Assembly: GCF_900177375.1 (NCBI RefSeq)
Contig: NZ_FWZU01000004.1
Span: 1 to 64,000, forward strand
DNA length: 64,000 nucleotides
DNA from: Desulfovibrio gilichinskyi
GTDB taxonomy: Bacteria > Desulfobacterota > Desulfovibrionia > Desulfovibrionales > Desulfovibrionaceae
Reading direction: 5' to 3'
Shown in pieces: positions 1 through 64,000 of the stretch (the stretch's first letter is position 1; each line of letters begins with the position of its first letter). The notes beneath the pieces were generated by a model. The model made no database searches. It worked only from the letters and a program-made list of their open reading frames with translations, and was not told the origin of the DNA. The translations under genes and the position numbers were made by a program.

Positions 1-2
1 TT

Positions 3-761
3 TTCTTTGCTACAAATCAGGTCGGCACAATTTTCATGGTTGCGGATGAAAGGGGTAATGAGGTAAAGCGAATTATAAATGATTCGTTTGGAAATCTATT
101 GCTCGATAGCGGAGTCAGTTTGGATATATGCTTAGGGTTTGCCGCAGGACTGGCAGATAAAGATACCGGACTTGTACACCTTGGATATCGTGAATACGAT
201 CCCGCAATCGGAAGATTCACCACACCCGACCCGCTAGGATTTGCGGGTGGTGACGTAGATGTTTACGGGTACTGTCTCGATGACCCGATTAATTTTCATG
301 ATCGGACGGGGCTTGCGGGGAAGAGTGAAGGGAAAGAAGACAAAAAGAATACTCTAGATGAAGACTCTAAAATAAAAAATTTACAACATGATACCCCAAA
401 AAAGACTGTTAAACATGCTGGATCAGGTATGGATTTAGAAAGCTCTGAAAAGATATCGCCAAAAGAAAAAACAAAACTTGAGCAAGATAATAAATCTAAA
501 TTTTCTCTCAAAGACCTTGGAAAAGGAGCTTTCAAAGGAATAAGATCCGGAATTCCAGCAGGAATGACTATTGGCAGCGCACTTGGGCCATTAGGAATAA
601 CAGCAGGAGCTATTACTGGCGGCTTTACGGGAGCATCAGTTGGCATGCTTTATTCAATAGGATCAAAAGCAATTTCTGACACATTCGGAATAGATGAAGA
701 TACTCAAAAAACTATTCGCAAGGCCATGGGGTATATGACCTCTAAAAAAGGGAAAAAATGA
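3..761 (+). CDS. RHS toxin C-terminal end with family A tip (5' end outside window)
   Basis: The frame is open from the window edge and reads FATNQVGTIFMVADERGN, the typical end of an RHS/YD-repeat shell, so the gene begins upstream. The RHS-associated core follows at about residues 50-95 (GYREYDPAIGRF, PDPLGFAGGDVDVYGY, INFHDRTGLAGK). Known RHS proteins are cleaved near this point to free the C-terminal toxin. The tip has a charged linker and then a Gly/Ala-rich hydrophobic stretch (GIRSGIPAGMTIGSALGPLG and onward) ending in SDTFGIDED. That is a glycine-zipper-like composition and suggests membrane insertion rather than an enzyme. No nuclease or deaminase motif is visible. The stop overlaps the next gene by 4 bases. 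The tip is homologous to the one at 6143-6688. Confidence 0.85.
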   Translation, partial: FFATNQVGTIFMVADERGNEVKRIINDSFGNLLLDSGVSLDICLGFAAGLADKDTGLVHLGYREYDPAIGRFTTPDPLGFAGGDVDVYGYCLDDPINFHDRTGLAGKSEGKEDKKNTLDEDSKIKNLQHDTPKKTVKHAGSGMDLESSEKISPKEKTKLEQDNKSKFSLKDLGKGAFKGIRSGIPAGMTIGSALGPLGITAGAITGGFTGASVGMLYSIGSKAISDTFGIDEDTQKTIRKAMGYMTSKKGKK

Positions 762-1048
762 TTAGTTATTTTATATCAGCAATATTAAGCGCTCTTATAA
801 TCACATGGTTATTTCGTTCTAAGAAATGTTTTTCATGCCCTAGATGTGGCGAGAGATTTGAAAGAATTCCCAATAGAGCTATGGGAATTACGTACTTGTT
901 GTTAGCAGTTGTGATGATTGTAACGGGTATAGTAAATGGGAGGAATTACCCTTCTGTATTTGATTATCTAGTTGGTTCTTCTGGAATTTATTATCTTCTT
1001 AAAAAAGAAAAAAAGAAGTGCCCCAAATGTAAAAATGAAATTGTTTAA
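758..1048 (+). CDS. small membrane protein with split CXXC knuckles, candidate immunity protein (family A)
   Basis: This 96-residue protein starts at an ATG overlapping the toxin stop by 4 bases, which implies translational coupling. It has an N-terminal membrane segment, a CPRCGERF knuckle at about residue 24, a hydrophobic hairpin at about residues 43-75 and a C-terminal CPKCKNEIV knuckle. The two CXXC pairs are on either side of the membrane hairpin, so a zinc site would have to form across it. Position directly behind an RHS tip and homology to the protein at 6681-6971, also directly behind a family A tip, support an immunity role. That role is inferred; I know no named family for it. Confidence 0.7.
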   Translation: MISYFISAILSALIITWLFRSKKCFSCPRCGERFERIPNRAMGITYLLLAVVMIVTGIVNGRNYPSVFDYLVGSSGIYYLLKKEKKKCPKCKNEIV

Positions 1049-1127
1049 TAGCATTAAATTATTTTTCCTTATTTTAAGAATAGCGAAGAATTATTTTTAT
1101 AACTAGATTGCGTATAATTTATTAACA

Positions 1128-1152
1128 GCCTCGACTTCGGTCGGGGCTTTCT
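1128..1152 (+). terminator. cassette terminator hairpin 1
   Basis: Stem 1128-1135 pairs with 1140-1147 around a TTCG loop closed by C-G, one of the extra-stable tetraloops. A TTTCTC tail follows. Nearly the same element closes the other cassettes at 2250, 4937, 6111 and 7051. Confidence 0.8.
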
Positions 1153-1166
1153 CGTATCAATCATTC

Positions 1167-1817
1167 CCACTCGGATTTGCTGGCGGAGACGTGGATGTTT
1201 ACGGCAATTGTCTTGATGATCCGGTTAATTTTCATGATCGGACGGGGCTTGCTGGGAAGAGTGAGGAGAAAGAGGAAGGAACTTTTTCTAAGATAGTCTC
1301 AGGATTATATGAGGCTGCTACTGCAATACCTAAAGGACTTGAAAAAACTGCTGATAAAAGTAGCGAAGGTATTAAAAAAGCGACAATCGAAGGTGGAAAA
1401 GCGGCTTCCAAGGCTATAGTGAAAGGAAGTCATGTAGCCAAAGAAACAATTGAAAAGGCTGCCGACGAGTTTTAAAATAATAAAGAATTGCAAAAATATA
1501 CCGGAATAGCTCTTGGGCTGGAGCAGTTCCTATTGCTTTAGCAGGAGGGGCGGCTGTAGCACCTGTAGTTGAAAGTATGATATCGCCTGTATGGGAGTAC
1601 TGCGAATGGAATAACTCGCAACGCTGTCGCTAAAATACTTAGCACTGCAAGTGGTGAAAAAATTGCCAAAAACACCTACGATTTTGTAACCGCTTTCAAT
1701 GCTGGAGAGCTACCCGCTCAAAGTTACGGAGGAGGCGCTGGAGGAATAATAGCTGGCTGGAAGGACCTACGAGATAATATAAAAAAAACGCATAACTATT
1801 TAATTAATAAAAATTGA
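1167..1817 (+). pseudogene. displaced RHS tip cassette, family B copy 1, broken
   Basis: It begins with a core remnant (PLGFAGGDVDVYGNCLDD) that has no RHS body upstream, so it is an orphan tip. Against the copy at 5005-5703 it has an AAA-to-TAA change giving a stop at 1473-1475, then one missing G in the GGGG run near 1515. Past these lesions homology resumes, for example FVTAFNAGELP and GGAGGIIAG near the end, and stops at TGA 1815-1817. The open part is an amphipathic Lys/Ala-rich helix region (GLEKTADKSSEGIKKA). It cannot be translated as one protein and looks like a decayed silent cassette. Confidence 0.8.
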
Positions 1818-1828
1818 TAATAAGAATA

Positions 1829-2239
1829 ATGAAAATAAAAAAAATCATTAAACATATTCAATGGCTTCCAATTTTTTTAGGGACAGTCATGGTGTTCGCA
1901 AGTAGAGCCTTTGATGGTTCCTTTATTGCACTCTTTCGAGGTGTTCCGCTTACAGGAATAACTCGATGGCTAATGACTATCACAGGAATATTTTTTATTT
2001 TTTATGGCCTTATATCTAAAGATGCCAGTAAAGAATTACAAGAAGCTACAGTCTGTCCTAAATGCCAAACGCCTTTCGGTGTTGGGCTTGGACTCGGCCT
2101 TGGTGTTAAGAAGGATTCCCAGCATGAATTTTGTCCTCAGTGTAAAGTTAAACTAGAACCGCTAAATGGTTTTTATAAAAGGCACCCAGAATTAAAAGAA
2201 ACTGAAATTGATACCTCAATGGAAGAGACCAAAGAATAA
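1829..2239 (+). CDS. membrane zinc-ribbon protein, candidate immunity protein (family B copy 1)
   Basis: About 136 residues from the ATG at 1829, chosen over a TTG at 1814 because the family member at 5706 starts at the matching residue. Two membrane segments (about residues 12-30 and 45-63) are followed by a cytosolic zinc-ribbon-like region: CPKCQTPFG, a Gly-rich loop, CPQCKVKLEPLNGFYKRHPEL. Proteins at 4508 and 5706 share this build. The gene remains open although its partner tip is broken, consistent with retained protection against sibling toxins. The immunity role is inferred from position only. Confidence 0.65.
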   Translation: MKIKKIIKHIQWLPIFLGTVMVFASRAFDGSFIALFRGVPLTGITRWLMTITGIFFIFYGLISKDASKELQEATVCPKCQTPFGVGLGLGLGVKKDSQHEFCPQCKVKLEPLNGFYKRHPELKETEIDTSMEETKE

Positions 2240-2249
2240 TTGAATCACA

Positions 2250-2275
2250 GCACCGACTTCTGTCGGGGCTTTCTC
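2250..2275 (+). terminator. cassette terminator hairpin 2 (degenerate)
   Basis: CCGAC at 2253-2257 pairs with GTCGG at 2262-2266 around TTCT, followed by GGCTTTCTC. The outer base pairs of the other copies are lost here, so the stem is shorter. Confidence 0.55.
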
Positions 2276-2282
2276 TTATCAA

Positions 2283-2852
2283 TTAATTTTCATGATCGGA
2301 CGGGGTTTGCTGGGAAGAGTGAGGGGGAAAGAGCAAGGAGTCCCTGCCAAAGTGATCAAAAGAACTGGGCGAGCCTTATGGGAAATAGGCAGTCTTGCTG
2401 GTAGATCCGGATTGAAACTAGCAGGGGATGCAGGCTACGAGGCTTTTAAAAAAATCAGCCCTCTGGCCCACCCTGAAACAAAGAATGAAGCTGCGAAGTA
2501 TGCCAAAAAAGTAATCCTTGGCGAAACATCTTTGGGACAGGAGCTTGTTAAATCAGGTCCGAAAATAGCCAAATCAACTAAAGAAGCTTGGAATAGCATG
2601 GTTGAAAAAGAAAAAGACGCTGAAAAGCATCAGAATGAAATCAACCATAAAGTTTACTCAGGCAAATGGAGTGATCTATACAGTAAAAACTCAACCCTTC
2701 GCAAACAACGAGCAAAGGCTATTCAGGATGCTGTGAGTCCATCTTTAAAGGGAATAGCTAAAGCCTATTTAGACACTCCTGATGATAGGGTCACGCCACT
2801 CACTAAGTATCTAGATAAATTAGATCAAGTTAGGCGTAAGGATCGTAAATAA
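2283..2852 (+). pseudogene. displaced RHS tip cassette, family C, frameshifted
   Basis: The cassette starts inside the RHS core at INFHDRTGFAGKSE. A G run at 2323-2327 has five Gs where the other cassettes have four, which shifts the core out of frame with the tip. After the shift the tip continues as GKEQGVPAKVIKRTGRALWE and stays open to 2852. It is hydrophilic and Lys-rich (HPETKNEAAKYAKK, KVYSGKWSDLYSKNSTLRKQ) and unlike families A and B. I do not recognise its activity. Without the extra G the core and tip would be one frame. It has no shell of its own. Confidence 0.7.
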
Positions 2853-2907
2853 ATTTAAAAAATCCTGCAGCAGCATTTTTGTGCTGTTGTAGGTATAACC
2901 TACTATT

Positions 2908-3597
2908 ATGATTTATTTAAAAAATATTTTTCCTGATTTTAAAAATATCGTTGCAAAAAATTATATTACCTTATTAATTTTTTGCTTATATTTAGCAGCA
3001 AGTTACCTAAATAGAGACTCTGGATATGGCGAGTATTATTTTTCGTGTCTAGCAATCTCTCTAGTACTGGTTAGAATAGGCGTGAAAGAAATGGATATTA
3101 AATTTTTAAGATTTAATGCCTTGTTTAGAGTTGTACTGGTATATTTTATACTCTTATTAGTTACAAAATTATCAATCAAAATTACGACCTTAATGAACTA
3201 TAATCTTATTAGTCTTAAAAGTTATATAGAGATTTTAATCCTTAAAATCAGACCTGAAATTGATTATAAATTTTATTTTGATGGTCCTTTCTTTGCCATA
3301 GCAGAAGCGTTTCTCTACTCGCTAATTTCACCTTTTATTTATTGCTTGGTGTGTCGGAGCTTTTCATTTAAAAAAATATTCTCAATATCAACTAAAGAAT
3401 TTTTATTAGGCATTATGGTATTCGTTTTTATAGGAATGACACTTGCTGTCTTTATTTTATCCACATTCGGACTTTTCGATTCATACATATATATTCCTAT
3501 TTTTTCATTATATTATGTAGTGCTTACGGTACTTTGCTATGTAGTTGGTAAGAATTCTTTTTCAGAAAATTATATAGAGCAAGATCTCGCACAATAA
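2908..3597 (+). CDS. polytopic membrane protein, candidate immunity protein (family C)
   Basis: A 229-residue, strongly hydrophobic, AT-rich gene with about six predicted membrane segments (for example YITLLIFCLYLAASYL, LFRVVLVYFILLLV, FLLGIMVFVFIGMTLAVFIL). There are no CXXC knuckles, unlike the other immunity candidates in the array. It follows the family C tip after 55 bases that include a short inverted repeat (CAGCAGCATTTTTGTGCTGTTG). No family is recognised. An immunity role for the adjacent tip is the natural inference from position. Confidence 0.5.
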   Translation: MIYLKNIFPDFKNIVAKNYITLLIFCLYLAASYLNRDSGYGEYYFSCLAISLVLVRIGVKEMDIKFLRFNALFRVVLVYFILLLVTKLSIKITTLMNYNLISLKSYIEILILKIRPEIDYKFYFDGPFFAIAEAFLYSLISPFIYCLVCRSFSFKKIFSISTKEFLLGIMVFVFIGMTLAVFILSTFGLFDSYIYIPIFSLYYVVLTVLCYVVGKNSFSENYIEQDLAQ

Positions 3598-3669
3598 GTA
3601 CTGACAATTAAATGTTAAAGATACTGATTGATGCAAGTGAACATTTGAGCTCTCAGCAGTATTTCATGA

Positions 3670-4473
3670 CAAGAATCTCAGCCCAACTTTTTAAGCGTCC
3701 ACGAATATTATCCTATTATCGGCAGATTCATCACACCCGATCCGCTTGGATTTGCGGGCGGAGACGTAGATGTTTACGGGTACTGTCTCGATGATCCTAT
3801 TAATTTTCATGATCGGACTAGGCTTGCAGGGAAGAGTGAGGGGAAAGAGCAAGGAACTTATTCTAAAATCGCCTCAGGATTACATAAAGCTGCGACTGCA
3901 ATACCTAAAGGACTTGAAAAGGCTGCTGATAAAAGTACTGAAGGTATTAAAAAAGCGACAACCGAAGGTGGAAAAGCTGCTTCCAAGGCTATTGTTAAGG
4001 GAAGTCATGCAGCCAAAGAAGCTGTAGGAAAGACTGCCGATGAGTTTAAAAATAATAAAGAATTGCAAAAATATACCGGAATAGCTCTTGGGTCTGGAGC
4101 AGTTCCTATTGCTTTAGCAGGAGGGGCGGCTATAGCTCCTGTAGTTTCAGATGCTGCAGCGTCTACTTTAACACAGATCGCAGAAGTTCCTATAGCGCAA
4201 ACAGCGTTAAATTTTGCAAAGGGGCTCAACCCTTTTAGTGGAGAAGCTCCAAATCCTAAGACACCGAGTGAAGCGGCAGGAATCATTGCTCCATATTTAA
4301 TTAAAGAATTTGATAAGTTAGGAGTTTGGGATAAAATTGGTGATCAGTATAATAAAAATTTAAAAACTAGATCAGACGAACATTTTAATTATGATAAAAA
4401 TAAAATATTACCTTCTCGAACTAGTGTTGGCAACCATCGCTCTAAACATCACAATAAGTCTTCTAAAATTTAA
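3670..4473 (+). CDS. displaced RHS tip cassette, family B copy 2, open but without a start codon
   Basis: The frame is open from a TGA at 3667 through a longer core remnant (HEYYPIIGRF, PDPLGFAGGDVDVYGYC, INFHDRTRLAGK) into the tip. I find no ATG, GTG or TTG in frame before the TTG at 4063, so it is probably not translated as a unit. The tip has the family B Lys/Ala-rich helix (GLEKAADKSTEGIKKA) and a hydrophobic Gly/Ala segment (YTGIALGSGAVPIALAGGAA). It then carries a C-terminal region of its own (AEVPIAQTALNFAKGLNPF ... RSKHHNKSSKI). The shared N-terminal half with a variable end is what tip swapping would give. Confidence 0.7.
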   Translation, partial: QESQPNFLSVHEYYPIIGRFITPDPLGFAGGDVDVYGYCLDDPINFHDRTRLAGKSEGKEQGTYSKIASGLHKAATAIPKGLEKAADKSTEGIKKATTEGGKAASKAIVKGSHAAKEAVGKTADEFKNNKELQKYTGIALGSGAVPIALAGGAAIAPVVSDAAASTLTQIAEVPIAQTALNFAKGLNPFSGEAPNPKTPSEAAGIIAPYLIKEFDKLGVWDKIGDQYNKNLKTRSDEHFNYDKNKILPSRTSVGNHRSKHHNKSSKI

Positions 4474-4507
4474 GTAATTGATTTGTTAGTATTCGGAAAA
4501 AGAAAAA

Positions 4508-4927
4508 ATGAAAAATAAAACAATTAAAAAAAAGAACTCTTCTGTTTTTATCAGGTTAGTTCTTTTCCTGGGTGGCATATATGGAATATTCGCAGCAGCT
4601 CCGTGGAATAAAGAAATAATTCTTTATCATCGGGGAGGATATCCAACTGACACAACCGCACGCTGGGCAATTACTGTTTTTTGCATCATCGCTATAGTAT
4701 ATGCAGTACTGGATAAATCCACTATAAAAGATAGGGGGCTTGGGCTTTATGAAGATCACATTTGCCCTAAATGTGAACGAGTCTTTCTTCGTGGTGAAAA
4801 GACAGAAGAAAATATATGTCCTGACTGCAAAGTTCTCTTGGAGCCTTTGGAAGGATTTTACGATCGCTATCCTGAATTAAAAAATGTTAAAGAAAAATTA
4901 CCTAAAAATCTAAAAGATTTTAAATAA
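4508..4927 (+). CDS. membrane zinc-ribbon protein, candidate immunity protein (family B copy 2)
   Basis: A 139-residue protein with two hydrophobic segments (FIRLVLFLGGIYGIFAAA and WAITVFCIIAIVYAVL) and a C-terminal CPKCERVF ... CPDCKVLLEPLEGFYDRYPEL zinc-ribbon. Spacing and the LEPL.GFY.R.PEL motif match the proteins at 1829 and 5706, but the N-terminal half differs, as expected if it tracks the divergent tip before it. It starts 34 bases after the tip and is closed by a terminator. Immunity is inferred. Confidence 0.65.
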   Translation: MKNKTIKKKNSSVFIRLVLFLGGIYGIFAAAPWNKEIILYHRGGYPTDTTARWAITVFCIIAIVYAVLDKSTIKDRGLGLYEDHICPKCERVFLRGEKTEENICPDCKVLLEPLEGFYDRYPELKNVKEKLPKNLKDFK

Positions 4928-4936
4928 GTTACATCT

Positions 4937-4961
4937 GCCCCGACTTCGGTCGGGGCTTTCT
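4937..4961 (+). terminator. cassette terminator hairpin 3
   Basis: A perfect 8-bp stem GCCCCGAC (4937-4944) / GTCGGGGC (4949-4956) with a TTCG loop and a TTTCTCTT tail. Confidence 0.85.
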
Positions 4962-5004
4962 CTTATCTATCACTCCCGTTCTGAGAGGTTTCGCAGGCTG
5001 AGAT

Positions 5005-5703
5005 GTGGACGTTTATGGATACTTCCTTGATGATCCTATTAATTTTCATGATCGGACGGGGTTTGCTGGGAAGAGTGAGGGGAAAGAGCAAGGAACTTAT
5101 TCTAAAATCGCCTCAGGATTACATAAAGCTGCTATTGCGATACCTAAAGGACTTGAGAAAACTGCTGATAAAAGTACTGAAGGTATTAAAAAAGCGACAA
5201 TCGAAGATGGAAAAGCGGCTTCCAAGGCTATAGTGAAAGGAAGTCATGTAGCCAAAGAAGCAATTGAAAAGGCTGCCGATGAGTTTAAAAACAATAAGGA
5301 ATTGCAAAAATATACCGGAATAGCTCTTGGGGCTGGAGCAGTTCCTATTGCTTTAGCAGGAGGGGCGGCTGTAGCTAGTACAGAAGCTGGAGCGGCTATT
5401 GGGGAAATGGCATATTCAACAGGGAAAAAAGCTCTTAAAGAATCAAAAACTATTTTTCGGGATGCAGAAAAAATTGGGAAAAAAGTTTTTAAGGCTTCTG
5501 ATAAAAAACTGTATCATGGATTAGATAAAATAGAACAAAGCGTTGGCACCGAAAACGTAAAAGATTTTATCTCAGCTTTTAATGCAGGAGAATTACCATC
5601 GGTAACAAGTTGGGGAGGAGGTATTGGAGGAATCCTTGCCGGTAAAGATGAATTGCACGAAAATACGAATAAACTTATTAAATATCTTAAATCAAAAAAA
5701 TAA
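5005..5703 (+). CDS. displaced RHS tip cassette, family B copy 3
   Basis: A core remnant from about 4973 has GGA changed to TGA (4997-4999), cutting it off from anything upstream. The first in-frame start afterwards is GTG 5005, giving 232 residues from VDVYGYFLDDPINFHDRTGF. The tip has the Lys/Ala helix (GLEKTADKSTEGIKKA), the hydrophobic YTGIALGAGAVPIALAGGAA segment and a C-terminal part ending FISAFNAGELPSV and GGIGGILAGKDELH. It is the least damaged family B copy and serves as reference for the lesions at 1167-1817. No ribosome binding site is evident, so expression is doubtful. Membrane activity is inferred from composition. Confidence 0.65.
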   Translation: MDVYGYFLDDPINFHDRTGFAGKSEGKEQGTYSKIASGLHKAAIAIPKGLEKTADKSTEGIKKATIEDGKAASKAIVKGSHVAKEAIEKAADEFKNNKELQKYTGIALGAGAVPIALAGGAAVASTEAGAAIGEMAYSTGKKALKESKTIFRDAEKIGKKVFKASDKKLYHGLDKIEQSVGTENVKDFISAFNAGELPSVTSWGGGIGGILAGKDELHENTNKLIKYLKSKK

Positions 5704-5705
5704 AT

Positions 5706-6104
5706 ATGAAAAAATATCTTAAAAAATTTAAGTGGGGACCTATTTTATTTGGAATAGTTGCAATCGAGGAAAGTCACCCCTTTTCCATGTCTTTTCCGAC
5801 TTATACAAGGGGAGTTTTGCTCAGCGAGAAAGCCCGTATAATAATGATTGTTGCAGGATTATTATGCATAATTTATGGTATTTTCTCCCAAAAGACCAAT
5901 AATGAATTACAAGAAGCTACAATCTGTCCTAAATGCCAAACGCCTTTCGGTGTTGGACTTGGCCTTGGTGTTAAGAAGGATTTCCAGCATGAATTTTGTC
6001 CTCAGTGTAAAGTTAAGTTAGAACCGCTAAATGGTTTTTATAAAAGGCACCCAGAATTAAAAAATGCTGAAATTAATACCTCAATAGAAGAGACCAAAGA
6101 ATAA
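5706..6104 (+). CDS. membrane zinc-ribbon protein, candidate immunity protein (family B copy 3)
   Basis: A 132-residue protein starting 2 bases after the family B tip stop. It has two membrane segments (about residues 10-26 and 44-62) and CPKCQTPFG ... CPQCKVKLEPLNGFYKRHPEL. The C-terminal 70 residues are almost identical to those at 1829-2239, while the membrane half differs. That split would fit specificity lying in the membrane half. This is the best-preserved tip/immunity pair among the displaced family B cassettes. Confidence 0.7.
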   Translation: MKKYLKKFKWGPILFGIVAIEESHPFSMSFPTYTRGVLLSEKARIIMIVAGLLCIIYGIFSQKTNNELQEATICPKCQTPFGVGLGLGVKKDFQHEFCPQCKVKLEPLNGFYKRHPELKNAEINTSIEETKE

Positions 6105-6110
6105 TTAATA

Positions 6111-6135
6111 GCCCCGACTTCGGTCGGGGCTTTCT
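6111..6135 (+). terminator. cassette terminator hairpin 4
   Basis: A perfect GCCCCGAC (6111-6118) / GTCGGGGC (6123-6130) stem with a TTCG loop and TTTCTCTT tail, 7 bases after the preceding stop. The next core remnant begins about 16 bases after the stem. Confidence 0.85.
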
Positions 6136-6142
6136 CTTATCT

Positions 6143-6688
6143 ATCACACCCGACCCGCTAGGATTTGCGGGTGGTGACGTAGATGTTTACGGGTACTGTC
6201 TCGATGATCCTATTAATTTTTATGATCGGACTGGGCTTGCAGGGAAGAGTGAGGGGAAAAACCACGAAGAAAGCAATCTAAATGTAGGTTCTGAAATAGA
6301 CGATAAGCATCATGAAACGGCAAACAAGCCAGTTAAACCTGAGGAGAATAAACGGAATTACGAAGAGTCAAAAAAAGCATTAGCAAAAGAAAAGCCAAAA
6401 CTTAAGCAAGATAATAAATCAAAATTTACTCTTAAAAACCTGAGAAAAAGTACTATCAAAGGGATTATGGCTGGAATTCCTATTGGTGCAACTGCAGGTA
6501 TTCCATTGGGACCATTAGGTGTTGTTGCAGGTGGAATTACAGGAGCGATTACAGGACCTTCAGTTGAAATGCTTTATGAAGTTGGCTCAAAAGTAATATC
6601 TGACACTTTCGGTATAGATGAAGATATACAAGAACAAATTCGTGACGCAATGGGGAATATAATTACTAAAAGGGAAAAACGTGATTAG
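6143..6688 (+). CDS. displaced RHS tip cassette, family A copy 2
   Basis: The frame is open from the core remnant (PDPLGFAGGDVDVYGYCLDD, INFYDRTGLAGKSEGK) to the stop at 6688. The first in-frame ATG is only at 6467, inside the hydrophobic part, so the whole cassette lacks a start. The tip is homologous to the end of the first gene: charged linker, KFTLKNLRKSTIKGIMAGIP, Gly-rich GPLGVVAGGITGAITGPS, then SDTFGIDED. The linker differs greatly from the first copy. It is best read as a promoterless donor that could replace the expressed tip by recombination through the core. Confidence 0.7.
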   Translation: MTPDPLGFAGGDVDVYGYCLDDPINFYDRTGLAGKSEGKNHEESNLNVGSEIDDKHHETANKPVKPEENKRNYEESKKALAKEKPKLKQDNKSKFTLKNLRKSTIKGIMAGIPIGATAGIPLGPLGVVAGGITGAITGPSVEMLYEVGSKVISDTFGIDEDIQEQIRDAMGNIITKREKRD

Positions 6689-6971
6689 CGACTTTATATT
6701 TATACTATTTGCTTGTTTTTTAACTATAGGTTTAATGCATTATAAAAAAAACATTATCTGTAACAACTGCGGTGAACGGTTTAAAGTAATACCAAATAAA
6801 TATATTGGAATAATGTGGGTGCTTTTATTTTGTGCAATGGCTCTAGATAATATTCTTAATTACAGCTGTAATTTCTCTATACTAGATTTTATAGTTGGCG
6901 CTTCTGGAGTTTATTACCTTCTTAAAAAAGATAAAAAGAAGTGCCCCAAATGTAAAAATGAAATTGTTTAA
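6681..6971 (+). CDS. small membrane protein with split CXXC knuckles, candidate immunity protein (family A copy 2)
   Basis: A 96-residue protein starting at GTG 6681, overlapping the tip stop. It matches the protein at 758-1048 in length and layout: membrane segment, CNNCGERFKVIPNK knuckle, hydrophobic hairpin (about residues 43-75), IVGASGVYYLLKK, C-terminal CPKCKNEIV. The final 20 or so residues and the next 110 bases are almost identical to the first copy, whereas the membrane hairpin has diverged, consistent with cognate specificity in the membrane part. Confidence 0.7.
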   Translation: MISDFIFILFACFLTIGLMHYKKNIICNNCGERFKVIPNKYIGIMWVLLFCAMALDNILNYSCNFSILDFIVGASGVYYLLKKDKKKCPKCKNEIV

Positions 6972-7050
6972 TAGAATTAAATTATCTTTTCTTATTTTAA
7001 GAATAGCGAAGAATTGTTTTTATAACTAGATTGCGTATAATTTATTAACA

Positions 7051-7075
7051 GCCTCGACTTCTGTCGGGGCTTTCC
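7051..7075 (+). terminator. cassette terminator hairpin 5, end of array
   Basis: GCCTCGAC (7051-7058) / GTCGGGGC (7063-7070) with a TTCT loop and one T-G wobble, then CTTTCC. It ends the array and lies 9 bases before the stop of the opposing MocR gene. Confidence 0.75.
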
Positions 7076-7083
7076 ATTATCTA

Positions 7084-8451
7084 TCACACCAGCCCCTTTC
7101 GCAAAATCTCCAGTAAAATATTGAGTCCTTGTAACAGCTCATCTGTCGTACGCGTCCCGCTGAGTGAAATCCTTGCCATTGCAGGCACAACGCTATCACC
7201 CACTGCAAATTTCTCAGCACCGAATATATTAACTCCTGACTCACGGGCGCGAGCTTCAAAAGTATATCCACGCCATGGCTCAGGCAATTGAAGCCAGATG
7301 AAAAGCCCCGTGGGCTTACCAAAGTAAGTAAGTCCAGAAAGTAAATCTTTAATCACTGAAAACCTTTTCTCGGCTTCATTCTGCTTAAGTTTGATAACTC
7401 TGTCTGCGGTTCCGTCCTTTATCCATTCTGTAGCAAGCTCTGCATTAAGTGGTGGAGTCATCCAGACTGTATTTAAAATTGCATGGGACAGTTTGTCCCG
7501 CAGACTTTTAGGGGAAGACATAAAAGCCACCCGTAATCCAACAGCCAGTGACTTGGAAAGCCCTGCAATGTGGACACTGTTTTCAGGTGCCAAGGAAGAA
7601 ACAGGCGACAGCGAACTCTGTACGGTCAAAGCATAGGCATCGTCTTCAATAATGATAAGACCGTGTTTGCGTGCGATTAAAGCAATTGTTTCACGACGGA
7701 AAGCAGACATACACGCCGTAGTCGGATTCTGGAATTCAGGCATAAGATAAAGCCCGGTAATTTTCTCTCTGCGACAGACAGCATCCAGCGCATCAGGGAG
7801 CATGCCTTCCTTATCCATTGCAACAGGAACTAACCGGATGCCGAGCATCGCTGCCAGAGTCTTCAAACCCGGGTAAATAAGTGAATCAGTAGCAATACGA
7901 TCCCCGGCACGAAACAATCCCGTCAGGCAACAGGTAAGCGCGTGCTGCGCCCCTGAACAAATTAGAACATCGTCAGGAGTGACTTCAAACCTGTACCGCT
8001 TGCACCACTCAGCCCCAATCGCTCGATGTTCAGGCAACCCGCGCGGATCTGTATACCGCATAAATACATTTGAATTTTTCCTGCGGATAAGCCTTTTCAT
8101 CCCTTCCTGAATATCAGGGTCCAGCTCATAAAAGCTGTTAGCAGGGCCGAGTTCAATTAGACCGGGAGCATGAGGTTCAAACGAAACCATGGATGAAGAA
8201 ACCCGCGCGTCCGAAGCCACAAATGTTCCGCGCCCGACTGTTCCGGATATCAACCCGCGACGCTCAGCCTCTACATAACCGCGGGTAACCGTACTTACAT
8301 TTATCTCAAGCTCATCAGCAAGTTCGCGATGCGTGGGGAGTTTATCACCCGGTTTAAGCTTACCGGAAAAAATATCACGCTCAATAGCATCAGCCAACGC
8401 GCGAAACTTCGGACCTTCTTCGCCTTCTAATATGGGATTCCATTTTGTCAT
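7084..8451 (-). CDS. MocR-type GntR regulator with aminotransferase domain
   Basis: About 455 residues from the ATG at 8451 (MTKWNPILEGEEG); an upstream frame to 8487 would run through the operator repeats. The N-terminal winged helix is of GntR type (KLPTHRELADELEINVSTVTRGYVEAERR) and the rest is a fold-type I PLP domain with YTDPRGLPEHR, PEFQNPT, IIEDDAYA and the PLP lysine in AGLSKSL. MocR proteins sense an amine or PLP-linked ligand and control a neighbouring gene. Here the divergent neighbour is a LysE exporter, so an amino-acid efflux switch is likely. The gene ends just beyond the RHS array. Confidence 0.85.
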   Translation of the reverse strand: MTKWNPILEGEEGPKFRALADAIERDIFSGKLKPGDKLPTHRELADELEINVSTVTRGYVEAERRGLISGTVGRGTFVASDARVSSSMVSFEPHAPGLIELGPANSFYELDPDIQEGMKRLIRRKNSNVFMRYTDPRGLPEHRAIGAEWCKRYRFEVTPDDVLICSGAQHALTCCLTGLFRAGDRIATDSLIYPGLKTLAAMLGIRLVPVAMDKEGMLPDALDAVCRREKITGLYLMPEFQNPTTACMSAFRRETIALIARKHGLIIIEDDAYALTVQSSLSPVSSLAPENSVHIAGLSKSLAVGLRVAFMSSPKSLRDKLSHAILNTVWMTPPLNAELATEWIKDGTADRVIKLKQNEAEKRFSVIKDLLSGLTYFGKPTGLFIWLQLPEPWRGYTFEARARESGVNIFGAEKFAVGDSVVPAMARISLSGTRTTDELLQGLNILLEILRKGLV

Positions 8452-8502
8452 GCATACAATAATTCCATTGACTGCATACAATGTCAAGAATACCTATACA
8501 AT
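8451..8502. promoter_or_regulatory. three direct repeats between mocR-type gene and lysE, likely operator
   Basis: TGCATACAAT occurs at 8451-8460 and again at 8473-8482, and a variant CCTATACAAT at 8493-8502. The centre spacings of 22 and 20 bases are about two helical turns, so all sites face one side. MocR regulators are known to bind direct repeats. The first copy touches the regulator start codon, which fits autoregulation. Confidence 0.6.
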
Positions 8503-8541
8503 CATAAAAATTACACCACACAATTAATACAGGAAAATATT

Positions 8542-9132
8542 ATGCATGATCACTATTGGCCTTTTTTACTCTTTGTCATTGTCATGACCGGAACACCCGG
8601 ACCGGGCAATCTGGCGATGCTGGCACTCGGGCAAACCGTAGGTTTCAAGAAATCCATACCTTTCCTGATAGGAATGGTTACAGGCGCCACAGCCGTGGGA
8701 TTGCTTGTTTCTTTGGGTCTTGGAGAACTATATATTAATTCACCGCGTACTGCCTCGGTTTTTAAAATTGTAAGTATCGCATATATCCTTTACCTTGCAT
8801 TAAAAGTAATGCGAATGAACGTACAGCCGCCGGAACAGGTTAAACCGTTCACGATATACGACGGGCTTATGCTCCATCCGCTTAACCCTAAAGCATGGGC
8901 AATGAGCATCTCAGCATTCAGTCAGTTTGCAGACCCTACCGCCCCTCGCTTTTTTGAAATCAGCGTATTTGTGCTGACATTTACCTATATGGGTGTATTA
9001 TCTCACAGCTTTTGGGGGCTGACCGGATCATCACTGCTTCGCATAATGCGCGCACCTAAACTCAGATTATGCCTTAACACTTCAATGGTGGTGCTTATGG
9101 TCGGGGCAACTTTATACGCTCTCTATAACTAA
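8542..9132 (+). CDS. LysE/RhtB family amino-acid exporter
   Basis: A 196-residue membrane protein with the family N-terminus VMTGTPGPGNLAMLALGQTVG, then GMVTGATAVGLLVSLGLGEL and the LHPLNPKAWAMSISAFSQF region, with about six hydrophobic segments. It starts at ATG 8542 with AGGAAA upstream. The family exports amino acids such as lysine, threonine, homoserine or cysteine; the substrate is not evident from sequence. The divergent MocR gene and the three operator-like repeats indicate specific control. Confidence 0.85.
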   Translation: MHDHYWPFLLFVIVMTGTPGPGNLAMLALGQTVGFKKSIPFLIGMVTGATAVGLLVSLGLGELYINSPRTASVFKIVSIAYILYLALKVMRMNVQPPEQVKPFTIYDGLMLHPLNPKAWAMSISAFSQFADPTAPRFFEISVFVLTFTYMGVLSHSFWGLTGSSLLRIMRAPKLRLCLNTSMVVLMVGATLYALYN

Positions 9133-9273
9133 AATACATAACAGAACTTCTACATCAGAAGGTTTTAGTTTTATCATTATTAAGATATAAAATTCTGAAT
9201 GCTTCCTTTCAGGGAAGTTTGAATCTAAGATTTATGTACAGTAGAAATACTAATTTATATGAGGATCATGATT

Positions 9274-10152
9274 ATGAGTAAAAAAATCGGATGGATTGGA
9301 ACAGGCGTGATGGGAAGCTCAATGTGCATGCATCTTGTAAAAGCAGGACACGAAGCTTTTATCTACAATCGTACAAAAGCCAAAGCTGCTGATCTTATTG
9401 AAGCAGGAGCAACATGGTGCGACTCCCCGGCAGCAGTCGCTAAAAAAGCGGATATTATCTTCACCATAGTTGGCTACCCAACCGATGTTGAGCAGACAAT
9501 TCTCGGATCTGAAGGCGTGCTTGCCAATGCCGATGCCGGAAAAATTATAATCGATATGACAACTTCCGAGCCTGCATTAGCGGAACTTATCCACGCCGCA
9601 GCCGCCGATAAAAATGTCGGATCGCTTGATGCTCCGGTTTCCGGTGGCGATCTGGGTGCGCGCAATGCAACGCTTGCAATCATGGTCGGCGGGGAAGAAA
9701 AAGTTTTTAATAAGGTCAAAGATCTTTTCGATATAATGGGGCAAAATGTTCAGCTCATGGGTAAAGCAGGAGCCGGGCAGCATACCAAAATGTGCAATCA
9801 GATTCTAATCGCCGGAACTATGATCGGAGTTGTGGAATCACTGCTTTATGCTCAAAAAGCAAACATGAATCTTGATGAAGTAATTGATGTTATCGGATCA
9901 GGCGCAGCAGGGTCATGGTCCATAAACAACTTAGGCCGCAGAATTGCCTCCAGCGATTTCAACCCCGGCTTTTTCATCAAACATTTTGTAAAAGACATGG
10001 GCATTGCTCTTGATGAAGCAAAACGTATGAAGCTGGCTCTACCAGGACTGGCACTCGTAAACCAATTCTATATTGCTGCAATGGCAATGGGATATGAAGA
10101 GCTTGGAACGCAGGGCCTTTATAAAGTTCTCGAAAAAATGAATGCTATTTAA
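9274..10152 (+). CDS. NAD(P)-dependent beta-hydroxyacid dehydrogenase (3-hydroxyisobutyrate dehydrogenase family)
   Basis: About 292 residues. The start is ATG 9274, because GAGG at 9261-9264 is 9 bases upstream; ATGs at 9259 and 9268 are too close. It has the Rossmann motif GWIGTGVMGSSM, the family signature DAPVSGGDLGARNATL and the catalytic Lys region GAGQHTKMCNQIL. Substrates in this family include 3-hydroxyisobutyrate, tartronate semialdehyde, glyoxylate and succinate semialdehyde, and I cannot choose between them. It stands alone and ends at a strong terminator. Confidence 0.85.
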   Translation: MSKKIGWIGTGVMGSSMCMHLVKAGHEAFIYNRTKAKAADLIEAGATWCDSPAAVAKKADIIFTIVGYPTDVEQTILGSEGVLANADAGKIIIDMTTSEPALAELIHAAAADKNVGSLDAPVSGGDLGARNATLAIMVGGEEKVFNKVKDLFDIMGQNVQLMGKAGAGQHTKMCNQILIAGTMIGVVESLLYAQKANMNLDEVIDVIGSGAAGSWSINNLGRRIASSDFNPGFFIKHFVKDMGIALDEAKRMKLALPGLALVNQFYIAAMAMGYEELGTQGLYKVLEKMNAI

Positions 10153-10161
10153 ATTTGCTTT

Positions 10162-10199
10162 CAACTGAAGCTGCGAAAAAAGCAGCTTCAGTTGTTTTT
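10162..10199. terminator. bidirectional terminator
   Basis: A 13-bp perfect stem (10162-10174 with 10182-10194), A-rich loop and T-run, serving the dehydrogenase on the plus strand and probably the convergent ABC operon on the minus strand. Confidence 0.85.
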
Positions 10200-10914
10200 A
10201 AGGTCTCTTAAACCCGAACCTTTCAAGAAATCTCTGAGCAGAATCACTCTGCAATCCCTTGAAAAGATCATCTCCGGAACTGTTTTTATCTATTACTACA
10301 CCATAGTATTGTGCTTTTACGCTGAGATTATCAGGTAAATCCATAATCTGAATATCTTCCATCCTGTCTGCAAGATCCATTGCAGTTGTCCGGTAACCCA
10401 GAAACAGATCAACTTTATCTTCAGCAAACAAGCCATACACCGGAGAATGAGGCCCAGCCGATTTGGGAGATTTTTTACCCCCCACCAAAGTCATGGCCTT
10501 ACTTCTCAAAAGATCACGGCTTCCGTCCTGAACACTCTCTGCCCTGTCGAACACGGAAAAAGCATAATCCCCTCCCGGGTCATCAATGGGCGTTGATGTT
10601 CCAAGTCTGTTTTCAGGATTAAGCATATTTTGCAAAACATCACCGCCTTGCAGAGCAGCCGGACGCCCGAATAAACATAGTGAATTTTCGGCAAAAATTT
10701 TCGGTGCAGAGCAAAGTCCCATATCCGCAAGAATCTGACCATGCTTTAAATTAGCAGAAAGAAACAACGCAGGTCTTTCTCCCTGTGCTATCCGCTCTCT
10801 TAAAACCCCGGAAGGACCAAAGACAGGATTTATTGAAATACCAACCAGTTCCGCCATAGCCGGCAAAACTTTACGCAAACTTCCGGCAGCAAAAACAAGT
10901 GTTGTCTCAGTCAT
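10198..10914 (-). CDS. ModA-like substrate-binding protein without signal peptide
   Basis: About 238 residues from ATG 10914 (MTETTLVFAAGSLRKVL), with AAGGTGG upstream; a GTG at 10929 is the alternative. The start FAAGSLRKVLPAMAEL and later PIDDPGGDYAFSVFDRAE and VDLFLGYRTTAMDLA match the ModA/WtpA type of periplasmic binding domain for molybdate or tungstate. No signal peptide or lipobox is present, so the protein would stay in the cytoplasm unless the start is wrong. It is the last gene of a FecBCD-like operon. A cytosolic oxyanion sensor or carrier role is inferred. Confidence 0.65.
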   Translation of the reverse strand: MTETTLVFAAGSLRKVLPAMAELVGISINPVFGPSGVLRERIAQGERPALFLSANLKHGQILADMGLCSAPKIFAENSLCLFGRPAALQGGDVLQNMLNPENRLGTSTPIDDPGGDYAFSVFDRAESVQDGSRDLLRSKAMTLVGGKKSPKSAGPHSPVYGLFAEDKVDLFLGYRTTAMDLADRMEDIQIMDLPDNLSVKAQYYGVVIDKNSSGDDLFKGLQSDSAQRFLERFGFKRP

Positions 10915-10963
10915 TTCACACCGTTCCACCTTTTAATTTATGCGTTTTATGTATTTTTCCAGA

Positions 10964-11743
10964 TTACGTTGCCCGTGCAATACAAACTTTCTCCCCGGCT
11001 TCAAGAGTAAAGACATCAACAGGCAGCCCATACAAATTGCTGAGCTTTTCAGAGCTGAGAATATTTTCAGTCATACCGTACCCTTGCATTTTACCGTCTG
11101 CAATCAACACAGTCCTTTCTGAAAAGCCGAGAGCATGGTCCGGATAATGAGTAGTCATTACAACAGCCAATCCCTGATCTGCCAGCTTGCGGACTAACAT
11201 TAATGTTCTGGCCTGATTGCCGAAATCCAGATGCGAAGTCGGTTCATCTAGTAAAAGTATTCTGGCTTCCTGCGCAAGTGCTCTGGCAAAAAGAATTAAC
11301 TGACGCTCCCCGCCGCTGGTTTCATCATAAGACTTATGCGCAAGCGATAAAATACCGAGAGTTCTCATCGCATCTTCTGCTATGGCGTAATCCTTGGCTG
11401 ACGGCGAAGCAAAAACCCCTATATGCGCGGTGCGCCCCATCACAACAACCTCAAGAGCCGAAAACGAAAACACAGGAGTATGCATCTGCGGTACAAAAGC
11501 GATTGCCTGAGCCACTTCCCTGCGCGTCATCTTTTGCACCTGCCGATCTTCTATCATAACCTGACCGGCCGAAGGAACATGCAGTCCGGCCATACATCTG
11601 AGCAAGGTAGACTTGCCTGTTCCATTAGGCCCGAGGATAGAGAGCACTTCTCCGGCATGAACTTCAAGTGAAATATCTGTCCAGACCGATTTTACGCCGT
11701 CATAAGCGAAAGCAAGATCTGAAACTGTTAAGACTACGCCCAA
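10964..11743 (-). CDS. FecE-type ABC transporter ATPase
   Basis: About 260 residues from TTG 11743, 5-6 bases behind GGGAGG; an upstream ATG at 11770 lies in the same frame but would place that SD inside the coding region. It shows Walker A LGPNGTGKSTLL, Q-loop FVPQMHTPVFSF, signature TSGGERQLILFARAL, Walker B ILLLDEPTSHLDF and the H-loop MTTHYPDHAL. It resembles ATPases for iron-siderophore, cobalamin or group III molybdate/tungstate uptake. It overlaps the permease gene by 10 bases, indicating coupling. Confidence 0.85.
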   Translation of the reverse strand: MGVVLTVSDLAFAYDGVKSVWTDISLEVHAGEVLSILGPNGTGKSTLLRCMAGLHVPSAGQVMIEDRQVQKMTRREVAQAIAFVPQMHTPVFSFSALEVVVMGRTAHIGVFASPSAKDYAIAEDAMRTLGILSLAHKSYDETSGGERQLILFARALAQEARILLLDEPTSHLDFGNQARTLMLVRKLADQGLAVVMTTHYPDHALGFSERTVLIADGKMQGYGMTENILSSEKLSNLYGLPVDVFTLEAGEKVCIARAT

Positions 11744-12783
11744 CCTGTCCTCCCTCTTCCCAGAAGCCATGCAAAAAATGGAGCTCCCACTGTGGCAGTA
11801 AGAATTCCAAGGGGAATTTCAGCTGAGCTTATATTTCGGGCAATGCCGTCAATCAAAACAAGATAACATGCGCCTAATGCAAGGCTGGCCGGAATCAGTT
11901 TTCTGTAATCGGGGCCGACTATCATTCTGGCAAGATGCGGCACAACCAGACCTACCCAGCCGATAATACCGCTGACGGAAACAGCACTGGCTGTAATAAT
12001 AGTAACAGCTACAACGATACCGAAACGCAGCCGTCCGGCTTCCACTCCGAGAGTTCTGGCTTCCTCATCTCCGAACGAAAGAACATTAAGCCGCCAACGC
12101 ACCATTAAGAGCCCTATAATGCAAACTCCCAAAGGTAAAAGAATTGTATAGAGATCTTCCATTGAAATGGAGGAGAGAGAACCCATGAGCCAATAAACAA
12201 TCATCGGAAGTTTATCATCAGGGTCAGCGAGAAACTTAATAAGCGAAAGAAGCGATTGGAAAAATGCGCCGACGATAACACCCGCAAGGACAATAATCAT
12301 GGACCCGCTGGCTTTATAAAGGCGACTCATCAGCCATGCGCAGATTACGGCAGTCATTCCGAAAATGAATGCACAGCCTTGAATCATCACAGGTTGATTC
12401 CAGATAATAATACCAAGGGCCGCTCCGAAACCTGCCCCGGAAGCAACTCCGAGAACATACGGAGATACCAGCGGGTTACGGAAAAGTCCTTGAAAAGCAG
12501 CTCCCGAAACCGACAAACCGCCACCGATAAGCATGGCGGCAAGAACGCGCGGCAGACGGACGTTCAGCACCACGGTCTGCGCAACGGATGACCATTCTCC
12601 GCCGACAGGAAGCCCTATCGCATTGCCTAAAATTAATATCACATCAGACAAACTGACTTGATAGCGTCCCCATGCAAGTCCAAGACATAAAGCGGCGGCA
12701 GGAGCCACCCAGAGCAGAATATTCCATCTGCTCCGGACATTCCTGCCGCCTTTAGTTTTGTAATTATTTATATTCTGCGCCAT
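11734..12783 (-). CDS. FecCD-family ABC transporter permease
   Basis: About 349 residues from ATG 12783 (MAQNINNYKTKGG); an earlier start at 12810 is possible. Family signatures are RLPRVLAAMLIGGGLSVSGA, FQGLFRNPLVSPYVLGVASG and IIGWVGLVVPHLARMIVGPDYRKLIP, with about ten membrane helices. It forms the channel with the ATPase downstream and the binding protein upstream. The gene overlaps the binding-protein stop. Confidence 0.9.
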   Translation of the reverse strand: MAQNINNYKTKGGRNVRSRWNILLWVAPAAALCLGLAWGRYQVSLSDVILILGNAIGLPVGGEWSSVAQTVVLNVRLPRVLAAMLIGGGLSVSGAAFQGLFRNPLVSPYVLGVASGAGFGAALGIIIWNQPVMIQGCAFIFGMTAVICAWLMSRLYKASGSMIIVLAGVIVGAFFQSLLSLIKFLADPDDKLPMIVYWLMGSLSSISMEDLYTILLPLGVCIIGLLMVRWRLNVLSFGDEEARTLGVEAGRLRFGIVVAVTIITASAVSVSGIIGWVGLVVPHLARMIVGPDYRKLIPASLALGACYLVLIDGIARNISSAEIPLGILTATVGAPFFAWLLGRGRTGWA

Positions 12784-13816
12784 AGAATTCTTTGTAGTAG
12801 GACTTAACAAGGGCTGACAGATTTACATCTTTAAACTTTTCTGGATAAAGAGTCTTAGCCATCCACAGTTCGCCTAAAGCCATGGATTCAGGCAGTGGAT
12901 GTCCCCAAGGTTTTACGTACTCTGGACAAACGAAAACACGATTGTTTTTAACAGCATCAACCTGTTTCCAGATTGGATCATTAATTAAATCTTTTTCTAT
13001 TTTACGATGACGCCACTGAATGAACACAACTTCAGGATTCCAACGCAATATATCTTCCATAGTTACTTGTTTAAACCCGACTAGATCTTTTGCAGTAACG
13101 TTCACTCCGCCTGCACGTTCCATAATGACGCTTGTATATTTACCGCTACCGTATGTTCCAAGATTGGAGTGAGCCATGTAGCACTTTACACGCTTATCTT
13201 CCGGAATATTACCGAGGTGACTTTTTAATATTTTCTGATTTGCTGTAATAACAGAGATAAGTTTATCGGCCTTTTTCTGCTTACCGAAAAGATTTCCAAG
13301 AATCTGAATACCCTCTGTCAAACCTTCATTATAGGCTTTGTCCGCATCCTTAAGCTCCGGATTTAAAACAGAAGCCTGTTCATACCCGGCATTGTAAAGT
13401 GATATGGCCACAACTGGTATTCCGGCATTTGTAATCTGATCGATCATATCCTTCGAGGCGTAATGAGTAACAATTACCAGATCAGCTTTTAGGGCTAACA
13501 GACTTTCCATATTCACATTTTTGAGCCCGCCGGGGGTAGGCATGTTGTCGATATTTTTTATGCTTTTACGAGCTTCCGGCAGATATTCATTCCATTTATC
13601 AAGAATACCGACAACGGAATCAACCGCGCCGAGCTGAATAACAATGTCTAAAGCCTGATGCTGTAAGATAACTGCACGATGACTTACATCGGGAACTGTA
13701 ACAGTTCTTCCAAGCTGATCAGTTATAGTCTTCTGCGCCATTGCAGGAAGAGCAAATAAAACTGAAAAAACCATAATTAAACTACAGACCACACCTAAAA
13801 ACCGGTTACTTTTCAT
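12764..13816 (-). CDS. periplasmic binding protein of FecB/BtuF type
   Basis: A 350-residue protein with a Sec signal peptide (hydrophobic to about residue 27, ALPAMAQ). The mature part opens with TITDQLGRTVTVPD and has the class III binding-protein layout with a long central helix. Motifs include LKADLVIVTHYASK, RWNPEVVFIQWRH and a C-terminal YKEFYG. It is the first gene of the operon. The ligand could be iron chelate, corrinoid, molybdate or tungstate. The ModA-like protein in the operon and tungsten enzyme genes at 24495 favour Mo/W, but this is inference. Confidence 0.85.
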   Translation of the reverse strand: MKSNRFLGVVCSLIMVFSVLFALPAMAQKTITDQLGRTVTVPDVSHRAVILQHQALDIVIQLGAVDSVVGILDKWNEYLPEARKSIKNIDNMPTPGGLKNVNMESLLALKADLVIVTHYASKDMIDQITNAGIPVVAISLYNAGYEQASVLNPELKDADKAYNEGLTEGIQILGNLFGKQKKADKLISVITANQKILKSHLGNIPEDKRVKCYMAHSNLGTYGSGKYTSVIMERAGGVNVTAKDLVGFKQVTMEDILRWNPEVVFIQWRHRKIEKDLINDPIWKQVDAVKNNRVFVCPEYVKPWGHPLPESMALGELWMAKTLYPEKFKDVNLSALVKSYYKEFYGAEYK

Positions 13817-14146
13817 AAATTTATCTCACTTTTTGTAAATATTATTCAACTTTTTTGTCCAAATGGTCTAAAACTTGCCTTAACAACATTATGTTTTAAA
13901 AAGCATAACAAAGGTTGTTCTGCATAACAATAAACATTATATTAGTTGTAAAATGGAACTAGAACAGATGTGACAATATTCACAGGTTAATAAATTGGAT
14001 ATGTTTCCGTTATATTATATATTATTTAAATAAATACCTAATATTAAATGTAACTTATAAATAATTACATTTAAAAAATTATGTACTGTTATTAAATTAA
14101 TCAGCATATTTTAAATAATACATTTTCAACATAAAATACAAACTGC
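13817..14146. promoter_or_regulatory. AT-rich upstream region of the ABC operon with repeated sites
   Basis: This stretch of about 330 bases has no gene. It holds direct repeats GCATAACA at 13903-13910 and 13922-13929, a short inverted repeat AACAA-AGG-TTGTT at 13907-13919 between them, and AACATTATGTT at 13885-13895. The cluster is 70-115 bases upstream of the binding-protein start, where an operator would be expected. The regulator is not identified. The rest is low-complexity AT. Confidence 0.35.
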
Positions 14147-14761
14147 TTATTTTAGTAAAAAAATAAATTCTACTGACTTTCTACAGCAAAAACTAAATAT
14201 GATGTGTAATAATTGATTTTTGAAACATCTTTCGCGATTCGTGACGGGATAACAATGCATAAACGGGAATCGGGAATCGGCAATCCACTCTTCGCAAATT
14301 CCATTATCTCCTGATTTTCCGAACCTGAAACCGACATCAAGCACCTCTCCGTTCAAAAGACTGGTGGTTGCAAGGGTCTGTGAAGGTAAAAATTCAAGAT
14401 CTACCAGCGGAAACTTAGCTCCCATGCGTGAATCAAGATCTGCAATACGTAAAAAAGACGGGTCCGTATTCAGTCCCACGCTGAGTCTGCCGGAGAGATT
14501 ATCACCAAGACCGCGAGCTGCTGTGCCGAAATCCTCCATAGCTCTAACGGCTGTTTCTGCGTGTGAAAGCAGTTTACGCCCGGCAAAAGAAAGTTCCATC
14601 CCTCTGGGCATGCGTTGAAACAAATCTGTCCCGACTTCTCCCTCAAGAGATTTAATCTGGTTACTTAAAGCAGACTGACTGAGATGAAGAAGACCTGCCG
14701 CCTTAGTCAAGTTGCCTTCTCTTGCTACTGTCAAAAAGGATTGGAGTTGGTAAAATTCCAT
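14147..14761 (-). pseudogene. truncated LysR-type regulator
   Basis: The N-terminal 178 residues are a normal LysR protein: HTH (MEFYQLQSFLTVAREGNLTK, HLSQSALSNQIKSLE, LFQRM) and the first half of the effector domain (SGRLSVGLNTDPSFLRIADL). After about 14275 the frame reads unrelated MHCYPVTNRERC and ends at 204 residues, against about 300 for the family. In another frame just there, IPVYALLSRH looks like the next LysR segment, so a frameshift next to a GATTCCC tandem repeat probably broke it, followed by loss of the 3' end. It is divergent from a permease that is also broken. Confidence 0.7.
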
Positions 14762-14873
14762 GGATAAGCCTTATGCAATCGATTTAAGTGAACGGTCCGA
14801 TCAAAAAAAACCGCTGGTTATCTACGGCTAAAATCATAAAAACTGCATTAAGCGTAAAACCCAAGGAGATAAT

Positions 14874-15225
14874 ATGCAAGCTGGGAAACTCGGTCCCGCT
14901 CTTTTTTGCGGACTCATAATAGGTCCTATACTCGGCTCCGGAATCTTTATACTTCCACCGCTGGTTATTGAAAAAGCCGGACAGTGGGCTTTCCCTGCAT
15001 GGCTGGCTATCATTCTCATCAACGCAGCGTTTGCATATGTACTCAGCTGGCTCTCGGTAATGCATCCCGGAGAAAGCGGAGTGACCAAAGCGGTGGAAAA
15101 AGCTTTCGGAGCGCGAATAAAAATGCTCACTTCATTTTACCTGATTGCTTCGGTCTGCATAGGCCCGGCAGCAGTGCTGCTTACACTCGGCGAATATCTG
15201 CCCAGCGTTGCTGTTGCATCATACT
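14874..15225 (+). pseudogene. N-terminal fragment of an APC-family amino-acid permease
   Basis: The first 115 or so residues are a good APC transporter start: LGPALFCGLIIGPILGSGIF, a helix AWLAIILINAAFAYVLSWLS, GVTKAVEKAFGARIKML and FYLIASVCIGPAAVLL. Past LGEYLPSVAVASYS the frame continues to 15560 only as antisense of the BON gene, so homology ends near 15225. A matching permease C-terminus sits at 16274-16435. Family members are about 430 residues, so roughly 270 residues have been lost or replaced. Confidence 0.75.
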
Positions 15226-15283
15226 CCAATGGCCCAAACCGGCACGTCGTGGCTAAGCTCGTTTTCGGGGGGCGATCCGACCG

Positions 15284-16015
15284 CTATTCCCGGTTGAAGC
15301 GTACGACTTTGCCGCTTTTGAAACACAGCACCAACTGGTCGTTTTCAAAGGAAAATTTCGCCTTTTTCCCATCCCGAATCGCCTCTGAGCTAATGGTGTC
15401 GCCATGCACTGAAAATGCCGCTTTGAGATCTCGGACCTGGCCGACAAACGGAATATCGGACCACGCCAAGAAAGTTGCATCCTTTTCTCGGCGGAAGGTG
15501 AGCCGAATCTTGACCTCGCCCATTTTTGCGTCCACGTCTTTAGCCGTCCAAGTGCCGTAGAGTCGCTTGGGTGGATGAGAGGGCTTCTCGTCTTTTCCGA
15601 CCTCAGTGGCATGAACGCTTGATGGAGACTTTATTGTCTCATCTGGAGCTCCATGAGCAAGTGGGTCGCCCAATACAGCGACCTCGGTGATGAGCCATGC
15701 GTCAGTGCCAGGAGCAGGTGTTTTGTCATTCATGGTCAACTTGTTCTTAACGCTTTTCACGCCGGGCAGTACCGCAACGGTGTCATTGGCCAGAGACAGG
15801 TGGGATTGCTCGCCAACGGTTCCGGTCAACGTCACAATATCATCATTGGAATTCACTTTGATACTATCGTCCTTGAGATAGGTCTTGAAGACATAGGACT
15901 CGTTGGCGGCGGACTCGACCCGGGTATCCATCGCGGCAGCGTACTCGTTGGCAGTACTCAAAACAGTAAACGATACGGCCAGAATCAGGCTCAGAAGATA
16001 CAGTGATCTTTTCAT
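15284..16015 (-). CDS. secreted BON-domain protein with C-terminal lipocalin-like segment
   Basis: A 243-residue protein with an N-terminal signal peptide (LYLLSLILAVSFTVLSTA). A BON domain follows (YVFKTYLKDDSIKVNSNDD, IVTLTGTVGEQSHLSLANDT, GVKSVKNKLTM). A second BON start (DAWLITEV) is cut short and replaced by a beta-rich region (LYGTWTAKDVDAKMGEVKIR ... GKVVRFNRE) with a lipocalin-like rhythm. BON proteins bind phospholipid in the envelope and are often stress-induced. Base composition is visibly more GC-rich than the neighbours, and the gene sits inside a broken permease, both suggesting transfer. Confidence 0.65.
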   Translation of the reverse strand: MKRSLYLLSLILAVSFTVLSTANEYAAAMDTRVESAANESYVFKTYLKDDSIKVNSNDDIVTLTGTVGEQSHLSLANDTVAVLPGVKSVKNKLTMNDKTPAPGTDAWLITEVAVLGDPLAHGAPDETIKSPSSVHATEVGKDEKPSHPPKRLYGTWTAKDVDAKMGEVKIRLTFRREKDATFLAWSDIPFVGQVRDLKAAFSVHGDTISSEAIRDGKKAKFSFENDQLVLCFKSGKVVRFNRE

Positions 16016-16081
16016 ATAAAACTCCTATTACGGTTATAAATACAGGTAGATACGGTTAACAGACACACCATAATTCGAGGC

Positions 16082-16183
16082 TTAAGGAACATTGTAAATT
16101 TGAGGAAGGCCCCCCATGGTATAGGAAGAAATCAGACCGAGACCCCAAAGAACCAGAAGCACTATCGCAATGACTTCAAACAT
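16082..16183 (-). CDS. 33-residue lmo0937-type small membrane protein
   Basis: ATG at 16183 with a strong GAGAGGGG site upstream encodes MFEVIAIVLLVLWGLGLISS followed by YTMGG and a short tail. The start matches the lmo0937 family of single-helix membrane proteins (LLVLW.LGL.SSYTMGG), usually about 45-50 residues with a second helix. Here the second half is missing and the protein ends after GGLPQIYNVP, so it may be truncated. Such genes commonly lie beside BON-domain genes, as here. Confidence 0.6.
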   Translation of the reverse strand: MFEVIAIVLLVLWGLGLISSYTMGGLPQIYNVP

Positions 16184-16273
16184 GTTTTACCCCTCTCTAC
16201 CGCTGGGAAGACTCCTTTATGATACAAGCTTTACCCCGGTTCATGGAATCGGTCTGTGCGATAGTGCACGTAG

Positions 16274-16435
16274 GAACATTATTTTAAACTTAATCTGACG
16301 GGAAAAAACCTCGAATATTCTTTGATTAACTCGACTGATTTTGCTGCTGTCATACTGATAGCCATGTGGGTCTACTGGCCGGAACTTAAAACACGCATAA
16401 CTAGAAGAAGAAAAACCGTAAGCGGTAGTGCTTAA
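16274..16435 (+). pseudogene. C-terminal fragment of the interrupted APC permease
   Basis: A 53-codon frame without a start ends in one hydrophobic helix and a basic tail (FAAVILIAMWVYWPELKTRI, then TRRRKTVSGSA). Last helix, WPEL turn and Arg-rich cytosolic tail are what the end of an APC transporter looks like. It lies on the same strand as the N-terminal fragment at 14874-15225, about 1.05 kb further on, separated by the BON and lmo0937 genes. That it belongs to the same former gene is inference. Confidence 0.5.
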
Positions 16436-16492
16436 TTAACCACACATACAACAACTTATAAAAAAATAATTCATCTTTCGAAAGCAAACTAA

Positions 16493-16529
16493 TTGACATT
16501 AGTAAGCCACCTTACTATACGGCGGCTTA
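16493..16529 (+). promoter_or_regulatory. promoter and overlapping palindromic operator of the MarR operon
   Basis: TTGACA at 16493-16498 and TACTATA at 16513-16519 form a promoter with a short spacer. An inverted repeat TAAGCCACC (16503-16511) / GGCGGCTTA (16521-16529), 8 of 9 matching, covers the -10 region and runs into the ATG at 16529. A MarR dimer here would block RNA polymerase. The transcript would have almost no leader. Confidence 0.6.
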
Positions 16530-17044
16530 TGAACAACTATTTACATCCCAAATACACATCTGTCTTAAACAAAATCAGGAAGGAAGGACATCCTCAGCTA
16601 AACGCCATTACCATATGCTTTCAGTTTCTAAGCGCAAGCGCAGCTATGGATGGAGCTTGCGAAAGCAGACTACAAGCCCTTGGATTTTCAGAAGGTAGAT
16701 TTGTCTTGCTAATGCTGCTTCATGAAGAAACGGAAGGACTTTTCCCTCATCAACTGGCAAAGCAAGCTGGAGTAACACGAGCGACGATCACAGGACTACT
16801 AGACAATCTTGAACGTGATCAAATCATCGAACGACATGCATATGAAGATGACAGAAGAAAAATACGCATATTCCTGACCCAAAAAGGAGCTGATATGGCC
16901 ACAAAGCTGTTTCAAATTCACACGGATTGGGTTGCGACACTATTCGCCGACATTTCACAGGAAGAAGAGCACATGCTGACTAATATTTTTGAGCGTCTTT
17001 CCAGAAAACTACAAAACAAAGCAATCGACGAAACAACAGTTTAG
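16529..17044 (+). CDS. MarR-family regulator
   Basis: About 171 residues from ATG 16529; the longer frame to 16493 begins on the -35 box and is rejected. The winged helix is clear: HQLAKQAGVTRATITGLLDN (recognition helix) and DRRKIRIFLTQKG (wing). MarR proteins repress neighbouring genes until a ligand or oxidant binds. It is followed after 11 bases by a flavoprotein gene, probably in the same operon and its main target. The palindrome over its own promoter indicates autorepression. Confidence 0.85.
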   Translation: MNNYLHPKYTSVLNKIRKEGHPQLNAITICFQFLSASAAMDGACESRLQALGFSEGRFVLLMLLHEETEGLFPHQLAKQAGVTRATITGLLDNLERDQIIERHAYEDDRRKIRIFLTQKGADMATKLFQIHTDWVATLFADISQEEEHMLTNIFERLSRKLQNKAIDETTV

Positions 17045-17055
17045 GAGCAGTTAAA

Positions 17056-17610
17056 ATGAAAGTTCTTATTTTGACGAGTAGTCATCGAAAGAATGGTAAT
17101 TCAAATATTCTTGCACAAGAAGTAAACAAAGGAGCGTCTGAAAAAGGACATAGCACCACAACGATCGATCTTGCACGGCTGACAATAAACGGCTGTAGAG
17201 ATTGTGGTTGCTGTGAAGCTCCAAAATACAACGGCTGTATTATCAAAGATGACATGGTCTCAATTTACCCTCAACTTATTGCAGCTGATACTATCATTCT
17301 TGCTTCACCAATCTACTGGTGCAATATAAACGGGCAATTAAAACAATGTATTGATCGCTGGAAAGGAATTGCACCTGATAGGGAACACAATCCTTTTCAG
17401 GGTAAAAATATTGGAGCGATCTTTTCCTATGGCGATACTGACGTATTAACTTCTGGCTGCGTTAATGCGATAAAATCCTTACAGGATCTATGTGAATACG
17501 CACAGGCTAAATGGCTGGGAGCCGTTTACGGAACAGCATTCAAAGCAGGGGATGTCCTAGAAAATAAAGAACTTTTGCAACAGGCTAAACAATTCGGCAA
17601 TGACTTATAA
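17056..17610 (+). CDS. NADPH-dependent FMN reductase / iron-sulfur flavoprotein-like
   Basis: A 184-residue flavodoxin-fold protein: FMN phosphate loop LTSSHRKNGNSNIL, then a Cys-rich insert NGCRDCGCCEAPKYNGCIIK and DDMVSIYPQLIAADTIILAS, and SPIYWCNINGQLKQ. The insert matches the cluster-binding loop of iron-sulfur flavoproteins (Isf). The protein probably passes electrons between NAD(P)H or ferredoxin and a quinone, nitro compound or oxidant. Control by MarR suggests a response to such a compound. Confidence 0.8.
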   Translation: MKVLILTSSHRKNGNSNILAQEVNKGASEKGHSTTTIDLARLTINGCRDCGCCEAPKYNGCIIKDDMVSIYPQLIAADTIILASPIYWCNINGQLKQCIDRWKGIAPDREHNPFQGKNIGAIFSYGDTDVLTSGCVNAIKSLQDLCEYAQAKWLGAVYGTAFKAGDVLENKELLQQAKQFGNDL

Positions 17611-17620
17611 AAACATATTA

Positions 17621-17658
17621 AAATCCGGCCCGTTCAGTTAACTGACAGGACCGGATTT
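17621..17658. terminator. bidirectional terminator
   Basis: AAATCCGG (17621-17628) pairs with CCGGATTT (17651-17658), with an inner CAGTTAACTG hairpin. It lies between the convergent flavoprotein and AdiC-like genes. Confidence 0.75.
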
Positions 17659-17681
17659 TAATTAATAATTATAAAGAATGA

Positions 17682-19025
17682 CTAACCGCGCGGAGTTTCA
17701 CGAATTTTCTTCTCAAACTCATTGCGGTCCTTACCGACATAGAAAATAAATATGCAGAGCATTACAATCATGCATCCGGCCAATGCGCCTTTTGCCGCGC
17801 CTGAAAGAGCAACCATGCAGAATCCGCAAGCCAGAAGCGCTGAACAGATTTTAAGCCATGCTCCTTTCGCTTTAAATCCATAACGGCGCAAAAGGTTAAG
17901 CGCTGAATAGAAATACGGAGGCAAAGTCAGCAACACGGCAATCTTTATAATATTTCCGAACATACTTTGCGTGCTTCCTCCGTTAGACATAATCATCAAG
18001 GCAACAAGCAGCAAACTCATCATTATTGATGAAAAGATCAGACCCTCAACGGGGATACCATGCTGACTCCGCTTGCCGAAAGCTTTGGGAAGCGTGCCGT
18101 CATTTGAAGCCCTGCATCCGGCCTGTGAAACAAGCATCATCCACGAACCAAGTGAGGCCAGACAGGCAAAAGCAGTAACGGCGGAAACAAGTTTCGGAAC
18201 ATAAGCAGCAAACGGCATACTTGCACAGATATGCCCCATTACCATGGAAAAAGGTGCGCCGGAGGCTACAACCTCACTTGCTGGAAACATTCCGGAAATG
18301 GCGGTACATGAAAGAATATAAACAAGTCCCGCAATAGCCGTTCCTACCATAGTTGAAATTGGGATTGTCCGTTTAGGATTCCTTACAACTGCGGTGTTAA
18401 CAGAGGCACTTTCAACCCCGATAAAGCTCCAGATGCATAAAATAATCGCCGCAAGAATTGCTGACTCAGAAGTTTTACCTGATGCAAGCCAGTTACTGTT
18501 GAACTGTGCCACATCAAAGAAAGCCCAGCCCACTGTACCCGTTATCACAACAGGAATTAAAAGCAGTACAACCCCTACAGAAACAAGACGACCTATCCAG
18601 TCAGCACCCAGAATATTAATTCCGGTAAATATCCAGATAATTATTATGGATGTTATGCCGGCATAAAGCGGGTTTTGCAGAACTGGAAAGAAAATTGATA
18701 AATAATCCACACCTGTTATAGCAATCGCAATGTTACCAATCCAGTTGGCGTGGTAGTAGAGCAGGCCGGCTTGATAGCCAAGAATAGGAGCGACTTCGCC
18801 GGAATATGCGATGGGTCCCCCCTCTTGCGGGTCTTCCATGCCGAGCCTTGCAAATACATATGCCAGAGCCAAGGCTCCAAGAAGCGCAACTCCCCAGCCT
18901 ATCAAAGAAATACTACCGATAGCGGCGAGATTAGCCGGAAGAAGAGCAATTCCCGACCCCATCATATTTCCGGCAACAACAGCGGTACACGCTATCACGC
19001 CCATTTTTTTGTGCTCAGCAGCCAT
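17682..19025 (-). CDS. adiC: AdiC-like arginine/agmatine antiporter (APC family)
   Basis: A 447-residue, 12-helix transporter. GNMMGSGIALLPANLAAIG matches the substrate-binding helix 1 of AdiC, and WSFIGVESASVNTAVVRNPK matches helix 6. AdiC swaps external arginine for internal agmatine, exporting a proton equivalent per turn. An AAGGAG site precedes the ATG. It is downstream of a GadC-like antiporter and an AdiA-like decarboxylase on the same strand, the expected partners. Homology to AdiC is strong by eye; exact substrate is inferred from the decarboxylase. Confidence 0.75.
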   Translation of the reverse strand: MAAEHKKMGVIACTAVVAGNMMGSGIALLPANLAAIGSISLIGWGVALLGALALAYVFARLGMEDPQEGGPIAYSGEVAPILGYQAGLLYYHANWIGNIAIAITGVDYLSIFFPVLQNPLYAGITSIIIIWIFTGINILGADWIGRLVSVGVVLLLIPVVITGTVGWAFFDVAQFNSNWLASGKTSESAILAAIILCIWSFIGVESASVNTAVVRNPKRTIPISTMVGTAIAGLVYILSCTAISGMFPASEVVASGAPFSMVMGHICASMPFAAYVPKLVSAVTAFACLASLGSWMMLVSQAGCRASNDGTLPKAFGKRSQHGIPVEGLIFSSIMMSLLLVALMIMSNGGSTQSMFGNIIKIAVLLTLPPYFYSALNLLRRYGFKAKGAWLKICSALLACGFCMVALSGAAKGALAGCMIVMLCIFIFYVGKDRNEFEKKIRETPRG

Positions 19026-19076
19026 GTCGCATCTCCTTATCTCAGTTAAATTGAAAATATTAATCGCTATATCTAA

Positions 19077-20540
19077 CTACGCATTAACTTTATCCGTTGC
19101 AGCAACTCCAACTTTTATTTCACCTTCAAGTGAAGTTCTGTGCACTGACCGATGGTAAAAAATCAAAGGTACTGATGTAAAAACAATAACCCCGGTTAAC
19201 AGAAATCCGACATAATAAATTGAAGACCAGATTCCTTCTGAACGGACTGCATGTGGAGGAATAAAACCGAACACAATTACGAACATGCACGTTACCATTG
19301 CAACCAGCGAAACAATCCATATCCCCGGCTTTCCACCCGGAATAGTGTAGCCGCGTTTTACGTCAGGGTGTGTGTAGCGAAGCCGGATCGCCGCGGCGAA
19401 CATCAGCAAATACATAATCAGATAAAGCTGGGCCGCCAGAGCACTCATCAGCATAAAGGCACTGCTCACTGTCGGCATAAACAGGATCGCACAGGAAAGA
19501 ACTGCTGAAAGACTAGTCTGAATGATCAAAATATTTGTAGGAATTCCGTACTGATTAGTCTTCTGCCACGATTTAGGAAGATAACCTTCTTTTGCAACTT
19601 CCCGAATCCCTTTAGAAGGTCCTACCATCCACGTTACTACCATTGTCAGTGCGCCATATGCCAGAAGAAAACATATGATCGGGGTCATAAACGGCATTTT
19701 GTGAATTTGAAAAAGCTTATCAAAAGCCTGACAGACTCCTGCACTGAGACTTACTCCGTCAGCCGGAAGAACCATTGCAATTGCAAGTGAACCGAAAGTT
19801 GAAAGCGAAATGATAATAATACAAGCCGCAAAAATTGCGCGAGGGTAATTTTTAGAAGGATTATCCACTTCGTTAACGTGAACCGCTGACATCTCAATTC
19901 CAAGAAAGGAAACAAGCATTGCCGCAAGGAGCATAAGCTGTTGTAAACTGTCGATATCAGGAATCAGCCCATCCCATGAAAAACTGATCTCCGAAGGCTT
20001 TCCAGAAAACACGTGGATAAGTCCTAAGACTATAATCAAAATTCCTGGAATAATGGTTCCGACAATCGCACCGGATGAACTGAAAAAGGCTGAAAGCTTC
20101 ATATCCCTGAAATTAAGAAAAGTCGTAACCCAAAGCGTTACCTGAATAACTCCCACGATAAACCATTTGTTCTCGGCAAGAGCAGGATCAAAAGTATAAG
20201 CTATGGCAGACGCGCCAAAAGCAAGCACTGCTGGAAACCACGGCAGATTTTCAACCCACTGCATGAAAATCGCTACAAACCCCCACTTTGCACCGAAAGC
20301 TTCTTTCACCCACAAGTATACACCGCCCTCGCCCTGCCAGCCGGAAGCGAGTTCCGCTGAGACCAGTGCCGAAGGAATAAAAAAACAAACTGACGCTAAA
20401 GTAAGATAAAAAATCAGTGACCAGCCGTATTCAGCCAGTCCCGGCAAAGCACGCAGCGACATAATAGCCGCAACGTTGATCATCATCAGGGTGAATACGC
20501 TTAGTTTGCTTGATTTTTGTGGATTGTTTATTTCAGACAT
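19077..20540 (-). CDS. GadC-like amino-acid antiporter (APC family)
   Basis: A 487-residue, 12-helix protein. Motifs shared with glutamate/GABA antiporters are ELASGWQGEGGVYLWVKEAF, VHVNEVDNPSKNYPRAIF, ASWIVGPS-like TWMVGPSKGIREVAKEGYLP and YTIPGGKPGIW. The long C-terminal plug that closes GadC at neutral pH is not obvious: the protein ends soon after SLEGEIKVGVAATDKVNA. It lies between the decarboxylase and the AdiC-like gene, so it may carry another substrate pair for the same acid response. No glutamate decarboxylase is in the window. Confidence 0.65.
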   Translation of the reverse strand: MSEINNPQKSSKLSVFTLMMINVAAIMSLRALPGLAEYGWSLIFYLTLASVCFFIPSALVSAELASGWQGEGGVYLWVKEAFGAKWGFVAIFMQWVENLPWFPAVLAFGASAIAYTFDPALAENKWFIVGVIQVTLWVTTFLNFRDMKLSAFFSSSGAIVGTIIPGILIIVLGLIHVFSGKPSEISFSWDGLIPDIDSLQQLMLLAAMLVSFLGIEMSAVHVNEVDNPSKNYPRAIFAACIIIISLSTFGSLAIAMVLPADGVSLSAGVCQAFDKLFQIHKMPFMTPIICFLLAYGALTMVVTWMVGPSKGIREVAKEGYLPKSWQKTNQYGIPTNILIIQTSLSAVLSCAILFMPTVSSAFMLMSALAAQLYLIMYLLMFAAAIRLRYTHPDVKRGYTIPGGKPGIWIVSLVAMVTCMFVIVFGFIPPHAVRSEGIWSSIYYVGFLLTGVIVFTSVPLIFYHRSVHRTSLEGEIKVGVAATDKVNA

Positions 20541-20571
20541 TTACTGATTAGACCTTATTTCAATCACAATA

Positions 20572-20604
20572 GATAAGCCCTCCGTTCATTACAAAGGGCT
20601 TATC
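20572..20604 (-). other. intercistronic hairpin between decarboxylase and antiporter genes
   Basis: GATAAGCCCT (20572-20581) pairs with AGGGCTTATC (20595-20604), but no T-run follows on the minus strand. It may slow or partly stop transcription, or protect the decarboxylase mRNA end, giving unequal expression of enzyme and transporters. Confidence 0.5.
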
Positions 20605-20614
20605 TTATTGATTA

Positions 20615-22915
20615 TTATTTCTTTACACACATGGTTCTAAAGAATTTCTTCCCGCCGCGCTCTATACGCTCAACTCCATGAATATCGCTTTCATAGCCCG
20701 GGAACACATTTTCAAAGTTTTGACGTGTTTCCAGATATTCATAAATAGCGTCAGCCTTTTCATTAAGAATTTCACCACCCATAATTACCGGAATACCCGG
20801 AGGATAAGGAACAATCATTACTGCAGGAATACGGCCTTTCATATCTTTAAGTTCTACGTATTCTACATTTTTTCTGACAACATTATGGTAAGCTTCAGAC
20901 GGCTTCATAGCCTGATCCGGAATCACCTGAAATGCGGCCTGCATTTTATCAAGCAGCTTGTGCTCCTTGTAGTACTTGTGGATGGCATTACAATGATCTT
21001 TGATACCCACTTTCTCGTAAGCCTGCGGAAAACGTTTTACCAGATCCGGCTGCACTACGCTCAAAAGAGCATTAGCATCATAAACTTCTTTAAACTTAAG
21101 CAGCCCGGCTAAAAGCGAACCCTGTTTAGCCTTGGTTGTTCCCATGGAATTGAGCAGCAGGAAAGAATAGTAATCTGTTTTCTCGCAAACAATACCGTGA
21201 TTGATAAGGTAGTTAGTGACGATAGCAGCAGGTATACCTTCCTCAAACATTTCACCGTTTTCTTTCAAACCGGGTGTTGTGAAAGTAAGCTTGATGGGAT
21301 CGAGCATGGCATAATTATCTTCAATGTCATCAAATCCATGCCAGTCATCTTTTGAACTTAAAACCCATGGTTTCTGATTTTCACAAAGATATTCTGTATC
21401 TACATCTTCAAAGTTCTTAATCTCTCCGTCCTGATCAACCTTGGCAGGTTGCCACATTTCAAAGAACCAATCGTTATCGTCCTTCATTTCTTTAGCAATT
21501 TTAGAAACTTTTTTGCGAAGATTGACAGCTGCAAAAATAGTATCGTTCATCAGGACTTCACCACTATCTTCCATCATCTTAGTTGCAACATCGAGCGAAG
21601 CAATCATGCTGTACTGCGGTGATGTAGAACTATGCATCATGTAAGACTCATTCATCTCGTCAGGATCAATCTTTACATGGCTTCCGTTTCTGACATGCAG
21701 CATTGAAGCCTGTGAAAATGCCATGAGCAGTTTATGAGTCGACTGTGAACAAAAGATCGGAGGATGGTTTTCATTGAGGTCATCATCCGCCATGCCGAAA
21801 TGATCTTTGTAAATCGGGTGGAAACGGGCGTATGCATACCAGGCTTCATCAAAATGAAGGTTCTCAACGCTTTTCTGCAACTGCTTTTTAATATTGATAA
21901 CGTTATAGCAAATGCCGTCATAAGTAGAATTTGTCAGGGCCGACATCTTAACGCTTGACGCTTTAATATCGGCAGGAATCATTTTATTCTCTTTAACCTT
22001 TTTCAGAATAGATTCCTTGGAAAATTCTGACAGACGGCAAGGACCGATAATTCCGCGTTTATTGCGGCGGGGAACCATGTAAATAGGATAGGCATCCGTT
22101 ATGACCATGGCGTAGTTGAGCGATTTATGGCAGTTGCGATCCACAAAAGCGATGTCGTCACGCACAAGCTGACTGCGCCAGATAATCTGATTTACGTTAG
22201 ATGTTCCGTTAAGGACGTAATAGGTCTGATCAGCTCCGAATACCCGCGCAGAATTCTTTTCAGCATCTCCGACAACTCCCTCATGGTCCAGCAGAGAGCC
22301 TAGCTCAGGGACCGAAATAGACAAATCGGAGCGGAAAACATTTTCACCGTAAAATTTATGCATTGCAACGCCGGCTGGACTTTTGAGAAAACCTTCTCCG
22401 CCCATATGTCCCGGCGTGTGCCACGCGTACTTGTACGCCTCAGAATACTTGACCAATTCTCCAAAAAATACAGGATATACACCTTTAACATACTTAATTA
22501 TCAGAGTTTCAATACGACCTGCCAAAAACTCTGAGGTGTCAGCAGTTTTCCACAGGCATTCATTTATTTTTTGCAAAACACTGGTTGATAAATCTGACAC
22601 GGCAGTGCGGTCTGTCAGCAAGATAACTGGAATTTTTTTGTTGCGTTTGCGGATTTCATCAAGAAGAAATTCAGGAGAACCTTTTCCATCGTTAAATTTT
22701 TCATCAATATCCCAATCTATAACAACTGCCCCAAGGTCCGAGCGGGACATAAAAATTTCAACAGCATCTTCATAGCTGTATGACGGGATGACAGAACATT
22801 CCTGAATTTCAATAAGTTCTTCTTCTAACTCACGTAGGCGAAGTCCTTCATCATTAGCCGCTTCAAACTGACCTGAAACAATCAAGACAGGCCAAGAATG
22901 CTTTGTTATTTTCAT
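20615..22915 (-). CDS. adiA: arginine decarboxylase, biodegradative (AdiA/LdcI family)
   Basis: A 766-residue PLP enzyme, about the length of E. coli AdiA (755). It has a CheY-like wing domain (about 1-135), then YAWHTPGHMGG, FGADQTYYVLNGTSN, VDRNCHKSLN, LHFDEAWYAYARFHPIY and the PLP lysine K395 in QSTHKLL. The C-terminal domain has WHGFDDIEDNYAMLDPIK and ends MCVKK, all close to AdiA. It makes agmatine from arginine and consumes a proton. AAGGAG precedes the start. Ornithine or lysine as substrate is not excluded, but the AdiC-like partner favours arginine. Confidence 0.75.
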   Translation of the reverse strand: MKITKHSWPVLIVSGQFEAANDEGLRLRELEEELIEIQECSVIPSYSYEDAVEIFMSRSDLGAVVIDWDIDEKFNDGKGSPEFLLDEIRKRNKKIPVILLTDRTAVSDLSTSVLQKINECLWKTADTSEFLAGRIETLIIKYVKGVYPVFFGELVKYSEAYKYAWHTPGHMGGEGFLKSPAGVAMHKFYGENVFRSDLSISVPELGSLLDHEGVVGDAEKNSARVFGADQTYYVLNGTSNVNQIIWRSQLVRDDIAFVDRNCHKSLNYAMVITDAYPIYMVPRRNKRGIIGPCRLSEFSKESILKKVKENKMIPADIKASSVKMSALTNSTYDGICYNVINIKKQLQKSVENLHFDEAWYAYARFHPIYKDHFGMADDDLNENHPPIFCSQSTHKLLMAFSQASMLHVRNGSHVKIDPDEMNESYMMHSSTSPQYSMIASLDVATKMMEDSGEVLMNDTIFAAVNLRKKVSKIAKEMKDDNDWFFEMWQPAKVDQDGEIKNFEDVDTEYLCENQKPWVLSSKDDWHGFDDIEDNYAMLDPIKLTFTTPGLKENGEMFEEGIPAAIVTNYLINHGIVCEKTDYYSFLLLNSMGTTKAKQGSLLAGLLKFKEVYDANALLSVVQPDLVKRFPQAYEKVGIKDHCNAIHKYYKEHKLLDKMQAAFQVIPDQAMKPSEAYHNVVRKNVEYVELKDMKGRIPAVMIVPYPPGIPVIMGGEILNEKADAIYEYLETRQNFENVFPGYESDIHGVERIERGGKKFFRTMCVKK

Positions 22916-23058
22916 CCGTCAAACTCCTTTCTAGCATTTTATATTTACATACATATAAAAATAATAACACTTGTAATATTTGATCCTTACTACACATACA
23001 TTAAACTGTTTAGAATATCCATACTGTTTGGTTAAGATGCTCCTTACAGACATAAAAA

Positions 23059-23092
23059 ACCGTCCTAATGATCTCTCCTCAGGACGGCCTTT
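23059..23092. terminator. terminator hairpin
   Basis: CCGTCCT (23060-23066) pairs with AGGACGG (23081-23087), with A-run and CTTTT flanks. In the minus direction it follows the chemoreceptor relic at 23118. Confidence 0.65.
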
Positions 23093-23117
23093 TAAAATAA
23101 AAGTATATTATAAACAG

Positions 23118-23243
23118 TTAAGTATTACGTATGTGTTCTACAAAACGATAAAGTTCATCGGCTAACTCGGCCACCTGATTTGTAGCGGTAGTTACAAGCG
23201 TATGAATGCCTTCCGAATATACACCATTTACAACTTGATTCGG
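23118..23243 (-). pseudogene. C-terminal relic of a methyl-accepting chemotaxis protein
   Basis: A 41-codon open stretch after an in-frame TAG reads SEGIHTLVTTATNQVAELAD and ELYRFVEHIRNT before TAA at 23118-23120. The heptad pattern with QVAELADELYRFV is the usual end of a chemoreceptor signalling helix. Nothing upstream continues it. It is a gene remnant, followed by a real terminator. Confidence 0.5.
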
Positions 23244-23270
23244 CTATAGGATAAACCTGCTACGGCACAA

Positions 23271-23615
23271 TTAGACAGTCAACATCTTTTCATTATTTTT
23301 AAGAAGATCAGTAAGCGGTACTCCCCAATAAATAACCTCAACATTTTGTGCTTCGATGTCTCCGACTAAGCCGTACATTTCGGCGCAGGAACGGCACGCG
23401 CTCATATTTACTCCTGCGTCTAATGCCGTTGAAATAAGCTTTTTTACAGTATCATTCTCAGTTGCCAGCTTAACCGTCGGCCCCCACAGAATAATGGTAA
23501 CATCCTCCCACCACCCTTTCAGCAAAGAATTTATTCCGTACATAAATACCATTTTTTCTGCGACTTCAGCGTCGGCATTGGTCCATAAGATATAAAGATT
23601 TGTTTTATCGCTCAT
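23271..23615 (-). CDS. DsrE-family protein
   Basis: 114 residues from ATG 23615, with AGAGGT 6 bases upstream; the longer frame to 23699 has no such site. Features are an N-terminal YILWTNADAEVAEKMVFMYG, a WEDVTIILWGPTVKLAT strand-helix, CRSCAEMYG and a closing YWGVPLTDLL. DsrE-fold proteins are small alpha/beta subunits linked to sulfur relay; the Cys pair in ACRSCAEM resembles the sulfur-carrying position. The role is probably sulfur handling, but partner proteins are not adjacent. Confidence 0.7.
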   Translation of the reverse strand: MSDKTNLYILWTNADAEVAEKMVFMYGINSLLKGWWEDVTIILWGPTVKLATENDTVKKLISTALDAGVNMSACRSCAEMYGLVGDIEAQNVEVIYWGVPLTDLLKNNEKMLTV

Positions 23616-23757
23616 TGTGTACCTCTCGGTTATTTTTGCGTTAAAGTAGCAGCCCCCTAACCACCTGTCTTGACAAAAAAACATTCGGCGTGAAATCATT
23701 GCACTGCGTTCTTTATAAATTTTAACTCCAACCTAAATACAAGTAAGGAAAATCATA

Positions 23758-24033
23758 ATGTTCAATTATGACTTATCCCATTGGTCCACATTCTTTTTGG
23801 CTTTTCTGCTGCAATTCGTCGTAAAAGGAGCAGGCCCCGTCTGGGCACAGCTCATGCTTCACGGAACACTCATCATCGCTGCGGCCGCACTTGTAGAACC
23901 GCCTTTGATACTTGTAGGTGATAAAATGACCGACCGCCTGCGCCAAAGCCGCTCTCTTCGTGTCTGGCTGGATAGAACATTAGGCGGAGTGCTTATCGGA
24001 CTCGGCCTGCGTCTTGCTGTGACAGAACGCTAA
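23758..24033 (+). CDS. internally deleted LysE/RhtB-family protein
   Basis: A 91-residue frame. The first 16 residues (MFNYDLSHWSTFFLAF) look like a LysE-family N-terminus. The remainder (QFVVKGAGPVWAQLMLHGTL, VEPPLILVGDKMTDRLR, LDRTLGGVLIGLGLRLAVTE) matches the C-terminal third. Full proteins are about 200-210 residues, so about 115 residues are missing while the frame is kept. It has an AAGGAA site upstream. It is unlikely to transport alone; calling it a relic is an inference from length. Confidence 0.55.
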   Translation: MFNYDLSHWSTFFLAFLLQFVVKGAGPVWAQLMLHGTLIIAAAALVEPPLILVGDKMTDRLRQSRSLRVWLDRTLGGVLIGLGLRLAVTER

Positions 24034-24085
24034 AGTACAAAAAATTTGATTAGTTCATCTCTCTAACACACCAAAAATCAAAATA

Positions 24086-24117
24086 AAAAAGGGTTAAGCT
24101 GATTTAGCTTAACCCTT
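24086..24117 (-). terminator. terminator after tRNA-Phe copy at 24129
   Basis: On the minus strand GGGTTAAGCT-type arms (24091-24100 with 24106-24115) form a 10-bp stem followed by TTTTTT. Confidence 0.8.
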
Positions 24118-24128
24118 AAATATTCAAG

Positions 24129-24204
<76 letters not shown>

Positions 24205-24310
24205 GCCGATTGGTAATTCCTATCATAACACCAAGTTATGTCAACTGTGAAAATTTGCTTTAAATTTGGGCATGAGCATGTGGATAACAAGGGCTAAACA
24301 GCTTAAAATA

Positions 24311-24343
24311 GAAAAAGCCCTCATAATTAAAATTATGAGGGCT
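24311..24343 (-). terminator. terminator after tRNA-Phe copy at 24356
   Basis: A 13-bp perfect stem (24316-24328 with 24331-24343) with a very short loop, followed on the minus strand by TTTTTC. Confidence 0.85.
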
Positions 24344-24355
24344 ATTCTTAACAGA

Positions 24356-24431
<76 letters not shown>

Positions 24432-24494
24432 GCCGCTGAGGAGAGATAACTAACGAAACAAGCTCGCCTTGGCAAGCACTTTTTTAATTTTTTT

Positions 24495-26276
24495 CTAATT
24501 TTTCTTAATTTTATCTAATCCGAGCTTAGTCAGGGCATCTTTTGAAACTAAATCACGTATTCTATTGCCATATTCCTGTTTCAATTCGGCCAGAAACTTC
24601 GGATCTGTTTTACCTTTCCAAGTGGTCACTTCATGATATCTTTTGGGGATGGATATAGCATCAGGATCATAACCGGTATCAAAGCGCACCTTCCAACGCA
24701 AAGCCCTGACCCTTTCCCCGATTGTATCCATATTTTCCGCAATTTCATCATACCCGACAGATTTTAAACATGCGGAAAGCTGTTCATCATTATAAACACC
24801 GCGCCCGAACAAACATGCAACCATTGAGGTAATAAAAGCCCGCCCAGTTTCATCCTTGATGAGAAAGTCGCAGATGGCTTTAACATCCTTTTTATCATTT
24901 TTCTGGTCCCAGGAGTATCCTCCTGAGTCCAGATGTGAATGTCTGAACCCGAGACTCTCGGCAACATAGAAAGTCTCTCCTGTGGCATATCCTGCCATTT
25001 CCTGTCCAAGTACACATGCAAAGTCCTCTCCGCCATATTTCTTGGCGGCTACAAGAGTCCCTTTGGTAAGAGCGGAGTAGAATTCATTCTCTGCCTGACC
25101 AAGATAATAAACTGCTTTTTTATATCCTTCGGCATCCCCGAAAACGAGCGGTACAATTGTTTCCTTTTCAGTAATAAGACCTTTTTCAAAAGCTTCGGTA
25201 GCCCATGCAAGGGCAACCCCGCCGGACATAACATCCAGCCCGGCTTTTTCAATCTCATCCATTATAGCAAGCACATGAAATGCATCCGTCACACCAAGCA
25301 TGGAACCGGTTGAAAATATAGGTTCGTAATCGTAGGCGACCTGACGGTACAGATACTGATTCTGTTCCATAAATTTTTCGCGCACAAAACCTAAATGGAT
25401 ACAGCCTACAGGACAACCGGCGCAGGCCGCGTTTCTGAGCAAAGTGTCATCCGCAAATTTTTCTCCGCTGATTCCTCCGATACCTTCATCATTACTGGCC
25501 TGAAGGTTGCGCCACGGCAGAGATTTAAGCTCGTTCAGGACGTCAAGATTGGCGGCAGTTCCTAGATTATGATATTTGCTCATCATATCAGTGTCTGTCA
25601 TTTTCTTGTATACTTCGTTGAAAACCTTCGGATATTCATTATTATCCGGCAACGCAAAAGAGCCGTCACCCTGTATAACAATACCTTTCAGATTTTTAGA
25701 TCCCATCACACTTCCGGAACCGAGCCTACCGAAATGACGGTATGAATCAGCATTAATACAAGCCATACCTGATAGATTTTCACCAGCAGGGCCTATGCGT
25801 AAAATTGAGCGATGCCCCGAACCGGAAAACATGCTGCGAAGTATTTTACCAGTTGCAAAAACATCCTTTCCAGCCAGAAACTGAACATCTTTAACTTCAA
25901 GGTGGTTCATCCCGATGGAAACACAAGATAAACGAGGGGCACGCCCCTTCATGACAATCGCGTCATAATCAGCGAAACGTAAGGCCAGAGCTGAACGCCC
26001 TCCGGCATGACTTTCAGCAAACTGATCGTGATACGGAGATTTAAAAGAACAGACAGTTTTGCTCATTAGCGGAAAAAGTCCGGTCAAAGCACCTATTGAA
26101 AAAATCAGCGGTTGATCAGGATCATCCCAAGGACGCTGTGTATATCCGTAGAGACTGAATAAAAGCGCGCCTAAACCGCTGCCGCCGACAAATTCGTTAC
26201 GCCCCTCGACGTTGACAACATTGCCCTTTCCGGTAGCAAGATCAACAATGAGAACTCTGAAATAATCCCGAATCAT
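24495..26276 (-). CDS. aldehyde:ferredoxin oxidoreductase (tungstopterin enzyme)
   Basis: A 593-residue AOR-family protein. The N-terminal tungstopterin domain has FVGGSGLGALLF and SFKSPYHDQFAESHAGG. The [4Fe-4S] cluster ligands are C285, C288 and C292 (CAGCPVGC) plus C488 (ACLFGRG). GRLGSGSVMGSKNLKGIV matches the cofactor-binding region. The enzyme oxidises aldehydes to acids and reduces ferredoxin. It overlaps the upstream polyferredoxin gene by 4 bases, and that protein is the likely electron partner. The exact aldehyde is unknown. Confidence 0.85.
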   Translation of the reverse strand: MIRDYFRVLIVDLATGKGNVVNVEGRNEFVGGSGLGALLFSLYGYTQRPWDDPDQPLIFSIGALTGLFPLMSKTVCSFKSPYHDQFAESHAGGRSALALRFADYDAIVMKGRAPRLSCVSIGMNHLEVKDVQFLAGKDVFATGKILRSMFSGSGHRSILRIGPAGENLSGMACINADSYRHFGRLGSGSVMGSKNLKGIVIQGDGSFALPDNNEYPKVFNEVYKKMTDTDMMSKYHNLGTAANLDVLNELKSLPWRNLQASNDEGIGGISGEKFADDTLLRNAACAGCPVGCIHLGFVREKFMEQNQYLYRQVAYDYEPIFSTGSMLGVTDAFHVLAIMDEIEKAGLDVMSGGVALAWATEAFEKGLITEKETIVPLVFGDAEGYKKAVYYLGQAENEFYSALTKGTLVAAKKYGGEDFACVLGQEMAGYATGETFYVAESLGFRHSHLDSGGYSWDQKNDKKDVKAICDFLIKDETGRAFITSMVACLFGRGVYNDEQLSACLKSVGYDEIAENMDTIGERVRALRWKVRFDTGYDPDAISIPKRYHEVTTWKGKTDPKFLAELKQEYGNRIRDLVSKDALTKLGLDKIKKN

Positions 26277-26710
26277 GATGCGTCCTCCTTCTTTGCTCTT
26301 TTTGTGCTCTCAGATTCACGCATCTCAAGACATTCATGAGGACAAAAATCTACACATCTTCCGCAATGAATACAGACAAACGGGCGTCCTTTGAGATCTA
26401 AATAAATAGCATCGACAGGACAGGCTTCAGCGCATTTTCCGCAGCGTATGCACAGATCTTTTTTATGCAACACTCCGCCGCCTTTTTTGCGTCCCTTCAT
26501 CGCTTCGGTAGGGCAGACGGCCGCGCAAGGAGCGGGGTCACAGGCAAGGCAGACTGTTGCGACAAATCCGGTAGACAGCCCGCCGGAAGAGGAAATTCTG
26601 ATTCCCGCGGTATTCCATGACAACAGTTTATGTACTTGCCGCGCGCATGCAAAGGAGCAGGAGTGACATCCTATACATCTTTCCATACGGGCAGCGGTCA
26701 AAGTTTTCAT
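26273..26710 (-). CDS. polyferredoxin with four [4Fe-4S] motifs, AOR electron partner
   Basis: About 145 residues from ATG 26710 (MKTLTAARMERCIGC), with GGGAG upstream; the longer frame to 26770 is rejected. Four Cys clusters appear in order: CIGCHSCSFAC, CLACDPAPCAAVC, CIRCGKCAEAC, CIHCGRCVDFC. It resembles HycB/DmsB-type electron-transfer subunits. The 4-base overlap with the AOR gene indicates a two-subunit complex. No export signal is seen, so it is cytoplasmic. Confidence 0.85.
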   Translation of the reverse strand: MKTLTAARMERCIGCHSCSFACARQVHKLLSWNTAGIRISSSGGLSTGFVATVCLACDPAPCAAVCPTEAMKGRKKGGGVLHKKDLCIRCGKCAEACPVDAIYLDLKGRPFVCIHCGRCVDFCPHECLEMRESESTKRAKKEDAS

Positions 26711-26920
26711 AGTAAACTCCCAAAAATTTGGAAATAATATTGATGCTGAAACCAAAACAATCGCGACCACAACCGAACCCTAACAGTAAAAATCCCTTCA
26801 TTCAAAGATTAACTAGATTAACCTTGACCTGTTGCCTCAATATTATATTATTGAAAATATAAAAATTATTTTGTGTGAGGCGTACGCCTTGCATTCACAG
26901 GTAACGAAATGGAGGAAGAC

Positions 26921-27187
26921 ATGAATGTAGGTTCACAGATAACTGAAAAAATTATTGAGCTGTATCCTGAAATAAATAAATATAACATTAAAATTACTGC
27001 TAAATTCAATGATGAAGATGATGGATGGATCGTAACTCTGAGCAAAGGAGAACAAACACTCCAGACTCATATTGAAAATGCAGAAGCTTTACAGTGTATT
27101 GAAGGTGAGAAATGTATGTATTTCGGGAACCAGTTAATGGGCTTTATTGACGCATATTGTACCGGAAGTGATGCTTGTAACGTCTAA
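26921..27187 (+). CDS. small acidic protein of unknown function
   Basis: 88 residues from ATG 26921 with GGAGG 5 bases upstream; the upstream ATG at 26909 overlaps that site. The protein is soluble and acidic (KFNDEDDGWIVTLSKGEQTL), with three cysteines near the C-terminus (ALQCIEGEKCMYFGNQLMGF, YCTGSDACNV). I recognise no family. It is divergent from the AOR operon and ends at a strong terminator. Cys spacing CIEGEKC and CTGSDAC could bind metal, but that is speculative. Confidence 0.65.
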   Translation: MNVGSQITEKIIELYPEINKYNIKITAKFNDEDDGWIVTLSKGEQTLQTHIENAEALQCIEGEKCMYFGNQLMGFIDAYCTGSDACNV

Positions 27188-27207
27188 CAAATCATAGAGA
27201 TTAATAA

Positions 27208-27240
27208 AAATCGGATAACTGCCTGGCAGTTATCCGATTT
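27208..27240. terminator. bidirectional terminator
   Basis: A 15-bp perfect stem (27208-27222 with 27226-27240) flanked by A- and T-runs, between the small protein gene and fabD. Confidence 0.9.
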
Positions 27241-27251
27241 TACTTTTAAAA

Positions 27252-28175
27252 CTATTTAAATTCTTGAGCCTGCTCAAGATTACCGATTCCCTTACCTTCG
27301 TATTCTTTACCGCTAAGATTCGCTGCGAGAAGTTTGGTAAGAACTCCTTTAGGACCGAGTTCAAAGAAAGTTTTTACGCCTGCTTCATACTGGTTAGCTA
27401 TAATTTCAATCCAGCGAACTGATGATGTCATCTGCGCGCACATGATTTTTTTAATTTCTGCTGGATTCTTTTCAGGAGATGCAGTTGCATTAAAATACAC
27501 AGGAAAAGCAGGAATATTCCAATCCATCTTTACAAGATATGCTGCAAACTCATCCGCCGCTTCCTGAATTAGCGGGCTATGAAATGCTCCGCTGACAGGA
27601 AGGGGTATAGCACGCCCTTTTTTTTCTTTTACAACGATTCCGGCAGCATCAAGAGCGGCTTTTTCACCGCTTATTACATACTGCGCAGGTGAATTGTAGT
27701 TGGCAACTCTAAGTTCTTTACCGGATTCACTTCTAGCTATTTCAACAGCTTCTTCAACATCGCTTTGCGTGAGTTTAAGAATAGCTGCCATGCCGTGATC
27801 CGGATTTCCAACCTGCGACATTAACTTACCGCGCAAAGAAACAGCTTTAATAGTGTCATTAATGCTGAGAATCCCTGATGCTCCGAGTGATGCAAATTCA
27901 CCGAGACTGTGTCCAGCTGTTGCAACCGGTTTCAGGCTGTCTTTGAGGTACAGCCACAGTGACAGGTTAACAACTGTCAACGCAGGCTGAAGGGCATCTG
28001 TCTTAGACATATCGGCAGGAGAACCCTGCCAAAAGATTTCTCTTAAAGGGAGTCCGCTTTCGCTTTCGGCAAACTTCCACATATCCATTGCAACGGACCA
28101 TTCTTCAGCAAGCTCGCGCCCCATTCCTGGTTCCTGTGAACCTTGCCCCGGAAAAAGTATTGATAAATCAGACAT
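27252..28175 (-). CDS. fabD: malonyl-CoA:ACP transacylase
   Basis: A 307-residue enzyme that loads malonyl groups on acyl carrier protein for fatty-acid synthesis. It has the FPGQGSQEPGMG start, the nucleophile S90 in AGHSLGEFASLG and the catalytic His in VSGAFHSPLIQ. Length is normal for FabD. It is not in a fab cluster here: neighbours are a response regulator and an unknown gene. A PKS-type acyltransferase is less likely because it stands alone. Confidence 0.9.
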   Translation of the reverse strand: MSDLSILFPGQGSQEPGMGRELAEEWSVAMDMWKFAESESGLPLREIFWQGSPADMSKTDALQPALTVVNLSLWLYLKDSLKPVATAGHSLGEFASLGASGILSINDTIKAVSLRGKLMSQVGNPDHGMAAILKLTQSDVEEAVEIARSESGKELRVANYNSPAQYVISGEKAALDAAGIVVKEKKGRAIPLPVSGAFHSPLIQEAADEFAAYLVKMDWNIPAFPVYFNATASPEKNPAEIKKIMCAQMTSSVRWIEIIANQYEAGVKTFFELGPKGVLTKLLAANLSGKEYEGKGIGNLEQAQEFK

Positions 28176-28325
28176 TATTTCTCCTTATTGTTTATTATTT
28201 CTATACGGCATTCACACCGCTATATGTAAATTGGATATAAAAAGACGTTTGTTTCGAAATGCACAGCAAAACAACAACTAAAAAGCAAATTAAATTTTAA
28301 TTTTACCAATTCTACTTGAGAATAT

Positions 28326-28685
28326 TTATTTGCCCAGAACTTCCGCAACCTTTGATTCAAGCTCTTCCTTATCAATAGGTTTTACGCAGTATTCGTCAGC
28401 GCCATGTTTAACCGATGCCCGGGCTGTTTCCAGTGTAGGATATCCGGTAAGCATAATAACTTTAATATCTGTTGATATCTCTTTGATTAATTCTAAGACT
28501 TCAACCCCGGTCATTTTTTTCAGTTTTATGTCCAGAATAGCCAAATCAATCTTATTCTTTGCAATATACTTAAGAGCCTCTTCTTCTTCAGAAAAAACAA
28601 TGACATTATGTCCTTTCCGCTCAAGAATACGTTTAAGTAAAACTCCAGCGTCAATAACATCATCAAGAACCAAAATATTTGCCAT
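28326..28685 (-). CDS. single-domain response regulator (CheY-like)
   Basis: 119 residues, only a receiver domain: acidic pair LVLDDVIDA, phosphoacceptor D52 in LAILDIKLKKMTG, Thr in VIMLTGYPTLE and Lys in EYCVKPIDKEEL. No output domain, so it acts by protein contact. No histidine kinase is adjacent. The Gly-Tyr-Pro after the Thr is usual for NtrC-like receivers. Confidence 0.85.
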   Translation of the reverse strand: MANILVLDDVIDAGVLLKRILERKGHNVIVFSEEEEALKYIAKNKIDLAILDIKLKKMTGVEVLELIKEISTDIKVIMLTGYPTLETARASVKHGADEYCVKPIDKEELESKVAEVLGK

Positions 28686-28790
28686 GCTTAATGCTCCTTA
28701 AAACTACTGAAAAAACCATATTCCAATCATGGCCTGCAAGTCGACCTTCATGACCATAAAAAATCTTATTAAATTAATATCTCAATCAAA

Positions 28791-29741
28791 TTACTTACTT
28801 TGTATCCACTGAAACCAGCTCATCGGCCGTCCGTCAGGATTCTCTTTTGCATATTCATAAAAATTCCGCAAAAAATTCTGCCTTTCGCGGGCCATATCTT
28901 CCTTCCACCCTTTCCCAAGTGATCCTTTATCCATCAAATCAGCTCCGCCTATAAGATACTGCCTTTTTACCAAGGTTTCAAAATCAAGGCGATTTGCGTT
29001 GCGGAGCATATCGTACATGAGCATAAAAGTCGTTGTCCGCCCTTTCCCGGCCCTGCAATGAAAATGCACCCATACATCCGGTTTTAATTCACGCATAAAA
29101 TAAATAAACTGCTCAACAGCAGAATCAGACGGACGTAAATGATCAGTACAAGCTATACGCAGATACCCACATCCGCGACTTGCCATCAGTTCCTGTTCGG
29201 AAAAAACTGTTTCAGGCTTAATTGTAGAATTTCTCTTAACATAAAAGCCGCCGTCTTTATCTTTAACAATACTCACGGCGAGTTTAATTTCCGTCTGATT
29301 ACGAATACCGCTTAAAACTTTTTCTTCACCGCCTGTAACCTTTGCAGACGAAAATCCTTTATTTGCTGCGTCACGATAACTGAACCAGCAAACCGCAGCA
29401 TTATTAAGATACCCGTGGTATTCCTGCCGCAAATCCACCACAATAAGTGGATTTGGAAGATTGCGGTGCATCACATCAAACTGATCTACTGAAAATTGAC
29501 CGCTGCCTGATATAGCAAGGTTATCAAGCCCGACACGTGAAGTGCCGTTAGTTATATTTTTAAACGGAAATGCTGTAGTACGAAAATTCCTTGGAATATT
29601 TTGTATAGCAGGACCGTCTAGAATTAAAACAGGTTGGGCTGCCAGCAAATTTGAACTTAAAACAATTACGTAAATAAAACTTAAAAAGACGGCTCTGCGC
29701 AGCAGCAAAAATATATCCCCACAACTCAAGATGTTAAGCAT
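28791..29741 (-). CDS. secreted PTP-like phosphatase, phytase-type
   Basis: A 316-residue protein with an N-terminal membrane/signal segment (about 10-34, ending LLAAQP). The active-site P-loop HFHCRAGKGRTTTFM has nucleophile C229 and R235, and a likely general acid D200 in ACTDHLRPSD. The HCxxGxGRTT form is that of PTP-like myo-inositol phosphatases known from Selenomonas and from Bdellovibrio- and effector-type proteins. It would act in the periplasm on inositol phosphates or phosphoproteins. It is monocistronic. Substrate is inferred from the loop only. Confidence 0.75.
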   Translation of the reverse strand: MLNILSCGDIFLLLRRAVFLSFIYVIVLSSNLLAAQPVLILDGPAIQNIPRNFRTTAFPFKNITNGTSRVGLDNLAISGSGQFSVDQFDVMHRNLPNPLIVVDLRQEYHGYLNNAAVCWFSYRDAANKGFSSAKVTGGEEKVLSGIRNQTEIKLAVSIVKDKDGGFYVKRNSTIKPETVFSEQELMASRGCGYLRIACTDHLRPSDSAVEQFIYFMRELKPDVWVHFHCRAGKGRTTTFMLMYDMLRNANRLDFETLVKRQYLIGGADLMDKGSLGKGWKEDMARERQNFLRNFYEYAKENPDGRPMSWFQWIQSK

Positions 29742-30241
29742 TACTAACCCCCTGCAGCAAAGGTACTAAAATATTATATTTAAGACTTTCAACAATTATT
29801 ATTAAAAAAGCTGAATATATTTCTTTAGAGCTTGTCAGTATTTGAGCAAACTTCAAACAAAAAATATTTAGTACTTAGTAAACTTATATCGCCAGAACAT
29901 TCAAAATGAAAATAGCCACACTAAATTATTTTTCAATATCTGTATAACTTGCTAAAAACATTATTTTTAACAAGATAACCTAAATTTATTTATTCATTTG
30001 AATTGATCACAGTATTACACTTAAATTTAAATATATTAGTTACTTCAATCTTAAATATTAACTTAACAATTTTGTCTCATTGATTACCTGCAAACAGGCA
30101 TCTTCTAAGATAGACAATTATCAAAATGTATTTTATGCGGTTCAACGTTTGTGCGTTCAGCACATTAATATACATCTTTTTTCGGATTACGTATATTTTA
30201 TACTAAATCCGTTGTCTTTTCTCGAAAGGAGTTCAAACAAA
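29742..30241. other. 500-base AT-rich intergenic region
   Basis: Between divergent phosphatase and NSS transporter genes. I see no open frame of substance (the frame from 30080 into the transporter lacks a ribosome site). A possible -10 TATACT at 30199-30204 and GAAAGGAG at 30224-30231 serve the transporter. The rest is A/T-rich without clear hairpins. Confidence 0.4.
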
Positions 30242-31747
30242 ATGCATAAAAGAGAAACATGGGGTTCACGTTCCGGCTTTATTTTAGCCGCCGTAGGGTC
30301 TGCAATCGGGCTGGGTAACATATGGCGTTTTCCATACATAGTTTATGAAAATGGTGGCGGCGCTTTCCTTATTCCTTACTTTGTAGCTATGCTCGCTGCC
30401 GGTATTCCTTTCATGATTCTAGAGTTTGGACTCGGTCAGAAATTTAAAGGTTCAGCACCAAAAATTTTCTCATCTATTTCTAAGCGTTGGGAATGGCTTG
30501 GTTGGTGGCAGATCATGGTATCCTTCATTATCGACACATATTACGTTGTCGTCATTGCATGGGCCATCAACTATCTAATTCTTTCATTTACACAGGGATG
30601 GGGGATGAATCCGAAGGATTTCTTCTTCGCTGATTTCTTACATCTCAGTAAAACTCCTTTACAAACCGGAAGCATACAATGGCCGATTTTTGCAGCAACT
30701 GCTGCGGCATGGCTCTGCACTTTCCTTGCTGTTTTTACCGGAGTTAAAAAAGGTATTGAAAGAGCTAACAAAATATTCATGCCGCTCCTTTTTCTGCTGG
30801 TTTTCATTTTCATCGCCCGCGGCTTGATGCTTCCCGGTGCTGCAGACGGTCTTAACTGGCTCTTCAAGCCGGACTTTTCCGCACTTTTAAAAGGTAAAGT
30901 ATGGGCTGACGCATTCGGACAGATTTTTTACAGCCTTTCAATCGGCTTTGCCATTATGCTGGCTTACTCAAGTTACCTTCCAAAGCAGTCAGACATTAAT
31001 AATAACGCATGCATGACCGTTTTTATAAACTGCGGATTCAGCATGCTTTCAGGTATCATGATCTTCAGCGTTCTCGGTTACATGGCATTGCAGCAGGGAG
31101 TTCCTGTAAGTGAAGTGGTAAGCTCCGGCGTCGGTCTGGCTTTTATCACTCTGCCTACGGCTATCAACCTGATGCCTGTACCGGTACTCTTCGGCGTATT
31201 ATTCTTCTTGGCTCTTGTTGTCGCAGGGCTCTCTTCTATGATTTCCATCACAGAAGCGGTTGTTTCATCAATTATTGATAAACTACATGTTACGCGCCAG
31301 AAAGCCTCTATAATATTCTGTGCTATAGGGTTTATTGTCAGCACAATATTCACCACAGGCAGCGGATTGTTACTCCTTGATATTGTTGACCATTTTGTTA
31401 ACAACTTTGGGGTATTGATCGGTGGACTGGTAGAAATAGTATTTATTTCATGGTTCTGCGATCTGGAAGGACTTCGCCAGCATATCAACAGCACTTCTGA
31501 ATTCAAAGTCGGAGCTATGTGGAAAGCATGCCTGCGCTTCATAGTTCCAATAATGCTCGGCTTCATGGTTATTTCCAACTTTATCGGAGATATCGAAGCA
31601 AACTACGGCGGCTACTCGAACAAAGCGATTATCCTTTTCGGATGGGCAACACTGTTAATATGCACAATATTCTCAATGACCATTGCTCACAAAGACTTTG
31701 CTTTTGTGAAATATGCTGAAAACAACAGCTTCCTCAGAAGGAGATAG
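30242..31747 (+). CDS. sodium-dependent NSS/SNF-family amino-acid transporter
   Basis: About 501 residues from ATG 30242 behind GAAAGGAG. Helix 1 carries the sodium/substrate signature GSAIGLGNIWRFPYIVYENG, followed by GGGAFLIPYF. There are about 11-12 membrane helices and a family motif SIGFAIMLAYSSYL in helix 6/7. NSS bacterial members import amino acids with sodium. A 31-residue small-subunit gene follows after 3 bases, the arrangement seen for methionine/alanine importers (MetPS). Substrate remains unproven. Confidence 0.85.
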   Translation: MHKRETWGSRSGFILAAVGSAIGLGNIWRFPYIVYENGGGAFLIPYFVAMLAAGIPFMILEFGLGQKFKGSAPKIFSSISKRWEWLGWWQIMVSFIIDTYYVVVIAWAINYLILSFTQGWGMNPKDFFFADFLHLSKTPLQTGSIQWPIFAATAAAWLCTFLAVFTGVKKGIERANKIFMPLLFLLVFIFIARGLMLPGAADGLNWLFKPDFSALLKGKVWADAFGQIFYSLSIGFAIMLAYSSYLPKQSDINNNACMTVFINCGFSMLSGIMIFSVLGYMALQQGVPVSEVVSSGVGLAFITLPTAINLMPVPVLFGVLFFLALVVAGLSSMISITEAVVSSIIDKLHVTRQKASIIFCAIGFIVSTIFTTGSGLLLLDIVDHFVNNFGVLIGGLVEIVFISWFCDLEGLRQHINSTSEFKVGAMWKACLRFIVPIMLGFMVISNFIGDIEANYGGYSNKAIILFGWATLLICTIFSMTIAHKDFAFVKYAENNSFLRRR

Positions 31748-31750
31748 ATT

Positions 31751-31846
31751 ATGACAACCGGCGCAATAATTATGATGGTTTTCGGACTTGGAATTACTTG
31801 GGGCGGAGCATTTTTATGCCTTCGCATTGCTCTTAAAAACCAATAA
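31751..31846 (+). CDS. MetS-type small subunit of the NSS transporter
   Basis: A 31-residue single-helix protein MTTGAIIMMVFGLGITWGGA then FLCLRIALKNQ, starting 3 bases after the transporter stop and after an AAGGAGAT site. The GxGxTWGGxxxCLRIA pattern matches the small subunits encoded after NSS methionine/alanine transporters, which are known to be needed for activity of the large subunit. Confidence 0.75.
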   Translation: MTTGAIIMMVFGLGITWGGAFLCLRIALKNQ

Positions 31847-31865
31847 AATCAGTCAATATACAACA

Positions 31866-31897
31866 AAAGAGCCGCTCCAGCTGGAGCGGCTCTTTTT
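31866..31897. terminator. bidirectional terminator
   Basis: A 26-base perfect palindrome, AGAGCCGCTCCAG (31868-31880) with its complement (31881-31893), followed by TTTTT. Confidence 0.9.
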
Positions 31898-31911
31898 AAT
31901 TTAACTCTGAC

Positions 31912-33000
31912 TTACTTAAGATCTGCACTCACATCTTTAGCAAATTGACCAGTCATGGAAATAGATTTTATTTTATCTCCGCTGAAATCAACTTTGCTCA
32001 TGTCAACAGACATCCATGTTAATCCTTCGTAATCGGTAAAATAGAACACTTTATTAGCAAGGTCAGATATAGTCATCCACAAGGTATGATCATATAATGT
32101 TTTACCGTCTTGCACGTCTTTAGAAAATCCTTCTACGATATAAAATGCATCTAAGATACGGGCAGCCTGCTTGGCAGCTTCTTTCCCATTAGCAGTTTTA
32201 ACAGCGGTGGCAGTATAAACCGCTGCGCGTACAAATCTTGAAGGCGGTGTTATATCACCTGGCAGTCCATGCATCCCCGATCCCTGACCGGCTGGAGCAA
32301 TAACTTTATTATTTATGCTTATAGGGTGAACACTTGTTGCCGAGAGGTTTACGTAATTTGAAAGATTAATCTGCTGCCAGTCAAAAGTAGGTGAATTTGT
32401 AATAACTCCTATTGAATTTTCATAAACATTCATTTTACCTTTTACAAACTCAACAACAACATTTCCGCCTGCTGCGTCAGTAATTGACATATGATAAGTC
32501 GGTGTAGAATTGAACCCTGCAAGCGGTGCGCCCCATACCTGCACCTTCTTAAGAGCCGCTACAGCTTCATCAACTGTTGCATATGATGTTAAGAGCCATG
32601 TGGGTAATTCCCATGAAGCGACTGCAGGTACGCCTGACTTTGATTTCTGATACTCAGTGTATTCAGGAAGAAAAAAAAGCCCTACGTGAAGACCTTTTTC
32701 ATTCATTCCATCGCCTATTATAGGTTTTCCGAAAACACTTACTCCTACAACACCATATTTGCTTTCCCAAGTGATTGCTTTTATTTTTTCAGGCGGAGTA
32801 CTTTTAAACTTCATACCGCGCGGAATAGTTACTACTTTAGATTGGAGTGACTCAGCCCATTCCAGCGTACGGGCATAGACAACATCATTATTTTCAGCTT
32901 TTACTGTTATTCCTGTGCATGCCTGCGCCGCGTAAGCCGTTAAAATAACAGCTGTCATACTTAAGAAACAAATTTTAAATAGGAAAAAAGATTTACCCAT
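31912..33000 (-). CDS. choloylglycine hydrolase-family amidase (penicillin V acylase / bile salt hydrolase type)
   Basis: A 362-residue Ntn hydrolase with a signal peptide ending AAQA before C28 (CTGITVKAENNDVVYARTLE); cleavage exposes Cys as the N-terminal nucleophile. Other family features are GMNEKGLHVGLFFLP, TNSPTFDWQ, GLPGDITPPSRFVRAA and the DHTLWMTISDL end. In a free-living sulfate reducer this enzyme more likely cuts acyl-homoserine lactones or other linear amides than bile salts. The periplasmic location follows from the signal. It is monocistronic. Confidence 0.85.
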   Translation of the reverse strand: MGKSFFLFKICFLSMTAVILTAYAAQACTGITVKAENNDVVYARTLEWAESLQSKVVTIPRGMKFKSTPPEKIKAITWESKYGVVGVSVFGKPIIGDGMNEKGLHVGLFFLPEYTEYQKSKSGVPAVASWELPTWLLTSYATVDEAVAALKKVQVWGAPLAGFNSTPTYHMSITDAAGGNVVVEFVKGKMNVYENSIGVITNSPTFDWQQINLSNYVNLSATSVHPISINNKVIAPAGQGSGMHGLPGDITPPSRFVRAAVYTATAVKTANGKEAAKQAARILDAFYIVEGFSKDVQDGKTLYDHTLWMTISDLANKVFYFTDYEGLTWMSVDMSKVDFSGDKIKSISMTGQFAKDVSADLK

Positions 33001-33183
33001 AATACTTCCCCATAATTAATTAATTTAAATTGTTATAATTTTTTTAAATATATCTGTGTTTAATATTTTCGGAAAGATATTTATATACTTTCTAATCGCT
33101 TGCTAAGCGCAAACTTCAAATGGTAGTCAGGATTATCAGCTGTTATAAAATATTATTTTAACCTTTTCTAGGGCTTTAAAATT

Positions 33184-34119
33184 ATGTCAGATTCTCCGCA
33201 AAAATATATTCGTTACTCAATTGCCGCTTCAATAATCACCCTAATCCTTAAATTCTGGGCATGGCACATTACCGATTCAGTCGGTCTGCTTTCAGATGCA
33301 ATGGAAACACTTGTTAATCTTACAGCTGGATTATTTGCATTAGCTGCCTTGACGCTTGCCCTAAAACCTGCTGACCAATCTCACACTTACGGACACGGCA
33401 AAGCTGAATATTTTTCAAGCGGCGCAGAAGGAATGCTGATTCTAATCGCAGCCGTGGGCATTGTGTACGCCTCTATTGAAAGGTTTATGTCTCCGTCTGT
33501 TCCAAGTAATTTACTGGCTGGTCTACTAATAGCTCTGCTATCTTCAGCGGTTAACTTTGTTACCGCCAAAGTGATGCTTAAAGGATCACAGATTCATGAT
33601 TCAATCACGCTCGAAGCAGATGCTAAACATCTGTTAACAGATGTGTGGACCTCAGTAGGGCTGGTGCTCGGTCTGGGTGTTATGCTCTTCACTCCTCCGT
33701 CCTGGGCTATTCTTGACCCGATCATCGCAATAATAATGGCCATAAATATTATCTTCACAGGATTTTACCTGATTAAAAAATCATACTCAGGACTTATGGA
33801 TAATACCCTGCCGGAACCTGAACTTTCGCTTATTGATAAATCCATCAGACTATGTGCAGGAGAAGAGGTTCTTTACCATGGTCTCAGAACGCGTAAGGCA
33901 GGTTCTCAGAGATTTATTGACTTCCATCTGCTTCTACCCGGCAAATCAACCATTAAAAGCTCTCATACACTATGCAGTAAAATTGAAACATGCATTCAAG
34001 ATGAGCTTAATAACTGCCACGTTACCATTCATGTAGAGCCTGAAGAAGATAAAAGTTCTTATGATTGCGAAGAAACAGGCGGGCTTTGCGGATCTGTTTT
34101 AAAAGCAAATGAGAAGTAA
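33184..34119 (+). CDS. cation diffusion facilitator (metal exporter)
   Basis: A 311-residue CDF protein with six membrane helices. Metal-site motifs are SVGLLSDAMETLVNL (helix 2) and DAKHLLTDVWTS (helix 5), with the HTYGHGKAEYFSSG loop between helices 2 and 3. It has the C-terminal ferredoxin-like domain (about 210-290) with VTIHVEPEED and an extra tail with CEETGGLCG. CDFs export zinc, iron, cobalt or manganese against protons; the HxxxD of helix 5 is usual for zinc/iron types. A hydrolase gene follows after 12 bases. Confidence 0.85.
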   Translation: MSDSPQKYIRYSIAASIITLILKFWAWHITDSVGLLSDAMETLVNLTAGLFALAALTLALKPADQSHTYGHGKAEYFSSGAEGMLILIAAVGIVYASIERFMSPSVPSNLLAGLLIALLSSAVNFVTAKVMLKGSQIHDSITLEADAKHLLTDVWTSVGLVLGLGVMLFTPPSWAILDPIIAIIMAINIIFTGFYLIKKSYSGLMDNTLPEPELSLIDKSIRLCAGEEVLYHGLRTRKAGSQRFIDFHLLLPGKSTIKSSHTLCSKIETCIQDELNNCHVTIHVEPEEDKSSYDCEETGGLCGSVLKANEK

Positions 34120-34131
34120 AAGTTTTCCACA

Positions 34132-34815
34132 GTGCTAAAAGAAAAAATAATTATACACACTCATCAAGAAGATCAGCTTGAAAGTGTACTTGTTATACCT
34201 GACGGTTCAGGTCCATTCCCTGCAGTTTTGCTTATCCACGAATATACGGGGCTGAATAAGGTAACTTTGGATCACGCACGGCGGCTTGCCACCGCAGGAT
34301 ATGTTGTTCTTGCGGCAGATTTTTATGGCCCTGCCAAGAGACCAAAAAATATTAATGAAGCACGCACTGTTCATAGAATTTTCCGTGATAACCGTGTCTT
34401 AATGCGGAGCCGCGCTAAATCCTGTCTTGAAACGCTTATCAATCAGCCTGAAACAGATTCCGCAAAACTTGCGGCATTAGGATTTTCATTTGGCGGCGGG
34501 GCTGTACTTGAGATAGCCCGTATCTGTGATCTGAAACAAGTAATCAGCGTTTATGGATACTTAGATACAACACACCCAGCCTCATTCGGACAAATTAAAG
34601 CAAAAATATTTGCTGTTCATGTAGAAGATGACCCTGTGGTGCCGGAAAGCCATGCTGAAATGTTCACAAAAGAAATGAATGATGCGGAAGCTGATTGGTC
34701 TATTAAATATCTTAAAAACACAAAACATGGATTCATGAGTCCTGACGACAAAGCTTTTGATCAGGTTCTGGCTGAAAAAACATGGGATATTATTTTAGAG
34801 AATCTTAATAAATAG
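34132..34815 (+). CDS. dienelactone hydrolase-family alpha/beta hydrolase
   Basis: 227 residues from GTG 34132, 12 bases after the CDF gene. The nucleophile is S119 in LGFSFGGGAVLE, whereas true dienelactone hydrolases have Cys. Acid and histidine are likely in HVEDDPVVPESH and NTKHGFM. The opening PFPAVLLIHEYTGLNK and AADFYGPAKRP match the DLH family. Substrate is unknown. Co-transcription with the CDF gene is likely from spacing, though no functional link is evident. Confidence 0.8.
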   Translation: MLKEKIIIHTHQEDQLESVLVIPDGSGPFPAVLLIHEYTGLNKVTLDHARRLATAGYVVLAADFYGPAKRPKNINEARTVHRIFRDNRVLMRSRAKSCLETLINQPETDSAKLAALGFSFGGGAVLEIARICDLKQVISVYGYLDTTHPASFGQIKAKIFAVHVEDDPVVPESHAEMFTKEMNDAEADWSIKYLKNTKHGFMSPDDKAFDQVLAEKTWDIILENLNK

Positions 34816-34826
34816 ATATAAAAAGA

Positions 34827-34851
34827 AAAGCCCCGCAATATGCGGGGCTTT
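34827..34851. terminator. bidirectional terminator
   Basis: AAAGCCCCGCA (34827-34837) and TGCGGGGCTTT (34841-34851), 11 bp with an ATA loop, between convergent hydrolase and nitroreductase genes. Confidence 0.9.
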
Positions 34852-34876
34852 AAACAATATCAATTTCTTAAATTTT

Positions 34877-35386
34877 CTACCAAGTATTCTTATGAACACG
34901 TTCTTCTTTATAGCGATCTTTGTATTTCTGTTCCTGATCAGGCCAGCCGATAATGACAAAGCTAAGCGGTATTACATTCTCCGGTAAATTAAAGTGCTCA
35001 GTAAATCCTTTAATTCTGTCTTCCTTAGGATAAATTCCAGTCCAGACTGCACCCAAACCTTTACCTCGTACAGCCAATAATAAAGTCTGGGTAGCGGAAG
35101 CGCAGTCCTGAATCCAATATCCGGGGTACTTTTCAAGACTTAAATCACCGCAAATAATAATTCCTAAAGGTGCATGAGCTGCCATTCCTGCAAACTCACT
35201 ATACTCTTTAACTCCGGCTAATTTTTCGCGGTCATCAACCACAATAAAATGCCATGGCTGCGCATTACCTGCACTTGGTGCAACCATTGCCGCACTGAGA
35301 AGTTCTTTAATCAATTCATCAGATATAGGTTTATCCTGATATTTTCTAACACTTCTTCTGGTATGAATAGCTTCTAATACTTCCAT
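34877..35386 (-). CDS. nitroreductase-family FMN oxidoreductase
   Basis: A 169-residue protein of the short nitroreductase type. IHTRRSVRKYQDKPI binds FMN phosphate, then SAAMVAPSAGNAQPWHFIVV, DCASATQTLLLAVRGKGLGAV and IGWPDQEQK. It uses NAD(P)H and FMN, probably as a homodimer, to reduce nitro compounds or quinones. No regulator or partner gene is adjacent. Confidence 0.9.
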   Translation of the reverse strand: MEVLEAIHTRRSVRKYQDKPISDELIKELLSAAMVAPSAGNAQPWHFIVVDDREKLAGVKEYSEFAGMAAHAPLGIIICGDLSLEKYPGYWIQDCASATQTLLLAVRGKGLGAVWTGIYPKEDRIKGFTEHFNLPENVIPLSFVIIGWPDQEQKYKDRYKEERVHKNTW

Positions 35387-35575
35387 TTCAATTCTGCTCC
35401 GAATTTTACGGTATAATAACCTGATTTAAAATATAAAATACATTCAATATTTAGAAGTGCAACCCAATACCTTCTGATTTTTTATCACTTCAATACTAAC
35501 AATAATTATTTATATTTAAATTACTATTGTTAAAAAGTATAATTTATTTTTTTAGCTTTAAAAAAAATTATTCTC

Positions 35576-35603
35576 TTGATTTTAGCAAAATTTATTATAT
35601 AAC
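35576..35603 (+). promoter_or_regulatory. sigma70-type promoter of candidate small RNA
   Basis: TTGATT at 35576-35581 and TATAAC at 35598-35603, 16 bases apart. Transcription would begin near 35610, well away from any coding start. Confidence 0.5.
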
Positions 35604-35609
35604 AGAAAT

Positions 35610-35706
35610 AACCAGCAAGAGATTACTTATTCTGATTTGCTGTTACACCCCCTTGTGGCGGCGTCGAGACTCCACCCTCACCAACTCGGCGTCGCCAATC
35701 TTTTTT
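35610..35706 (+). ncRNA. candidate small RNA, about 97 nt
   Basis: A GC-rich island in AT-rich intergenic DNA. Behind the promoter lies a 5' hairpin (CAGCAA 35613-35618 with TTGCTG 35637-35642), a C-rich single strand (ACACCCCC) and then a long terminator-like hairpin (35653-35668 with 35685-35698, about 14 bp with two G-U pairs and a 2-base bulge). Its 16-base loop is ACTCCACCCTCACCAA, followed by TCTTTTTT. There is no reading frame of note. It could be a trans-acting sRNA with pyrimidine-rich seeds, or a leader/attenuator of the helicase gene that starts 80 bases later. Confidence 0.5.
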
Positions 35707-35788
35707 CTATTCCACATTTATAACCCTTGACGAAGTGCTCGTCCGATATGATTCTTAACAGATCTTGAATCATAAACAGGGCAGTCAT

Positions 35789-38659
35789 TTGAACCAGCAA
35801 GACAAAGTAAAAGAGTATATAGCTTCACTTCTAGCTTCTCCTGTAATGGGTGATCAGGTCGTTCACCACAGGATAATTGGCGGTAACAATGCTGTGTATG
35901 GTGAGCCGCGTCATAAATGGCCGGATTCACTTAAGTCAGTCTTAAACTTTCGTGAAATAGAAAAACTATACTCACATCAGGCAAAAGCCACAGATTACGC
36001 CCGTGCCGGAAGAAATGTTGTAATCGCTACCCCTACTGCAAGCGGCAAAACTCTTACCTACAATCTGCCTGTACTTGAGCAGTGTCTGCGTAATCCTGAC
36101 AACCATGCTCTTTACCTTTTCCCGCTTAAAGCTCTTGCGCAGGATCAGCTTAAAACTTTCAACGAAATGACCGGACTTCTGCCTTCAGGAATCAGACCGG
36201 AAGCAGAAATTTATGACGGGGATACAACTCCGTATAAACGAAAAAAAATACGCGATAATCCACCGTCAGTAATTCTTACTAATCCTGAAATGATCCACTT
36301 ATCCATTCTGCCGCATCATGAAAGATGGGCCTCATTTATCTCAGGACTTACGCATATTGTTGTGGATGAAGTCCACACCTACCGCGGGGTAATGGGTTCA
36401 CACATGGCTATGGTTTTCCGCAGATTACTGAGAATTTGTAAATTTTACGGTGCGGAACCTTCCTTTATTTTTTCATCAGCAACAGTCGGTAATCCTGCTC
36501 AGCTTTGTAAATCTCTAACAGGTCTTGATGTTACAGCAATTACTGAAAGCGGAGCTGCATCAGGAAAACGTAATTTTGTTTTCTTTAATCCTTTGGTCAG
36601 CCCTTCAAGCGCAGCTATTCAGCTGCTTAAAGCTGCTCTAGCCAGAGGTCTAAGGACAATTGTTTATACACAGTCTCGCAAAATGACTGAGCTGATAGCA
36701 ATGTGGGTAAGCGAAAAAGCCGGAAAATATAAAGATAAAATAAGTGCGTACAGAGCAGGATTTTTACCAGAGGAAAGAAGAGAAATTGAATCAAGAATGT
36801 CATCAGGTGATCTGCTGGCTGTAATATCAACAAGCGCGCTTGAACTCGGAATTGATATAGGAGGCTTAGACCTCTGCATTATGGTCGGTTATCCCGGATC
36901 AGTTATGGCTACGTTGCAACGAGGTGGTCGCGTCGGCCGCAGTAATCAGGAATCAGCTGTTATTCTCATCGGCCAGGAAGATGCACTTGATCAATATTTT
37001 ATGCGCCATCCTGATAATTTTTTCTCACGACCGCCTGAAAACGCAGTGCTTAATCCGTATAATCCTGTCATCATGGAGAAACATCTCATCTGCGCTGTTT
37101 CAGAACTTACTCTGCGGGAAAATGACTATTTGTTAAAAGATGAAAAAATCAAAAATAAAGTTCTTGAGATGGAACATGATGGAATACTGCTCCGAAACAA
37201 ACGCGGTGATGAAATTTATTCCAAACGCAAAAGACCGCACCGTGAAATTTCTCTGCGCGGTGCCGGAGGAACAATTCATATTGAAGACTCTGAAACATCA
37301 GAACCTATCGGTACAATTGATGAAGTCAGGGCATACTCTGAAGCGCACGAAGGGGCAGTATATATTCACCGCGGTAATACATACTGTATTAAAGAACTTG
37401 ATCTGGCTTCCAGAAAAATTTCAGCAGTAAAACAGCGGGTAGGATATTACACCCGCGCGCGCAAGAATAAATCAACAGAAATACTTGAGATATACTCGCA
37501 AAAAACTGTATTCGGAATTGTTATGCGCTTCGGTAAACTGAAAGTAACTGAACAAGTCACAGGATATGAAAAGCGAGCTACACGCGGCGGGCAGCTACTT
37601 GGAATTGTGCCGTTAGATCTTCCTCCGGTCATTTTTGAAACTCAAGGTTTGTGGATGGAAATTTCCTCTGATATAAAACGTAGAGCAGAGGATGAATTTG
37701 TTCATTTTATGGGCGGAATTCATGCTGTGGAGCATGCTGCAATCGGAATCATGCCATTGATGGTTTTAACCGATAGAAACGATTTAGGCGGCATTTCAAC
37801 TCCTATGCATGAGCAGGTGGATGGACCTGCCGTATTCATTTATGACGGAATGCCCGGCGGTGCAGGACTTACTATGCAAGCTTTTGAACAGGCGGAAGAA
37901 TTGCTTGAGAGAACCTTGCAAACAGTTCTAGAATGTGAATGCGAGCTTGGCTGCCCTACCTGCGTACATTCTCCAAAATGCGGATCAGGCAACCGGCCTA
38001 TTGATAAAAGTGCCGCAATTTTTGTTCTGCAAAATATGATACATGGTGAAACACCTAAAAATATAGAGGATATCAATATGCTTCTTAGACCTTTCGGCGA
38101 AGAAATTAAAAAAGAAGTGACAGAACCTAAAAACTTCGGAGTTCTCGATGTTGAAACCAGACGCTCAGCTCAGGAAGTAGGCGGCTGGAATAAAGCCGAG
38201 CGCATGGGGATTTCAATTGCAGTCCTTTACGATTCAAATGAAGATAAATTCTTTAATTATGAAGAGCACCAGATACCTGAAATGGTAGAACATCTTAAGA
38301 AACTTGATCTTATCATCGGATTTAATATCGACAGATTTGATTACAAAGTGCTCTCAGGAATCCATGCCTTTAATTACAAAGGTTTACCAACGCTTGATCT
38401 GCTTATAAAAGTGCATGAAAAGTTAGGATACAGACTCAAACTGGATAACCTTGCTCAGGCAACTTTAGATACTGCTAAAAGTGCTGATGGATTACAGGCA
38501 CTTGAATGGTGGAAAGAAGGAAAACTTGATCTTATAACTGAATACTGCCAGCAGGATGTTGCTGTTACCAGAGATGTTTATCTGTTCGGAAAAGAGCACG
38601 GTTATGTGCTTTTTACTAACAAAGATAAGAAGAAAGTTCGGTTGCCTGTTGATTGGTAG
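35789..38659 (+). CDS. MrfA-like helicase fused to MrfB-like exonuclease
   Basis: About 957 residues from TTG 35789, 7 bases behind AGGG; TTG 35765 is an alternative. The N-terminal half is a superfamily 2 helicase: ATPTASGKTLTYNLP (Walker A), VVDEVHTYRG (DEVH), SSATVGNPAQL, GGRVGRSNQES. A DUF1998/MZB region has a four-Cys site (CECELGCPTC ... CGSGN). The last 190 or so residues are a DEDD exonuclease like YprB: FGVLDVETRRSAQEV, LIIGFNIDRFDYKVL and YCQQDVAVTRDVY. In Bacillus these are two proteins, MrfA and MrfB, that repair mitomycin damage; here they are one chain. Confidence 0.8.
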   Translation: MNQQDKVKEYIASLLASPVMGDQVVHHRIIGGNNAVYGEPRHKWPDSLKSVLNFREIEKLYSHQAKATDYARAGRNVVIATPTASGKTLTYNLPVLEQCLRNPDNHALYLFPLKALAQDQLKTFNEMTGLLPSGIRPEAEIYDGDTTPYKRKKIRDNPPSVILTNPEMIHLSILPHHERWASFISGLTHIVVDEVHTYRGVMGSHMAMVFRRLLRICKFYGAEPSFIFSSATVGNPAQLCKSLTGLDVTAITESGAASGKRNFVFFNPLVSPSSAAIQLLKAALARGLRTIVYTQSRKMTELIAMWVSEKAGKYKDKISAYRAGFLPEERREIESRMSSGDLLAVISTSALELGIDIGGLDLCIMVGYPGSVMATLQRGGRVGRSNQESAVILIGQEDALDQYFMRHPDNFFSRPPENAVLNPYNPVIMEKHLICAVSELTLRENDYLLKDEKIKNKVLEMEHDGILLRNKRGDEIYSKRKRPHREISLRGAGGTIHIEDSETSEPIGTIDEVRAYSEAHEGAVYIHRGNTYCIKELDLASRKISAVKQRVGYYTRARKNKSTEILEIYSQKTVFGIVMRFGKLKVTEQVTGYEKRATRGGQLLGIVPLDLPPVIFETQGLWMEISSDIKRRAEDEFVHFMGGIHAVEHAAIGIMPLMVLTDRNDLGGISTPMHEQVDGPAVFIYDGMPGGAGLTMQAFEQAEELLERTLQTVLECECELGCPTCVHSPKCGSGNRPIDKSAAIFVLQNMIHGETPKNIEDINMLLRPFGEEIKKEVTEPKNFGVLDVETRRSAQEVGGWNKAERMGISIAVLYDSNEDKFFNYEEHQIPEMVEHLKKLDLIIGFNIDRFDYKVLSGIHAFNYKGLPTLDLLIKVHEKLGYRLKLDNLAQATLDTAKSADGLQALEWWKEGKLDLITEYCQQDVAVTRDVYLFGKEHGYVLFTNKDKKKVRLPVDW

Positions 38660-38826
38660 AAAGCAATTAAGCTTATCAAATTTAACATTTTTTTTAACTT
38701 TCTTATTGTTTATATTTTTTACTTTTAATTAAACAGTTATGCACATTATTGACAGTTGACTATATGATTTAGCATAAGTATGCCCTGTTTTGCAGATTTT
38801 TCCGGGGGAAAATATAGGAGATAAAT

Positions 38827-39732
38827 GTGTCTGATTCAATTAAGAGTAAGTGCCGTCTGTGTGGATCTGAAAAAAGTTTTGTAAAATATACAATTGAAAA
38901 TTCTGAAATTAGAAGATGTTCTGACTGTACACTAATGTGGCTGAACCCTATGCCGACTGATGAAGATCTGGAAAAAGTTTACAGTAAGAATTACTATGAA
39001 AATAAAGAGCTTGCTTCTGATGATGCTCAAAAAACATATGGCTATTCTGATTACCTTTCTGAAAAATTATACAAGCAGATAGGTTTTCAAAAAATCGTAA
39101 AGCAAATCAAATCAATGCTCCAGGCTAATGATCAAGAACTTAGTCTTCTTGAGCTTGGGTGCGGATTAGGTTTTTTTCTTGATGTAGCGCAAGACGCAGG
39201 ATTTGCAGTAGAAGGGACTGAGTTTAATAAATATGCTGTTAAATGGATTGCTAATAAATATCGTTTTCCTGTCTCCAGCAAAAAATTAGACGTTTTTGAA
39301 GACCAATCATATGATGCTATATGCATGATGGATGTAATTGAACATCTTCGAGATCCTTTTGATGTTATAAATGAAAGCCATAGAGTTTTACGAAACGGCG
39401 GTATTCTTACATTTACAACAATGGAATGTGACAGCTTTATATCAAGACTATTAGGCGAACGTCTTGAAGATATCAGAAAGATACACGAACACTTATTTTT
39501 CTTTACAAAAAGATCTATCAAAAAATCGTTAAAACAAGCTGGTTTTGCTGTAGAAAAAATTCATTACACAGGGCATACTTTCAGCTGTGGGGATCTTGTA
39601 GAAAGAATAGCTGCTATGGTTCCGCTTATCGGAAGACCGTGTTTACATTTAGTTAATTTTTTTCATTTAAGAAATTTAAAATTATATGTGAATCCTAGAA
39701 CTAAAGTTACGGTATATGCTCGTAAGATTTAA
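38827..39732 (+). CDS. class I SAM-dependent methyltransferase with N-terminal zinc ribbon
   Basis: 301 residues from GTG 38827, 6 bases behind TAGGAG; an overlapping ATG is out of frame. C9, C12, C31 and C34 (CRLCGS ... CSDC) form a zinc ribbon, followed by LMWLNPMPTDEDLEKVYS. The SAM motif is LLELGCGLGFFLDVA and the post motifs are DVIEHLRDPFDVINESHRVL and GGILTFTTME. This layout is common in methyltransferases acting on surface sugars or lipids. It stands alone with no glycan cluster, so its substrate is unknown. Confidence 0.8.
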   Translation: MSDSIKSKCRLCGSEKSFVKYTIENSEIRRCSDCTLMWLNPMPTDEDLEKVYSKNYYENKELASDDAQKTYGYSDYLSEKLYKQIGFQKIVKQIKSMLQANDQELSLLELGCGLGFFLDVAQDAGFAVEGTEFNKYAVKWIANKYRFPVSSKKLDVFEDQSYDAICMMDVIEHLRDPFDVINESHRVLRNGGILTFTTMECDSFISRLLGERLEDIRKIHEHLFFFTKRSIKKSLKQAGFAVEKIHYTGHTFSCGDLVERIAAMVPLIGRPCLHLVNFFHLRNLKLYVNPRTKVTVYARKI

Positions 39733-39752
39733 TAAGATTAGACTAATCATTT

Positions 39753-39793
39753 AACCGCTTTTCACTATATTAATTTTAATTTGAAAAGCGGTT
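39753..39793. terminator. bidirectional hairpin terminator
   Basis: AACCGCTTTTCA (39753-39764) pairs with TGAAAAGCGGTT (39782-39793) between convergent methyltransferase and TPR lipoprotein genes. Confidence 0.75.
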
Positions 39794-39832
39794 ATTCTAT
39801 TACTCTAAATAAAATCAGCCACCCGTTAAAAT

Positions 39833-40732
39833 CTAAATAGCCCCATCAGATTCATCATCACCATCGTTATCATTGTCATCTTTTCCGGTATCTTTGACTT
39901 TTATATTACGCTCCACAGGCTCTACTATTTCTTTTCCACCTGACAACTCAAGTTTTTCTAGGTAGTTAAGTTTATATTGAGCTGCTTGCGGGTTAGGATA
40001 TGTATTAACAATCTCTTTAAGCAGCTCTACGGCTTTTTTATACTCATGTTTTTGTTCATAAATATCAGCGAGCATAAAAGCGGCTTCTGCATGAATATTT
40101 TGCGGAGCATCTTTCATTACTATCAATTTTTTAAGTTCTGATTCAGCCCTTTCCCATGCATGTATAAGGGTCAAAGTATTAGCCATTTCATACAAAGCCT
40201 TAGCTTTTACATCAGGATCAGAAGTATTTTCTGCAAGGTCGTTGTAGGTGTAAATTGCCAGATCGTAATTTCTTAAAGAACAGAATGTTTTTGCGAGCAG
40301 TGCTCTTGTTGTATCAATCTGCTTAGGTTGTTGATCTGGAAATTCTAAACTTTTTTCAAGAGCTTCAACGGCTAATTTGTATTGCCCGTTTCGTATATAC
40401 ATCTCAGCAAGTTTACGCTTCAACCCCGGCGCAAGGTCACTTCTATGACCGAATTCAAGATACATAGCTTCAAGCAGAGAAGCCCCTTTTTCACTGTCCT
40501 GACGAACTTCTGAATAAATTTTTACAAGATAATTCCATGCTTCAAGTCTATCTTTCCCTTGTGGATTATCTTCAAGGTATCTTTCAAAACCTTTTTCGGA
40601 TTCTACATAAAATCCGCTTATAAAATTTTTGCGTGCTTTTTCAATTACTCCGGAATCAGTACCTGATGTTTTTTCGCACCCCTGAACCAAAAGGATCAGG
40701 GATACGAAAATTAATATCAACCATTGTCTCAT
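39833..40732 (-). CDS. TPR lipoprotein
   Basis: A 299-residue protein with a lipoprotein signal, lipobox LVQGC with C19. It has about five or six tetratricopeptide-like repeats ([70 protein letters not shown]) and an acidic Asp-rich tail. The repeats resemble BamD/YbgF-type envelope proteins, but the length and tail differ, so assignment is not made. It overlaps gyrA by 4 bases and is the last gene of the dnaA-to-gyrA run. Confidence 0.75.
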
Positions 40733-43182
40733 GATTCGGTTTCTTCCTCACCAAGATCATCAACTTCAATACCGTCATCCATTACAAGGTCAAACCCTAC
40801 AGCATTATCATTATCATCCATTCTCACAAGCCTTACGCCTTGTGTTGCTCTTCCGACAAGACTTACGTCTTTAACTCCGAGACGGATAATTTTGTTACCG
40901 GAAGTAAGAATAACAACTTCATCTTCAGGTGAAACCATAATGGAACCTAAAACTTTACCTGTTTTAGCAGTTACACGCATACTGATTATGCCTTTACCGC
41001 CTCTGGTCTGCAGACGATGCTGTTCAATATTTGTGCGTTTACCGTAACCGCCTTCAGATATTGTGAGTAACTGGGTACGCTCTTCATCACCGGTGACAAC
41101 ACCTGAAACAACGTCATCTTTAGGGCGGAGGGCAATACCCTTTACACCGCTTGCTACTCTGCCCATTGCGCGGGCATCCTGACAGCTGAATCTGATAGAA
41201 GTACCGTCTTTGGTTACAAGAATTGCTTCAGAATTAGCATAGACCTCTTTTACCGTTATAAGCTGATCGTCTTCTCTCATGCTGACGGCCCTGATTCCGG
41301 ACTGTCTGCAATTGCGGTAAAGCGCGATGCTGGAACGTTTTATCATTCCCTTCTTAGTCACGAACAGGAAGAAGCGATCTTCTTCGAATTCGCGCAGGGT
41401 AAGAGCTGTTGCTATAGCTTCATCTTTTTCCAGCGGCAGCAGGTTGGCGATATGTGCGCCTCTTGCTATGCGGCTTGATTCAGGGACCTGATGAACTTTA
41501 ATTTTGAACATCTTCCCTTTGGTCGTAAACAATACAAGGTATTGATGATTAGAAGTTGTCAGGAAAGTATGGATAAAGTCTCCATCTTTAGTCTGAACTC
41601 CTGCAATACCCTTTCCGCCTCTCTTCTGCTGCTGATAATTTGAGAGAGGTGTACGTTTAATATAACCGCGTCTTGAAAGAGTAATAACAGCGTCATCATC
41701 AGGAATCAGATCTTCGATATCAATATCGTCAGGATTCTGGTCCATAAGCACTGTTTTACGGTCAGTAGAATAAGAAGTTTTAACTTCAATCAATTCTTCT
41801 TTGATTACTGATTTCAAAACTTCTTCGTTTTCCAAAATACTTTTAAAATATTCAATTTTTTTCAGAATTTCAGCATATTCTTCAAGAATTTTTTCATGTT
41901 CAAGGTTGGTAAGTCTCTGCAATCTCATATCGAGAATAGCCTGAGCCTGAACTTTTGAAAATTCAAAACGATCCATGAGTCCTTGTCTGGCTTCATCTCC
42001 TGTGCTTGATGCTCTGATGATTTTTACAACTTCATCAATATTATCAAGCGCAATTTTTAAACCTTCAAGGATATGGGCGCGTTTTTCACATTTATCGAGA
42101 TCAAACCTTGTACGCCTGATAATAACTTCACGGCGATGTTCCAGAAAGAAGCTGAGAACCTGTTTAAGGTTCATAAGCATCGGTCTGTTACCTGAAACAG
42201 CCATCATGTTTATACCGAAGCTGGTTTCAAGCTGAGTGAATTTGTAAAGTGAATTGATGATGATATCAGGTATTGATCCTCTTTTTAGGTCAATAACAAT
42301 GCGGATACCTTTACGGTCCGATTCATCACGAAGGTCGGAAACACCTTCAATTCTGCCTTCACCGACAAGAAGAGCTATCTTTTCAACAAGTGTTGATTTG
42401 TTAAGGGCATATGGAATTTCTGTTATAACGATACTTTGCTTACCGCTTTTATGTTCTTCAACTCCTAAAACACCCCTTATCTTAATACTTCCGCGACCTG
42501 TTTTATAAGCTTCTTCAAGCCCTTTACCGCCGAAGCATAAGCCTGCGGTAGGAAAGTCAGGCCCTTTGATAAACTTCCTCAGATCATCAATTTCACAGTC
42601 AGGGTAATCCAGAAGATGAAGCGTTCCATCTAATAATTCACCTAAGTTGTGCGGCGGAATATTAGTGGCCATACCGACTGCGATACCTGAAGTACCGTTC
42701 AGCAGAAGGTTAGGAACTTTTGTAGGTAGTACAGTAGGTTCCTGCAGAGAGTTATCATAGTTGTCTCTGAAATCGACTGTATTTTTTTCAAGATCAGCTA
42801 AGAACTCAGAACTGAGTTTTGACATTCTAGATTCAGTATAACGCATCGCTGCTGCTGCGTCGCCGTCAATGGAACCGAAGTTACCCTGACCGTCAACGAG
42901 CGGATCGCGCATAGCAAAACTCTGAGCCATACGTACCAAGGCATCGTATACAGCTGTATCACCATGAGGATGATATTTACCGATTACATCACCGACGATA
43001 CGGGCAGACTTCTTGTAGGATCTGTTATAGCTGTTTCCAAGCTCATGCATGGCGTAGAGAATACGCCTGTGAACCGGCTTTAGACCATCTCTTACGTCAG
43101 GGATAGCTCGCCCTACAATAACGCTTAGAGAGTATTCTAAGTACGATTTTTGAATTTCTTCTTCGATAGTAATCTGACCCAC
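40729..43182 (-). CDS. gyrA: DNA gyrase subunit A
   Basis: 817 residues. The catalytic Tyr is Y115 in [11 protein letters not shown]. The quinolone-resistance region reads [13 protein letters not shown], with Thr76 at the E. coli Ser83 position and Asp80 at Asp87. The C-terminal beta-pinwheel shows the GyrA box QQKRGGKG, which distinguishes it from ParC. It cuts and passes DNA with GyrB to add negative supercoils. It follows gyrB by 62 bases. Confidence 0.97.
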
Positions 43183-43244
43183 TGTTTCCTCCGATTGAAA
43201 ACGGAAATAATCCGCTTAAGCAAATAATCCGGAAATTGCCGGAA

Positions 43245-46801
<3,557 letters not shown>

Positions 46802-46935
46802 ATATATTCTCCTTGTAGATTTAGTAAGGTTGGTTCCTATGTTTCTTATTAACTTAAGTTGTTAAAAACATTTAACTTTTTATATACATTCAGTGTCATT
46901 CAATGTGAACAAACAAACAATGTTTATGAACTTGT

Positions 46936-48240
46936 TCAGTTAGAAACACGTAACAGACAAGTATTCTTCAAATTTATTAACAGTCTTTTCAAAACTGCAT
47001 CATCCTTCTGTAATAATTGTATTTTTTTTACTGAATATAAGACTGTACTATGGTCTTTACCTCCAAATATCCTTCCGAGCGCAGGGTATGATAATCCTAA
47101 AAGATCTCTGCAAAGGTACATGGCTACCTGTCTGGCATGTGCTGTCATTTTATGCCGTTTAGTGCCGGTAAGGTCAGTTGGTTTGAGGTTAAAGTGAGTT
47201 GAAACAGATTTAATCACGTACTCTGGAGTAAGTGTTATATCTGTCTTTTCCTCAGTGTTGTTCAAAATGTTTTCAAAGTCTTTTTCATCCATGTTCTTGC
47301 GGACAAGTTCCCTGAATGCTGAAAGTTTGATTATTATTCCCTGAAGGTATCTGAAATCCTGAAATCTTTGTGAAAGTGTCAGGATTTGATCCTTGGTTAA
47401 CGGCAGCTTTTTAAGTTTACACTGCTTCTGGATGTAGAGTGCTCTTATTTCGAGGTCAGGGCGTTTCAGATTAACAATCAGTCCCCATTCCAGCCTGGAC
47501 TTCAGGTTCAGGTCTAAAAAGTTGTAGGAGGCTAATTTGTCTGTGCAACTGAAAACCATCTGTTTCCCATTTTCATAAAAATTATTAAAAATAGAAATTA
47601 ACTCCTGCTGGAGGTTTTCGTATTTTTGAATTTGTTTAAGATCATCGAGAAAGAAATATTCAAAATCAAAAAAATAATTTCTTGCACGCATCATATCCCC
47701 GCCGAAGCGGACGGAATAAATATTTTGAATATCGTCAATATTTCCGAGGAATATCTTACCCGGGTCAATTTTCTTACTTATCTCGTTTGCAATAGCTTTT
47801 AACAAATGGCTTTTACCTGAACCGCTTTTACCGCAGATAACAAATGGATTAAATGCAATATTGTCTGCATGGGTTACTTCTTTTGCGGAAGCCAGAGGGA
47901 AATAGTTGCTTTTGCTGACCAGAAAATTTTCAAAAGTAAATTTCTGCCCGAAAGGGAAATCTATTTTTTTAGTGTCGGAAATCTGCCCGGGCTTATTTGT
48001 GCCTGATGTTCCGTTGTTGCAGTATGAAACTGAAAAACCTCCGCCAAGGAATAAGCCTAATTGTTCTTCAAATTTATCTTGTATACTTGATTTGAACCAT
48101 TGACCGAAAAAAGCATGCGGAAAAGTTACAATTACATCTCCATTCTCGTCAGAAATAGATATATTTATCGGATCAAACCAGCGTATTAAGTCTGAATCTG
48201 AGCATGTGGTCAGAAGGTGATTTCTAAGTGCATTTTTCAA
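46936..48240 (-). CDS. dnaA: chromosomal replication initiator DnaA, divergent
   Basis: 434 residues. Domain I is about 1-75, followed by a short linker. The AAA+ domain has Walker A CGKSGSGKSHLLKAI (137-144) where most DnaA proteins have GGxGLGKTHL, and Walker B YFFLDDLKQI. Domain IV keeps the box-binding signature GGKDHSTVLYSVKKI and LGLSYPALGRIF. Gene order with dnaN, gyrB and gyrA supports dnaA over Hda. The AAA+ part is clearly divergent, with a Ser in place of Thr in Walker A. Confidence 0.9.
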   Translation of the reverse strand: MKNALRNHLLTTCSDSDLIRWFDPINISISDENGDVIVTFPHAFFGQWFKSSIQDKFEEQLGLFLGGGFSVSYCNNGTSGTNKPGQISDTKKIDFPFGQKFTFENFLVSKSNYFPLASAKEVTHADNIAFNPFVICGKSGSGKSHLLKAIANEISKKIDPGKIFLGNIDDIQNIYSVRFGGDMMRARNYFFDFEYFFLDDLKQIQKYENLQQELISIFNNFYENGKQMVFSCTDKLASYNFLDLNLKSRLEWGLIVNLKRPDLEIRALYIQKQCKLKKLPLTKDQILTLSQRFQDFRYLQGIIIKLSAFRELVRKNMDEKDFENILNNTEEKTDITLTPEYVIKSVSTHFNLKPTDLTGTKRHKMTAHARQVAMYLCRDLLGLSYPALGRIFGGKDHSTVLYSVKKIQLLQKDDAVLKRLLINLKNTCLLRVSN

Positions 48241-48493
48241 GTGATTAATTTTTTTTTACCAAGACTCTAAATTGTTGAAATTAAAGGGTAATAAATAAAA
48301 TATTTTTCCCCTCGAAAACCAATGTTTCTTATACATTAAAAGAAAGCTTTAGCCAAGGCGGATATGCCCTTAAAACACTTTTTAGCTTCCGTCCTAGGTA
48401 TAAATAACATTTTAAAATTAAAATTGCATTCAAGGGCCTTTTAAGCCACAATCTTGATTCTTCTAAAAACTTAATCCCACTGGAGTCTTTTCA
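48241..48493. other. dnaA upstream region, no clear DnaA boxes
   Basis: About 250 AT-rich bases between divergent dnaA and DUF39 genes. I find no TTATNCACA site; TTATACATT near 48330 is the nearest. A similar search of the dnaA-dnaN gap (46802-46935) also fails. If oriC is here, its boxes are degenerate. Confidence 0.4.
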
Positions 48494-49666
48494 ATGGCAA
48501 AAACCTTTGAAGTCAATAAGACTATAAAAGAAATAAACGAACGTATAAAAAAAGGTAAAGCTGTAGTAGTTAATGCCGCGGAAATGGTCGAAATCGTCCG
48601 CTCCAAAGGTAAAGTTGAAGCAGCTAAAGAAATTGATGTAGTAACAACCGGAACATTTTCTCCGATGTGTTCTTCAGGTATGCTGTTCAATACCGGGCAG
48701 GAATCTCCTGTAATCAAGACTTCACAGGTTTGGCTTAACAATGTTCCATGTTATGCGGGCCTTGCTGCTGTAGACGCTTATCTCGGTGCAACAGAGCCTG
48801 CTGAGGATGATCCGCTTAATAAAGTTTACCCCGGTAGATTTGCTTACGGCGGAGCACATGTCATCGAAGACTTGCTAGCAGGTAAAACTGTTCATCTTAA
48901 AGCAAAAGCTTATGGAACAGACTGTTATCCGCGTCGTGAAGTTGAAAAAGATATCACGCTCAAGGATTTAAAAGATGCTGTTATGTTAAACCCACGTAAT
49001 TGTTACCAAAATTACAATTGCGCAGTTAATATGACAAGTCGCACAATTTATACTTACATGGGACCTCTTAAGGCTAATCAGCGTAATGCAAACTATGCCA
49101 CAGCCGGAGAGCTTTCTCCGCTTTTCAATGACCCGTATTTAAAAACCATAGGTCTTGGAACGCGAATCTTTCTTGCAGGCGGTAAAGGTTATGTAATCGG
49201 TGCCGGAACTCAGCATGTTAAAAAACCTGGTCGTAATGAAAGAGGTATTCCTCTGGGCGGCTCAGGAACTCTGATGGTTAAGGGTGACATGAAAGGAATG
49301 GATCCGCGTTATTTCCGCGGTTTGAGTTTCCCGGGTTATGGATGTACCGCTGCGGTCGGCATAGGTATTCCAATTCCTATGCTTAACGAAGAAATGGCAT
49401 GGTTCACCGGTGTAAGTGACGCGGATATTCAGGTGCCTGTAAAAGATTACGGTTATGACTATCCGATCGGCGTAAGCAGGGTTCTTGCCCATGTTACCTA
49501 CGAAGAATTAAAATCAGGTGAAATAACAGTAAACGGCAAGGTTATCCCGACTGTTCCGTTAACAAGTCTGTCGATGTCACTTGAAGTTGCTGATAAGCTT
49601 AAATCATGGATTCAGAAAGGAGATTTCCTCTTAACTGAAGCTGTTGAAGAGATTGAATCTGAATAG
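48494..49666 (+). CDS. DUF39 homocysteine biosynthesis protein
   Basis: A 390-residue protein of the DUF39 (HcyA/MA1821) family. Recognised by EIDVVTTGTFSPMCSSGMLF, YGGAHVIEDLLAGKTV, NPRNCYQNYNCAVN, YMGPLKANQRNANYATAGEL and GTQHVKKPGRNERGIPLGGS. The family makes homocysteine from aspartate semialdehyde and sulfide in methanogens and sulfate reducers that lack the O-acylhomoserine route. Conserved Cys (CSSGM, PCYAG) are probably catalytic. The ferredoxin-like partner (NIL/4Fe-4S) usual in the pathway is not in this window. Confidence 0.85.
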   Translation: MAKTFEVNKTIKEINERIKKGKAVVVNAAEMVEIVRSKGKVEAAKEIDVVTTGTFSPMCSSGMLFNTGQESPVIKTSQVWLNNVPCYAGLAAVDAYLGATEPAEDDPLNKVYPGRFAYGGAHVIEDLLAGKTVHLKAKAYGTDCYPRREVEKDITLKDLKDAVMLNPRNCYQNYNCAVNMTSRTIYTYMGPLKANQRNANYATAGELSPLFNDPYLKTIGLGTRIFLAGGKGYVIGAGTQHVKKPGRNERGIPLGGSGTLMVKGDMKGMDPRYFRGLSFPGYGCTAAVGIGIPIPMLNEEMAWFTGVSDADIQVPVKDYGYDYPIGVSRVLAHVTYEELKSGEITVNGKVIPTVPLTSLSMSLEVADKLKSWIQKGDFLLTEAVEEIESE

Positions 49667-49710
49667 TTTTTAAGACTGTTTTTAAAAAATATAATTTGTT
49701 TTTATTATTA

Positions 49711-49750
49711 AAAGTTCCGTAGAAATTATTATTTCTACGGAACTTTTTTT
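49711..49750 (+). terminator. terminator
   Basis: A 16-bp perfect stem (49711-49726 with 49731-49746) with a TATT loop and a long T-run, after the DUF39 gene. Confidence 0.9.
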
Positions 49751-49818
49751 CCTTGCGAAATTAAATAATTATAGCCATTCTGCCGGTTGGTTTAAAAATC
49801 TAACCAAATTAAAAATAT

Positions 49819-50700
49819 ATGCAGTCTAAAAATTTAAAAGCTGATGTGCTCTTACTGATTACAGCAATGATCTGGGGAGCTGCATTTGTGGCGCAACGGG
49901 TGGGGATGGATTTTGTCGGCCCGCTCACATTCAATGCTGTCCGTTTCGCGCTTGGAGCAGTTGCGCTTCTTCCACTTATCCACAGGCTGGATAGAGAGAA
50001 AAAGAAAGACGGTACTTATAAAAAACTTGATATCAAACAGTTTTTTATAGGCGGTATTATCGCAGGATCGGCTTTATTTTTAGGTGCGACATTGCAGCAG
50101 TGGGGACTTGTTTATACTACTGCCGGAAATGCCGGATTTATTACAGGGTTATATGTTGTGTTCGTTCCGATAATGGGCCTTTTCTTTAAACAGAAGACAG
50201 GGGTGCCTACGTGGGTAGGGGCTGTTCTGGCCGTGGTTGGAATGTACCTTTTGAGTGTAAACGAAGGATTTAGTATAGGGCTTGGAGATCTGCTGGTTTT
50301 AGTAAGTGCCGTTTTCTGGGCCGGACATGTAATTGTAATTTCGCTTTTATCTTCCAAAATTGATCCGGTTAAATTTGCCAGCGGCCAGTTTGCAGTTTGT
50401 TCAATATTCAGTTTTATAGGTGCATTCATTCTGGAAGATATGTCTTTCAGTGGTATTTATGCCTGCGCAATTCCGATTCTTTACGGAGGGTTAATGTCTG
50501 TTGGGGTTGCGTATACTTTGCAGGTAATAGCCCAGCAGGATGCCAAGCCAGCTCACGCCGCGATAATTTTAAGTTTAGAATCAGTTTTTGCTGCATTAGC
50601 TGGGTGGTTGCTCTTAGGTGAAACATTAACCACACAGGGGCTTTTCGGTTGCGGACTTATGCTGTGCGGGATGTTGTTATCTCAGCTCAGGCCGGATTAA
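49819..50700 (+). CDS. DMT-family (EamA) transporter
   Basis: 293 residues with ten membrane helices in two EamA repeats. Typical features are ADVLLLITAMIWGAAFVAQR, TTAGNAGFITGLYVVFVPI and ILSLESVFAALAGWLLLGET. The substrate, likely a small metabolite or amino acid, cannot be told. It has no good ribosome site and overlaps the end of the convergent reductase by 4 bases. Confidence 0.85.
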   Translation: MQSKNLKADVLLLITAMIWGAAFVAQRVGMDFVGPLTFNAVRFALGAVALLPLIHRLDREKKKDGTYKKLDIKQFFIGGIIAGSALFLGATLQQWGLVYTTAGNAGFITGLYVVFVPIMGLFFKQKTGVPTWVGAVLAVVGMYLLSVNEGFSIGLGDLLVLVSAVFWAGHVIVISLLSSKIDPVKFASGQFAVCSIFSFIGAFILEDMSFSGIYACAIPILYGGLMSVGVAYTLQVIAQQDAKPAHAAIILSLESVFAALAGWLLLGETLTTQGLFGCGLMLCGMLLSQLRPD

Positions 50701-51839
50701 TCCCACTTCTTTTTCAGCAAAAACTTGTAAGACCGAATTCCGTGAATCATTTCCGCCAGTTTTGTCGGCAGTGATTTAAAAGCTATTTTAAATGACACGT
50801 GTTTAAGCAACCTTTGCGAATAAAAAAGAGTCCAGCGCAATCTGTTGGAATAAATAATCTCAGGGAAGATGTACTGTTGCAAACGCGGCAGATAAAATTG
50901 AGCTGGGTTTTTATTTTCTGTGATACCCTTGGCTATAGCTTCCGCAGCGTACCTTCCTGTCTGTAATGCGTAGAATATTCCTTCTCCGAAAAGAGGTTCC
51001 ACAAGACCAGCGGCATCTCCTGCGAGTATGGTTCTGCCGTAGCAAGGGTTCTTGATGTAATTCCCATATGGAAGTGGAAAACCATGCAATGGAATTGTTT
51101 CAGGATTTTTTACGCCCTGACTTGTAAGAAAATTTATGAAAGTAGCTTTGAAATTTGTTGTACAGCGATTTAAACTGCCGATTCCTACTACAACCTTGTC
51201 TTTTGCAGGAAAAACCCAAATATAACCGGCTTTAAGGCATCCTATGTATAATTCAGGCCACTTTACTTCTCTAGGATAATCTTTAGCATCAAAAGTTATC
51301 TCAATGGTGGAGGCCATGTTCTCTTTCCATGCTTTTTTATCATACGGAACAGATTTTCGTATTGTGGAATTAACTCCGTCAGTTCCCAGAAGATATTTAC
51401 CTTTAAATATTTTGTTACTTTTGGTTTTTATTTCAGCATCTTGATAGTTGCAGTGGACTATTTCTTCCGAGGTAAATATCTGTGCTCCGGCATTTGCAGC
51501 TTTTTTAAGAAGAAAGTAATCAAAGATTTCCCGGTTGACGAAGCGGAAAGGAATCGGGGATGCGCCGTCCTGTATTTTGTAATCACGGTAGAAAACGGAA
51601 TATTCGGCTGCTTCATATTCAATAAGTCCATTTTCAATTATTGCTTTTTCACTGTATCCATAAATTTTTTCGAGAGTTTTCATTGTTTTGTCAGTAATAA
51701 GTCCACCGCAAAGTTTTTTTCTGGGGAATTTTGCTTTGTCGATAACAGCGACTTTAAAACCTTTTGTTGCGAGGATATATGCGGCCGCTGATCCTGCCGG
51801 GCCTGCTCCTGCAATAATTACGTCAAATTTACCTGACAC
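50697..51839 (-). CDS. geranylgeranyl reductase-family FAD oxidoreductase
   Basis: About 380 residues from GTG 51839, 5 bases behind AGGAG; the ATG at 51860 is before that site. FAD-binding motif FDVIIAGAGPAGSAAAYILA, then FPRKKLCGGLITDKT, GADG-like LLGTDGVNSTIRKSV and GRTILAGDAAGLVEPLFGEG. The family reduces isoprenoid double bonds (geranylgeranyl chains, menaquinone tails). In a sulfate reducer, menaquinone tail saturation is a reasonable guess, unproven. Confidence 0.85.
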   Translation of the reverse strand: MSGKFDVIIAGAGPAGSAAAYILATKGFKVAVIDKAKFPRKKLCGGLITDKTMKTLEKIYGYSEKAIIENGLIEYEAAEYSVFYRDYKIQDGASPIPFRFVNREIFDYFLLKKAANAGAQIFTSEEIVHCNYQDAEIKTKSNKIFKGKYLLGTDGVNSTIRKSVPYDKKAWKENMASTIEITFDAKDYPREVKWPELYIGCLKAGYIWVFPAKDKVVVGIGSLNRCTTNFKATFINFLTSQGVKNPETIPLHGFPLPYGNYIKNPCYGRTILAGDAAGLVEPLFGEGIFYALQTGRYAAEAIAKGITENKNPAQFYLPRLQQYIFPEIIYSNRLRWTLFYSQRLLKHVSFKIAFKSLPTKLAEMIHGIRSYKFLLKKKWD

Positions 51840-51950
51840 GAGAACTCCTGATAACAGCATTTATTAATTCTGAATATGTTTAAACAAGTTTAGCAGTCAT
51901 AACCTTTAGAAACATGCTTTCGCAAGCAACTACTTGGAAAATTTTGGACT

Positions 51951-52619
51951 ATGAATAAAATTGAAGGAATAATTTTTGATTTTGATGGAACTCTTGCAGA
52001 ATTAACCATTGATTTCAATGATATGAAACGACGCTTAAAGGCACTTGGTGAAGCTTTTTTAGAACCTCTGCCTGAAATAGGTGCTCTTCCGGCTCTTGAG
52101 TGGGTTGATCATATTGCCGCATGCCTTGAAACAGACGATCCTGATCTGGGGAAAGAGTTTCATACCAGATGCAGGTTCTTAATAATTTCAATGGAAATAG
52201 AAGCTGCAAAACGTGGAAAGCTGTTTCCGTTTACCTATTCTATTTTACGCGGATTGCAACAAGACAGCATAAAAACAGGTATTATTACACGCAATACCGC
52301 GGCAGCTGTAAAAACTGTACTGCCTGATGTTGAAAAATTATGCGGATGCTTTTTGTCCAGAGAAGATGTAAAAAACGTAAAACCGCATCCTGAACATATC
52401 TTAAAAGCTTTAGATTTTATAAATATTTGTCCTGAGCATGCCTTAATGGTCGGGGATCATCCGCTTGATATTGAAACAGGTAAAAGGGCAGGAACAATGA
52501 CAGCAGCAGTTGCATCGGGTAGAATGTCGATATCGGAACTTAACGAAGCAAAGCCTGATTTTGTCGCAGCTAATTGTCAGGAATTGATTGATATGCTGCG
52601 GGAAAATAAACTTCTTTAG
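51951..52619 (+). CDS. HAD-superfamily hydrolase
   Basis: A 222-residue phosphatase-like protein. Motif I is FDFDGTLAELTIDF (DxD), motif II TGIITRN, motif III Lys in NVKPHPEHIL, and motif IV MVGDHPLDIETGKRAG. The helical cap lies between about residues 20 and 90. It is similar to phosphoglycolate phosphatase or pyrophosphatase types. The substrate is not resolved. Confidence 0.85.
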   Translation: MNKIEGIIFDFDGTLAELTIDFNDMKRRLKALGEAFLEPLPEIGALPALEWVDHIAACLETDDPDLGKEFHTRCRFLIISMEIEAAKRGKLFPFTYSILRGLQQDSIKTGIITRNTAAAVKTVLPDVEKLCGCFLSREDVKNVKPHPEHILKALDFINICPEHALMVGDHPLDIETGKRAGTMTAAVASGRMSISELNEAKPDFVAANCQELIDMLRENKLL

Positions 52620-52673
52620 GCTTAATAATTTAGATAAGTTTGAAGGACTTAATAAAAAAATCGAAAAATAATC

Positions 52674-52705
52674 CAGAGGAGATCATCCAATGATGATCCC
52701 CTCTG
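52674..52705. terminator. hairpin between HAD gene and ilvD
   Basis: CAGAGG-A-GATCAT (52674-52686) pairs with ATGATC-CC-CTCTG (52693-52705), imperfect, with T-rich sequence beyond it on the minus strand. Likely terminator of ilvD. Confidence 0.55.
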
Positions 52706-52713
52706 AACTTGTA

Positions 52714-54381
52714 TTATTTCTTAAAGATTGCGCCGGTAGACGCCGAAGTAACATTTTCTCTGTATCTTCTAAGGAATGCTGAATGTACTTCTTTTTCAAT
52801 AGGTTTAAATGTTTTCATTCTTTCTGCAATTTCTTCGTCAGTAAGAACAACATTCAGTGAACGGGCGGGGATATCAATTTCAATTATATCTCCGGTCTGA
52901 ACAATACCTATGGTTCCGTTTGATGCAGCTTCAGGAGATACGTGGCCGATTGCTGCGCCGCGTGTTCCGCCGCTGAAACGTCCGTCAGTGATAAGAGCAA
53001 CGTCAGCTCCAAGTCCCATTCCGGCAATTGCGGATGTTGGTGTGAGCATTTCGCGCATACCCGGTCCGCCTTTAGGACCTTCGTATAAAATAACAATAGC
53101 GTCACCTTTGACAATTTTACCGCCGAGAATAGCTTCAACAGCTTCTTCTTCGGAGTTGTAAACTTTGGCGAGGCATGTCCTTTTCATCATTTCCGGTGCA
53201 ACTGCTGACTGTTTAACAACACATCCGTCTTTGGCAATGTTGCCGAACAGAACTGCGATTCCGCCTTCGTTGCTGTAAGGTTTATCAATAGGATGGATTA
53301 TTTCGTAATTTTTAACGGAAGCATTAAGTTCTTTGAGATTTTCACCGACAGTTTTTCCGGTTGAGGTCAACGCATCAAGTTCGATGCGTCCTGATTTTGC
53401 CAGTTCGGAAAACACTGCTTGAATTCCGCCTGCTTCATGCAGATCCTGAATATGATGAGGTCCGGCAGGTGCGAGTTTGCACAGATTAGGAGTCTTGCGG
53501 CTTATTTCATCAAAGATAGTCAGGTCCAGCTTGAGTCCTGCTTCATCAAATATGGCAGGCAGATGCAATACTGTGTTGGTTGAACAGCCGAGAGCCATAT
53601 CCATTGTAACAGCATTTTTTAGACTCTTTTCAGTTACAATATCGCGAGGTTTGATGTCTTTTTTCAGCAGATCCATTATCTGTGTACCTGCGCGTTTGGC
53701 AAGGCGGATACGATCAGACATTACAGCCGGAATAGTTCCGTTACCCGGCAGTGCAAGTCCGATTGTTTCGGACAGGCAGTTCATGGAGTTTGCTGTGAAC
53801 ATTCCTGAACATGACCCGCAAGTAGGGCAGGCGCTTTGCTCAAGGATTGTAAGTTCATCTTCGGTCATACTTCCGGTTTTAACCTGACCGACTCCTTCGA
53901 AAACAGTGATAAGGTCAACTTTTTTACCGTCTTTTTTACCGGCAAGCATTGCTCCGCCGCTGACGATAATTGTCGGAATATTAAGTCTCAGAGCTGCCAT
54001 GAGCATGCCTGGAACAATTTTATCACAGTTAGGAACAAGAACCAGAGCATCAAAAGGATGAGCAGTCGCCATTATTTCAATGGAATCCGCAATCATTTCT
54101 CTGCTTGGCAGAGAATAACGCATTCCTGCATGGTTCATAGCCAGACCGTCACAAACTCCGATGGATGGGAATTCCATCGGAACGCCGCCGGCAAGACGGA
54201 CACCGTCTTTAACAGCTTTGACAATTGTATCCAGATGAATGTGACCGGGAATAATTTCATTTTTAGAGTTGCATACACCGATAAGCGGTCTATCCATTTC
54301 TTCTTTTGAAAAACCGAGTGCGTACAACAAAGAACGGTGAGGGGCTTTTTCCAGCCCGCCTGTCATTTTTTTACTTCTCAT
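52714..54381 (-). CDS. ilvD: dihydroxy-acid dehydratase
   Basis: 555 residues, normal for IlvD. Cluster ligands are in [10 protein letters not shown] and [17 protein letters not shown], with [26 protein letters not shown] and HVSPEA also present. It dehydrates 2,3-dihydroxy acids in isoleucine, valine and coenzyme A synthesis, using an iron-sulfur cluster. No other ilv gene is adjacent; ftsX is 26 bases upstream. Confidence 0.95.
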
Positions 54382-54407
54382 AAAATCCTCAAGTCAAATT
54401 ATTAAAA

Positions 54408-55289
54408 TTAGCCGCGTACTGCGACAAAGCTGCTCAGCATTCCGATTAACGTAACAGCCCCTACAAGAGCTACGCATTGGTCAGGAGGCAGGAATGTCAG
54501 TTTCATAAACAGCGGCGGAAAATTTAAGACATCCTCAAAAAATCTTTGCGCACCGTAAAGCGTTCCCAGTGCAATGGAGCTGCCGAGGAATCCGAGTAAT
54601 GCTCCTCCGGTAAGAAGGGGCAGACGGATAAACCATTGTTTTGCTCCGACTAAATAAAGAATTTCTATTTCATCTTTACGGGTCATGAGGGAAAGACGGA
54701 TGGTGTTACCAACTACCAATGCAACTACAAGTCCCAGAAATCCTATTATGGGCCATATTATGGACTGTGTAAGGCTTATCCAGCCTCGTGCTAAATCAAT
54801 CTGCAAGGGATTGTAATGAACCTTATCAACAAAAGGAAGAGCTTTTAACTGCTTAAGAAGGTTAGCTGCCCACATCTGATCTTTAATCCCCGGTTCAACT
54901 GAAAATGATAGCAATGCAGTCGGTTGAAGTGGATTGTTGCCTTCTTTAAGCCATGAAAAATCATCTGCCCCGCCTAATGCTGCGGAAAGCTGTTTTAATG
55001 CATCGTCCGGAGTAAATGTCCGTATTTCCTTTAAACCGGCAATTTTAGAGATCTTTTCCCATTGTTTGCTGTATTCATCAGGTGTTGTGTCTGCCTGCCA
55101 GAAAATCTGAATCTGGACTTGCCCTCTGCTTTTGAGCAGTTCTTTGTTGACATTGTGCAAGGTGAACATGAAAAGTCCGGCAAGCAGGGAAACCATTGTA
55201 ACAGCAATGAGAGTAAAGATGTTAGCCCACGGGTGCAGCCCTAAATCTCTGACTCCACGTCCTATCAGCCTGAAAAGAAGAGAAATCAT
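54408..55289 (-). CDS. ftsX: cell division membrane protein FtsX
   Basis: About 293 residues from ATG 55289, which overlaps the ftsE stop by 4 bases; an upstream ATG lies inside ftsE. It has an N-terminal helix (LHPWANIFTLIAVTMVSLLA), a periplasmic loop (about 50-165) and three C-terminal helices, the FtsX layout. With FtsE it controls peptidoglycan hydrolases at the septum. Confidence 0.9.
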   Translation of the reverse strand: MISLLFRLIGRGVRDLGLHPWANIFTLIAVTMVSLLAGLFMFTLHNVNKELLKSRGQVQIQIFWQADTTPDEYSKQWEKISKIAGLKEIRTFTPDDALKQLSAALGGADDFSWLKEGNNPLQPTALLSFSVEPGIKDQMWAANLLKQLKALPFVDKVHYNPLQIDLARGWISLTQSIIWPIIGFLGLVVALVVGNTIRLSLMTRKDEIEILYLVGAKQWFIRLPLLTGGALLGFLGSSIALGTLYGAQRFFEDVLNFPPLFMKLTFLPPDQCVALVGAVTLIGMLSSFVAVRG

Positions 55290-55972
55290 ATGGCTAACTC
55301 CGAAAGAATATAATCCGGAGGCTCGCATACCATTCCGCCTTCAAGGTGAATAACTTTGGCATCCGGTACTGTACGGAGTATTTCGCGGCTGTGGGTGGCC
55401 ATGATTATGGTTGTTCCATGGGTGTGAAATTGTTTGAAAACATCCATCAAATGCATGGAGAGTTCAAAGTCGAGGTTTCCTGTAGGTTCATCCGCAAGAA
55501 TCAGTTTGGGGTTGACGACCATTGATCTTGCTATTGCCACGCGTTGCTGTTCGCCGCCGGACAGCTTATGACAGTTATTGTATGTTTTCTTTTCAAGCCC
55601 CAGAGCTCGGATGATAGCCCTGACTCTTTTATCAATTGTAGCTTTCGGCATACTTCTGACTGTAAGAGCCAGTGCAATATTTTCGTAAACTGAACGGTTC
55701 GGCAGAATTTTAAAATCCTGAAAAACGACTCCAAGTTCACGCCGCAGGTTCGGAATATGTTTGCGTTTAATGTTGTGCAGTTCATATCCGGCTACGGTTG
55801 CCTGTCCTCTTTTTACAGGAAGGGCTCCATAAAGCAGTCGCATAAGAGTAGTCTTTCCTGCACCGGAATGTCCGGTAAGGAATATGAATTCTCCCTTTTC
55901 AACGTGCAAAGAAATATCTTTGAGTGCCCAGTTGGAGCCGAAGCTGTACGACAGGTGATTAAGTAGGATCAT
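55286..55972 (-). CDS. ftsE: cell division ATP-binding protein FtsE
   Basis: 228 residues. Walker [20 protein letters not shown]-loop [20 protein letters not shown], signature [16 protein letters not shown] and Walker [13 protein letters not shown] are all intact. The Q-loop phrase with [11 protein letters not shown] is typical of FtsE. It is coupled to ftsX. Confidence 0.95.
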
Positions 55973-56000
55973 GTTGAGTTTTGCCTTGTTTAATGAAAGG

Positions 56001-56360
56001 CTAGAATTTTACGTTTAATTCCTGTCCTTCGGATGTTGTGCAAAATCCTGTTCCCCCTGATTCAAATCCTTTTTTTGTATTATTAATTTCAAAGTTGCAT
56101 TTCATGCTTCTTCCGTCATTGCTGAACATGGTGACAGATTTCTGGTCGCTTTGCAGATCGCCTCTGAATATTGAGCCGTCTGGAAGTTCAGAAACGATGG
56201 AGTAGGTTGCATGTGATTTAATACCGACATTTCTTGTTGCTGACATTTCAGTAGGCCCGAGATCATTGCCCTTAAGGGTAACATCTCCTTTCATCGGCAC
56301 AGCGGAACATGCAGCAAGGCCCATAAGTAGTGTGATTAAAAATATTATTCTGTATTTCAT
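56001..56360 (-). CDS. small lipoprotein
   Basis: 119 residues from ATG 56360 behind AGGAGC; the longer frame to 56408 has no site. A lipobox LMGLAAC is at about residue 18. The mature part is Ser/Thr/Gly-rich, with paired cysteines (MKCNFEINN, GTGFCTTSEG) that could form a disulfide. I recognise no family. It is 28 bases upstream of ftsE on the same strand and could share its transcript. Confidence 0.65.
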   Translation of the reverse strand: MKYRIIFLITLLMGLAACSAVPMKGDVTLKGNDLGPTEMSATRNVGIKSHATYSIVSELPDGSIFRGDLQSDQKSVTMFSNDGRSMKCNFEINNTKKGFESGGTGFCTTSEGQELNVKF

Positions 56361-56677
56361 TTTAAGCTCCTGATTTGTGATTGTAGCAGGGGTGAACATG
56401 ATTTGCAAAAAGGTTTGTTTCAGTCAATTAGTATAAAATCGATGTAGAAATTTTGAAATATGCCACAGAGAGATTTACGTTTATCATATTTTGAATTAGA
56501 TTTCATGCTTGATAAGCGCAATGTAAATTTGAGAATTATAACCTAAATTTCTTTTATAAAAAAGAGTGGTAAGCGGTCATCGGTCATTATTTTGCAATTT
56601 ATCCCAGATGTGAGGGGAGGAAAATTGCTTAGTTTCGATCGGGGAATAACATATAACTGAAGCAGCAGGAAAGCGAT
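56361..56677. promoter_or_regulatory. divergent promoter region before the aminotransferase gene
   Basis: This 317-base gap has no gene. TTGAGA (56529-56534) with TTTATA (56553-56558), 18 bases apart, is a possible rightward promoter. A short tandem CGGTCATCGGTCAT lies at about 56576-56589 just after it. The remainder is AT-rich. Confidence 0.35.
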
Positions 56678-57853
56678 ATGAAAATTTCTGAAAGACTTAT
56701 GAGAGCAAAGCCGTCCGCAACATTGGCGGTCAATGCAAAAGCACAGGAACTGCGCGCACAGGGCAAGGAAATTGTCAGCCTGGCAGTCGGCGAACCTGAT
56801 TTCCCGACTCCGCAGCATGTTTGTGATGCTATGAAGAAAGCTGTCGATGAAGGGTTTACCCGTTATACTCCGGTTCCGGGTATGCCGCAGTTGCGCACAG
56901 CTGTTGCCGATTATTACCAGAAATTTTATAATGTTACCGCTAAAGCAGAAAACACGATTATTACAAACGGCGGAAAGCATGCCCTGTATAATCTGTTCAT
57001 GGCCTTGATTGATCCGGGCGATGAAGTTCTCATTCCTGCTCCTTACTGGGTAAGCTATCCTCCAATGGTTGAGCTTGCAGAAGGTAAGCCGGTAATAGTC
57101 CCGACACGCGCAAAGGCCGGATTTCTTGCCAGTATCGAAGATTTGGAAGCAGCTTGTACTTCCAGAACAAAACTTCTTGTTTTAAACACTCCTTCAAACC
57201 CGACCGGTGCTCATTATCCTCAGGATCAACTGACTGAAATTGCTGAGTGGGCAAGAAAAAAAGGTATATTCATCGTTTCAGACGAAGTTTATGACAGACT
57301 TGTTTACAAACCTGCTTCATATTCAACTCTTTCTAATTTTTGGGAAAAATACCCAGAAGATGTTGCAATTGTAGGCGCATTATCTAAAAGTTTCAGTATG
57401 ACTGGCTGGCGCATCGGTTCTGCTCTTGCACATCCTGATTTAGTAAAAGCAATGGTTAAAATTCAAGGACAGTCCACATCAAACGTAAACTCCATGGCTC
57501 AGAAAGCCGCTATAGCTGCGTTTGAAGGTCCATGGGATTTAATTGAGAAAATGACAACAGCTTTCCAGAGACGCAGGGATTTTGCTCATGCAATAATTTC
57601 TTCATGGCCCGGCGTTGTCTGTCCCAAGCCGGACGGGGCTTTTTATATGTTCCCTGTTTTAAATGGTTTTTATGACGAGGAAACTCCTGACTCAGCTTCC
57701 ATGTGTACAAAAATACTGGAAGAAGCCGGTATTGCCCTCGTCCCCGGTTCCGCTTTCGGTGATGACCGTTGTATCCGCTTTTCTTACGCTCTTGATGATG
57801 AAATTCTTAAGAATGCGCTGGAAAAAGTCGGTAAAGTATTGATGAAAAAATAA
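56678..57853 (+). CDS. class I aspartate aminotransferase
   Basis: 391 residues, fold type I PLP enzyme of the Ib aspartate aminotransferase kind. VSLAVGEPDFPTPQHV, YTPVPGMPQLRTAVADYYQK, NTPSNPTGAHY, SDEVYDRLVYK and the PLP lysine in GALSKSFSMTGWRIG are present, with the carboxylate-binding Arg near RIRFS-like CIRFSYALDD. It moves amino groups between aspartate and 2-oxoglutarate. A related role with aromatic or prephenate substrates is possible. A CAGCAGGAAAG site precedes the ATG. Confidence 0.88.
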   Translation: MKISERLMRAKPSATLAVNAKAQELRAQGKEIVSLAVGEPDFPTPQHVCDAMKKAVDEGFTRYTPVPGMPQLRTAVADYYQKFYNVTAKAENTIITNGGKHALYNLFMALIDPGDEVLIPAPYWVSYPPMVELAEGKPVIVPTRAKAGFLASIEDLEAACTSRTKLLVLNTPSNPTGAHYPQDQLTEIAEWARKKGIFIVSDEVYDRLVYKPASYSTLSNFWEKYPEDVAIVGALSKSFSMTGWRIGSALAHPDLVKAMVKIQGQSTSNVNSMAQKAAIAAFEGPWDLIEKMTTAFQRRRDFAHAIISSWPGVVCPKPDGAFYMFPVLNGFYDEETPDSASMCTKILEEAGIALVPGSAFGDDRCIRFSYALDDEILKNALEKVGKVLMKK

Positions 57854-57896
57854 AATGTTCGTAAAGATAGTCATATTTGATTAGTATAGGCTCTTG

Positions 57897-57925
57897 CCTC
57901 TCCCGGAGAATATTTCCGGGAGAGG
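57897..57925 (+). other. hairpin between aminotransferase and pgi genes
   Basis: CCTCTCCCGGA (57897-57907) pairs with TCCGGGAGAGG (57915-57925), 11 bp. The flank is not T-rich, so it may be a pgi leader structure or weak terminator. Confidence 0.55.
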
Positions 57926-57955
57926 ATTACGAACCCTTAATAGCGGAGATCGAGT

Positions 57956-59299
57956 ATGGCATCGAACATTATTGACTGGACTGACAGTTGGCAGGATAAG
58001 CTTGATATAAAATCAAAGTATGCATCTGCTGAAGCTATTTCCGGCAGATTCAGCAAAGAAGTTGCCGAAGGTAAACTCCCTTTTTGTTCCATGCCGTACA
58101 TGGCGGAACTTTTATATGATCTTGAAGGCTTAGAGAGCTACGTTAAAGGATTCGAGCACATGCTGCTGCTCGGAATCGGCGGTTCCGCACTCGGAGCCAG
58201 AGCGTTACAGAAAGCTTTTTTCTCAGCGCAGGACGAACCTTGTCATGAAGGTCCATGGTTTTGGATAGGAGACAACGTTTGCGCAAAAACTCTTGAATCT
58301 TATCTCGAAAAACTCCCTCTTGAAAAAACACTTATTGCAGTTGTTTCCAAATCAGGCGGAACAATTGAAACTATCAGCCAATATTTTCTCATTCGCAAAA
58401 AAATGAAGCAGAAAATGGGTGATAAGTGGAATCGTAATTTTCTTTTTGTTACCGACAAAAAAAACGGTTTCCTTCGTGAACAGGCTGATGAATTATCCAT
58501 CAAAACTTTAGAAGTTCCTGACAACCTGGGCGGAAGATATTCCGTTTTGTCAGCTGTAGGACTGCTGCCGGCCATGTTTATGGGTATTGATTACCGCTTG
58601 CTTGTGGAAGGTGCATCCGCCATCCTCGCTCCGCTTGCTTCACCGGAGCTTAGCAGTGAAGCCTTACTGAAACATCCCTCGTACAAGTTAGCCTGTTGGA
58701 ACGCTGCGCTTATGGAAAAAGGTTACAATGAGCTGATATTTTTCTCTTATATTCCGCAATGGGCCTGTTTCGGTCAGTGGTTTGCGCAGCTATGGGCAGA
58801 AAGTTTGGGCAAAGAAGGCAAGGGCAGCCAGCCTATTCCGGCAGTCGGGGCAACTGATCAGCATTCTGTTAATCAGATGTTTTTGGACGGGCCGCGCAAT
58901 AAGGGATGCCTGTTTTTAACCTGTGATTCTCTTGCTGACGGCGAAAAATTTGTCGAGGATATCCCTGATAAGTTTTCATATATCAAAGGGAAAAATTTCG
59001 GTGATTTGATTCATGCTGAAGGATTAGGAACTAAAATGGCTTTATCGGCCAACAAAGTTCCTCTTGTAGAAATAAAAATGGCTGAGTCGTCTGAAGAATG
59101 CGCCGGCCGCATGATGGGACTTCTTATGGCGGCCACTATTTTCACAGGTTGGTTGATGGGCATCAATCCTGTAGACCAGCCTGCTGTTGAACTTGGTAAG
59201 CGATTAGCCAAAGCGCGCCTCGGAGCTGACGGATTGCAGGATGAGAAAAATGATCTCGAAGCTTTTTTGAGCGTAAAACGTGAAGAACAAGTTTTTTAG
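57956..59299 (+). CDS. pgi: glucose-6-phosphate isomerase
   Basis: 447 residues, the shorter bacterial PGI type. LLGIGGSALGARALQ and VVSKSGGTIETISQY bind the sugar phosphate, and GATDQHSVNQMFLDGP has the signature. Interconverts glucose-6-P and fructose-6-P. It starts at ATG 57956 with GGAG upstream and is monocistronic. Confidence 0.93.
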   Translation: MASNIIDWTDSWQDKLDIKSKYASAEAISGRFSKEVAEGKLPFCSMPYMAELLYDLEGLESYVKGFEHMLLLGIGGSALGARALQKAFFSAQDEPCHEGPWFWIGDNVCAKTLESYLEKLPLEKTLIAVVSKSGGTIETISQYFLIRKKMKQKMGDKWNRNFLFVTDKKNGFLREQADELSIKTLEVPDNLGGRYSVLSAVGLLPAMFMGIDYRLLVEGASAILAPLASPELSSEALLKHPSYKLACWNAALMEKGYNELIFFSYIPQWACFGQWFAQLWAESLGKEGKGSQPIPAVGATDQHSVNQMFLDGPRNKGCLFLTCDSLADGEKFVEDIPDKFSYIKGKNFGDLIHAEGLGTKMALSANKVPLVEIKMAESSEECAGRMMGLLMAATIFTGWLMGINPVDQPAVELGKRLAKARLGADGLQDEKNDLEAFLSVKREEQVF

Positions 59300-59318
59300 T
59301 GGATAATGAGATATTTTC

Positions 59319-59375
59319 TGCCTCCGGCGGCTTAAACCCTTTTGGGAAAAGGGTTTAAGAATCCTAAAACTTTTT
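59319..59375. repeat. Desulfovibrio-type intergenic hairpin repeat
   Basis: CTGCCTCCGGCGGC leads into a 13-bp perfect stem, CTTAAACCCTTTT (59331-59343) with AAAAGGGTTTAAG (59347-59359), then AATCCTAAAACTTTTT. The order CCTCCGGCGGC, hairpin, ccAAAACTTTTT recalls a repeat abundant between genes in Desulfovibrio genomes. It probably terminates pgi. Confidence 0.6.
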
Positions 59376-59402
59376 ATTAAAGAAGAGTTTTGCAATTAAA
59401 AA

Positions 59403-59470
59403 AAATCGGTCATTCATTTTATAGTTTTTTAAAAAATCGGTCGTTCATATTAATGGATGACCGATTTGAT
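59403..59470. terminator. repeat and hairpin TCGGTCRTTCAT
   Basis: ATCGGTCATTCATT near 59404 is repeated as ATCGGTCGTTCAT near 59436. The second pairs with ATGGATGACCGATTT (59453-59467), 15 positions with two wobbles, forming a hairpin followed by T-rich sequence. The rest of the gap to 59608 shows no gene. Confidence 0.5.
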
Positions 59471-59608
59471 TTTGTTGCATAAGACTAATAAAGAATATTT
59501 CAAAAGATCAGTCTAAACTAAAAGTTTTTGGAGATTTTTAAGAGCCTTTTTTTTAAAAGGATATTAAATCGCCAGAGCCTATTGTTTTTAAATCAGGAGT
59601 TTTAACAT

Positions 59609-61042
59609 TTGGATTCTAAAGCTAAAGATCCACAGATTCAGTCGTTTCAATTAGTTAAGTTGCTATCATGGACGCTCTTGGTCGTAATTGTAGCTAGTAG
59701 TTTAGGGCTTTCTGTTTTTCTTGCAAAACATGCGGATGAAACTCTTCTGGAAAAACAGAAGGAATTTGCTTTGTTGCAGGCTGAAAACCTTAATCATCAA
59801 ATATATAGAAGATTTATTCTTCCGACAGTTATCGGTTATGGTAAAATAGGGCTTAAAAATGAAGAACAGATGACTCGGCTGGATCAGGTTATCCGTTCCA
59901 CAATTCACAGTTTTAAAGTCAGCGAAGTAAGAATTTACGATCCTAATCTTATTGTTTCGTATTCGTTGAATAAGGAAAATATCGGTAAGACAAATTTAGG
60001 CGGCGAGCTTATTAAAAATGTTATCGACAGCGGTAAGCCTAAATATGAATTTATAAGTAAAGAATCTACAGTCGAAGCAATTTTTGATTTTAACATGCGC
60101 CCGGGAACGATGCTTTTAAAGATTGTTTATCCGCTGCGTTCCGAACAGAGTTTGAAAATTGATGAGAATATAATTATAGGTGCTTTGGTCTTTACTCAGG
60201 ACATTACAGAGGATTATCAGTCTGTTATAAATTTTGAAAGATTGATTCTTTTTACCTCTTGTTGCTCGGCACTTATTTTGTTTGCAACTATCATGGCAAT
60301 CATCAAACGCGCTGATATAATTAACCAACAACGTATTAAAGATCGCCAGCTTTTTGAGAAAGAACTTAACCAGAGTGAAAAGCTTGCAAGTATCGGGCGA
60401 ATGGTTTCCGGCGTTGCACATGAAATACGTAATCCTCTTGGAATAATAAGTTCGAGTTCAGAATTGCTTCTTAAAAGAATGAAAGAGGCTGATCCGATAA
60501 ATATCAAAATACTTTCGGCTATTCATGAGGAATGCAAAAGACTGAGTAGAACTGTCAGTGATTTTCTGGATTATGCAAGACCGCGTAAACTCACTTTAGT
60601 TTCAATTGATCCGGCTGAGTTACTAGATAAAATAGCTGTATTTATGGATGCGAATTGTCATGAAAGCGGCATTGAAATTAAACGTGAGTATGTGCATGGA
60701 CACATAGTATGCGCTGATGAAGATTTGCTATACCGGGCTTTTTATAATCTTGTAGGAAACGCTGTGCAGGCTGTTGAGAAAAACGGCTGTATACATATTT
60801 CCATAAAAGAAGTTGCAGACGGGATATCAGTTGTTTTTTCTGATACAGGGCCTGGTTTTAAATCTGAAATAGTCGACAAAGTTAAAGATCCTTTTTTTAC
60901 AACCAAAGACAGTGGCACAGGGCTGGGGCTTGCCATTGTTAATAATATTGTGAAAAGCCATGATGGACGGTTTACTTTAGGAAATAATCCAGAAGGCGGG
61001 GCGCGGTTAGAAGTATTTTTATCCACAAAACATGAGTGTTAG
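59609..61042 (+). CDS. membrane sensor histidine kinase (NtrB/ZraS type)
   Basis: 477 residues from TTG 59609 with AGGAG upstream. Helix 1 (about 17-38), an extracellular sensor region (about 40-205) and helix 2 (about 210-232) precede the DHp domain with H271 in VSGVAHEIRNPLGIISSS. The ATPase domain has NLVGNAVQAVEKNG, FSDTGPGFKSEI and GTGLGLAIVNNIVKSHDG. It lies 47 bases before an NtrC-type regulator, its obvious partner. The signal is unknown. Confidence 0.9.
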   Translation: MDSKAKDPQIQSFQLVKLLSWTLLVVIVASSLGLSVFLAKHADETLLEKQKEFALLQAENLNHQIYRRFILPTVIGYGKIGLKNEEQMTRLDQVIRSTIHSFKVSEVRIYDPNLIVSYSLNKENIGKTNLGGELIKNVIDSGKPKYEFISKESTVEAIFDFNMRPGTMLLKIVYPLRSEQSLKIDENIIIGALVFTQDITEDYQSVINFERLILFTSCCSALILFATIMAIIKRADIINQQRIKDRQLFEKELNQSEKLASIGRMVSGVAHEIRNPLGIISSSSELLLKRMKEADPINIKILSAIHEECKRLSRTVSDFLDYARPRKLTLVSIDPAELLDKIAVFMDANCHESGIEIKREYVHGHIVCADEDLLYRAFYNLVGNAVQAVEKNGCIHISIKEVADGISVVFSDTGPGFKSEIVDKVKDPFFTTKDSGTGLGLAIVNNIVKSHDGRFTLGNNPEGGARLEVFLSTKHEC

Positions 61043-61089
61043 CATTTAATTGGGTGCTGATTTAAAAATTTTGAATAGAGTGTAAAATT

Positions 61090-62463
61090 ATGGCTACTAA
61101 TATTTTGATACTTGATGATGAACTGAACTACCTTCTCATTTTGGAAGCAATGCTTTCAGATGAAGGGTATAAGATTACTGCGCTTTCAGACCCCGAAACA
61201 GGGTTGGCTTTTCTTGATGAATCAGAAGTTGATCTGGTTATAACCGATATGAAGATGCCCAAGCTTACCGGAAGCGATGTGCTGGCACATGTTAAAAAGA
61301 ATTTTCCATACATCCCTGTGATAATTATGACTGCGTTCGGGTCTATTGAATCAGCTGTTGAAGCCATGAAAATAGGGGCTTTTGACTATATTACCAAGCC
61401 GTTCGCCAATGAAGAGTTGCTGCTTTCAGTCACTAAAGCGGCTCAATTTGCAAAAACGCAGCAGGAAAATAGAATGCTGCGTGAACAGATTAAAGATCGC
61501 TATTCTCCGAACAATATCATCGGCCGTTCAAAACCGATGCTTCATGTTTTTGAAATGATTCATAAGGCTGCCCCCGGTAATTCCACAGTTCTTATTACCG
61601 GAGAATCCGGTACCGGTAAGGAGTTGGTTGCGCAGGCTTTACATCAATCTTCCCCGCGCTGTGATAATCCTTTTGTTTCGGTAAACTGCATGGCTTTGAG
61701 CGCAGGAGTTCTTGAAAGCGAACTCTTTGGTCATGAGAAGGGGTCTTTCACCGGGGCAGTGGCTCTAAGGCGCGGACGCTTTGAAATGGCTGATAAGGGC
61801 ACATTGTTTCTGGATGAGATAGGTGAACTTTCTCATGATATGCAGGTTAAACTTTTAAGAGTCTTGCAGGAAAAAACAATTGAACGTGTCGGCGGAGTTG
61901 ATTCGATTAAAATTGATATCCGCATTGTTGCAGCGACTAATAAAAATTTAAAGCAGGCTGTTGAAAACGGTACTTTCCGCGAAGATCTTTACTACAGGTT
62001 AAATGTTGTAAGTATTGAACTGCCTCCTCTTCGTGAGCGCAGGGAAGACATTCCTTTTATGATTGATCATTTTCTGGCTAAGTATTCTGCTGATAATAAT
62101 AAAACATTTGAAGGTTTTTCACCAGCTGCGATGGATTATATGTCTGCCTATGAATGGCCGGGAAACGTTCGCCAACTTCAAAATGTTATTGAACGGTGCG
62201 TTGTTCTTACTTCAGGTACAGTGATTAAAACTGACGATCTTCCTGCTGAAATTAAAGACGAAGAAACACAGTTTAAAAGTGCTGTCGATTTGTTGCCGAC
62301 CAAAATAAATCTGGCTCAGGCTTTAGATAAAATTGAAGCAACGCTTGTCCGCAGAGCTTTGGTGCAAAGTAATTTTGTTAAAGTAGACGCCGCAGAAATG
62401 CTGGGCCTTTCTAAAAGTCTGCTTCAGTACAAGCTTAAAAAATACAATATAAGCGGGAAGTAA
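61090..62463 (+). CDS. NtrC-family sigma54 response regulator
   Basis: 457 residues: receiver (about 1-120, phosphoacceptor D53 in ITDMKMP), AAA+ sigma54-activation domain with GESGTGKELVAQALH and the sigma54 loop GHEKGSFTGAVALRRGRFEM, then FLDEIGELSHDMQ, and a Fis-type HTH at the end (AAEMLGLSKSLLQYKLKKYN). It activates sigma54 promoters when phosphorylated by the adjacent kinase. Targets are not evident; no sigma54 promoter with GG-N10-GC was located nearby. Confidence 0.92.
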   Translation: MATNILILDDELNYLLILEAMLSDEGYKITALSDPETGLAFLDESEVDLVITDMKMPKLTGSDVLAHVKKNFPYIPVIIMTAFGSIESAVEAMKIGAFDYITKPFANEELLLSVTKAAQFAKTQQENRMLREQIKDRYSPNNIIGRSKPMLHVFEMIHKAAPGNSTVLITGESGTGKELVAQALHQSSPRCDNPFVSVNCMALSAGVLESELFGHEKGSFTGAVALRRGRFEMADKGTLFLDEIGELSHDMQVKLLRVLQEKTIERVGGVDSIKIDIRIVAATNKNLKQAVENGTFREDLYYRLNVVSIELPPLRERREDIPFMIDHFLAKYSADNNKTFEGFSPAAMDYMSAYEWPGNVRQLQNVIERCVVLTSGTVIKTDDLPAEIKDEETQFKSAVDLLPTKINLAQALDKIEATLVRRALVQSNFVKVDAAEMLGLSKSLLQYKLKKYNISGK

Positions 62464-62472
62464 GCTTTCCGC

Positions 62473-63579
62473 TTACTCCTGAAAATCATAGACAGTATAG
62501 CTGCTCATAAGTTCCAGCAATATATACGGGCTGACGTTGTTTCTTATGCATATAACAGCGTCAGTTATCATTTTAAGCTTGATTTCAAGTTCCAGTGTAT
62601 ACGCTTTTTTGCGCTCGCTTAGTATCTTTTGCAGATATTCATCATCAATTTTTGCGAAAATCAGTGATAACCCTTTACGCAGAAATTGATCATCAACTTT
62701 CTGGGTGAATTTTTCCATTTCCGCATGTCCTTTTTCTTCCACCAGAAGCTTCAGTTTAAAAAGACTCATTGCAATATCTTCCGGTGGAAGGTGCTCCGTT
62801 ACTGACGGATAAAGCAGAAGAGGAGCGTGTTTTATTAAACGTTCCTTTATCGTTTCACTGTCCGAAAAGAATAGTGCGAATTTTGAAGATAGCTCATTTG
62901 ATTTTTGATTGCTGCTTAGCGAGAGAAGAAAAGTTTCAATTAAATCTGTCCGTTTTTTATAATCAGCTAAAATTTGAGAGCGTAATTTTTTTGATTCTTC
63001 AAGAACCTGTGCGTCGCTGTTGTCATCGATCGATAGTCTGAAAATTGATGAGCTGAATACGTCATCCAGCCGTTCTAAAATGAGATTTTGAACTTCAGGT
63101 TTCTTTCCGAAAAGACTTTTGTTGTTCTTTGCCGCCAGATTCCACCATGAAATAAGGTCGTGTAAGTCATTTTGATTGAAATTAAATATTGGGAGTGAAT
63201 CAGAAAAATTTATCATTTCTGCTGACATATCAAAAAAGGAAGCTTCAATATCTCCTGCTTGGCCCTGCCTGATGAATCCTGAGTTTACCAGATCTTCTAC
63301 TCTGTCAAGCAATGCTTCACAGGCTTGTTCAACATCAGTTAAAGAAAGCGGTAATTTTTCTGCGGCGTACGCATGTAGTAAAGAAGAAACTTTTTCCCGG
63401 CGGATTTTGTTTAAATTTGAAAGAATAATTTCCCGTGATTGGTCAGAAAAGGCAGCAAGTATTTTTGCTGTGGTTTCATTACTTATGTCACGGGTGAATA
63501 CTTCCTGAAGATAATAATCCGGCATCAATGTAAGTGATTCCAGCCTTTGATCGGTCTTGAGATCAGATATTTTGATCAT
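62473..63579 (-). CDS. conserved-looking helical protein of unknown function
   Basis: 368 residues from ATG 63579 (GGAG upstream), almost all alpha-helix, no signal or membrane segment. Segments such as LTLMPDYYLQEVFTRDIS and AFSDQSREIILSNLNKIRRE recall the helical modules of FliG, but the motor motifs (EHPQ, charged C-terminal face) are not seen. It is convergent with the NtrC regulator (9 bases apart) and upstream of nothing flagellar. No function is proposed. Confidence 0.65.
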   Translation of the reverse strand: MIKISDLKTDQRLESLTLMPDYYLQEVFTRDISNETTAKILAAFSDQSREIILSNLNKIRREKVSSLLHAYAAEKLPLSLTDVEQACEALLDRVEDLVNSGFIRQGQAGDIEASFFDMSAEMINFSDSLPIFNFNQNDLHDLISWWNLAAKNNKSLFGKKPEVQNLILERLDDVFSSSIFRLSIDDNSDAQVLEESKKLRSQILADYKKRTDLIETFLLSLSSNQKSNELSSKFALFFSDSETIKERLIKHAPLLLYPSVTEHLPPEDIAMSLFKLKLLVEEKGHAEMEKFTQKVDDQFLRKGLSLIFAKIDDEYLQKILSERKKAYTLELEIKLKMITDAVICIRNNVSPYILLELMSSYTVYDFQE

Positions 63580-63607
63580 GGAAATTTTCTCCGTTGTTCA
63601 TAAATTC

Positions 63608-63640
63608 AAAATCCCTTCCGCCGGTAGCGGAAGGGATTTT
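63608..63640. terminator. terminator
   Basis: AAAATCCCTTCCGC (63608-63621) pairs with GCGGAAGGGATTTT (63627-63640); it ends glnA on the minus strand. Confidence 0.88.
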
Positions 63641-63668
63641 GATATGTAGTCGTTTGTAACTGCGATAT

Positions 63669-64000
63669 TTAAAGAACCGGAAGGTATGTATTTAATTCAT
63701 ACTCAGTAACCTGAGTTCTGTAAGCATCCCATTCTTTGATTTTATTTTTGTATAGATTGCTGTGAATGTGATCGCCGAGACATTCTTTGACCAGTTCACT
63801 TTTCTTCATTGCCACTGCAGCTTCATATAAATTGCCGGGAAGAGCTGTGATTCCGTGTTCTGCGAGAGTCGGAGGATCCATTGCAAAAACGTTTTCTTCG
63901 ATAGGTGAAGGAAGTTTGTACCCTTCATCAATTCCCTTAAGGCCAGCTTCAAGCATAACAGCAAAGCATAGATACGGATTTGCTGCCGGATCAGGAGAGC
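63669..64000 (-). CDS. glnA: glutamine synthetase, C-terminal part (gene continues beyond the window)
   Basis: The frame is open to the window edge and reads SPDPAANPYLCFAVMLEAGL at its visible start, then GIDEGYKLPSPIEENVFAMD and ALPGNLYEAAVAMKKSELVK. This is the end of a GlnA catalytic domain. The final DAYRTQVTEYELNTYLPVL matches the family C-terminus of the GS I-alpha type, which lacks the adenylylation Tyr. About 110 of an expected 440 or more residues are present. The enzyme makes glutamine from glutamate and ammonia. Confidence 0.9.
   Translation of the reverse strand, partial: SPDPAANPYLCFAVMLEAGLKGIDEGYKLPSPIEENVFAMDPPTLAEHGITALPGNLYEAAVAMKKSELVKECLGDHIHSNLYKNKIKEWDAYRTQVTEYELNTYLPVL

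Follow-up and report, generated by a model that had tools for sequence, protein, structure and literature searches.

An array of displaced RHS tips in Desulfovibrio gilichinskyi with a shared core front and a putative back block of immunity tail and hairpin

The window analysed here is a stretch of 64,000 nucleotides of the Desulfovibrio gilichinskyi genome (G000), taken from contig C4. Its first base is the first base of the contig and falls within an RHS core, so the start of the RHS gene is absent from C4. The TIGR03696 Rhs_assc_core profile matches 3-758 at 67 bits, which places an RHS core with a variable tip at the head of the locus. Positions 1-7083 comprise six units in the order A-B-C-B-B-A. 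A copy of the core end opens every unit (6/6), starting at 3, ~1164, 2282, 3691, 4972 and 6146. A near-identical UUCG/UUCU hairpin closes 5/6 units, starting at 1128, 2250, 4937, 6111 and 7051; unit C (2282-3597) has none. Each of the five downstream units consists of a repeated core end, a different tip and an immunity gene, the arrangement that characterises displaced RHS tips. The features are listed below.

3..338, + strand: RHS core 3' end of the first (attached) unit, where the contig starts; core match, TIGR03696 67 bits
339..761, +: tip A, attached toxin end, GxxxG-rich, open to the stop at 761, matching no named toxin family
758..1048, +: immunity A, 96 aa, two hydrophobic segments, CxxC pairs, chimeric
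1009..1014, no strand: mapped crossover, A-type left and A'-type right (258 informative sites)
1128..1151, +: hairpin 1 (UUCG), terminator-like, without a call in the terminator scan
1164..1274, +: core front, unit B1
1275..1819, +: tip B1, broken, translation with stops interrupting the frame
1820..2239, +: immunity B1, open frame, tail HPELK...EETKE; the G009 counterpart is broken
2250..2273, +: hairpin 2 (UUCU)
2282..2329, +: core front, unit C, the shortest
2330..2852, +: tip C, out of frame with its own core front
2908..3597, +: immunity C, 229 aa, five hydrophobic segments, no hairpin 3' of it
3691..3849, +: core front, unit B2
3850..4473, +: tip B2, open frame, same family as the tip behind the first core at the G005 orthologous locus
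4508..4927, +: immunity B2, 139 aa
4937..4960, +: hairpin 3 (UUCG), joins core residue 19
4972..5088, +: core front, unit B3, contains one stop codon
5089..5703, +: tip B3
5706..6104, +: immunity B3; against immunity B1, 3' part 83-94%, 5' part 42-52%
6111..6134, +: hairpin 4 (UUCG), joins core residue 19
6146..6259, +: core front, unit A', 86.6% to the G009 A' core front, 93-94% to three other cores of its own genome
6260..6688, +: tip A', open frame, 97.0% nt to the G009 A' tip
6681..6971, +: immunity A', 96 aa
7051..7074, +: hairpin 5 (UUCU), abuts the 3' end of the MocR-like gene, without a call in the terminator scan
7084..8487, -: putative MocR/GntR-like regulator (named by reading), right flank for orthology

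A first-pass annotation had described six units, all opening with a core copy and five closing with the hairpin, a description that is confirmed here. Its order of tips is right as a sequence, but A and A' are only related, and the B units differ in their toxin ends and immunity bodies. A and A' are 52-84% identical at the nucleotide level over 471-970 and 90-98% over 971-1120 (50-nt windows). B1, B2 and B3 have in common a 300-nt stretch of core front and pre-toxin part (B1 84% and B3 87% identical to B2). Over 2282-2789, unit C is 95% identical to another locus in the same genome, C4:268k, where the matching core end and tip are attached. The displaced core copies begin at residues 22, 41, ~5, 19 and 19 of a 57-aa core query. 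A strict age order along the array is not supported, as decay shows no steady rise along the array: B1, the second unit, is broken and A', the last, has an open frame. Promoter-like sites over the whole of 1-9000 are about as frequent as in shuffled sequence (24 versus a mean of 22.9).

Pfam and NCBIfam profiles gave no toxin name for the tips. Matches to Keratin_2_head, Elongin_A and ispZ fell below the curated cut-offs and were attributed to composition. Judged from their GxxxG repeats and membrane-type immunity proteins, A and A' possibly act by membrane insertion. The resemblance to CDI ionophore toxins is one of description: the available text of PMC11630599 reports small membrane immunity proteins with two helices and, in the toxin, a glycine-zipper motif.

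In its own genome the hairpin pattern is confined to RHS loci. A 19-nt pattern allowing ≤3 mismatches matched 9 times in 3.96 Mb and 0 times for the reversed control, and RHS loci hold 9/9 of the copies. The five window hairpins fold at -11.4 to -18.3 kcal/mol, compared with a 1% point of -8.0 among 1000 random 24-mers drawn from the array. A terminator scan called 3/5 on the + strand, and the hairpin is a plausible, putative terminator. A hypothetical further role, proposed in the first-pass annotation, is that the hairpins would shield silent cassettes from read-through. The U-tracts are interrupted in all five window hairpins, the outermost included (TTTCTCTT, TTTCTCGT, TTTCCATT), while long U-tracts follow hairpin copies at other loci and in other species (for example L013, L049 and L052). 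The idea that interruption is limited to inner copies was rejected: the U-tract of the outermost window copy is interrupted and core-followed copies in G005 have long U-tracts, which makes the difference one between loci or species. A second hairpin element, CCGGACATGACTCGGCTTATTCATGTCCGG, has 9 copies in the same genome at ≤3 mismatches.

In G007, G013 and G005 the hairpin also lies behind toxin/immunity pairs, and behind immunity genes on their own, that have no adjacent core among the core matches listed. The hairpin therefore seems tied to the 3' end of the immunity gene and not solely to RHS arrays. Four different kinds of immunity tail precede this one hairpin. Within eight immunity regions, a 60-column block near the 3' end is 82-95% identical in 15/28 pairs, and 14 of these 15 are much less similar further upstream. 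The remaining 13/28 pairs, each of which includes B2 or the first unit of another own locus (C4:242k), are 55-68% identical in the block.

The comparison of tails with bodies was extended to six genomes. ORFs of 80-170 aa at hairpins (≤4 mismatches) came from 21 sources, 6/37 ORFs having none of four tail motifs were dropped, and same-family pairs with enough aligned residues were compared (161/171 possible zinc-ribbon pairs). Tail identity exceeded body identity in 151/161 zinc-ribbon pairs and in 15/15 pairs of a second family, and 0 pairs combined a like body (≥60%) with an unlike tail (<40%). Across the six genomes, immunity proteins before the hairpin are mostly similar in their tails and dissimilar in their bodies. 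Part of the strong tail conservation may reflect functional constraint. The back block is taken to be the immunity gene 3' end plus the hairpin, larger than the hairpin alone.

The attached A unit is a chimera. It is 96-100% identical to the displaced A of a related species, G009, up to base 1009-1014 and A'-type beyond. Among 258 informative sites, A-type states occur at 198/203 on the left and 11/55 on the right; the maximum chi-square is 169, and 0/2000 permutations were as strong (largest 25). Tip A is 97.8% identical to the G009 displaced A over 438-758 (dS 0.07), and G009 A is without roughly 80-100 nt near 371-460. The A'-type 3' end of unit A is 91% identical to the A' unit over 211 nt. 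Over the ~80 nt from stop codon to hairpin, A and A' of G000 are 94-98% identical and G009 A differs (33-62%). The first-pass annotation had proposed the terminator as a second block of homology. There is indeed a breakpoint at the back, but the block is larger than proposed, and the immunity gene itself contains the crossover, >100 nt before the hairpin begins. The chimera is a single event, for which replacement and an internal deletion between neighbouring A and A' units (the G009 order) are equally good explanations.

Each species is represented by one genome, and tip differences were compared between species rather than strains. The MocR-like gene, matched at 65-100% identity in 15/17 genomes of the genus, anchors the orthologous locus. 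Here the tip behind the first core is A in G000, X in G009 and a member of the B2 family in G005, three tips in three species, a difference between species and not a swap within one. Tip A is attached in G000 and displaced in G009; the B2 family is displaced in G000 and attached in G005. C2 and one further tip are likewise attached in one species and displaced in another at two other loci. The G009 orthologue (contig C7) carries a 751-aa open RHS frame that reaches the contig edge, and six aligned C7 pieces of the neighbouring 20-kb stretch are 82-92% identical. At a second orthologous locus, C4:242k in G000 and C9 in G009 (5-kb left flank 89.7%), a 136-nt remnant past the last G000 core copy is 94% identical to G009 sequence that spans the end of the attached tip and the beginning of the immunity gene behind it.

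Tips and cores have different histories. Between G000 and G009, dS is 0.071 for tip A, 0.018 for the front of immunity A and 0.022 for tip A' alone (dN 0.034); for comparison it is 0.49 for the core end, 0.78 for the MocR-like gene and 1.79 for a LysE-like gene. The A' tip is 97.0% identical between the species and its core front 86.6%, and the A' core is closest to cores of its own genome. The nearest relative of a core front lies in the same genome in 15/21 cases (one tie); the 6 others include B3 and C4:268k. Breakpoints fall on the core side as well as at the back of a unit. The outcome that would have spoken against exchange, one tip everywhere and breakpoints unrelated to core or terminator, was not seen between species. 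From the differing tips and the crossover in the A chimera it follows that both the core at the front and the back block can serve in exchange.

The joints between hairpin and next core also recur. At 8/15 joints (3 loci, 2 species) the core resumes at residue 19 after a spacer of 17-18 nt. The other 7/15 lie at residues 9, 11, 14, 22, 23 (twice) and 41, and 2/4 inner joints of the window deviate from the residue-19 joint. One unit with a different joint is common to C4:268k in G000 and the MocR locus in G009. The joint into B1 carries a CCCACT variant, which is found again at the A'-B1 joint and at one C9 joint of G009. Our guess is that the spacer TTATCTATCACACC came from the MocR-side flank by microhomology with the core (G000 flank TTATCTATCACACCAG), and a guess it remains because the flanks of G009, G005 and G006 differ.

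We propose, with a probability of about 0.7, that the locus is an RHS polymorphic-toxin end followed by a store of displaced units whose tips are traded by homologous recombination in core and back block. The grounds that can be read directly from the sequence are the unit format, the differing tips at one locus across species, the mapped chimera and the repeated joints. The format would be constant-variable-constant: core front, then toxin tip and immunity front, then immunity tail, hairpin and short joint. Recombination in the two blocks, presumably RecA-type, would attach tips to the RHS gene, detach them from it and carry them from one RHS locus or species to another. A circle or tandem copy crossing over in the core alone would displace the old unit downstream, where it would probably be silent. 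A pair of crossovers, in core and back block, would swap the variable part in place and leave a chimeric immunity gene. A unit would bring along its end joint, the scar left when a hairpin or flank was once joined to core. Tips would poison rivals, probably with delivery by type VI secretion; a T6SS gene (PF05936) is present. Searches of tip A DNA and immunity A against plasmids, of immunity B3 against phages and plasmids, and of the A core-plus-tip protein against viral contigs gave no match, results with which circles are still compatible.

A tentative extension, which we put just short of an even bet, is that the system works as a two-sided plug-in. The immunity gene would divide into an exchangeable part that sets specificity and a tail that stays constant, and tail plus hairpin would form a common back adaptor. 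Tips could then be replaced in place with homology at both ends, and each exchange would yield a working chimeric immunity protein. The adaptors would serve unlike bodies throughout the genus, and the joints would be heritable scars that record the locus of origin.

The rival that survives best is sequential C-terminal displacement in the enterobacterial style, in which single core crossovers do the work and hairpins are passengers of immunity genes with no role in exchange. Jackson 2009 (PMC2935791) derives core fragments from circles and a single core crossover, at least in the text available; the discordant histories of core and tip are what a core crossover predicts, and hairpins behind immunity genes away from listed RHS cores suit passengers. 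It nevertheless leaves unpredicted the crossover inside the immunity gene, the rise in identity within immunity genes in 14/28 pairs and the single hairpin behind four kinds of tail, and we consider it unlikely. Still less probable is that tails and hairpins are alike through functional selection, for a zinc-ribbon fold and for termination, rather than recombination. Each family does share a tail motif, and the scan called 3/5 hairpins as terminators. Against selection of this kind stand the stop-to-hairpin stretch, in which A matches A' of its own genome and not G009 A, and the switch from A-type to A'-type sites in one step.

An assembly artefact, with contig ends at RHS repeats and mis-joined units producing a false order or chimera, appears very improbable. 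Contigs C4 and C6 begin at the same core position, so the core repeat is probably unresolved in the assembly. The 3' end of unit A is just 91% identical to A', however, and is therefore not the same DNA joined twice, and the CCCACT joint into B1 recurs at the A'-B1 joint of G009, though also at one C9 joint there. Integron-like insertion at a fixed attachment site, either the hairpin that ends 5/6 units or the residue-19 joint seen at 8/15 junctions, is rejected as hardly credible, since the crossover maps >100 nt upstream of the hairpin, 7/15 joints lie elsewhere in the core, and the identical joints are explained by common descent because they share spacer and hairpin sequence.

Displaced RHS tips and the circle/core-crossover model were described in Enterobacteriaceae (Jackson 2009, PMC2935791). 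Both systems have a core followed by core-plus-tip fragments, core fragments of variable length and tips attached in some genomes and dissociated in others (there by strain); the main text of that paper does not use the word 'terminator', and the text available names no 3' homology. What is added here to the portion of that work available is the shared back block, the heritable and repeated joints and the immunity chimera. In Salmonella, the main gene acquires an orphan toxin through homologous recombination with an orphan rhs-CT/rhsI within the core that both have in common (Koskiniemi 2014, PMC3967940). Unlike the present case, that exchange is core-sided (522 bp) and proposed after locus duplication, and 'terminator' does not occur in the available text. 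T6SS effector-immunity arrays in Vibrio cholerae (Kirchberger 2017, PMC5361080) likewise undergo homologous replacement and displacement with retained immunity genes, and the downstream edge of one transferred region includes part of an immunity gene; the available text describes neither an RHS core front nor a common hairpin and lacks the word 'terminator'. In Neisseria MafB-CT loci (Jamet 2015, PMC4287609), CT/immunity cassettes, some of which lack a start codon, lie behind a full-length toxin gene, and the CT attached in one strain can be present as a cassette in another. Their carrier is different, and the text available describes no shared hairpin and uses 'terminator' nowhere.

RHS tip change has so far been explained by core-side homology, as far as the available texts of PMC2935791 and PMC3967940 go. 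With the immunity-gene crossover, the recurring tails and the shared hairpin, exchange would have homology at a second end as well, so that a tip could be replaced in place. Joints would offer a means of tracing cassette traffic among loci and species by sequence alone, and the natural A chimera permits a direct test of which part of the immunity protein holds specificity.

In silent-cassette gene conversion of the pilin or vls type, constant blocks flank a variable segment and copying is one-way, with the donor left unchanged. The two-sided constant blocks here are the core front and the back block of the A units, the latter recurring in 15/28 immunity pairs. G000 keeps an open A' beside the A chimera, as one-way copying would leave it, though this would equally fit deletion or replacement.

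The array occupies bases 1-7083 of contig C4 of the D. gilichinskyi genome (G000; 3.96 Mb, 14 contigs). Its left edge lies inside an RHS core (Rhs_assc_core, profile match of 67 bits), and six toxin tip/immunity units, one attached and five displaced, follow in one direction. All six immunity frames are open.

Units of the array and its right border
A: attached, closed by the hairpin
B1: displaced, core copy from core residue about 22, toxin part broken, closed by the hairpin
C: displaced, core copy from residue about 41, core front and tip in different frames, no hairpin
B2: displaced, core copy from residue about 5, toxin part open, closed by the hairpin
B3: displaced, core copy from residue about 19, stop within the core, closed by the hairpin
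A': displaced, core copy from residue about 19, toxin part open, closed by the hairpin
7084-8487, - strand: MocR-like gene

The first-pass annotation had every unit starting with a copy of the RHS core, and such copies of the core end were indeed located in all six. Its uniform hairpin closing each donor unit holds for B1, B2, B3 and A' and fails for C. Because contigs C4 and C6 begin at the same core position (94% over 340 nt), the RHS cores upstream of C4:1 and C6:1 are probably unresolved repeats, and the start of the RHS gene is absent from contig C4. Tip C and other tips have as much as 508 nt in common (window 2282-2789; loci L011 and L044). Its matches at G000 C4:268k, G009 C7, G006 C21 and G005 C2 all end at window base 2789, which is, judged from these alignments, a second internal module border.

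One T6SS gene, PF05936 (T6SS_VasE, or TssK), is present, and delivery of the tips by T6SS is assumed. Each immunity protein contains between one and five hydrophobic segments. GxxxG repeats occur in tips A and A', and B2 and B3 have one hydrophobic segment each. We infer that A and A' are candidate membrane-acting toxins because, as far as the available part of PMC11630599 describes them, glycine-zipper toxins with membrane immunity resemble A and A' in GxxxG tips and membrane-type immunity.

The MocR-like gene is matched at 65-100% in 15/17 genomes of the genus. Beside it lie an RHS array in G009 and, in G005, a single RHS unit with a fragment of core. In G006 a hairpin adjoins the gene, with no core there among the matches listed. 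In the remaining genomes no RHS was seen beside it, either within 200 nt on its left or among the core matches listed. The order is A, B1, C, B2, B3, A', MocR in G000 and X, C2, A, A', B1, MocR in G009, and the first-core tip of G005 is of the B2 family, immunity gene included (75% over 1151 nt). At this locus, then, the first core is followed by a different tip in each of the three species. G009 carries tip A as a displaced unit, and G000 carries the B2 family in that state. The swapped first-gene tips for which the first-pass annotation had proposed to look were thus found, as A, X and the B2 family, between species represented by one genome each.

A second orthologous pair, G000 C4:242k and G009 C9 (5-kb left flank 89.7% identical), agrees with the MocR locus on tip change: beyond the last core copy at C4:242k lies a 136-nt remnant (94%) in which the end of the G009 C9 attached tip runs into the beginning of its immunity gene. 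The unit attached at G000 C4:268k, C2, recurs as a displaced unit at the G009 MocR locus and brings its downstream joint along (90.4% over 1537 nt). The RHS frames at G000 C4:242k and in G005 are short (282 and 352 aa), so that "attached" describes a position behind the first core at these loci and is no proof of a working RHS gene.

Synonymous divergence (dS) between G000 and G009 was 0.78 for the MocR-like gene, 1.79 for a LysE-like gene and 0.49 for the core end. Values were 0.071 for tip A (438-758), 0.018 for the front of immunity A, 0.095 for immunity A' and 0.022 for tip A' alone. Of the neighbouring 20-kb stretch, pieces totalling about 7 kb could be aligned to G009 C7, at 82-92% identity. 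We infer from these comparisons that tips were shared between G000 and G009 long after the species split. The dN/dS ratio was 0.12-0.23 for tip A, depending on which of two stretches was taken, 0 for the front of immunity A (one change in all) and 0.42 for immunity A'. In tip A', displaced in both genomes, 2 changes are synonymous and 11 nonsynonymous; on these counts it gives no sign of constraint.

The attached A of G000 is chimeric. It matches the displaced A of G009 at 96-100% per 50-nt window over 471-970 and 92% over 971-1020, and past 1020, before the hairpin, identity falls to 62% and 33%. G009 A is without roughly 80-100 nt around 371-460. Against A', its own or that of G009, G000 A is 52-84% identical over 471-970 and 82-98% over 971-1170. 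There are 258 informative sites that distinguish G009 A from G009 A' and where G000 A agrees with either; G000 A is A-type at 198/203 sites left of 1009-1014 and at 11/55 beyond it. The value observed for a crossover at 1009-1014 was not reached in any of 2000 permutations, and the control, G000 A', is A-type at 16/252 sites.

Two histories would produce such a unit. In the first, a deletion between neighbouring A and A' would leave the chimera; G009 has A, A' and then B1, and G000 has the chimera and then B1. A CCCACT variant is common to the G000 chimera-B1 joint and the G009 A'-B1 joint, and counts as weak support because one G009 C9 joint has it too. In the second, an incoming A would have replaced an attached A' through a pair of crossovers, the first in the core, the other within the immunity gene. 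Each history fits the chimera, and each needs recombination in the back block (immunity gene 3' end plus hairpin). Recombination at the back, where a second homology block had been proposed, is thus borne out by the chimera; the block is not the hairpin alone, the crossover lying inside the immunity gene.

The tip of A' is 97.0% identical between G000 and G009 and its core front 86.6%; for A the values are 96.8% of aligned columns and 84.0%. Among G000 and G009 core fronts, the nearest relative was in the same genome for 15/21 (one tie) and in the other for 6/21, including B3 and C4:268k. Cores and tips therefore had partly separate histories.

Eight immunity regions (one, G009 B1, broken) were compared at the back. 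Over a block of 60 columns close to the 3' end, 15/28 pairs are 82-95% identical, and 14 of these are much lower upstream, the step varying in position; the exception is B1 of G000 with B1 of G009. For the other 13 pairs, in which one member is always B2 or the first unit of C4:242k, identity in the block is 55-68%. The comparison of tails and bodies covered 31 immunity proteins before the hairpin in six genomes (6/37 ORFs dropped). Tail identity exceeded body identity in 151/161 zinc-ribbon pairs, 15/15 of a second family, 4/6 of the A family and 1/1 of a fourth. Like tails (at least 60%) with unlike bodies (below 40%) were found in 34, 5, 2 and 0 pairs of the zinc-ribbon, second, A and fourth families, and the reverse pattern in 0 pairs of each. 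Constraint may add to tail similarity. Between A and A', the non-coding stretch from stop codon to hairpin behaves like the immunity tails.

The hairpin pattern CCCCGACTTCGGTCGGGGC (up to 3 mismatches) has 9 matches in G000, all in RHS loci: 5 in the window array, 2 at C4:240-241k, 1 at C1:179.6k and 1 at C6:1.5k. The reversed control pattern has none. Across 17 genomes of the genus there were 52 matches in 15 genomes against 15 control matches, with 18 exact matches in 6 genomes. The T-tract is interrupted in all five window hairpins (one has TTTCTCTT) and long at some other loci and species (for example L013, CTTTTTTTT). A terminator scan called 3/5 window hairpins on the + strand, and termination there is plausible; the insulation from read-through that the first-pass annotation proposed would be a possible further role. 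Several hairpins outside G000 lie 3' of toxin/immunity pairs or lone immunity genes with no adjoining RHS core among the core matches listed, which suggests that the hairpin is part of the end of the immunity gene and that the RHS arrays inherit it.

Loci L143, L149 and L150 (G013, G007) hold toxin/immunity pairs with like immunity tails, the same hairpin and no adjoining RHS core among the matches listed. L145 is another such pair and starts at a contig edge, which may have removed a core. At L151, L147, L153 and L146, zinc-ribbon immunity genes that appear to stand alone carry this hairpin and have unrelated genes as neighbours; at L146 a weak core match is about 1.5 kb away.

Published work already describes displaced tips, exchange driven by the core, circles, the retention of immunity genes and homologous replacement, in the available parts of papers including PMC2935791, PMC3967940, PMC4287609 and PMC5361080. 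The word "terminator" does not occur in the main texts of these four. Among the papers listed in literature searches, no title names an immunity tail or a terminator common to RHS cassettes, and none of the titles listed for Desulfovibrio is on this subject.

At 8/15 hairpin-to-core joints a spacer of 17-18 nt, almost identical in sequence, leads into the core at residue 19 (2 in the window, 3 in G009 C7, 3 in G009 C9). The others resume at residue 23 (both at C4:242k), 22 and 41 (window) and 14, 9 and 11 (G005). A ninth residue-19 joint was found by eye at C6. The joints seem to pass down with the cassettes and to recur at different loci. This would be expected of a unit that brings its end along, for instance in the form of a circle that crosses over in the core, as Jackson 2009 (PMC2935791) proposes in the part available.

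Two C6 units close with other hairpins (GCCCCGCA...TGCGGGGC; L012 2400-2500 and 3480-3560) where the common hairpin would sit. A second hairpin element, CCGGACATGACTCGGCTTATTCATGTCCGG, has 9 copies in G000 (up to 3 mismatches), including C1:179604-179633; some lie at RHS locus edges and two at contig starts.
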